Under the pieces are notes generated by a model, which saw only the letters and a program-made list of their open reading frames with translations, did no database searches and was not told the origin of the DNA. Shown one piece after another: positions 1 to 32,011 of a stretch of DNA of 32,011 bases. The translations under genes and the position numbers were made by a program. Each line of letters opens with the position of its first letter. Position 1 is the first letter of the stretch. Source of the DNA: Synechococcaceae cyanobacterium SM2_3_2 (lineage in GTDB: Bacteria > Cyanobacteriota > Cyanobacteriia > Thermostichales > Thermostichaceae); assembly GCA_012031565.1 (NCBI GenBank), contig JAAUUM010000019.1, positions 1-32,011 on the forward strand, in the 5' to 3' direction.

Positions 1-865
1 AACAATTTATGATGAGCCCTGTTACTGTCCAGAAGTACCTCAATCAGGACCGAGACACTCAAGACCTAACCCCTCTTAAGCCTGGCCCCACTAAACCTGG
101 GAAACTATTCCCTCATCGAGACTTTATCGTCCAAATGGTAGCAGACCATCCCGATTGGACACTTCGTCAATACTGTGACTACCTTCTAGAGCATCTTGAA
201 ATCTATTCTAACATTGGTGGGATGTGTCAATTCCTGCAAAAGGAAAAACTCACTCTAAAAAAAAGACCTATCGTGGGGAGAAGGTTGCCACAGAACAAGA
301 GCAGCAACAAAGATTAGATTATTGGGACAGGATGAGAGATGTTCCGGTTGATAAACTTGTATTTATCGACGAAACAGGATTCTGGGTAGGGATGAGCCGG
401 GATGTAGCAAGAAGTTTATCTGGCAAAAAAACACTTTGTCTCAGGCAGTTCTACAAGGGCCGAAAGATGACACTCACTGGAGCAATAAAAAAGGAAGGAG
501 TTGTGGCAACAAGGCTTATCAAAGGTTCGATGAAGGGAAAAGACTTTCGGGCTTTTCTAGAAATAGACCTAATTCCAAAATTAGAGGGCGGCGAGGTAAT
601 TGTTATGGATAACCTAAGCAGTCATAAAATGGAAGGAATTAAAGAACTAGTTGAAGAGAAAGGGGCAAGGATTGAATATCTGCCGCCATACTCACCAGAC
701 TTTAATCCTATTGAGATGATGTGGTCAGTCATCAAAGCTTTTGTTCGCCTCTATTGCACACAAGGGATGGCAGCATTGGAGAAGCTGGTAGAAATAGGCT
801 TGTATTTGATTGAGACTTCATCCTTCAGTAACTGGTTTGCTAAGTGCTGCTACTGTGATAGCTAA
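1..865 (+). CDS. IS630-family transposase, partial, two frames joined by -1 frameshift
   Basis: The first frame (to a stop at 317) holds the end of the N-terminal helix-turn-helix (SPVTVQKYL) and the linker; in-frame codons for QF precede the first ATG at 9, so the protein begins outside the window. The second frame (224-865) holds the DDE catalytic core: FIDETGFW (first Asp), VMDNLSSHK (second Asp) and PDFNPIEMMW (Glu), ending in NWFAKCCYC, a usual IS630 C-terminus. The frames differ by -1 and overlap at an A8 run at 257-264, where the zero-frame codons are CTA AAA AAA AGA. That is an A_AAA_AAA slippery heptamer, so a fused product by programmed -1 frameshifting is likely, as in other IS630 members. 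The catalytic part looks intact. Confidence 0.8.
257..265 (+). promoter_or_regulatory. A8-G slippery site for -1 frameshifting in the IS630 transposase
   Basis: Eight consecutive A followed by G. In the upstream frame the ribosome reads AAA AAA AGA; slipping back one base gives AAA AAA AAG and enters the frame encoding the DDE domain. Both frames are open on either side and the downstream frame has no convincing start of its own. The alternative is a plain mutation in a homopolymer. Confidence 0.6.
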
Positions 866-881
866 TAAGTGAACAGGCTGT

Positions 882-1100
882 ACTGTAGGTGGGCACCGAT
901 TGCAGCAGGAAATGAACGTGGTCTTTGTCCACTCCGATTTCGATGAATTTAACCTCGTAGCATTTCTCGATATCTAGGCAAACTTCTCGCAATACATCAT
1001 CGACCTGTTTATCAAACACAGCCCGTCGATACTTCGCTGGAAACACTAGATAGTAAAGCAAAACCGTGACGTTATGGCTTTTGTGGATGTATTCACTCAT
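882..1100 (-). pseudogene. tnpA: IS200/IS605-family TnpA (HUH/Y1 transposase), 3' part missing
   Basis: The first 73 residues match the start of IS200-type TnpA: MSEYIHKSHNVTVLLYYLVF, then PAKYRRAVF and the metal-binding HUH motif in DHVHFL, ending at VPTYS. After that serine the frame runs into 13 unrelated residues and a stop at 840, within the IS630 end. The catalytic tyrosine, which lies near residue 125 in the family, is missing here. The break falls at a TA dinucleotide, so insertion of the IS630 element is the simplest cause; the remaining 3' half should lie beyond the left end of that element. The single-strand transposase is therefore inactive. Confidence 0.8.
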
Positions 1101-1112
1101 CTCTGCATTTTA

Positions 1113-1127
1113 CGCCGCAGAGCGGCG
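1113..1127 (-). repeat. Left-end hairpin of the IS200/IS605 element
   Basis: A perfect palindrome CGCCGC-AGA-GCGGCG just upstream of the tnpA start, flanked by AATTCCCC on the tnpA strand. IS200/IS605 elements carry short imperfect hairpins near both ends that TnpA binds as single-stranded DNA. Position, size and orientation fit the left-end hairpin. The exact left boundary should lie between this hairpin and about 1171, where the antitoxin frame begins to match its family. Confidence 0.6.
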
Positions 1128-1171
1128 GGGAATTGACCCATAGAGATTAAAAGCCATGCACAGCCTGTCCC

Positions 1172-1402
1172 TACCCCGACGATCTCCTCGTCACCTCTGG
1201 TCAATCCCCCCAAGAGTTAGAGGTCGAACTTGCCTTTCTCCTCGCAGCTAAACTCTTCGAACTTCGTCGCCTTTCTCTGGGCAAAGCTGCGGCCCTCTGC
1301 AATATGAAGAAATTACAGTTCATGTATGAGCTAGGGCGATTCCAGATTCCCGTCATCAACCTAGACGATGATCAAATCGCAGCCAAACTTCGTGATGACT
1401 AG
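1172..1402 (+). pseudogene. UPF0175-family antitoxin, N-terminus missing
   Basis: Conceptual translation from 1172 gives 76 residues, starting YPDDLLVTSG and ending DDDQIAAKLRDD, the typical body and C-terminus of UPF0175 antitoxins, including the helix-turn-helix region RLSLGKAAALC. There is no in-frame ATG or GTG before the conserved part, and an in-frame TAA lies at 1148-1150, so the first residues and the start codon have been lost, probably through the IS200 insertion just upstream. Its stop overlaps the toxin start (ATGACTAG), the usual layout of these operons. The family is known to pair with DUF3368 PIN-like toxins. Confidence 0.75.
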
Positions 1403-1888
1403 CGCCACCATCATTGCTGACAGTAGCCCTCTCATCTCGCTTGCCATCATTGAGCAGCTTGAACTGCTTTCGCAGCTTTATCAAAAAGTGCTTATCCCTC
1501 CAGCCGTTTGGGATGAGGTAGCTATTGACGGAGCTGGATTACCTGGATCACTAGCCGTAAGCCAAGCTGCCTAGTTAAAAATTCAGACCCCTGATCCCAG
1601 CATTCTTCAACCTCTTTCTATCCTCATCGATCGAGGAGAAGCTGAGACGATTGCTCTCGCTCAATCCATGTCAAGCTGCATGATCATGCTTGATGATGCC
1701 CGAGCCAGACCCGTCGCAGAGCGCTTAGGAATCCGCTGCATTGGAACGCTGAGGATTTTGCGTCGAGCCAAAAATGCGGGTCTGATTGCTGAAATCAAGC
1801 CTTATGTATGCAGTTGCAAAACAGCAGGATTTTTATTGCGCCCAAGCTTATAGAAGCAGTTTTACAAGATGTTGGCGAGCTAACCTAA
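1395..1888 (+). pseudogene. DUF3368 PIN-like toxin, decayed
   Basis: The ATG at 1395 overlaps the antitoxin stop. The first 59 residues (ATIIADSSPLISLAIIEQL, then PAVWDEV) match the start of DUF3368 toxins with the first acidic residue of the PIN active site. A TAG at 1572-1574 interrupts the frame; it continues in the same frame with DRGEAETIALAQ, MIMLDDARAR and AERLGIRCIGTLRIL, all expected further on. Near 1829 an extra T in a T run shifts the frame, and near 1846 a base is missing; correcting both restores LIEAVLQDVGELT and a TAA at 1886. With one nonsense codon (probably from Trp) and two frameshifts, the nuclease toxin is almost certainly dead. Confidence 0.75.
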
Positions 1889-1939
1889 TAAAACGTCTTG
1901 CAGGCTGCTCCTTCAAGCTATTACTTTTCGCACGTCAGC

Positions 1940-2497
1940 TCAAGGCTCACCCACCACCCAAAGATAGAGGGAATAACGGTTGATCACATCCGATACCGCC
2001 GCAGTCTGAGTCGGCAACCAGTCCCCCATGTCAAAACTGTGGGTCAAAATCCGGGATCCCGGCTTCAGTTCGGTCTGCAATTTGTGGCGGAGTTTGAGAT
2101 GAGCATCCGGCAACAGATAAGCCGTTACCACCGTTGCACTGGATAGATCGGTGGTCAGCAGATCTTGCACCTCAAACGTGACCTGATCGGTTAACCCCAG
2201 TTCCTCAGCCCTGGCCCGCGCCTCCCGGATCCGGTCGGGATCCAAATCCACCCCGACGCTTTTGGCCCCTCGTTGGGCGGCTGCCAGCGGGATCCGACCA
2301 TCCCCACAGCCCAAGTCGTAGAGGATATCGCCGGATCCCACCTGTCCTAAATCAAGCAGGGCTTCGATCACCAGGGGTAAGGTGCGGACGTAAGGGGCTA
2401 GATAGCCGGGGGGGAGGACAGGTTTGGGGAAGGGATCCCCAGGGCCAAATCCCTTGTTGCTGCGTTTGGGGCCGAGTGGCTGGTGGGGCTTGGTCAT
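1940..2497 (-). CDS. Class I SAM-dependent methyltransferase (protein-lysine methyltransferase-like)
   Basis: The protein is 185 aa when started at the ATG at 2497. That start overlaps the stop of the LysR gene as ATGA, which argues for translational coupling; an upstream extension in the same frame lies inside the LysR gene and is not family-like. Motif I for S-adenosylmethionine is LYDLGCGDGR (about residue 60), followed by the acidic loop GVDLDPDRI. A later stretch ending LKPGSRILTHSFDMGDW resembles the small FAM173/ATP synthase c-subunit lysine methyltransferases, so a protein lysine target is possible, but the substrate is inferred only. There is no membrane segment. The gene ends about 50 bases from the decayed toxin. 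Confidence 0.75.
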   Translation of the reverse strand: MTKPHQPLGPKRSNKGFGPGDPFPKPVLPPGYLAPYVRTLPLVIEALLDLGQVGSGDILYDLGCGDGRIPLAAAQRGAKSVGVDLDPDRIREARARAEELGLTDQVTFEVQDLLTTDLSSATVVTAYLLPDAHLKLRHKLQTELKPGSRILTHSFDMGDWLPTQTAAVSDVINRYSLYLWVVGEP

Positions 2498-3501
2498 AAC
2501 TTCGACTCCGAAAACGGTTCGATCAGCGGCAGCGGGGTCTTGACCCAATCGGATCCTGTCAACAGGCCATCCCGAAATAGGTGGGCAGCACGGGATTGAT
2601 AACGGTCGGGATTGTAGGCCAACCAAAGGATCCGTTTCACCTCTAGGCCCGCCACCGACAACTGAATCAGATCACCGCGATCCAACTCCGGCTTGACCGC
2701 TGAGCGAGATAAAAAGGCCACCCCCAAGCCTGCCTGAACCGCCCGTTTGATCGCCTCAATCGAACTCAATTCCACACTGGAGCGCAAGGTAGCGGGATCC
2801 ACACCGGCTTTGTGCAGGGCTCGATCCAAGGTCTGACGGGAGGAGGACTGGGCATCGAGGCTGATATAGCGGAGCTGCGACAGATCGGCCACCATGAGGG
2901 GAGTCAGGCTTGTCTTGGGATCCCGTTGGGCTAATAGGTCAATGCCGTGGGGATGGTCGCGGGCAGTGACCAGCACAAACTGATCTTGGGCAAAGGGGGT
3001 GACGGTCAAGCGGGGCCGCAATTCAGTGGGGATCTCGCCTCCAACGATGGCCAGATCCAATTCGCCACTGACCAGTTTGTGGGCAACCCGCCGAGTGGAT
3101 TGCACCAACAACTGCACTGAGATCTGAGGATAGCGATGCCAAAACTGGCCGATCAGGTGGGGCATGACATAGGTGCCCACCGTCTGGCTGGCTCCCAATA
3201 ACAGGATGCCGCGTTTCATTTCGTCCAGATCAGACAGGGCGCGGCTGGCCTCCTGGCAGAGCTTGAGGATGCGGTCGCCATACTCCACCAAGGTTTGTCC
3301 GGCCTCGGTAATGTAGACCTGTCGTCCGCCCCGGTTGAATAGCACCACCCCCAGTTGTCGCTCTAGGTTTTGCACCTGGAGGCTGACTGCTGGCTGAGAC
3401 AGATAGAGGCTATCCGCCGCCCGTCGAAAACTGCCATGCTGAGCGATCGCTCGCACAATAAGAAGCTGATCGAGCGTAAATAAGGGATCCTGCTCTGCCA
3501 T
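2494..3501 (-). CDS. rbcR: LysR-type transcriptional regulator, RbcR/Ycf30-like
   Basis: This is a 335-aa LysR-family DNA-binding activator. The N-terminal winged helix-turn-helix spans about residues 8-65 (LDQLLIVRAIAQHGSFRRAA, then LYLSQPAVSLQVQNLE). The effector-binding domain follows from about 95, with GASQTVGTYVMPHLIGQFW and the segment ELSSIEAIKRAVQAGLGVAF. This combination is close to RbcR/Ycf30, which controls RuBisCO genes in cyanobacteria and plastids; other cyanobacterial LysR proteins (CmpR, NdhR/CcmR) are related, so the exact paralogue is an inference. The C-terminus is longer and less familiar. The gene is the first of a two-gene unit, with the methyltransferase start overlapping its stop. 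No rbcL lies in the window. Confidence 0.8.
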   Translation of the reverse strand: MAEQDPLFTLDQLLIVRAIAQHGSFRRAADSLYLSQPAVSLQVQNLERQLGVVLFNRGGRQVYITEAGQTLVEYGDRILKLCQEASRALSDLDEMKRGILLLGASQTVGTYVMPHLIGQFWHRYPQISVQLLVQSTRRVAHKLVSGELDLAIVGGEIPTELRPRLTVTPFAQDQFVLVTARDHPHGIDLLAQRDPKTSLTPLMVADLSQLRYISLDAQSSSRQTLDRALHKAGVDPATLRSSVELSSIEAIKRAVQAGLGVAFLSRSAVKPELDRGDLIQLSVAGLEVKRILWLAYNPDRYQSRAAHLFRDGLLTGSDWVKTPLPLIEPFSESKL

Positions 3502-3591
3502 GATTTCTCGCTACTATTTTCCAACTGTATCTGCTGGAGCTGTGAATAACTTGAATAGGCACTTTTGAATGGGCACTTTGGGGCTGCCTTC

Positions 3592-4182
3592 TCACCGTTT
3601 AGCGCGGGACTCGATAGTCAACTCGGGGATCTCATCTAGCTCCATCGCCGTCAGATTATATTGCTCACAAACCAAACTCAGCCGCAGCGCTGCGGTTTCC
3701 ACCGTTTGGACGGCATGGGTCAGATTTCCTTGAAAATAGAGTAGGCGATTGGCCTGGGGCGTGATCTGCCCTACCTGCTTTTTGCCATGACTCAGCATCA
3801 ACTGCCCCCCCACCAAGGGATCCGGCACCTCAACATACAGCACACTGACCCAATCGGGCGGATTGACCGTCTTGCAATAGGAGCGCAAGCTGCGGTCGAT
3901 ATGGGGATCCACACGGGATCCCTGGGTCATCACCAGAGGATTGAGATAAAACGCATTGCAATCTGCCAACAGTAGCCGCTCTAGATAAGTCTCAAAAAAG
4001 GGAAATTGCTCCAAAACCTGAGGGATGCCTGAGCGACGAAACACCACCGAAAAGCCACGGGTGCCGATGAAATCTCGATTGAGATTATTGACGCTCAAAT
4101 AGGGGCAAGCCAAGATCCGACCCCGCAATCTTTTGAGCAGCTTGGGGGGAAAGACATCATCTTGAGATCGAAAGTAGGCCAC
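3592..4182 (-). CDS. 2-oxoglutarate/Fe(II)-dependent oxygenase (prolyl-4-hydroxylase-like fold)
   Basis: This is a 196-aa cytosolic enzyme. The iron triad is visible: H94 and D96 in VDPHIDRSL and H156 in GNLTHAVQTV, with R167 (AALRLSL) in the place that binds the 2-oxoglutarate carboxylate. The segment GGQLMLSHGKKQVGQI and the RLLYF strand before the distal histidine are typical of the jelly-roll core of P4Hc-like 2OG-Fe(II) oxygenases. The substrate cannot be read from the sequence. The gene stands about 90 bases upstream of the rbcR-like gene on the same strand and is preceded by three copies of a 13-base repeat. Confidence 0.8.
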   Translation of the reverse strand: MAYFRSQDDVFPPKLLKRLRGRILACPYLSVNNLNRDFIGTRGFSVVFRRSGIPQVLEQFPFFETYLERLLLADCNAFYLNPLVMTQGSRVDPHIDRSLRSYCKTVNPPDWVSVLYVEVPDPLVGGQLMLSHGKKQVGQITPQANRLLYFQGNLTHAVQTVETAALRLSLVCEQYNLTAMELDEIPELTIESRAKR

Positions 4183-4568
4183 GACACCCTAGTTAAGACA
4201 AAACTTAGTTTAAGACAAAAACCAGTTAAGACAAAATGCTGAAAGATGGGATCCCGGAATGGGGTTAGACCTTGACGGGACAGAGAAGGCAGGGGCATGG
4301 GTGGAAGTGCGGCCCCGAATAGGATTCAATAATTGGCCAACAATAACCGGCCATTAATTCTATCCCAGGTGCTCACCATTCGGAATAGCCCAACCACCCT
4401 GAAGGCATGATTAGTCAGGGATCCCGGCACTTTTTTGAGACCTTCTGAGTAAAACTCCGTTTCAACCGCGATCCTCAGTCATATTAAGATACTCTGAATC
4501 CTATGTCCTGATATACATAAGATAAGCTGCTAGTTAATGCTGAATTATCCTCCTCTAGCGACATCATT
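4183..4568. other. Divergent intergenic region between the 2OG oxygenase and sbcC
   Basis: No convincing open frame or RNA gene is seen in these bases. They hold the triple AGTTAAGACAAAA repeat next to the oxygenase start, two GGGATCC elements (near 4250 and 4419), a short imperfect hairpin around 4328-4359 (TTGGCC / GGCCATTAA), and an AT-rich stretch from 4480 on that probably contains the sbcC promoter. I could not assign -35/-10 boxes with confidence. Confidence 0.5.
4191..4236. repeat. Three direct copies of AGTTAAGACAAAA upstream of the oxygenase
   Basis: Copies begin at 4191, 4207 (with one extra T) and 4224, so they are spaced by 16-17 bases. They lie 9-54 bases upstream of the oxygenase start codon. 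They could be operator half sites or simply a short tandem duplication. Confidence 0.7.
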
Positions 4569-7500
4569 GTGATTCCTCTGCGGCTTACCCTGCACGATTT
4601 TCTCAGCTATCGCAGCGTGGATCTTGACTTATCTGGGATCCATACCGCTTGTATTTGTGGGGCCAATGGAGCTGGCAAATCTGCCCTGCTGGAAGCCCTC
4701 AGCTGGGGGATTTGGGGCCAAAGTCGAGCGGCCAATGATCAAGATTTGATTCGCAAGGGATCCACTACGGCGCGGGTGACGGTGGTGTATCGCTCTCAGG
4801 AGCAGATCTATCGGGTGATGCGCACTCGGGCACTGGGGGGAGGCATCAGCCTGGAATGGCAGATCCAAACGGAGCAGCAAGAAACTGGCCAGGGCTGGCG
4901 ATCGTTGACCCGACGGGGGGTCAAGGCCACTCAACTGGGGATCCAACAGCAGTTGCGGCTGGACTACGAAACGTTCATCAATTCCGCCTATCTCCGCCAG
5001 GGCAAGGCGGATGAATTTACCCTCAAGCGGGCGGGTGAGCGCAAGCAGATCTTGGCGGACATTCTGAAGCTGAGCCAGTACGACGACTTGGCGGAACGCT
5101 GCCGAGAGCAGGTCAAGCAGTATCGCACCGCCGCTGACCAGCTCCAGGGCAAGCTCGATCAACTCCAGCACCACCAAACCCACCAAACCCAACTGGAACA
5201 GCAGTACGCCCAGCTCCAACACAGTCGGATTGAAGGGGAGGCCACCCTCGCCACCACTCAAGCAGAACTGGAGCAGATCCGACAGCGGCGACAGGAGCGA
5301 AACAGACTGCAAGAACGCTATCAAGACCTGACACAACAATCGCAAACCATCGGCACCACTCTGCAAAACACTGAAACCCAGTGGCGGCAGCAACGGGATC
5401 GCCTGCATCAGATGGAAAGCCTGTTGAGCCAAAAAGACCAGATTCAATTGGGCTGTCAGCACTATCAACAGCTGCTTCAGCAAGACCAACAGCTCAATCA
5501 AGCCTTTGAACGCTACCAAAGTCTGAGCCAGCAACAGCGCAGCCTCCAGGCCCAACACCTCCAGCAGCAGCAGGATTACCAGACCCAACAGGGATCCCTG
5601 CGGCAAAAACTCCAACTTTTGCAAGCCACGGCCCAGGCTGATCAGGTGCTCTTGCAAGACCGAGAACGGATCCAAGAAGCTCTGCAATCCTTGCACCGTG
5701 CCCGCACCGCCCTCCAGAGCTGGGATCAACGCCAGCACCAGGCCACTCCATTACTGGCAAAAAGGGAACAACTGCGCCAGCAACAACAGCAGCAACACAG
5801 TCAGCTAATCGCCCGTCAGGCCCTACTTACTCAGCAGATCACCCAACTCGAACAGACGGCTGAGGAACAACAGGTGCGCCAAGCGGTAGGGATCCTGGAG
5901 GCCGATCTGGCGGTGCTGCAAGAGCGGTGGGACTATCGAGATCTGGTGATCGAAAAGCTGCAACAGAGACGTCTGTTTGTGGAAAACCTGCAAGAACGGC
6001 AGCGGGTATTGCAGCAGCAATGGCAACAGGTGGATGAGCGCCGCAGACTATTGGAGGGATCCCAGGATCAGGTCTGCCCCTTGTGCCAACAGTCGCTATC
6101 GGGTGGGCTGCATAGCCAAGTCTTGACCCGTCAATCGGAAGAGCAAGAGGAGCTAGAGACCGAGCTGTTTGTGATGCGAGAACAGTTGGCGGTGGCGGAT
6201 CGGGAGCTGGAGCTTTTGGAACGGGAGAAGCAGGCCCTTGATCGCCAATTGCAGGATTTTGACCAGCGGCAACAGCAAAAAGGCAGACTGCAACAACAGC
6301 TGGAGACTCAGCAGCAGGCCCAACAGCAGCTACTGGAGTGGCAGTCCCAGTTGCAGCATATTATTCAGGATCTAGAACACCTAGAGATCAGGGATCCCGA
6401 TCATCCCCTAACTCAGGTGGAGGCCGACCTGGCCAGCATTGGTTACAGCGATAAAGACCATGCCCTCTGTCGCAGCGAGGTGGAGCGGTGGCGGTGGGCC
6501 GAGGGCCGATGGGCAGAGTGGCAGAGAGTCCAGGCCCGCCAACAGGCGAATCAACAGCAGATGCACGCCTTAGAGCAGCAGATCGCCGCACTGGCTCAGG
6601 CTTACCAACAGCAGCAATCTGGAGCTGATGGCATTCTCTCTCGCTTAGCCACCCTCGAAGCAGCCTTAGCCGAGTTGAACTATAACCCCCATCAGCACCA
6701 CCATCTGCGGGGTCAACTCACCGCCGCTCAGGGCTGGATCCAGCGTTGGCACGATCTTCAGCAGGCAGCGCATCAGCATCCCACCCTAGAGGCACAAACC
6801 CAAGCCCTCCTCGCCGCTCTGCAACAGCAACGGCAGCATCTCTCCCAATCCAATCAACAATTGGCAGCGATCCACCAGCAGTTGAGCGGGATCCCGTCAG
6901 TGGCTCCGGTGGAGATGCAGCACAAAGAGCAGCTGTTGGCTCGTCAACGACATGAGTTAGATGGGATTTTGGCCCAGATCGGAGCTGTGCAAGAACGTCG
7001 CCAAACCTTGACCCAGCTCCAGCAGCAACAAGAGTCCTTGAGCCAAGAGATCCAATCCACCCGCCGCCAACTCCAGATCTATCAGGAACTGGCCACCGCC
7101 TATGGCCCCAACGGGATCCCGGCCATGATCATCGAAAACGTTCTGCCGGAGCTGGAGGCAGAGGCCAACCGCATCCTGGGGCGGCTGACTCATCATCAGT
7201 TGCATTTGCACTTCGCCACTCAGCGGGCCGGTCGTCGCACCGACAAGATGATCGATACCCTTGATATCTTGATCGCCGATCCTCGCGGCACGCGCCCTTA
7301 CGAAACCTATTCGGGCGGGGAAGCCTTTCGGATCAATTTTGCCATTCGGTTGGCCTTGTCTCAGCTGTTGGCTCGGCGCTCGGGATCCCGGCTGCAAACC
7401 TTAATGATCGATGAAGGGTTCGGCACCCAAGATCAGGCCGGACGCGACCAGTTGGTCAGCGCCATCAACACCATTGCCGCCGATTTCGCCTGTATTCTGG

Positions 7501-7595
7501 TCATCACCCATATCCCCAGCCTGCAAGACGCCTTTAGCCAGCGGATCGAGGTGGAACGCACCCCCCAGGGATCCCAGATTCATCGGGTGGGGTAG
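4569..7595 (+). CDS. sbcC: SbcC, Rad50-like SMC nuclease subunit
   Basis: This 1008-aa ATPase is the large subunit of the SbcCD (Rad50-Mre11-like) double-strand nuclease acting on DNA ends and hairpins. Walker A is GANGAGKS at about residues 31-38. Two very long glutamine-rich coiled coils flank the zinc hook CPLC (first Cys at residue 503). The ABC signature YSGGEAFRINFAIRLALSQL lies near 914 and Walker B LMIDEGFG near 945, followed by the D-loop and ITHIPSLQ. The length is normal for SbcC. The start is a GTG at 4569, which leaves almost nothing before the first strand (IPLRLTLHDFLSY), as usual. The nuclease partner gene sbcD is not in the window. CAG-rich coiled-coil DNA creates long spurious reverse-strand frames. 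Confidence 0.95.
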   Translation: MIPLRLTLHDFLSYRSVDLDLSGIHTACICGANGAGKSALLEALSWGIWGQSRAANDQDLIRKGSTTARVTVVYRSQEQIYRVMRTRALGGGISLEWQIQTEQQETGQGWRSLTRRGVKATQLGIQQQLRLDYETFINSAYLRQGKADEFTLKRAGERKQILADILKLSQYDDLAERCREQVKQYRTAADQLQGKLDQLQHHQTHQTQLEQQYAQLQHSRIEGEATLATTQAELEQIRQRRQERNRLQERYQDLTQQSQTIGTTLQNTETQWRQQRDRLHQMESLLSQKDQIQLGCQHYQQLLQQDQQLNQAFERYQSLSQQQRSLQAQHLQQQQDYQTQQGSLRQKLQLLQATAQADQVLLQDRERIQEALQSLHRARTALQSWDQRQHQATPLLAKREQLRQQQQQQHSQLIARQALLTQQITQLEQTAEEQQVRQAVGILEADLAVLQERWDYRDLVIEKLQQRRLFVENLQERQRVLQQQWQQVDERRRLLEGSQDQVCPLCQQSLSGGLHSQVLTRQSEEQEELETELFVMREQLAVADRELELLEREKQALDRQLQDFDQRQQQKGRLQQQLETQQQAQQQLLEWQSQLQHIIQDLEHLEIRDPDHPLTQVEADLASIGYSDKDHALCRSEVERWRWAEGRWAEWQRVQARQQANQQQMHALEQQIAALAQAYQQQQSGADGILSRLATLEAALAELNYNPHQHHHLRGQLTAAQGWIQRWHDLQQAAHQHPTLEAQTQALLAALQQQRQHLSQSNQQLAAIHQQLSGIPSVAPVEMQHKEQLLARQRHELDGILAQIGAVQERRQTLTQLQQQQESLSQEIQSTRRQLQIYQELATAYGPNGIPAMIIENVLPELEAEANRILGRLTHHQLHLHFATQRAGRRTDKMIDTLDILIADPRGTRPYETYSGGEAFRINFAIRLALSQLLARRSGSRLQTLMIDEGFGTQDQAGRDQLVSAINTIAADFACILVITHIPSLQDAFSQRIEVERTPQGSQIHRVG

Positions 7596-7653
7596 TCCAG
7601 TCGCCAGACCCCCAAGCCGCCAAAAAGCCATGCTAGTCTACCTGCTAGTCTAA

Positions 7654-10149
7654 ATGAACAGGATCTCTTGGGATCCCAGACCTTCTCTATTGTGCTTGCA
7701 GCCTATGACCACCCCAGCCACCTTGTCCAGCCCAGATCTTGTCAATCAAGATCCTTCAGCCTCCCCTGATGACGAGGCGGTGGTTGCTGCCCTCTATCTC
7801 AAGATCTCTGGCATGAGCTGTGCGGGATGTGCCAGCAGTGTGGGAAACCTGTTGCAACGGATCCCTGGGGTGGATCTGGCGGATGTCAATTTTGCCGCAG
7901 AACAAGCCCGTGTCATCTTTCACCCTCAACAGGTCAGCCCGCCCGATCTGATCGCCGCTGTTCAGCAAGGGGGATTTGGGGCTGCTCCCTTGGCCGAGGC
8001 CCAAACCGAGGATCCCGAGGCCGAGACCGAGGCTCAGATCCAGGCTGCTTGGCGGCGCTTTTGGCTGGCAGCGATCCCGGCGGGCATTTTGATGACGGTG
8101 ATGCTGGTCTGTATGGTGCTGGGGTTGCCCCACAATCAGCATCATCGGCTGTTGACCCTAGCTTTGGCCTTTCCGGTGGTGTTTATTGCCGGGTGGCCCA
8201 CCCATCGTGCCAGTGGGGCAGCATTGCGCCGGGGATCCCCCAACATGGATGTGTTGATCTCCTTGAGCACCCTGCCAACCTATCTGGTGGGCTTTTTGGG
8301 CATTGCTGAGGTGACGGTATTTGTGGAAGTGGCGGCAATGGTGATGGCCTTTCACCTGCTCAGCCGCTATCTAGAACGACGGGCCAGGGGTCGAGCTTCC
8401 CAGGCCATTCGCCATCTGATTGGTATGCAGGCGCGGCAGGCCCATTTGCAGCGGGTGCGGGATGTGAGTGCTGGGTCAGAGTCCACGCATCCTGACAGTG
8501 ACGCAAAGACTGACATTATCGATGTGCCCATTGAGGTGATCCAAGTGGGAGATCGGGTGTTGGTGCGCCCCGGCGAACGGATCCCGTGTGATGGGCGGGT
8601 GGTGGAGGGGCACTCGGCGGTGGATGAGTCGATGGCCACGGGTGAGTCGATGCCGATGGCTAAACAGGCGGGATCCGAGGTGATCGGGGGATCCCTCAAT
8701 CAGGCGGGGGCGCTGGTGGTGGAGGTGACTCGCACGGGTGCTGATACGTTTTTGGCCCAGATGGTGCGGCTGATCCAAGAGGCCCAGGGATCCAAGGTGC
8801 CAATTCAGACCTTGGCGGATCGGGTGACCAGCTATTTTGTCCCCAGCGTGGTGGTGCTGGCCCTGTTGACCCTGGGGATCTGGTATGTCGAAAGTGCGGC
8901 CTTACAGCCCTGGTTGACGGAGATTGCCAGCGTTCTACCCTGGGTGCGCTCGGATCTCTCTCCCCTCAGTCTGGCGGCGTTTAATATGATCGCCGTTTTG
9001 GTGGTGGCCTGCCCCTGTGCCCTCGGTTTGGCCACCCCAATCGCCTTGATGGTGGGATCCGGTCGCGGGGCTGAGCAAGGGATCCTGCTCCGTCGGGGTG
9101 AGGCGATCCAGACCCTCAAATCGGTGCAAGCCATCGTGCTGGATAAGACAGGTACCCTGACCCAAGGCAAACCCCAAGTGACGGCCATCGTGGCGGATCC
9201 TCAGGTTGACTTAGATCTGGAGAACCTGGGATCCCCCAATTTCTGGGATCGGCAGCAACAGACACTTTTGATCTGGGCCGCAGCCGTGGAGCAGGGATCC
9301 GAGCATCCATTGGGGCGGGCCATCTTCCAGTGTGCTCAGCGGCAAGCCTTGTCGATTCCCATTCCCACCGACATCATCGCCACCCCCGGACAAGGGATCC
9401 AAGGGCTGTTGACGGGGCTTGATCAACCCCAGCCGATCCTGGTGGGCAATCCTGCTTTTTTGTTGGAGCATGATCTGGATTTATCCCCTTGGCTACCCGC
9501 ACTGGACAGCCTGGAATCACAGGGGCAAACGGTTGTGGGGGTGGCGGTGGATCGCAAGGTGCTCGGGCTGATTGCCTTAGCCGATACCCTCAAGCCAGAG
9601 GCTGCATCGGTGGTGGCGCAGCTCAAACGTCGGGGCTTGGATCCGATCATGCTGACCGGAGATAGCCCCCGAGTGGCCGCTGCCATTGCCGCCCAAGTGG
9701 GGATCCAACAGGTCTTTGCCCAGGTGTTGCCTGCCGACAAAGTGCAGCGCATCCGGGATCTGCAAGCTCAGGGGCAGGTGGTGGCGATGGTGGGGGATGG
9801 CCTCAACGATGCCCCCGCCCTGACTCAGGCTGATGTGGGCATCGCCATTGGCACGGGCACGGAACTGGCCATCGAAGCCGCCGATCTGGCCCTGGTCAGC
9901 GGCGATCTGCAAGGCTTGATCCGAGCTTTGGATTTGTCGCAACATACCTTTGCCAAGATTCGCCAGAACCTAGCTTGGGCCTATGGCTACAATCTGCTGG
10001 CCATCCCACTGGCGGCTACCGGACTGTTACACCCGATTATGGCCGAGATTGCCATGGCGCTCAGCTCCCTGACTGTGATCTGGAACTCGCTCCAATTACG
10101 GCGGATCCCATTAGCTTCTGAAAGAAGTGGGCCGGAGGAGAATAGCTAG
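7654..10149 (+). CDS. copA: Cu+-transporting P1B-type ATPase
   Basis: This 831-aa membrane pump moves monovalent copper across a membrane using ATP. The N-terminal heavy-metal-associated domain carries GMSCAGCASS (C56 and C59). The transmembrane metal site CPC is at about 453 in VACPCALGLATP. DKTGTLTQGKP gives the phosphorylated Asp (about 497), with EHPLGRAI for the HP motif and MVGDGLNDAPAL for the hinge. The last two helices carry YGYN and MALSS, the residues that mark Cu+/Ag+ (P1B-1) pumps. Cyanobacteria have two such pumps, CtaA (inner membrane) and PacS (thylakoid); I cannot tell which this is. The start is either 7654 or the in-frame ATG at 7705; neither has a strong Shine-Dalgarno. 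It contains an unusually dense set of GGATCC sites (about 17). Confidence 0.92.
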   Translation: MNRISWDPRPSLLCLQPMTTPATLSSPDLVNQDPSASPDDEAVVAALYLKISGMSCAGCASSVGNLLQRIPGVDLADVNFAAEQARVIFHPQQVSPPDLIAAVQQGGFGAAPLAEAQTEDPEAETEAQIQAAWRRFWLAAIPAGILMTVMLVCMVLGLPHNQHHRLLTLALAFPVVFIAGWPTHRASGAALRRGSPNMDVLISLSTLPTYLVGFLGIAEVTVFVEVAAMVMAFHLLSRYLERRARGRASQAIRHLIGMQARQAHLQRVRDVSAGSESTHPDSDAKTDIIDVPIEVIQVGDRVLVRPGERIPCDGRVVEGHSAVDESMATGESMPMAKQAGSEVIGGSLNQAGALVVEVTRTGADTFLAQMVRLIQEAQGSKVPIQTLADRVTSYFVPSVVVLALLTLGIWYVESAALQPWLTEIASVLPWVRSDLSPLSLAAFNMIAVLVVACPCALGLATPIALMVGSGRGAEQGILLRRGEAIQTLKSVQAIVLDKTGTLTQGKPQVTAIVADPQVDLDLENLGSPNFWDRQQQTLLIWAAAVEQGSEHPLGRAIFQCAQRQALSIPIPTDIIATPGQGIQGLLTGLDQPQPILVGNPAFLLEHDLDLSPWLPALDSLESQGQTVVGVAVDRKVLGLIALADTLKPEAASVVAQLKRRGLDPIMLTGDSPRVAAAIAAQVGIQQVFAQVLPADKVQRIRDLQAQGQVVAMVGDGLNDAPALTQADVGIAIGTGTELAIEAADLALVSGDLQGLIRALDLSQHTFAKIRQNLAWAYGYNLLAIPLAATGLLHPIMAEIAMALSSLTVIWNSLQLRRIPLASERSGPEENS

Positions 10150-10297
10150 AATAGATTGCTGCCCAGAGTTCCGAGGTAATCTTGAAAAATGGATTTAGGG
10201 ATCCTTTTCCCTTCCCTATTCCTGATTGATTGTATTCCTGCATTGATTGGTTATCTCCCTTATATCTGCCCCCCTGAAACCTGCCAGGAGCGATCCA

Positions 10298-11155
10298 ATG
10301 TTTCAAAAATTCAATCTCAGCACCAAGTTCAATATCCTGTTGTGGACAGCCTTGGTGGGGGGCATTCTTCTCACCAGCACTGCGTTTGCGGGGGTGCTGA
10401 TTCCTAATGCCCAGGCTCAGGTGACAGAAAAAGCTGAGATTCTCATCCAAGCGATGAATTCCGTCAGAAACTACACCAGCACCCGAGTTAATCCGCAGTT
10501 ATCCGAACGGCTAGAAACAGAGCCAGTCTTTATCCCTGAGACCGTCCCCTCCTATTCCGCTCGGGAAGTGTTTGAGCACATTCGCCAAAACCCGGTCTAT
10601 CAGGATTTCTTCTACAAAGAAGCCACCCTCAATCCCACCAATCCACGGGATCAGGCGGATGCTTTTGAGACTGAGATCGTCGAAAAATTTCGCAACGATG
10701 ATCAGGTCAAAGAACTCTCAGGTTTTCGCACCACCCCAGATGGGGATCTGTTCTACATTGCCCGTCCCCTCGCCATCGGCAATGAGAGTTGCTTGCGTTG
10801 TCACAGCACCCCAGCCGCTGCTCCCCCCAGCTTAGTGGCCACCTATGGCCCCGATGGTGGATTTGGTTGGCAGCTGAATGAGATCATTGGATCCCAGATT
10901 ATCTCAGTTCCAGCCAGTCAGGTGTTTACCTCCGCTTATCGCTCCCTTGGCCTATTTGTCGCCATCCTGGCCTCGGTCTTTGTAATTGTGATGGCCCTGG
11001 TGAATAGACTGCTGCAACGCACCGTGATTCGTCCCCTCAATCGTATGGTGGCCATCTCTGATGAAGTCAGCAAGGCTTTGGTCAAACAGGATATGAATGA
11101 ATTTTTGAAGGTGTACCAATCTCTATGGGGATTTAGAGCCGATACCCCCAAGTAG
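10298..11155 (+). CDS. Membrane-anchored haem c sensor-like protein (DUF3365/Tll0287-like) with short HAMP stub
   Basis: The ATG at 10298 is preceded by AGGAG at a 7-base distance and gives 285 aa; an upstream extension has no such site. A first membrane helix lies at about residues 12-32. The external domain resembles the Tll0287/DUF3365 family, with the haem c motif CLRCH (C165, C168, H169) in NESCLRCHSTP and the downstream YGPDGGFGWQLNEIIGSQII. A second helix (GLFVAILASVFVIVMALVN) follows, then RTVIRPLNRMVAISDEVS, the first HAMP helix. The protein stops about 25 residues later without a second HAMP helix or any output domain. Related proteins usually continue into kinase, cyclase or methyl-acceptor modules, so this one may be truncated or act through a partner, perhaps the convergent kinases. 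Confidence 0.8.
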   Translation: MFQKFNLSTKFNILLWTALVGGILLTSTAFAGVLIPNAQAQVTEKAEILIQAMNSVRNYTSTRVNPQLSERLETEPVFIPETVPSYSAREVFEHIRQNPVYQDFFYKEATLNPTNPRDQADAFETEIVEKFRNDDQVKELSGFRTTPDGDLFYIARPLAIGNESCLRCHSTPAAAPPSLVATYGPDGGFGWQLNEIIGSQIISVPASQVFTSAYRSLGLFVAILASVFVIVMALVNRLLQRTVIRPLNRMVAISDEVSKALVKQDMNEFLKVYQSLWGFRADTPK

Positions 11156-11321
11156 TCCGATCATTCCTCATAAGTTTTTGTTCTCTTTTTGGATTTTGGA
11201 TCCGCTTTCTCGTACCTGATTGCCTATATTTGATTGCTTGTTGGTAAGTTGATGCTCTTCAGATTTGAATTGGCGAATTGACGCTTGTTCAGCAGTTTGA
11301 TTGACATTTGACTATCAATTA

Positions 11322-12773
11322 TTATCTCTCGTTGGGACGTTGATTAACCACAATATTTTTGAGATCTCTGGCCACTTCAATGGCAGTTTGATACCGCTGA
11401 AATGTGTCTCGCTCGATCATATGATTAAGCACCGCCGCAAACTCAGGACTGACAGGGATCCCTGTTTCTTGCCACAGCAATAGTCCCGTGTCCATATCCT
11501 CAGAGAGTGCTCTGGGTTCTACCCCTGTCAAGGCTTGAATCGCTACCATGCCAGCGGCAAAGATATCACTATTGGGTCGTGGTCGCCCCGCCAATTGTTC
11601 CAGCGGAGTGAAGCCCAAGCTACCGATACTGACCGTATGATTTTTGCCTTCTGTTAATCCCAGTGATATCTCTTTGACTGCTCCAAAATCGATCAGCACC
11701 AGCTTGCCATTATCCTGACGGCGAATGATATTTTGAGGCTTAATATCTCGATGAATCACCTGCTGTTGATGAATATAATGCATCACTTTGAGCAGATTTA
11801 ACAACATCACCACCACCTTCGATTCAGGTAGGGGCTGCCCCGATAACAGCTCACTCAGGACTTTGCCTTCAATATATTCCTGAACCAAGTAGAATTCGGA
11901 TCCATCTTCAAAATAGGCTAACAATTGGGGGATCTGATCGTGTTTGAGTCGCTCTAGGGTTTCTGCTTCTTTGGTAAACAGACGGCGAGCGATCTCTAAC
12001 AAGGCAGGTTCATCTTCAAACGTCCGCAGTTGTTTGACCACACAGATGGGATGCCCCGGTCGGTGGGTATCAGCTGCCAAATAGGTCTGGCCAAATCCGC
12101 CGGAGGCCAGCAGCCGTTCCACCCGATAGCGGCCCTTGAGCAGATCCTCCTCTTCTCGGTTGATGCCCCCACTATGGCGGCGGTTGGCATCCAAGAGGCC
12201 CAACTGAGTCTGGATCCGAGCCAAGGCGACTGGAAAATCAACCGGCTTGGTGATGTAGTCGTTTGCTCCCAGTTGCAGGGCTTGCACCACATCCTGGCTC
12301 TCTCCTTTGGCGGTTACCATCACCACCGACACCTGAGCAGGGGAGTAGGTTTTGCGGATCTCCGCCAACACTTCAAAGCCATTCAGTCCCGGCATCATCA
12401 CATCCAAGAGCACAAGGTCAAAGGCGTTGCGCTGCATCTGGCTGAGGGCATGATAGCCATCCTCCGCCAGCGTGACTTGATAGCCTTGGCGCAGCAACCG
12501 CCGCGATAACATATCCCGATTTTCGGGGTTGTCATCCACAAGCAGCAACGAAAACGTATCGGGGGCTGAGGCAGCGATGGGAGCCAGTGGCCGACGAGGT
12601 GGATCCAGTTGCGGTCGAGTGGGAATGAGTGAATCGGCGCGGGTCTTGGGGCGGGGGCAGAGTCTAAAGAAGAGGGATCCCATGCGGAGGATGCCCTTGG
12701 AGCAGGATCCACTGGCGCAAGATGGGGGGGGGTAGGCTCTATTGGGGGTGGAAAACTGGTAAAAGGTTCGCAA
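11322..12773 (-). CDS. Receiver-Ser/Thr protein kinase (Hanks type), probably 3' part of a frameshifted REC-REC-kinase gene
   Basis: A response-regulator receiver (about residues 74-195: LLLVDDNPENRDMLSRRL, phosphoacceptor Asp in LVLLDVMMPG, Lys in ITKPVD) is followed by a complete eukaryotic-type kinase: glycine loop LLASGGFGQTYLA, catalytic Lys in CVVKQL, HRDIKPQNI, LIDFGAVKE for the DFG motif, and the P-loop region GSLGFTPLEQ. The first 50 or so residues in this frame look like an out-of-frame reading of the Pro/Ala-rich linker that the upstream gene encodes in the other frame. Joining the two frames near 12648-12657 gives one continuous REC-linker-REC-kinase protein. If there is no fusion, translation must start inside the upstream gene. 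No membrane segment is present. Confidence 0.85.
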   Translation of the reverse strand: MRTFYQFSTPNRAYPPPSCASGSCSKGILRMGSLFFRLCPRPKTRADSLIPTRPQLDPPRRPLAPIAASAPDTFSLLLVDDNPENRDMLSRRLLRQGYQVTLAEDGYHALSQMQRNAFDLVLLDVMMPGLNGFEVLAEIRKTYSPAQVSVVMVTAKGESQDVVQALQLGANDYITKPVDFPVALARIQTQLGLLDANRRHSGGINREEEDLLKGRYRVERLLASGGFGQTYLAADTHRPGHPICVVKQLRTFEDEPALLEIARRLFTKEAETLERLKHDQIPQLLAYFEDGSEFYLVQEYIEGKVLSELLSGQPLPESKVVVMLLNLLKVMHYIHQQQVIHRDIKPQNIIRRQDNGKLVLIDFGAVKEISLGLTEGKNHTVSIGSLGFTPLEQLAGRPRPNSDIFAAGMVAIQALTGVEPRALSEDMDTGLLLWQETGIPVSPEFAAVLNHMIERDTFQRYQTAIEVARDLKNIVVNQRPNER

Positions 12774-13246
12774 GGAGGCTTGTCCGTCAGGACGGCTCGG
12801 GTGGGGGGCGCGTCTTCCTCCTGAATGGGCGAGGTCTCAATTGGCTGGGGTGGGGGGCTGGGATCCTCTGCCGCTGGGCGAGCCTTGAGTAGTAGCTCTT
12901 CAATCTTGGGAATCAACCGCTGGATATCCACTGGTTTGGTGTCGTAATCATCACAGCCCGCCTGCAAAGCCTTCTGCTGATCCCCTGCCATCGCGTGGGC
13001 AGTCAAGGCAATCACCGGGATCCCTCGGGTGTTGGGATCCTGCTTGAGATAACGGGTAGCGGCCCATCCGTCCAGCACAGGTAGGCCCAGATCCATCAGG
13101 ATCAGATCCGGCTTTTCACTCTGGGCCATCTCCACCCCAGCCGCCCCATCAAAGGCCAGAACAATGTCGTAGCCCCGCTTGCTCAGGCGACGACTCAACA
13201 TATCTCGATTCATTTCGTTGTCTTCGACGATCAAGATCTTGGTCAT
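12398..13246 (-). CDS. Response-regulator receiver protein, probably 5' part of a frameshifted REC-REC-kinase gene
   Basis: The start at ATG 13246 (MTKILIVEDNEMNRDML) is preceded by AGGGG at about 6 bases; an in-frame ATG at 13264 is the alternative. Residues 1-125 form a CheY-like receiver: DNEMNRD acidic cluster, phosphoacceptor Asp in LILMDLGLPVLDGW, ALTAHAM, and KPVD. A Pro/Ala-rich linker follows (to about residue 200). Beyond the G-rich spot at 12648-12657 the frame turns into an unlikely Arg/Trp/Cys-rich tail, while the neighbouring frame starts to encode the second receiver. The two receivers share DMLSRRL, so they look like duplicates within one original protein. Going from this frame to the other needs a -1 shift, for example the loss of one base in a G run. 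Confidence 0.8.
   Translation of the reverse strand: MTKILIVEDNEMNRDMLSRRLSKRGYDIVLAFDGAAGVEMAQSEKPDLILMDLGLPVLDGWAATRYLKQDPNTRGIPVIALTAHAMAGDQQKALQAGCDDYDTKPVDIQRLIPKIEELLLKARPAAEDPSPPPQPIETSPIQEEDAPPTRAVLTDKPPCEPFTSFPPPIEPTPPHLAPVDPAPRASSAWDPSSLDSAPAPRPAPIHSFPLDRNWIHLVGHWLPSLPQPPIRFRCCLWMTTPKIGICYRGGCCAKAIKSRWRRMAIMPSARCSATPLTLCSWM
12648..12657 (-). other. Probable frameshift site joining the receiver gene to the receiver-kinase gene
   Basis: The plus strand reads GGGGCGGGGG here, that is CCCCCGCCCC on the coding strand. Upstream of it the sensible protein is in one frame (linker ending DSAPAPRP), downstream in the -1 frame (KTRADSLIPTRPQLDPP). A one-base loss in either homopolymer, or a sequencing error, would explain it. 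It is not a classical slippery heptamer. Confidence 0.55.
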
Positions 13247-13398
13247 GCCCCTGAACCTTTGCATCCCTAGCTGGGTGTGGATCCCTTAAAATTTGATTAA
13301 AAAATTTGAATGACGGCTGGATAACTAATCAAATTGGCCTTCTTCTCAGTACCCTAGATTAATCCCAGATTAATGCCCTTGGCGTCTATTCCACAGGG

Positions 13399-16179
13399 CT
13401 AAACCCGAGTCAGCCGTTGAATTTCACTCACCAACTGATCTGGCGAAAATGTTGATTTGCCCAAAATCGCCTCCACAGAACCATTGAGCCGTTGGCGCTC
13501 GCCTGGGGTCAAATTTTTGGCGGTCAGTACCACAACCGGGATATCCCGCCACAGACTATTTTGCCGTAGTCGCAAAGCAAATTCAAACCCATCCATTTCG
13601 GGCATCATCAGATCCAACAGGATCAGGTTGGGTAGAAATGTTTCTAGCATCTGTAAAGCGGGCCGACCATTGACCGCTTCTTGCACATGCCATCCCTCTT
13701 TTTCCAGCAGCCGACGCAATAAATCTCGATTGCTGGCATCGTCATCGATCAAAAGAGCCGCAGGCACCGATTGGGTGTGACAGTAGCGGCTGATGATCTC
13801 CACCAGTCGATCCCGATCAAAAGGCTTGGTCAGATACTCTGTCGCCCCCAAGGCAAAACCCAGGTTCTTTTCGTCCACAATCGTCACCATCACCACCGGG
13901 ATCCCAGATAGGTCAGGATCCACCTTGAGGGCGCTTAGCACAGCCCATCCATCCATCTGGGGCATCATCACATCCAGGGTGATCACCGCTGGTCGGAGCT
14001 GACGGGCCATCTCAATCCCGGCGAGGCCACTGTGGGCAATCGAAACCTGATAGCCCTGTTTTTGTAAGGCTCGTTGAATCAAATCGCAGACGGTGACATC
14101 ATCATCGATCACCAGAACCGTGGCAGGTTGATTTAGATCCGCCTGTCGTTTGGGGATCTGGCCACTATTGAGCAATGGAGAGGCCGGTTCAGCCGTGGGC
14201 AGGCTCTTATCTTTGACGGCGGCAGCCTCGATATGAGCCGGGATCCAAAAGGTGAAGGTGCTGCCCTGGCCCAGCTCGCTCTCTACCTTGATATCGCCCC
14301 CCATCATCTGACAAAAACGGCGGGTGATCACCAGCCCCAACCCGGTGCCGCCATACTTGCGAGTGGTGGCTTGATCCGCTTGAGTAAAGGCTTGAAACAG
14401 GCGGCTAATCTGCTCGGTGGTCATGCCGATGCCTGAATCGCGGATGCGGAAGAAGACCCACTCACGGCCTTGATTTTGGCGACGGGCCACATCAAGGTAG
14501 ACATTGCCTTGATGGGTAAATTTGCAAGCATTGCTGAGCAGATTAAAGAGATTTTGCCGCAGTTTGGTGGCATCCCCATGAATGGATCCCAAGGCTTCCG
14601 CTTGGCGCACCACCACCCGATTGCCATTTTTATCCGCTAAGGGCTGAATGGTACTGGCCACATCCTGAATCATGGCATCCAGATCGAAGGTCTCCAGATA
14701 GAGATCCATCTTGCCCGCTTCGATCTTGGACAGATCCAGCACATCATTGATCAAAGACAGCAGGTGCTTGGCAGCGCCATGAATCTTTTGTAGATCGGGC
14801 ACAAAGCTATCCAGTTCCTCCTCTTCGGCTTCCTCCATCAAAATTTCGGTGTAGCCAATGATGGCGTTCATGGGGGTGCGTAGCTCGTGGCTCATGTTGG
14901 CCAAAAATTGGCTCTTGGATTGATTGGCGGTCTCCGCTGCTTCACGGGCTTCTTCTGCCTGCAATCTGGCGCTGGCCAATTGCGCCGTCCGCTCCTGCAC
15001 CTTTTCTTCCAGGGTCTCTAGGGTGACCTGTAGCCGCTGGGCCATGATCTCAAAGCTGTGGAAAAGTCGCCCCACCTCATCGTTACCCGCTGACGGTAGC
15101 CTGTTCAGCAACAGGGTGGAGTCAGCCTGATCGGAGTCTGGCATTGAAGTGAGGGTGGCTAAACCCAAAGGGCGAGTGGGACGAGTGGCCAACAGCTGCA
15201 TGCCAATCACCAACAGCAGCAGGATCACCACCCCCATTGCCGTCGCGTAGATCATTCCCCGGATCAGCAGCTCCCGTTGGAGGGCCAGATAGGGATCCTG
15301 CAACCGTTGTAGCCGATACACCAACCCTTCATTGAGGCCCAACCGGAAGGGATGATAGCTAAACGAGGGATCCCTGGTTTGGGTCACGATAATGGTCTGG
15401 CCTGCCGCTGCCTGTTCCCACAGGTCGAGATTTACGGGCAGAGAGGCGGAGGTGGTGGCACTTTCGGCACTGATCTGGCCTTCAGGGTCATAAATCGACA
15501 GCAGCAGATCTTGTCGCTCAAGGTTGAGTTCTGCCAACAGATCGCTGGTCAGCAGCTGTCCCACCAGGATGCCCCCCATTGCCTGATTACCTGTTGCCTG
15601 ATTACCTGTTGCCTGATTACCCGTCACCAGATTGGCAGGCTGAATCGGGGCAGTAGCAAAAAGAACCCAAGTCTCCCCTGTCCACGCCACCCCCTGTTCC
15701 TCTGCGCCAAGCAGGGATCCCTCTAAGGCTCGATCCAGCCTGGGATTTTCCTGAATCAGACTCTCCCCCAGCAGCTGTGCACCGCTAGAGGCAGTCACGA
15801 TGTCCACAACGTCAAATGTCCAACGGGGGCTGGAGAGGATGGGCAAGGCTGGCTCTGGGGCTTGATCTGCTGTGTCTGAGGGGGAGACTGCTGCCACCAC
15901 TGCGGCCTCGGCTGCCAACTGGCGGGCCTGGGCTTGCAGATCATCTGCCCTTTCTTGTAATCGCCCCCTGACCAGAACGCCATCATTGCGTAACTGCTGG
16001 TTAGCCACCCCTTGAGTGAAGTCCTCCACTGTCCGCCGGGTCAAAACGTAGGTGGTGCCCAACAAAAGCAAGGGAACCCCCACCACAATGGGCACTGCCT
16101 TGATCTGCAACGGCAGGTTCCGCCACCCCACAAACCATCCAGAGGGGGCGGTGGACTGAGCGGATCCCTGAGTGGTCAT
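13399..16179 (-). CDS. Hybrid sensor histidine kinase with HAMP and two receiver domains
   Basis: This 926-aa inner-membrane sensor kinase starts with a helix ([20 protein letters not shown]), has an external sensory domain of about 260 residues, then a second helix ([20 protein letters not shown]) and a HAMP/coiled-coil segment. HisKA has the phosphorylated H431 in [16 protein letters not shown]; the ATPase domain shows NLLSNACKF (N box), RDSGIGM (G1) and KYGGTGLGL (G2). Two receivers follow, with acceptor Asp in [14 protein letters not shown] and in [14 protein letters not shown]. The external domain carries a fivefold-residue repeat (TGNQA) from a 15-bp DNA tandem repeat. No HPt domain or DNA-binding output is seen; the nearby receiver proteins are natural candidates as partners. 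Confidence 0.93.
15579..15623. repeat. 15-bp in-frame tandem repeat, 3 copies, in the sensor domain
   Basis: The unit TTGCCTGATTACCTG occurs at 15579, 15594 and 15609 (last copy with one change). Because 15 is a multiple of 3, the copies add the pentapeptide TGNQA to the external domain of the hybrid kinase without breaking the frame. Copy number is likely to vary between strains by replication slippage. Confidence 0.85.
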
Positions 16180-16245
16180 GAGTCTTTCCCCAGTGAAAGT
16201 GAGAAGGATTAAGCGAGGTCAGCGCCGCCAGTCTTGATAACAGGG

Positions 16246-16279
16246 GCCATACGGTGCAATCAGCCATACGGTGCAATCA
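16246..16279. repeat. 17-bp tandem duplication upstream of the hybrid kinase
   Basis: GCCATACGGTGCAATCA occurs twice in perfect tandem (16246-16262 and 16263-16279), about 70-100 bases upstream of the kinase start codon. It could duplicate a regulator site or be neutral. Confidence 0.85.
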
Positions 16280-16440
16280 ATGGTTATGGGCGATCAGAGC
16301 GTGCTGGCAATGCTTTGATTGTGCCCAACTTAATCTCCTTACGGTAGTCCCTCATCGTTTCCGAGATCTGCTCAAGGAGTTGGGCTGAGGAGAAGGATGA
16401 GACTCACTTTTCTCCTTGCTGAGCCCATCAATGCTGCCGG

Positions 16441-16519
16441 AGTAGCTGGGTTGACTGAGTAGCTGGGTTGACTGAGTAGCTGGGTTGACTGAGTAGCTGG
16501 GTTGACTGAGTAGCTGGGG
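16441..16519. repeat. 17-bp tandem array, four full copies plus a partial
   Basis: The unit AGTAGCTGGGTTGACTG repeats perfectly at 16441, 16458, 16475 and 16492, followed by a partial AGTAGCTGGG from 16509. It lies about 45 bases past the stop codon of the mlaD-like gene. Each unit has stops in one frame and gives low-complexity peptides in others, so it is not coding. It is a minisatellite-like locus. Confidence 0.9.
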
Positions 16520-16563
16520 CCATGCACCGCTCAGCGGATGGAGAGATGAGGGTACCCCCAGAC

Positions 16564-17739
16564 TCAAATACCGGCTGCGGTTTGAGCTGGGGGTTGGGTG
16601 ATTGAGGCTGTGCCCGTGTTAGGACTGCTGGGTTGGCTGGAGACCAGTCCACTCAACCCCTGCACCAGATCCCGTAGGCTTTCCCGAAACTGGGGATCCC
16701 CGGTCAGTTCATCGATGTCGGCACTGATTTTTTCGGCATTCTCAAAGGTGGAGCGGGCTGAATCCAGGGTTTGCCGGAGAGTGGCGATGGTGCCTGGATC
16801 GTTGAGCTGGGCCATCAGTTGATTGGCCTGTTCGGTCAGCTCTGCCACATTGCTAGAAGCGGTCTGAATGTCGGTAATCGACTGCCGAAGGCTGGCCTGC
16901 AATTGGGGATCCGTCAGCATCGGCTGCAAACTCTCAGAAACTTGACGCAGGTTGGTGGTCAAGGCTTCCACATTGGCCAGGGAGACATCGAGCCGCTGCC
17001 GGTTTTCGGTTAGGGCTTGCCCCACCTGAGTGGTCACCGTCTGCAATGTGGTGGCGGTTTCCCCAATCGCTGCGGCTACCTGCTGGGTAGACTGAGCTGC
17101 GGCGGTAAATTCCCCCAGATCTAGCCTGGTCAGATCCAAGTCTGTCACCGCTGCCTCTAGGGCATTGGATAGCGATGCGACCTCCTCAGAAACCGCCGCC
17201 ACCGCCGCCAGTGTGCTGTCAAGCCCTGTAAAAAACTCGTCCGTATTGACCCGCCGCGACAGTTGGTCAAACACCGTCAGCAGATCGGCAAAATCCACCC
17301 CTGGTGTGCCCTCCAGCTCATCTCCAGCACAGATAATCTGCACCGGATCGCAGTTTTCTAGAGGGGATCCCGCGGAAGCTGACAAGGGATCCGGGGAGCT
17401 GGGCTTGATGTCGATCACCGTCTCCCCCACCAATCCGGTTTGGCTGGTGGTAAAAATCGAATTGCGGGGAATAGGGGTGAGGCTATTGACTGACACCGAC
17501 ACCCGCACCGAGTCCGCTCCCGGCACGATTTGATCCACTCGGCCCACATTCACCCCCCGCAAGCGCAGGCTGGATCCCTCGCTCAGACCCGATACCGCCT
17601 GATAGCGCAGCGTAAAGCCATAACCCTGGGATCCCAGGCGGAGGTTATAGATCCAGACAAACAGACCCGCAAAGGTGAGCATTCCCCCCAGGATCAGGAG
17701 ACCCACCGCCCCTTCTCGTACCGCCCGTGATCGTGACAT
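16564..17739 (-). CDS. MCE-domain (MlaD-like) lipid transport protein
   Basis: This 391-aa inner-membrane-anchored protein has an N-terminal helix (GAVGLLILGGMLTFAGLFVW), then the MCE domain at about residues 40-115 (LRLRGVNVGRVDQI, QTGLVGETVIDI). A long helical stretch follows (about 150-365), rich in Ala, Gln and Thr, such as LTTNLRQVSESLQPML, as in cyanobacterial and plastid MlaD/TGD2/Ycf22-type proteins that form a hydrophobic channel for phospholipids between membranes. The ATPase gene ends three bases before this start codon, so both are one operon. The MlaE-like permease is not in the window. The ending SITQPPAQTAAGI is low complexity. Confidence 0.88.
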   Translation of the reverse strand: MSRSRAVREGAVGLLILGGMLTFAGLFVWIYNLRLGSQGYGFTLRYQAVSGLSEGSSLRLRGVNVGRVDQIVPGADSVRVSVSVNSLTPIPRNSIFTTSQTGLVGETVIDIKPSSPDPLSASAGSPLENCDPVQIICAGDELEGTPGVDFADLLTVFDQLSRRVNTDEFFTGLDSTLAAVAAVSEEVASLSNALEAAVTDLDLTRLDLGEFTAAAQSTQQVAAAIGETATTLQTVTTQVGQALTENRQRLDVSLANVEALTTNLRQVSESLQPMLTDPQLQASLRQSITDIQTASSNVAELTEQANQLMAQLNDPGTIATLRQTLDSARSTFENAEKISADIDELTGDPQFRESLRDLVQGLSGLVSSQPSSPNTGTASITQPPAQTAAGI

Positions 17740-17742
17740 TGG

Positions 17743-18570
17743 CTATTCCACCACCTGAAAAGGACCTTCGACACTGCCGCTGAAAAACTGCCTGACATAG
17801 GGATCCGGCTCTTGATCGATCTCCGATACATAGCCCTCCCACTGCACCTTACCCTTGGCCAATAGGATAATCCGTTCTCCGGCGCGGCGGATGGTGCTTT
17901 CTTGGTGAGTCACCACCACATAGGTCTCGCACACCCCCTGTTGGTCTTTGAGACCCCGAATCAAATCTTCAATCACCGTTGAGGCGATGGGGTCGAGGCC
18001 CGCTGTCGGTTCATCGTAAAGCAAGATTTGGGGATCATCTGCTGGATCCAGCGGATCCTCCATAATGGCGCGGGCAAAGCTGACCCGTTTACGCATCCCC
18101 CCCGATAGCTGCTCAGGCAGACGATCTTCGATGCCAGATAGCCCCACTGCCGCCAGTTTTTTGGTGACCAAGGCTCGGATCTGTTCGCCAGAAAGCCGGG
18201 AATGTTGATAGAGGCTAAAGCCGACATTCTCTCCCACCGTGAGTGAGTCAAACAGGGCCGCTTGCTGAAAAACCATGCCTACCCGCAGATGCTTGGGATG
18301 TCGTCCCGCCTGAATATCCACCAGCGAGGCTCCTTTCCAGTAGATGGTGCCAGCATCAGGCTCTGCCAACCCCGCAATCAGGCGTAGCAGAGTAGATTTG
18401 CCTGTACCGGATGGCCCCACAATACACAGGGCATCTCCCCGAAAGATCTTGAGGTTGACATTATCCAGCACCACCGTGGATCCATAGCGTTTGGAGACAT
18501 TGCGTAGTTCCACAATGGGCAGCCCCCGCAGAGTGGGCAGTGGATCGGAGACAGCGGACACATTGGTCAT
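17743..18570 (-). CDS. ABC transporter ATP-binding protein, MlaF-like
   Basis: This 275-aa ATPase has Walker A GPSGTGKST, Q-loop MVFQQAALFDSLTVGENV, ABC signature LSGGMRKRVSFARAI and Walker B ILLYDEPTAGLDP, followed by the H-loop VVTHQ. The QAALFDSLTV and GMRKR forms are typical of the MlaF/TGD3 family that powers MCE lipid transport, which agrees with the MCE gene three bases downstream. It probably acts at the cytoplasmic face of the inner membrane with an MlaE permease encoded elsewhere. Its upstream region carries a 9-bp tandem array shared with the divergent gene. Confidence 0.9.
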   Translation of the reverse strand: MTNVSAVSDPLPTLRGLPIVELRNVSKRYGSTVVLDNVNLKIFRGDALCIVGPSGTGKSTLLRLIAGLAEPDAGTIYWKGASLVDIQAGRHPKHLRVGMVFQQAALFDSLTVGENVGFSLYQHSRLSGEQIRALVTKKLAAVGLSGIEDRLPEQLSGGMRKRVSFARAIMEDPLDPADDPQILLYDEPTAGLDPIASTVIEDLIRGLKDQQGVCETYVVVTHQESTIRRAGERIILLAKGKVQWEGYVSEIDQEPDPYVRQFFSGSVEGPFQVVE

Positions 18571-18664
18571 AGACAGGGGTTAGTCGAGGGGCTATTGGGG
18601 CAGGCTATTGGGGGCAGAGGAACAAGTGGCAGATTAGGATAGGACTGATAGATCACCTAGATCC

Positions 18665-18724
18665 AGATAGACCAGATAGACCAGATAGACCAGATAGACC
18701 AGATAGACCAAGGCCAGATAGACC
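18665..18724. repeat. 9-bp tandem array AGATAGACC, five copies plus one
   Basis: Perfect copies begin at 18665, 18674, 18683, 18692 and 18701, and a sixth at 18716 after a 6-base spacer. The array lies in the 265-bp gap between the divergent mlaF-like gene and the 148-aa gene, 95 bases upstream of the former. It may affect promoter spacing or bind a protein. Confidence 0.9.
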
Positions 18725-18835
18725 AAGGGTAGAGCAAAGGGTTGCTACACTCAAAATCTTTCAACTGAGCCGCAAGATTTCAATTCTAAGAGATCGCTAC
18801 CCCTGCCACAGGGTTCAGGAGCACCTTCATCACCG

Positions 18836-19282
18836 ATGGATCCCACCGTAATTGACTCGATCGAATTTGTTATTAACGACATCGACACTTGGGGGATGCG
18901 CGAGGTGCATGGCATTGCCCGTCTGGAGCCAGATGCCTTAATTGTGGAATTTCGGACTCATCTGCTGGGCTTGGTTCGTACCGGGCTGCGGGAGGTCAGG
19001 ATCCCTTTGGCGGAATTGGTGGAGGTGACGTTCGACTATCGCATTGTCTATTCGCTGATTCGCATCCGCACCCGCTCCCTCAAGACCATCGACGGGATCC
19101 CTGGATTGTCGGGAGCCTCGGTCAAGTTGCAGGTGCGAGGATGGCAGAGCCGCCGGCCCGCCCGTGCTTTTGTGGCCGAGGTCAACTATCAACGGGCCAT
19201 GTTGCCGGATCCCGTCAAACCCCAGCCCCGTTCGCCCTCCATCAGCCCTGAAGACCCTTCAGCACGTCTGCCGGAGTGGTAA
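18836..19282 (+). CDS. Hypothetical protein, 148 aa
   Basis: I do not recognise the family. The protein begins MDPTVIDSIEFVINDIDTWG and alternates short hydrophobic beta-like strands (ALIVEFRTHLLGLV, REVRIPLAELVEVTF), which suggests a small all-beta or PH-like domain over about residues 8-105, then a Pro/Ser-rich tail (KPQPRSPSISPED). There is no signal peptide or membrane helix. Codon use and the GGATCC sites match the neighbours, so it looks native. An AGGAG lies too far (about 20 bases) upstream to be convincing. Its last 41 bases overlap the tail of the convergent HAD gene. Confidence 0.75.
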   Translation: MDPTVIDSIEFVINDIDTWGMREVHGIARLEPDALIVEFRTHLLGLVRTGLREVRIPLAELVEVTFDYRIVYSLIRIRTRSLKTIDGIPGLSGASVKLQVRGWQSRRPARAFVAEVNYQRAMLPDPVKPQPRSPSISPEDPSARLPEW

Positions 19283-19895
19283 AGCAGCGGGTGGCCCCTG
19301 CTGTTTGCAGTTGTTGGGCGGAATGCACCCCCCAGGTCACGCCCCAAGAGGAGATCCCGGCTCGGCAGGCCATCTCGATATCAAAGCTGGTGTCCCCAAT
19401 CAACAAAGCAGTGGCGGGATCCTGGGCATAGTGGGCCAAAATCCGCTGCACAGACTCGGGATGGGGTTTGGGCTGTCGCACCTCGGTGGGGGAGATGACA
19501 GGATCAAACGTCACGGGCCAATCCCAGTGGGCCAAAATCTTGAGGATGCCAGTGCTGACCCGACTGGAGGCAATCGCCATCGGGATCCCGGCCTGATCGA
19601 GATGTTCCACCACCGCCTGCATACCTGCAAAGGGGGCAAAGTGGGGCTCCACCTCCGCGCTGATGGCCCGATAGCGATCAATCCAATCTTCTAGCTCAGC
19701 CTGTCGTGTCTCCGGCAAAAGATGCGTTAGCTGTGTCCGCAACGGGATCCCGATCATTTGTCGCCAGGTTTCTACTGCTGTTGGGGGCAGATCGAGCTCA
19801 GCGATCACCTGCTCGATCACCCAGGTAATGCCCGGTTCTGAGTTGGCCAGCGTGCCATCAAAATCAAAAATCACCAGCCCAATCTCGGCACCCAT
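19242..19895 (-). CDS. HAD-superfamily hydrolase, phosphoglycolate phosphatase/beta-phosphoglucomutase-like
   Basis: The enzyme is about 217 aa, started at ATG 19895 behind GAAGGGGTG; a GTG at 19901 adds two residues. Motif I is VIFDFDGTLANS with the nucleophile Asp, motif II AIASSRVS, motif III Lys in VRQPKPHP, and motif IV LIGDTSFDIEMA. The helical cap lies between residues 20 and 85, as in the Gph/PGMB subfamily. The physiological substrate (2-phosphoglycolate, pyrophosphate or a sugar phosphate) cannot be told. Its 3' end overlaps the convergent 148-aa gene, and it is divergent from hisZ. Confidence 0.85.
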   Translation of the reverse strand: MGAEIGLVIFDFDGTLANSEPGITWVIEQVIAELDLPPTAVETWRQMIGIPLRTQLTHLLPETRQAELEDWIDRYRAISAEVEPHFAPFAGMQAVVEHLDQAGIPMAIASSRVSTGILKILAHWDWPVTFDPVISPTEVRQPKPHPESVQRILAHYAQDPATALLIGDTSFDIEMACRAGISSWGVTWGVHSAQQLQTAGATRCFTTPADVLKGLQG

Positions 19896-20035
19896 CTTCA
19901 CCCCTTCGATAACTTGCTAGCGCAATATGACAAATTCTAAAGGGATCCAGGATGCCATCGCCTGCGAAGATGGCTAGGGACTTGGGGCTATCGGTTGCCA
20001 ATGCCCCCTAGCGCAGACAGAAGGATTGAGCACAG

Positions 20036-21274
20036 ATGACTGAGGGATCCCTATCTCGTCCGGCCCCATTGCCGCGACCTCCAGCGGGGGTTCGAGATTT
20101 ATTGCCGTTGGATGTGCAGCAAAAGCAGTGGGTGGAGGAACAGCTCAATCAGGTCTATGAGAGCTGGGGCTATCAGCGGATCATCACCCCCACCCTAGAG
20201 CGATTAGAAACCTTGACCGCTGGGGGCTCGGTTCGGCTCAGTTCCGTCTTGCAATTGCGGGATGCGGAGGGGACGTTGCTGGGATTGCGGCCCGAACACA
20301 CCGCCTCTATCGTGCGGGCGGTCAGCACTCGCATGGTTCATGCCGCCCTGCCACTGCGACTCTATTACCAAGACAATGTTTTTCGCGGTGCGGCCCCCGG
20401 CAGTGGTCAGCGGGATCAGGAACTTTTTCAGTCGGGGGTGGAGTTGATCGGAGCGGCGGGCTGGCAGGCAGATGCTGAAATGTTGCTGCTCTTAGCCACC
20501 TCGTTGCAACGGCTCCAGATTCCCGACTGGATTTTGGTGGTGGGGGATATGGGCCTGACCCAAGCATTGCTGAGTGGCCTGTCTCCTGCTGCCCGCGATC
20601 CTGTCCGTCGAGCCATCGTCCAACTGGATTATGTGGCACTAGACTCCGAGACTATTTCGGCGACAGATCGGGCTTTGGGGCAAGAGATTCTTAATCTGCG
20701 GGGGGATCCTGAGACTGTATTGGCTCGGTTGGCTTCTTTGGCTATCCCCGATCGCCATCGGGAGCGGATCGCCCATCTCAAGTCCCTCAGCGATATGTTG
20801 GCTCAGCAAGGGATCCCTGTGGTCTTGGATCTGAGCCTGTTGCAGACCTATGGCTATTACAGCGGCATTGTCTTTCAGGCGGTGGCCCAGCGGGAGGTGA
20901 TTGCCTCGGGGGGACGCTATGACCAGCTATTTGAGCTGTATGGGGCGGGATCCCAGGCTGGGGTTGGGGTGCCCAATGCTGGGGTGGGCTTCATGCTGCC
21001 GTTGGAGCGTTTACAGCGGATTTTAGTGACCAGTGGCCAAATGCCCCCTTTGGGATCCCGAGGGGGACTGTTGGTGGTGCCTGTGGATGAGCGGGCTTTT
21101 GGGGCGGCGTTTCAGTGGGCTCAGCAGCAGAGACAACAGGATGCCTCGGCCCGAGTGGAGCTGGAATTGGGGGGCCGCTCCGCCGATGAACTGGAAGCCT
21201 TGGCTCGTCGCCGGGGGCTGGATGCCCTGGTTTGGGTACAGGCGGATGGCAGTTACCACCAGACAGAGTTCTAG
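20036..21274 (+). CDS. hisZ: ATP phosphoribosyltransferase regulatory subunit HisZ
   Basis: This 412-aa paralogue of histidyl-tRNA synthetase works with short-form HisG in the first step of histidine synthesis. It shows PPAGVRDLLP (motif 1 region), LRPEHTASIVRAVS (motif 2), GQRDQELFQSGVELIG, TYGYYSGIVFQA and SGGRYDQL, and ends without the anticodon-binding domain of true HisRS; the length is normal for cyanobacterial HisZ. True HisRS is the alternative, but the HisRS-type forms of these motifs are altered. The ATG at 20036 is near GAAGG at 20021. The hisG gene is not in the window; the gene stands alone. Confidence 0.88.
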   Translation: MTEGSLSRPAPLPRPPAGVRDLLPLDVQQKQWVEEQLNQVYESWGYQRIITPTLERLETLTAGGSVRLSSVLQLRDAEGTLLGLRPEHTASIVRAVSTRMVHAALPLRLYYQDNVFRGAAPGSGQRDQELFQSGVELIGAAGWQADAEMLLLLATSLQRLQIPDWILVVGDMGLTQALLSGLSPAARDPVRRAIVQLDYVALDSETISATDRALGQEILNLRGDPETVLARLASLAIPDRHRERIAHLKSLSDMLAQQGIPVVLDLSLLQTYGYYSGIVFQAVAQREVIASGGRYDQLFELYGAGSQAGVGVPNAGVGFMLPLERLQRILVTSGQMPPLGSRGGLLVVPVDERAFGAAFQWAQQQRQQDASARVELELGGRSADELEALARRRGLDALVWVQADGSYHQTEF

Positions 21275-21438
21275 GACGTATCATTCAGCTAATTCAGAAA
21301 CTGTCTGTCACATTTTTGGATCCCCCCTGTTCTGATTTTTAAGAGGGAATATGGGGATCTAGATCCCTGTCTTGTCACAGGCAATCTCTGAACAAGCTGT
21401 GAGAGTAGCTCCTTACCTTCTAGTTGCACTTGGCCCAG

Positions 21439-22287
21439 TCATCGGTGACTCAGCCACTGCCAAACCTGACCGTGCTTAGGGGCAAACAAAAACACCAGCA
21501 AAAAAAGGCTGGTTGCTGTCAATACCATTGCCGCCCCCGATGCCACATTGACATAAAAGCTCAGATACAGCCCCACCACATTGGATCCCATGCCAATCAG
21601 AGCGGCCAGCAGCATCATCTGGGGCAATCGCCGGACTAACAGATAGGCCGTGGCTCCAGGGGTGACCAGCATGGCAGTCACCAGCCCCACCCCCACCACC
21701 TGCATCGACACCACCACCGTCGCCGCCAACAGCATCAACAACAGCACCCGAAATCGCTCGGTTGGGATCCGCAGCGTGGCCGCAAACACTGGATCGAAAG
21801 AGATCAACATCAGCTCTCGATAAAACACCACCACCACCGCCAGCACCCCACAGCCCAGGATCCCGGCTAGCCAGAGATCGGCCTCATCCACCCCCAACAC
21901 ATTGCCAAACAAAATATGGGTCAGATCTTGGGCATAGGTGCGAATGGTGCTGATCAACACCACCCCCAAGGCCAACGAGGCCGCAAAGACGATGCCAATG
22001 GCGGTATCTTCCCGCAGTTTGCCCTGCCGACTCAGCCAGCCAATGCCAGCCGCCACCCCAAATGCCGCCACCATCGCCCCCAAGGTCAGATCGGCCCCCA
22101 ACAAATAGGACACCGCCACCCCCGGCAACACCGCATGAGCAATGGCATCCCCCAGATAGGCCATGCCCCGCAGCACCACATAACATCCCACCACCGAGCA
22201 GAGCAGACCCACCATTACAGAGGCCAACAGACCCCGTTGCATAAAGCCATAGGCCAAGGGATCCAATAACCAATCCAACATCTTCAA
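21439..22287 (-). CDS. znuB: Zn/Mn ABC transporter permease, ZnuB-like (ABC-3 family)
   Basis: This 282-aa integral membrane protein has about eight hydrophobic helices and the ABC-3 family features: VVLRGMAYLGDAIAHAVLPG near residue 37, ILFGNVLGV, and VVGVGLVTAMLVTPGATAYL near 200. It forms the channel for the metal delivered by the ZnuA-like protein. It is the third gene of the operon, 46 bases after znuC. Zinc is favoured over manganese because of the partner's histidine loop; the permease alone does not decide. Confidence 0.88.
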   Translation of the reverse strand: MKMLDWLLDPLAYGFMQRGLLASVMVGLLCSVVGCYVVLRGMAYLGDAIAHAVLPGVAVSYLLGADLTLGAMVAAFGVAAGIGWLSRQGKLREDTAIGIVFAASLALGVVLISTIRTYAQDLTHILFGNVLGVDEADLWLAGILGCGVLAVVVVFYRELMLISFDPVFAATLRIPTERFRVLLLMLLAATVVVSMQVVGVGLVTAMLVTPGATAYLLVRRLPQMMLLAALIGMGSNVVGLYLSFYVNVASGAAMVLTATSLFLLVFLFAPKHGQVWQWLSHR

Positions 22288-22301
22288 TGCTTCTCGTCAG
22301 G

Positions 22302-22325
22302 GGTGATTTCAAGAGGTGATTTCAA
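22302..22325. repeat. Duplicate GGTGATTTCAA between znuC and znuB
   Basis: Two copies, 22302-22312 and 22315-22325, spaced by 13 bases, in the short leader of znuB. Probably a small tandem duplication; role unknown. Confidence 0.7.
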
Positions 22326-22333
22326 AGGGTAAC

Positions 22334-23152
22334 TCAGCCTTGCAACCGGTCGGGATCCCTTCCACCGCTGGCGATCATGCCGCCATTGGGTAAGATCACC
22401 GCCTGGGATCCAAAGCCCGCCCGCAGCAGATGGGGGACAAAGATAGCCTCTGGGGATCCATAGCCCACCACCCCGCGATTGAGCAGGAGCACGGTCTTGA
22501 ACCGGGTCGCGGCAAGGCTCAGATCATGGCTGGAGACCAATACTGTGATGCCCTGTTGATGCAGGTCATGCAAGATCGTCAGCATCGCTTCCTGAGTGGC
22601 CAAATCCACCCCCGTAAACGGCTCATCCATCAAGATGATATGGGGATCCTGAGCCAGTGCCCGAGCCAAAAACACCCGCTGCTGTTGCCCGCCCGACAGT
22701 TCTCCCACCCGCACCTGAGCCAAGGGCAGGATCCCCAATTGATCGAGGCTGGCCATCACCTGTGATCGATCCTGCCGAGAGGGAGCCCGAAATCGACTGC
22801 GATGGCTATGGCGGCCCATCATCACCACATCCCAGACCGTGACCGGAAATCGCCAATCGACTTCTTCCCGCTGTGGCACGTAGGTGACGCAATGGCGATG
22901 GTGCCCCAGGGGCAGGCCGTGAATGGCAATGGATCCCTGCATCGGTGGCAGCAGGCCCGTTAATCCCTTAAAAAAGGTGGACTTGCCCGCACCATTGGGG
23001 CCGATCACCGCCACCAGGGATCCCGCTGGAATCTGTAGCGATACCTCAGGCAAAATTGTCTCCTGAGGATAGCCCAACGTCACCCCCACCAGCTCCAGAC
23101 TGGGGGGATCCAAGCCCAATTCATCGCCATGAAAATGATGGGAACAGGTCAT
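22334..23152 (-). CDS. znuC: Zn/Mn ABC transporter ATP-binding protein, ZnuC-like
   Basis: This 272-aa ATPase has Walker A GPNGAGKSTFFKGLTGLL, Q-loop YVPQREEVDWRFPVTVWDVV, signature LSGGQQQRVFLARALAQDP, Walker B IILMDEPFTGVD and H-loop VLVSSHDLS. The VDWRFPVTVWDVVMMGR segment is typical for Mn/Zn/Fe ABC-3 importers. The N-terminus MTCSHHFHGDE adds histidines that could bind metal. Its ATG overlaps the znuA stop (ATGA), so the two are translationally coupled. Confidence 0.9.
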   Translation of the reverse strand: MTCSHHFHGDELGLDPPSLELVGVTLGYPQETILPEVSLQIPAGSLVAVIGPNGAGKSTFFKGLTGLLPPMQGSIAIHGLPLGHHRHCVTYVPQREEVDWRFPVTVWDVVMMGRHSHRSRFRAPSRQDRSQVMASLDQLGILPLAQVRVGELSGGQQQRVFLARALAQDPHIILMDEPFTGVDLATQEAMLTILHDLHQQGITVLVSSHDLSLAATRFKTVLLLNRGVVGYGSPEAIFVPHLLRAGFGSQAVILPNGGMIASGGRDPDRLQG

Positions 23153-24252
23153 TCCAGTGCCGCCACAATTGCCTTGGCGTTATGGCGCATCATCTCGATA
23201 TAGGAGGGCGCTTCCCCATCCGGCGCTGTGATGGAATGGGTGTAGAGATAGACCAAAGGGATCCCTAAATCAGCGGACAGTTGTTCAGCGATTTGGGTAC
23301 TGCTGGCCAAGTCCGTGAAGATTGCCCGTGCGCCGGTTTCGCTGATGATATCTATCAATCCAGCCAATTCACGAGCCGATGGGGATGTTCCTGTGGAGAA
23401 GTTGGGGATCACCGCCCCCACCACCCGAAACCCATAACGGTCAGCAAAATAGCCCAGCGAATCGTGATCCGTCACCAGCAGCCGATCCGGCTCAGGGATA
23501 CCGGACACCAGAGCCTCAACCTCAGCATCCAGCGCAGCTAGTTCTTCTAGATAGGCGGCGGCATTGGCAGCATAGACCTCTTGGCCGGTTGGATCCAACT
23601 CACTCAAACCATCGCGGATAGTCTCCACATAGCTCATCACCTGCCTGGGATCCGTCCAAAAATGGGGATCCCCGCCGTGGGCGTGTTCGTGGTCATCATG
23701 AGCCTGTTCGTCGGAATGCCCATGGCTATGGTCATCATGACTATGCCCGTCAGAATGCTCATGATCATGGTCGGCGTGATTATGTTCATCAGAATTATGC
23801 TGATCAGAATGCACATGCCCGTGAGTGATTTCCTCACCCCCAGGGATCCGCATCTCCAAGCCTTCAGAGGCAGAGATCACCACTCTCTCACCCCCAGCAT
23901 TGGCCAGCAGGTTTCCCAAAAACTCCTCAAATCCACTTCCATTGATGATCAGGGCATCGCTATCAGCCACAGCCCGCACATCGGCAGGAGTTGGCTCAAA
24001 ACCATGAGGATCGATGCCCAACGGAACCAGCGTCCTGATCTCCAGGCGATCCCCGGCCACGTTTTGAGCGATATCTGTCAAATAACTGGTGGTAGACAGC
24101 ACCACTGGCAGGGTATCTGTCTGATCCGCTTGCGGGCTTATCACGCTTTGCTGAGCTTGGGCAGGGGTGACATGAATTCTGCCACTCAACCCGGTCAACA
24201 CCCAAACGCCTGCTAGGGCAGCAGTAGGGATCCAAAGTGTTTTCCAATTCAT
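23149..24252 (-). CDS. znuA: Periplasmic zinc-binding protein, ZnuA-like, with histidine-rich loop
   Basis: This 367-aa solute-binding protein (cluster A-I) captures metal in the periplasm. It has a signal sequence (IPTAALAGVWVLTGLS, cleavage probably after AQAQ), the first ligand in GIDPHGFEPTP, the second in GGDPHFWTDP, and the third His in VTDHDSLGYFADRYG. The loop at about residues 144-196 contains close to 20 histidines alternating with Asp/Glu, such as HADHDHEHSDGHSHDDH; such loops mark zinc-type members. Mn-type proteins (MntC) lack it. It is the first gene of the operon and is preceded by a Zur-like repeat array. On the opposite strand the loop reads as a Met/Ile-rich frame that is spurious. 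Confidence 0.9.
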   Translation of the reverse strand: MNWKTLWIPTAALAGVWVLTGLSGRIHVTPAQAQQSVISPQADQTDTLPVVLSTTSYLTDIAQNVAGDRLEIRTLVPLGIDPHGFEPTPADVRAVADSDALIINGSGFEEFLGNLLANAGGERVVISASEGLEMRIPGGEEITHGHVHSDQHNSDEHNHADHDHEHSDGHSHDDHSHGHSDEQAHDDHEHAHGGDPHFWTDPRQVMSYVETIRDGLSELDPTGQEVYAANAAAYLEELAALDAEVEALVSGIPEPDRLLVTDHDSLGYFADRYGFRVVGAVIPNFSTGTSPSARELAGLIDIISETGARAIFTDLASSTQIAEQLSADLGIPLVYLYTHSITAPDGEAPSYIEMMRHNAKAIVAALE

Positions 24253-24316
24253 CCGGCGACCCTCCCATCACAAAGTAGACTCGTAACCCCTCAGTCCAAC
24301 GGAGCTGACTGTGCTA

Positions 24317-24396
24317 GACAATCATCGCTAAACAATCATCGCTAAATAATCATTGCTAAATAATCATTGCTAAATAATCATTATGGTAATCATTCT
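24317..24396 (-). promoter_or_regulatory. Zur-box-like 14-bp tandem array upstream of znuA
   Basis: Five consecutive 14-base units at 24317, 24331, 24345, 24359 and 24373 are variants of AATAATCATTGCTA, each containing the half site ATCATT or ATCATC. The last unit holds the perfect inverted repeat ATAAT-C-ATTAT (24374-24384), and a further TAATCATTCTC follows. Fur-family Zur sites in cyanobacteria are AT-rich palindromes of the TGATAATnATTATCA kind, and Zur represses znu operons. The array lies 65-145 bases upstream of the znuA start. Binding is inferred. Confidence 0.6.
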
Positions 24397-24399
24397 CAA

Positions 24400-24702
24400 A
24401 AGAATAACACCGAAGGGATCCCGTCTCAAGGGCAATACTTCGTCTCTGCTTGGCAATCTTGTGGGATTGGGGTAAACCTCTTAGACTGAGATATTGGTTT
24501 TGGGACAGCACGCTAGCCCCAATGACTTATACCAGCTAGTACCAGTAATGACTGAGGGGCTTACCAGTGGCTCATTGCAGTCACTAGCTCAAGTCACTCC
24601 CTAAATCATGACTTCAGCAAATCACGACTTCAGCGGGATCGGGGCAGGCTCAATCCACCTCTCGCCGATCCTCACCCCCTGTTCCTTACCCAGATAGGTG
24701 CC
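24400..24702. other. Intergenic region between znuA and ycf23
   Basis: Apart from the Zur-like array to its left, I see no gene here. It holds a GGGATCCC at about 24417 and a 16-base-spaced imperfect direct repeat (AATCATGACTTCAGC at 24604 and AATCACGACTTCAGC at 24620), which may belong to the ycf23 promoter region. Confidence 0.5.
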
Positions 24703-25467
24703 ATGATCTCGATCAACAACAACACGCTGCAAGATGCCCTCGGTCGCCGCCAAGCTCTCAAGGTGATCAGTGGCCTTCAAAACTTTGATCTGGACTCCGT
24801 TAGTCGGATTGTGCGGTCAGCTGAGCGGGGCGGAGCCACCTATGTCGATATTGCGGCCCATCCTGACTTGGTTAAGGCAGTGCGTAGCCAGAGCGATCTG
24901 CCCATCTGTGTCTCAGCCGTGGATCCCGAGCAATTGGCCCTCGCTGTCCAGGCGGGAGCTGATTTGGTGGAAATCGGCAATTTTGACAGTTTTTACCAGG
25001 CTGGTCGGGTTTTCACCGCCGCTGAGGTGCTCGACCTAGCTCGCAAAACTCGGGCAATGCTGCCTCGCACCCTGCTGTCCGTGACGGTTCCCCATACCCT
25101 CACCCTCGATCAGCAAGCTGAACTGGCCGAAAGCCTGGAAACCATCGGAACCGACCTGATCCAGACCGAGGGGGGCACCAGTGCCCAGCCCCAGCACGGT
25201 GGATCCCTGGGCTTGGTGGAAAAAGCCGCCCCCACCCTGGCCGCTGCCTATGAGATCAGCCGCGCTGTGAGTATTCCAGTCTTGTGCGCCTCTGGCCTCT
25301 CTACCGTGACTGTGGCGATGGCTATTGCGGCTGGAGCCTCTGGTGTGGGGGTGGGTCGTGCCGTTAGTCAGCTCCAGGACGAAGTGGCGATGGTGGCTCA
25401 GGTGCGGGCTTTGGTGGAAGCTCTCAATAAGGCCGTGATCCCCGTGGCCTACTCTGCCCGGTCTTGA
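24703..25467 (+). CDS. ycf23: Ycf23 / DUF561 family protein
   Basis: This 254-aa soluble protein has a TIM-barrel-like pattern. Family landmarks are LKVISGLQNFDLDSV, GGATYVDIAAHPDLV, PICVSAVDPEQL, LVEIGNFDSFY, TEGGTSAQPQHGG and ASGLSTVTVAMAIAAGASGVG. Ycf23 is conserved in cyanobacteria and some red-lineage plastids; its reaction is not known to me. The length is normal. The ATG at 24703 starts right before the conserved region. An intrinsic terminator follows 49 bases after the stop. Confidence 0.88.
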   Translation: MISINNNTLQDALGRRQALKVISGLQNFDLDSVSRIVRSAERGGATYVDIAAHPDLVKAVRSQSDLPICVSAVDPEQLALAVQAGADLVEIGNFDSFYQAGRVFTAAEVLDLARKTRAMLPRTLLSVTVPHTLTLDQQAELAESLETIGTDLIQTEGGTSAQPQHGGSLGLVEKAAPTLAAAYEISRAVSIPVLCASGLSTVTVAMAIAAGASGVGVGRAVSQLQDEVAMVAQVRALVEALNKAVIPVAYSARS

Positions 25468-25515
25468 GGCTTATCAAGCTTGACCTTGTTGATCTGAAAG
25501 TTAATTGAGTAACTC

Positions 25516-25550
25516 AAGGGATCCTCTGTTTTATCCGGGATCCCTTTTTT
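25516..25550 (+). terminator. Intrinsic terminator after ycf23 built from two GGATCC elements
   Basis: The 9-bp stem AAGGGATCC (25516-25524) pairs perfectly with GGATCCCTT (25538-25546) across a 13-base loop and is followed by T's to 25550. Both arms contain the genome's overrepresented palindrome. Confidence 0.8.
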
Positions 25551-25950
25551 AGTGAATGATGAACCAGCGCCTCAGCAAATGAGACAGCCAGAGAGAAATC
25601 CCATCAGACCAGAGACGGTAACGATGGCCTTTGGCTGCTAATTAGCCTCTTGTTCACATTTTCAGGAAAAATTACTGAGCCAATGTGTTCGGCTTAACCG
25701 CGCATTAACCCTTGGGGACTTTATACTACTTTCATCTTCGGCAATTGATTCACATATCCTTAATGATCTTGTGACGTTTCAAACGTGGGGCGTTGTCAAG
25801 GGTGTGGTGTGATCCATTGCAGAGCCAGTTAACTCACCACCCTCCTAGACACAACGCAAAGCCTCATCGATGAGCTGATGGCTGGCGCTTCATCTTGGCC
25901 GGGATGGTTTCCCAGTCTTTTTGTCCCAATCATCTACTCACGAGGCTTTG
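25551..25950. other. Upstream region of the secreted nuclease
   Basis: No gene is evident in the 400 bases between the ycf23 terminator and the nuclease start. The segment contains the Pho-box-like repeats and -10 described separately. The stretch from 25735 to 25950 would then be an untranslated leader of about 215 bases; I see no riboswitch-like fold or short coding frame in it that I can support. Confidence 0.5.
25693..25727 (+). promoter_or_regulatory. Pho-box-like direct repeats with -10 box
   Basis: CTTAACCG (25693-25700) and ATTAACCC (25704-25711) are 8-base repeats separated by 3 bases, an 11-base period that matches the cyanobacterial Pho box (repeats of YTTAACCW with 3-base spacers, bound by SphR/PhoB). 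TATACT at 25722-25727 follows 10 bases after the second repeat and fits a -10, so the repeats would replace the -35. A third repeat is not clear on either side. Confidence 0.65.
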
Positions 25951-28227
25951 ATGAACATCAGTCTGAACTATTGGTCTGCCCGTTTGCTGGGGATCTCGCT
26001 GCTGGTTCCCGCCCTGTACTCCTGCGGCGGTGGCAACACTCCTACAGCGCTTGCGCCCGAGGAGACGGAGATCGCCTCTGCAACCGTCACTTTGACGGAG
26101 TCTCCCACCGCCTTGCCCAGCGACCTGGAGAGTCCAGTCTCTCTGGTGGCTATCCCCAACCAGGGATCCCCCTCCACCCTTGATATTGCCACCTGGAATA
26201 TTGAGTGGTTTGGCTCCACCAGCAATGGCCCCACCAATGAGTCTCTCCAAGTTCAGAATGTCAGCGACGTGATTTCTGGTGCCAATCTGGACATCTGGGG
26301 TTTGCAAGAGATAGTTAGCGCCAGCCAGTTTCAACAGATGGTGGCGGGGCTGCCGGGATACAGCGGTGTTTTGGCTAGTGACAGTACCGTGTCCAGTGGC
26401 TCTCAGTACTACAGCGCCTCTGAGCAAAAAGTCGCCCTCATTTACAACACCTCCCTACTCTCTCTGCGAAGTGCCCGTGTCATTTTGGGCAACAATGACT
26501 CTGCCTTTGCCGGTCGTCCGCCGGTGGAGTTCACCCTGCGGGTCCAGAGCACTGGCGAGGATATCATCGTCATCGTCCTGCACGCCAAGTGCTGCACCGA
26601 CACCACCTCCTACTCCCGTCGCCAAGCTGCTGCCAATGCCCTGAAGTCCTTTCTGGACAGCACCTATCCCACCCGCAGAGTGTGGGTGATCGGCGACTTC
26701 AATGACGATGTGGATACCTCCATCAGCCCCGGTAACAACTCTTCTTACCAGAGCTTTATCAATGATCCAGCCAACTATACCTTCCCCACCCGAGCCTTAT
26801 CTATAGCTGGCATTGCCTCCACCGTAGGATTCCCTGACACTATCGATCACCACCTGATCACCAACGAGGCCAACGCCACGTATGTGTCAGGCTCGGCGCA
26901 GCGACTGCCTGTGGATCAGTTCATCCCCAACTACGGCACCACCACCAGCGATCACTATCCCATCCTGGCCCGCTACAACCTCGGCGGAATCACTGGTGGC
27001 CCCAGCCCTACACCAGCCCCTACTCCAGCCCCCACCGCCACCCCCCAACCGGGAGGATCCATCCAGGTTTTTCTCAACGAGATCCTGGCTAATGAACCCG
27101 GCAGCAACACCGCTGCCGAGGGGGTGGAATTGATTAATGTGGGCAGCACCATCGCCAACCTGAGTGGATGGACAATCTCGGATGCCTCCAGTCTGCGCTA
27201 TACCTTTCCATCAGGCACCAGTGTGCAGCCCGGTGGGGTGATCGGTGTCACCCGCAATTTTGGCCTATCCAATAGTGGGGATACCGTCATTCTGCGGGAT
27301 AGCAGTGGCACTGTGCGAGATCAGTTCCAATATCCCTCCAGCTTGGCCAACTCCGATGGCGTCTCCATGAACCGCAATCCTGACGGATCTACGACGGGCA
27401 TTTTTGTGAAGCACAACACCCTCAGCTCTCAAAGTCAGTCCATCGGCCAACGGCTGACCAACCCTACTCCTGCCCCTACTCCTGCCCCTACGGCCACTCC
27501 CACGGCCATTCCTCCGGCCAGCTCTACCATTGGCGGATCACAAACTCTAACGGGATCCCTGAGCACTACTGATGCCAGCAACCCCACCCGCTCGGGCCGC
27601 TACAAAGATGACTACATCCTGACAGGAGTGTCCACAGGCAGAACGGTGACGGTGTCCATGACCAGCTCTTTGGATACTTACCTACAACTAGTCAATGCCA
27701 GCACGGGCCAAGTGATCGCTGAGAACGATGACAGTTCGGCAGTGGGGGGTACCAACTCGCAGGTGGTTTTCACGGTTCAATCTGGGATCACCTATTTGAT
27801 CCGGGCCACCAGCTACTCGTCGGGGGCCACTGGCAGCTATACCCTGTCTACCTCCACCTCTGCGGCTAGCCCCACCCCGGCACCTACGCCCGCTGGCCTT
27901 ACCCTGTCTGTGCCCCAGACCCGGACAGGCACCCTCTCCAGCAGCGACGGCAACAACCCCACCCGCAGTGGATCCTTTGCCGAGGACTATCGGCTGACTG
28001 GGTTGACGGTGGGACGCAGCGTCCGGCTGAACCTGAGCAGTAGCTTTGATACTTATCTACAGCTCATCAACGCCTCCACTGGGGCTGTCATCACTTTCAA
28101 CGATGACTTTGGCACCACCACCAACTCTCAGATTACTTTCACCCCGCAGTCGGGCATTAGCTACATCGCGCGGGTGACCAGCTACAACAGCAATACCACC
28201 GGCAGCTACACCCTTTCAGCCCAGTAA
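25951..28227 (+). CDS. Secreted lipoprotein nuclease: EEP domain, lamin-tail domain and two PPC domains
   Basis: The ATG at 25951 follows GAGG at about 5 bases and gives 758 aa with a lipoprotein signal (SLLVPALYSCGG, Cys 25). An endonuclease/exonuclease/phosphatase domain follows: IATWNIEW near 80, DIWGLQEI, GDFNDD near 248 and TSDHYPIL near 334, with a Cys pair in AKCCTD. Then comes a lamin-tail domain (about 370-500: FLNEILAN, GVELINVG, LSGWTISD) and two pre-peptidase C-terminal type domains (about 530-635 and 653-758, each with SFDTYLQLINASTG-like cores). Pro/Thr linkers (PTPAPTPAP) separate the modules. It probably degrades extracellular DNA for phosphate, similar to the NucH type, which agrees with a Pho box upstream. 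Earlier in-frame TTG starts lack a signal-like beginning. Confidence 0.88.
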   Translation: MNISLNYWSARLLGISLLVPALYSCGGGNTPTALAPEETEIASATVTLTESPTALPSDLESPVSLVAIPNQGSPSTLDIATWNIEWFGSTSNGPTNESLQVQNVSDVISGANLDIWGLQEIVSASQFQQMVAGLPGYSGVLASDSTVSSGSQYYSASEQKVALIYNTSLLSLRSARVILGNNDSAFAGRPPVEFTLRVQSTGEDIIVIVLHAKCCTDTTSYSRRQAAANALKSFLDSTYPTRRVWVIGDFNDDVDTSISPGNNSSYQSFINDPANYTFPTRALSIAGIASTVGFPDTIDHHLITNEANATYVSGSAQRLPVDQFIPNYGTTTSDHYPILARYNLGGITGGPSPTPAPTPAPTATPQPGGSIQVFLNEILANEPGSNTAAEGVELINVGSTIANLSGWTISDASSLRYTFPSGTSVQPGGVIGVTRNFGLSNSGDTVILRDSSGTVRDQFQYPSSLANSDGVSMNRNPDGSTTGIFVKHNTLSSQSQSIGQRLTNPTPAPTPAPTATPTAIPPASSTIGGSQTLTGSLSTTDASNPTRSGRYKDDYILTGVSTGRTVTVSMTSSLDTYLQLVNASTGQVIAENDDSSAVGGTNSQVVFTVQSGITYLIRATSYSSGATGSYTLSTSTSAASPTPAPTPAGLTLSVPQTRTGTLSSSDGNNPTRSGSFAEDYRLTGLTVGRSVRLNLSSSFDTYLQLINASTGAVITFNDDFGTTTNSQITFTPQSGISYIARVTSYNSNTTGSYTLSAQ

Positions 28228-28259
28228 CTGCCGATCTGGCCAGTAACTGCCGATCTGGC
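28222..28259. repeat. 19-bp tandem duplication across the nuclease stop codon
   Basis: CAGTAACTGCCGATCTGGC occurs at 28222-28240 and again at 28241-28259. The first copy contains the TAA stop of the nuclease gene (28225-28227), so the second copy adds another stop without changing the protein. Confidence 0.85.
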
Positions 28260-28293
28260 CAGACAGGTTTGGATCCTTTGACTGGATCCCGGT

Positions 28294-28328
28294 GCTCGCT
28301 TGTCTTAACTGCAGGCGAGCCTTATTTC
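28294..28328 (+). terminator. Probable terminator of the nuclease gene
   Basis: GCTCGCTTG (28294-28302) pairs with CAGGCGAGC (28312-28320) with one G-U pair, leaving a 9-base loop; CTTATTTC follows. The U tract is weak, so efficiency is uncertain. Confidence 0.55.
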
Positions 28329-28732
28329 TAGGTCAGGTTTTTGGCCCAGGAAGAGAAACAGAGGGATCTGGATCATCGCCTCCCTACACCAACATCAAAA
28401 ACCCATGAACAGCGATAAAGGCATTCCCCCGTCTTTTGGGTTGAGTTTTTGGCCGCTTGGTGAAAACTAGAGGGTATTCACTTACATTGAACCCAGTGAG
28501 GGTTATCGCTCCACCACCGGGCATACTCTCGCAGTTCATCAAGGGATCCCACGCTTTTCTAGGAACTTGTATCCCATCCAGACCGCCTGATACCCGTAGG
28601 CTTGCTGGATCCCCTTACTGGATCCGGTGGAGATCGTCTAGCTCAGCTTACCGGATGTCAAATCGGGATCCATCATCTGGGCGAAAGGCTTTAGAGTGAG
28701 AGAACCAATACGTTTGGATCCCCAAGGCTGTT
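28329..28732. other. Intergenic region upstream of ycf4
   Basis: About 400 bases without a supported gene. Short open frames exist but resemble no family. Five GGATCC elements lie between 28540 and 28715. The ycf4 promoter should be in this stretch but I could not place clear boxes. Confidence 0.4.
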
Positions 28733-29368
28733 GTGACTGCTTCTAACCTCGATTCCACCCCTGAGTCTTTCCCTGCTGAATCGGCCCCAGAATCCGCTCA
28801 AGTAGAGGACAAGGCTAAGCCCCAAACCCCCGCAACCCTACGTTACACCGTGCAGGGATCCCGTCGTCCCAGCGTCTACTTTTGGGCGGTGGCCTTATCG
28901 GGGGGCGGGCTGGGGTTTGCCTTGGCGGGTCTCTCCAGCTTCAGCGGCACCAACCTGTTACCCTTTTCAGATCCAACCCAGCTGGCCTTTATTCCTCAGG
29001 GGATCGCCATGCTGTTCTATGGGGTGGTGGGATCCCTGGCAGGGCTTTATCAATGGTTGAGTTTGGCCTGGAATCTGGGGGGCGGCTATAACGAATTTGA
29101 CAAGGGATCCCGAACCGTCACCCTTTTTCGGCAGGGATTTCCCGGCGAAAGCCGCGAAGTGAGGCTGGTCTATCCCTTTGCGGATGTGCAGAGCGTGCGG
29201 GTTGCCATCAAAGATGGGTTGAATCCCAAGCGGGCCATCTTTCTCCGGGTGCGAGGGCATGGGGATCTTCGCCTCACCTCGATCAGCGAACCAATGGCGC
29301 TGGCAGATATCGAAAATCAAGCTGCTGAGATTGCCCGTTACTTAGGGGTCATCCTTGAGGGGATTTAG
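28733..29368 (+). CDS. ycf4: Photosystem I assembly protein Ycf4
   Basis: This 211-aa thylakoid membrane protein assists assembly of photosystem I. The start is a GTG at 28733 with CCAAGG upstream. A variable acidic/Pro-rich N-terminus (about 40 residues) is longer than usual for the family (typically 180-190 aa in total). Two helices follow (YFWAVALSGGGLGFALAGLS and IAMLFYGVVGSLAGLYQWL), then the conserved soluble part with GGGYNEFDKGSRTVTLFRQG, VRVAIKDGLNPKRAIFLRVRG and the C-terminal EIARYLGV. It is followed by the S1 gene on the same strand after a 240-bp gap. Confidence 0.93.
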   Translation: MTASNLDSTPESFPAESAPESAQVEDKAKPQTPATLRYTVQGSRRPSVYFWAVALSGGGLGFALAGLSSFSGTNLLPFSDPTQLAFIPQGIAMLFYGVVGSLAGLYQWLSLAWNLGGGYNEFDKGSRTVTLFRQGFPGESREVRLVYPFADVQSVRVAIKDGLNPKRAIFLRVRGHGDLRLTSISEPMALADIENQAAEIARYLGVILEGI

Positions 29369-29612
29369 CCCGAATCTACCCGAATCCAGATGAGTATTTG
29401 AGGGTTTTCCAGACCTTGCCTCAGAGATCGCAACCTTGATCTGATGGCAAGTTCACGCTGAGGGGCTGAGGTCGTATCGGTGGGGTCTGATAGACTATGC
29501 TGATTGCTCGGATGCTGCTCCGTTAGAAACCTGATGGCAGCAGGATTTGAACAGTCTATGTATTCCCTTGCGTCTTTTTCTTTGCCTTTTCGTTACTAGC
29601 TGATTCACTGTG

Positions 29613-30521
29613 ATGAACATTTCTGCGTCTCGTCGGGCTGTTGATGCCTTTTCAATGGAAGATTTTGCCCGCGCTCTTGATGACCACGATCCCAGTTTTG
29701 CGGTGGGCCAGACCATCACAGGTCGGGTGGTGGAGACTGCCCCTGAAGGAGCCTATGTAGACATCGGGGGAAAATCCCTGGCATTTGTGCCCCTTAAGGA
29801 GGTGGATCGCCGCATGGTGGACAATGCCGCCGAAATTATGCCGGTGGGCAGCGACCACGAGTTTTTGATCACCCATGAAGAAGACCGCGAGGGCCAGATC
29901 AAGCTGTCGCGGCGGCGGCAACTCCTGCAAAAGGTCTGGCTAGACATGAAAGAGCGGTTAGACACAAACCAAGCCTTTGAAGTGCGAGTCACCGGCACCA
30001 ATCGCGGCGGCGTATTGGTGGATGCGGAAGGGATCCGAGGATTTATCCCTCGATCGCACCTCAATCACCGCGAAGAGCTGAATGGACTGGTGGGCCAAAA
30101 ACTACAAGTGGGGGTGTTGGATGTCAACGCCGAGGCCAATAAATTGGTGTTGTCCCAAAAGCAAGTCGTGCAAGCGGCCAGCCTGGGCCAGTTTGAGCGG
30201 GGTCAAGTGGTGGAGGGCAAAATCACGGGCATCAAACCTTTTGGGGTGTTTGTGCAGATCGATGATGCCACCGGACTGCTCCACATCAAGCAGATCTCTG
30301 AGAGCTTCATCCGGTCGCTAGAAGACCTTTTTCAGGTGGGCCAGAGCATCAAAGCAGTGGTCTTGGATATTGACGAAGGCCGGGGCCGGATGGCGCTGTC
30401 CACCCGAGTGTTAGAAAAACATCCCGGCGAAATGTTGGAGCAGATGGCAACCGTTCTGTCGGAGGCAGAAGAACGGGCGGGTAAGATCCACGGCAAATTA
30501 GAGGAAGCGGCAGGCAACTGA
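29613..30521 (+). CDS. S1 RNA-binding domain protein, cyanobacterial ribosomal protein S1 type
   Basis: This 302-aa protein starts at ATG 29613; a GTG lies directly before it. It has three S1 domains: about residues 30-100 (GQTITGRVVETAPEGAYVDI), 115-180 (DTNQAFEVRVTGTNRGGVLV, IRGFIPRSHL) and 195-270 (GQVVEGKITGIKPFGVFVQI, GLLHIKQIS), then a short charged helical tail. Cyanobacteria carry two such proteins of about 300-330 aa (Rps1A and Rps1B), shorter than the six-domain S1 of E. coli; this one is more like the second, but I do not assign a symbol. It acts in mRNA binding on the 30S subunit and may bind single-stranded RNA or DNA more generally. Confidence 0.88.
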   Translation: MNISASRRAVDAFSMEDFARALDDHDPSFAVGQTITGRVVETAPEGAYVDIGGKSLAFVPLKEVDRRMVDNAAEIMPVGSDHEFLITHEEDREGQIKLSRRRQLLQKVWLDMKERLDTNQAFEVRVTGTNRGGVLVDAEGIRGFIPRSHLNHREELNGLVGQKLQVGVLDVNAEANKLVLSQKQVVQAASLGQFERGQVVEGKITGIKPFGVFVQIDDATGLLHIKQISESFIRSLEDLFQVGQSIKAVVLDIDEGRGRMALSTRVLEKHPGEMLEQMATVLSEAEERAGKIHGKLEEAAGN

Positions 30522-30642
30522 TGGGTTCAGCACCTGTCCTGCTTCCGATTTGCCTCTGACGAAATCTGACGGCCAAATTAACCTGAAGGGTGGATCCCCT
30601 TGTATCTGCCCTTCTTTATATTCGTTTGAGGACTTTCTTCCC

Positions 30643-30963
30643 ATGATGCTAGAACCCATGTCTCGACCCAGAGTGACCAGAGGCTGGCCCCTAGAGGCTT
30701 TTGTGGGGGATCGGGTGGTCTGTATCTTGGAAGGTGAGCATCTCGATCAGGTTGATAGCATCACGGTGGAACCGATGGGCAAAGGGATCCTGATCACGAT
30801 TGGGGATCCCCACGGCCAACTCCCGGATCCGCCGCCACAGTCGGATCAAGCGTTGACAGTCACCTTTGAGATCCAACCCACCACCTATCCCGGCGAAAAA
30901 CGGATCCTATTGCACTCTCAGGCAGGATGCAGCGATCCGTTGCCGTTCTTGATTATGATGTGA
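30643..30963 (+). CDS. Small hypothetical protein, 106 aa, possible Ig/TIG-like fold
   Basis: I do not recognise the family. The start is probably one of two adjacent ATGs at 30643 and 30646; an upstream in-frame extension to 30550 has no conserved look. The pattern GDRVVCILEGEHLDQVDSIT, then EPMGKGILITIGDP and ALTVTFEIQPTTYPGEKRIL resembles the alternating strands of an IPT/TIG or other immunoglobulin-like domain. There is no signal peptide or membrane helix. The gene lies between the S1 gene and the convergent obg, and its GGATCC content is like that of the neighbours, so it is probably native and expressed. Confidence 0.6.
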   Translation: MMLEPMSRPRVTRGWPLEAFVGDRVVCILEGEHLDQVDSITVEPMGKGILITIGDPHGQLPDPPPQSDQALTVTFEIQPTTYPGEKRILLHSQAGCSDPLPFLIMM

Positions 30964-30985
30964 AGGCTCTCAGTCCCTCTCTCAG

Positions 30986-32011
30986 CTAGGCCAAAACCTG
31001 CACTGGATCGGGCTTGAGAATCACCTCATGCAGACGAGCCTCATCCAGCTCTGTCCACACCCGCTCCAATAGGCCAGGGATCCCAGAACCCGCCACAGCC
31101 GAAATGGCAAAGACCGGCAGTCCTAGAGCTGTTTCAAACTCCCGCAGCACCTCAAGCCCGTCATCTCCCAAGGCATCCATCTTATTGAGAGCCAAGATTT
31201 GGGGCTTCTCGGCCAGATGGGGATCGTAAGCCGCCAGCTCCCCTTGAATGGTGCGATAATCTGCCACGGGATCCTCGGCAGTGCCATCCACCACATGAAT
31301 CAAGACGCGGGTACGTTCCACATGGCGTAAAAAGTCATGGCCCAAGCCCACCCCTTGATGTGCCCCCTCGATCAGACCGGGAATATCTGCAAACACCACC
31401 CCATCTCGCAGCGGATGCCGTACCACCCCCAAGTTGGGCACCAGTGTGGTAAACGGATAGTCCGCCACCTTGGGCCGAGCGGAAGACACCGCTGAAATTA
31501 AGGTGGATTTGCCGGCATTGGGCAGACCGACGATTCCCACCTCCGCAATCAGCTTCAGCTCTAGCCGCAATCGCCGTTGTTCTCCGGGTTTACCCAGCGT
31601 ACATTTTTGTGGTGCCCGGTTGTGGTTGCTCAAAAAGTGGGAATTGCCCAGTCCACCCCGTCCCCCTTGGGCCACGATCAGCTCCTCGCCGGGATGGGTC
31701 AGATCCCCCAGCAGCTCGCCGGAGTTGGCCGCCTGCACCATCGTGCCGCAGGGCACCCGCACCCGCTTATCGGATCCACTGGCTCCGGTGGAATTGTTGG
31801 GGCCACCCTTCCGGCCCGGATCCGCTTTGATAACATGCTGAAACTGAAAATCGAGAAGGGTTTGCAAGCCTGAGTCCGCCACAAAAATGACGGATCCACC
31901 CCGACCTCCATTGCCCCCCCAAGGGCCACCGGCAGGCACATATTTTTCTCGACGAAAAGCAACGATGCCATCGCCCCCATCGCCTGCTTTCACTTCAATT
32001 TCGACCTGATC
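30986..32011 (-). CDS. obg: GTPase Obg/CgtA, N-terminus beyond the right edge
   Basis: This essential GTPase acts in 50S ribosome assembly and stress control. The frame is open to the window end: codons for [15 protein letters not shown] precede the first in-frame GTG at 31993, and the usual N-terminus (MQFIDQ-) is only a few codons further out. The glycine-rich Obg fold contains [18 protein letters not shown] and GGRGGLGN. The G domain has GLPNAGKST (G1), DYPFTTL (G2), DIPGLIEG (G3), NKMD (G4) and ISA (G5). It ends soon after the G domain, lacking the C-terminal OCT extension, as is usual in cyanobacteria. Confidence 0.93.

Follow-up and report, generated by a model that had tools for sequence, protein, structure and literature searches.

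The window, by which we mean the whole analyzed stretch of 32,011 nucleotides (contig C116 of a 3.93 Mb host genome), carries an ORF for a secreted or lipoprotein EEP nuclease of 758 amino acids (25951..28227, + strand, ATG start). Its upstream neighbor, a gene for a DUF561 protein (24703..25467, +), is probably a separate unit; a spacer of 483 nt lies between this gene and the nuclease ORF, and a GGGATCC inverted repeat with a T-run was noticed by eye at ~25517–25551, after the DUF561 gene. Within the spacer, two direct repeats resemble the cyanobacterial Pho box, described as tandem 8-mers YTTAAYYW with 3-base linkers (PMC13226834, PMC12260270). Here and below, the literature enters through excerpts of PMC1906773, PMC13226834, PMC9846622, PMC12260270, PMC8289736, and PMC6085458. 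Box 1, CTTAACCG (25693..25700, +), matches seven of the eight positions, with G in place of W, and box 2, ATTAACCC (25704..25711, +), matches six of eight, with A in place of Y and C in place of W. The linker between them is CGC, 3 bases long, and the repeat period is exactly 11. The original prediction had described two YTTAACC-type repeats, and this stands for the period but not for the first letter of the second repeat, which is A rather than Y; A at the first position is also present in published Pho boxes (PMC1906773). The third-box position, AATGTGTT (25682..25689, +), is a poor match that takes the three-box score down to 10.4 bits and is probably not a box.

Exactly 10 nt past box 2, across the spacer TTGGGGACTT, lies the −10 element TATACT (25722..25727, +), confirming the distance of 10 bases beyond the repeats that had been proposed. 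No consensus −35 stands at normal spacing for TATACT, the Pho boxes filling that place, and a search of 25450–26000 for a consensus sigma-70 promoter (−35/−10 pair) returned none. With a putative transcript start at 25734, the 5′ leader would be ~217 nt long (25734..25950, +). The box pair lies at −258 from the ATG at 25951, which is preceded by a ribosome-site-like stretch, ACGAGG. Folding of the leader gave nothing unusual (z −0.93), and a riboswitch or structured leader was rejected on this value and the lack of an Rfam match in the window.

The protein begins with a hydrophobic stretch and then CGGG (aa 1–28, reading ...LYSCGGG), a lipoprotein-like signal from which the nuclease is predicted to be lipid-anchored; a tyrosine at position −2 of a lipoprotein signal is unusual. 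The EEP domain (aa 80–335) matches PF03372 at 47 bits (cut-off 24.5) and is followed by a lamin-tail domain (LTD, aa 372–462) and by two PPC-like repeats (~aa 530–757), whose PPC score of 20.6 bits is below the Pfam cut-off of 25.9. A model of the EEP domain, built from 21 aligned sequences in an alignment that held 20 of the 80 relative loci, reached a mean pLDDT of 91.6, and the first five rows of a Foldseek search with this model were DNase I (closest E 9e-17). The exported EEP nuclease of the original prediction is thus borne out by a domain score over the cut-off, a DNase I fold, and a signal with a hydrophobic stretch. Eight residues (N19, E56, H147, D185, N187, D235, D270, and H271 in aligned-domain numbering) were invariant in the 21 aligned sequences and form what we take to be the usual EEP catalytic set.

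The assignment to a nuclease family fared differently. In the NucH/ExeM test (NF033681) the protein failed, with 27.1 bits against a cut-off of 300 and a match confined to aa 99–251, while the NucH of a related genome (G001) scored 593 bits as a positive control; ‘NucH-like’, in the original prediction, is therefore not supported as a family name. It likewise failed the test for the membrane nuclease MnuA (NF045851; 35.7 bits against a cut-off of 185). In VIA-align 2, DNase I (Z 26.1, rmsd 2.7, 236 aligned) was tied with TDP2 (25.6) and two Bacteroides EEP proteins (25.8 and 25.5), and therefore the substrate is not fixed by the fold alone; mannosyl-6-phosphatase reached 25.3 and sphingomyelinase was lower at 23.9, and the fold search ruled out no other EEP family. 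These near-equal Z scores and the two failed cut-offs speak for an enzyme that, under the same Pho promoter, acts mainly on another phosphodiester or phosphoester, such as phospholipid or sugar phosphate, like other EEP proteins. However, the five leading Foldseek rows argue against it, as does the LTD, which the extracellular nuclease ExeM also possesses (PMC6085458, excerpt) and which a legend in PMC8289736 lists among proteins related to extracellular nucleases. We consider DNA the likely substrate, and a mainly different substrate a minority possibility that still deserves weight. That alternative is about the product and does not conflict with the promoter part of the explanation preferred below.

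Regarding the promoter, published excerpts place the PhoB boxes of E. coli with their end 10 bp before the −10 element (PMC1906773), and in Synechocystis boxes over or before the −35 position activate, whereas boxes near −10 repress (PMC12260270). Ending 10 nt before TATACT, the window boxes have the geometry of activated SphR promoters, and the site fits activation because the boxes replace the −35 element and the region holds no consensus −35/−10 pair. Their distance to the ATG falls inside the range of −91 to −310 from the start codon given for nucH boxes (PMC1906773). The site has two good boxes and a poor third, and published accounts differ: one has Synechocystis sites requiring three or more boxes (PMC1906773), and another reports promoters with two to four motifs in this organism (PMC12260270).

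The repeat pair might instead be a chance match or a relic, with some other promoter in the 480-nt spacer driving the nuclease independently of phosphate. We scored box pairs with a matrix made from 27 of the 30 promoter rows in a published table of cyanobacterial Pho boxes (Table 1 of PMC1906773), leaving out the three PCC 7942 rows, which duplicate those of PCC 6301; the matrix is not wholly independent of the family studied here because it includes two rows from JA-3-3Ab and JA-2-3B′a. The window pair (25693–25711) scores 14.5 bits, and between 0.002 (window composition) and 0.012 (local intergenic composition) such scores would be expected on one strand of the 483-nt spacer, which argues against chance. 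So do the −10 element at its canonical distance (the chance of a TANNNT that agrees with TATAAT in five or more of its six positions at a spacing of 9–11 nt is ~1%), the missing consensus sigma-70 promoter in 25450–26000, and the presence of a pair at a homologous gene in another genus (G002). Chance or decay is favored by there being two boxes only, and by two other genes in the window, both without known phosphorus role, to which this matrix gives higher scores (18.3 and 15.6 bits).

The spacing of the repeats carries a further signal, whose strength depends on the scale considered. TTAACCN5TTAACC occurs exactly once in the window, and with up to two mismatches three times against 0.82 expected, a count reached by 8 of 100 shuffles. 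Window pairs of at least 14 bits number three at offset 11, three at 12, one at 15, and none at 8–10, 13, or 14, so that within the window alone 11 is not distinct from 12. In nine genomes drawn from the family and order, however, exact TTAACC pairs at period 11 number 35, whereas 13 other periods average 4.5, with 11 as the highest count at any of them and 13 for the control pattern read backwards. The window's genome alone holds four exact period-11 pairs against a mean of 1.8 at the 13 other periods (P 0.10, or 0.036 after collapsing repeat arrays, a step chosen post hoc). The enrichment is therefore strong family-wide, arguing against chance, and modest in the single genome, where the small excess leaves some room for it. 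On balance, we regard a chance or relic pair as improbable.

The host is presumably a separate genus within the hot-spring Synechococcus family (Thermostichaceae), and the 59 genomes searched included none of its genus; its own genome was covered by pattern searches, family searches, and 18 chosen stretches. Of the 35 exact period-11 pairs in the nine genomes, 12 are followed on the same strand, within 500 nt, by a pstS match. In the window's genome, pairs with at most one mismatch occur at 22 sites, six of which, the window site included, precede phosphorus-acquisition genes or this nuclease. An exact pair precedes pstS of the pst operon on contig C198, and this pstS site (G000:C198:24279-24295(-)) is identical to the 17-base core in the window at 16 of 17 bases. 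A five-box array, counted as two of the 22 sites, precedes a second pstS on contig C227, and three boxes each precede phoX (contig C14) and phnC-phnE (contig C208). The other 16 sites are inside genes, before genes without known phosphorus role, among them a clpC-like gene (named by eye) and a chemoreceptor-like one, or facing no gene; among the four exact pairs, one lies ~350 nt before a chemoreceptor-like gene and one points at no convincing gene. The −10 spacing at the genome's other sites is ~8–12 nt with weak −10 elements (by eye), and the 10 nt of the window site is not repeated.

Scores at known phosphate genes vary widely. With the pair matrix, the host's own phoX site reaches only 9.7 bits and its C198 pstS site 12.6 bits; the phoX genes of relatives have pairs of 18.8 (G005), 18.3 (G001), 14.7 (G006), and 12.6 bits (G004), and that of G002 is without a pair (6.7 bits). 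Loci were scored for 30 of the 37 pstS matches, and 14 of these 30 reach 14 bits in the family; one of the 30, L204, was scored in the wrong orientation, although an exact pair sits 108 nt before it. The pstS promoters of the same genome and of the family share box core and period with the window site, but many in the family outscore it, and many hold three to five boxes against its two. A negative set of nine exonuclease III-like EEP genes (L149–L157) gave a best score of 9.7. As separate observations, a glycerophosphodiester-phosphodiesterase-like ORF (1490–2182, L225; named by eye from its first residues) shares contig C198 with the pst operon, and in G002 an exact TTAACCN5TTAACC pair (G002:C109:22810, L113) lies 135 nt before a 200-aa lipoprotein-like ORF without a Pfam match.

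A regulator for such sites can be proposed. Excerpts of PMC1906773 list sphS and sphR in JA-3-3Ab and JA-2-3B′a (Aprime, Bprime). The best PhoB-type response regulator of the window's genome, G000:C5:9559, scores 247 bits, below the equivalog cut-off of 296, and from sequence we infer that it is SphR. RpaB is a different gene, at 396 bits above its own cut-off, and an NblR-like gene is a third, separate regulator. RpaB sites are TTACA-type repeats with a 10-base period. That RpaB or an unnamed OmpR-type regulator binds the repeats, the nuclease then answering light, redox, or general stress, draws on the presence of RpaB and on 53 PhoB-profile matches in the genome, many of them receiver domains only, but it is very improbable given a core of TTAACC at period 11, unlike RpaB sites, and the same period-11 spacing before pstS, phoX, and phnC.

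Our best reading, and one in which we have considerable confidence, is that 25693–25727 represents a phosphate-regulon promoter, controlled by SphR, for an exported enzyme with a DNase I fold. We favor it because of the period-11 enrichment, the boxes at pstS, phoX, and phnC, the pstS core shared at 16 of 17 bases, and the PhoB/SphR-type regulator; the Pho-box promoter originally predicted is upheld by the repeat before both pstS genes, phoX, and phnC, by the 11-base enrichment, and by the −35 placement. Phosphorylated SphR, the cyanobacterial PhoB, would bind the two direct repeats in place of a −35 element and bring RNA polymerase to TATACT, which lies 10 nt farther on. The lipoprotein nuclease would be made and exported under phosphate scarcity, and outside the cell it would cut extracellular nucleic acid. 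Phosphatases such as PhoX, whose gene has the same repeats upstream, could then release phosphate for the Pst transporter.

DNA scavenging under phosphate limitation is plausible. Excerpts of PMC1906773 describe extracellular nucleases driven by Pho boxes, encoded by the phoA-nucH operon of Synechocystis PCC 6803 and by nucH in Synechococcus PCC 6301/7942 and JA-2-3B′a. As in the window, an exported EEP nuclease is there preceded by TTAACC-type 8-mers with linkers of 3 bases; in PCC 6301/7942 the boxes are likewise far from the start codon (−276/−310 against −258 here). In contrast to these systems, the window has two boxes rather than three or four, and its enzyme, whose EEP domain is followed by an LTD and PPC repeats, is not NucH (27 bits against 300). 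The ExeM/NucH family (NF033681; ExeM of Shewanella, PMC6085458, excerpt) shares secretion, the EEP domain, and the LTD with the window protein, but ExeM has 871 aa and an N-terminal LTD, whereas the order here is EEP-LTD-PPC and the score lies far below the family cut-off. Our literature search, within its non-exhaustive coverage, found no description of this nuclease. The arrangement appears well precedented and the enzyme not the usual one.

Among 24 EEP matches, of which L161, L162, L164, and L168 came with hardly any upstream DNA or none, three genes reached 13 bits: that of the window, the G001 gene, and G002:C100. The G001 gene, with a 13.1-bit box pair, is a true NucH, the nuclease with the published Pho box (PMC1906773). 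G002:C100 encodes a lipoprotein EEP nuclease in a sister genus, with a 16.1-bit pair at −136. In a Smith-Waterman comparison it scored 151 against the window protein (shuffled 47, sd 6.6, 100 shuffles), and we do not claim orthology because much of this similarity is the lipoprotein signal (~aa 12–40); pairwise BLASTP between the window protein and the other nucleases gave no useful information. On contig C43 the window's genome encodes its own NucH-like protein (162 bits, below cut-off); no comparable box stands in the 595 nt upstream of that gene (L167, 7.4 bits). Behind this gene for a NucH-like lipoprotein nuclease (L223) come genes for a lipoprotein and for a calcineurin-like phosphoesterase, possibly a phosphoester-degrading cluster without a Pho box.

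Relatives of the nuclease domain are mostly from Bacteroidota, Rhodothermales among them (~25–43%). Closer matches to the EEP-LTD part lie on a Streptosporangium plasmid (NZ_CP109431.1; 54% within aa 55–501) and in a Polyangiaceae contig (L065; 63% in the best segment, frameshifted and at the contig end). These unrelated hosts share with the window protein the EEP domain and, in Streptosporangium and Polyangiaceae, also the LTD, but none was matched in the PPC tail. The EEP-LTD part has its relatives outside cyanobacteria, while the PPC tail resembles cyanobacterial proteins, a distribution that suggests a chimeric, horizontally acquired gene put under the resident phosphate regulon; horizontal transfer is read here from distribution only. 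A tentative extension, which strikes us as somewhat more doubtful than probable, is that a horizontally spread lipoprotein nuclease of DNase I type took over the phosphate-starvation role of NucH in this lineage, and that the same takeover, independent or ancestral, occurred in the sister genus.

If these readings are correct, a deep cyanobacterial lineage gains a further member of its phosphate regulon, and the role of a secreted nuclease under SphR would outlive any particular nuclease, the box being kept and the enzyme family swapped. DNA and other phosphodiesters would then supply cyanobacteria of this family with phosphorus. The general picture, already set by the phoA-nucH work, is unchanged.

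Elsewhere in the window, the top pair score (18.3 bits) belongs to ATTAATCTgggATTAATCT at 13374–13356 (−), ~110 nt upstream of a response-regulator gene (12398–13264) that is flanked by genes for a hybrid histidine kinase and a receiver-Ser/Thr kinase; the sequence could be a second SphR-type site or the repeat of another regulator. Three GTCTTAA(A)CT repeats, ~17 nt apart (4236–4190, −; 15.6 bits) and not a plain 11-base array, lie directly upstream of a 2OG-Fe(II) oxygenase gene (3592–4182). Finally, the product of 4569–7595 (+) is a Rad50/SbcC-like ATPase that partially matches LmuB in PADLOC (88 bits).
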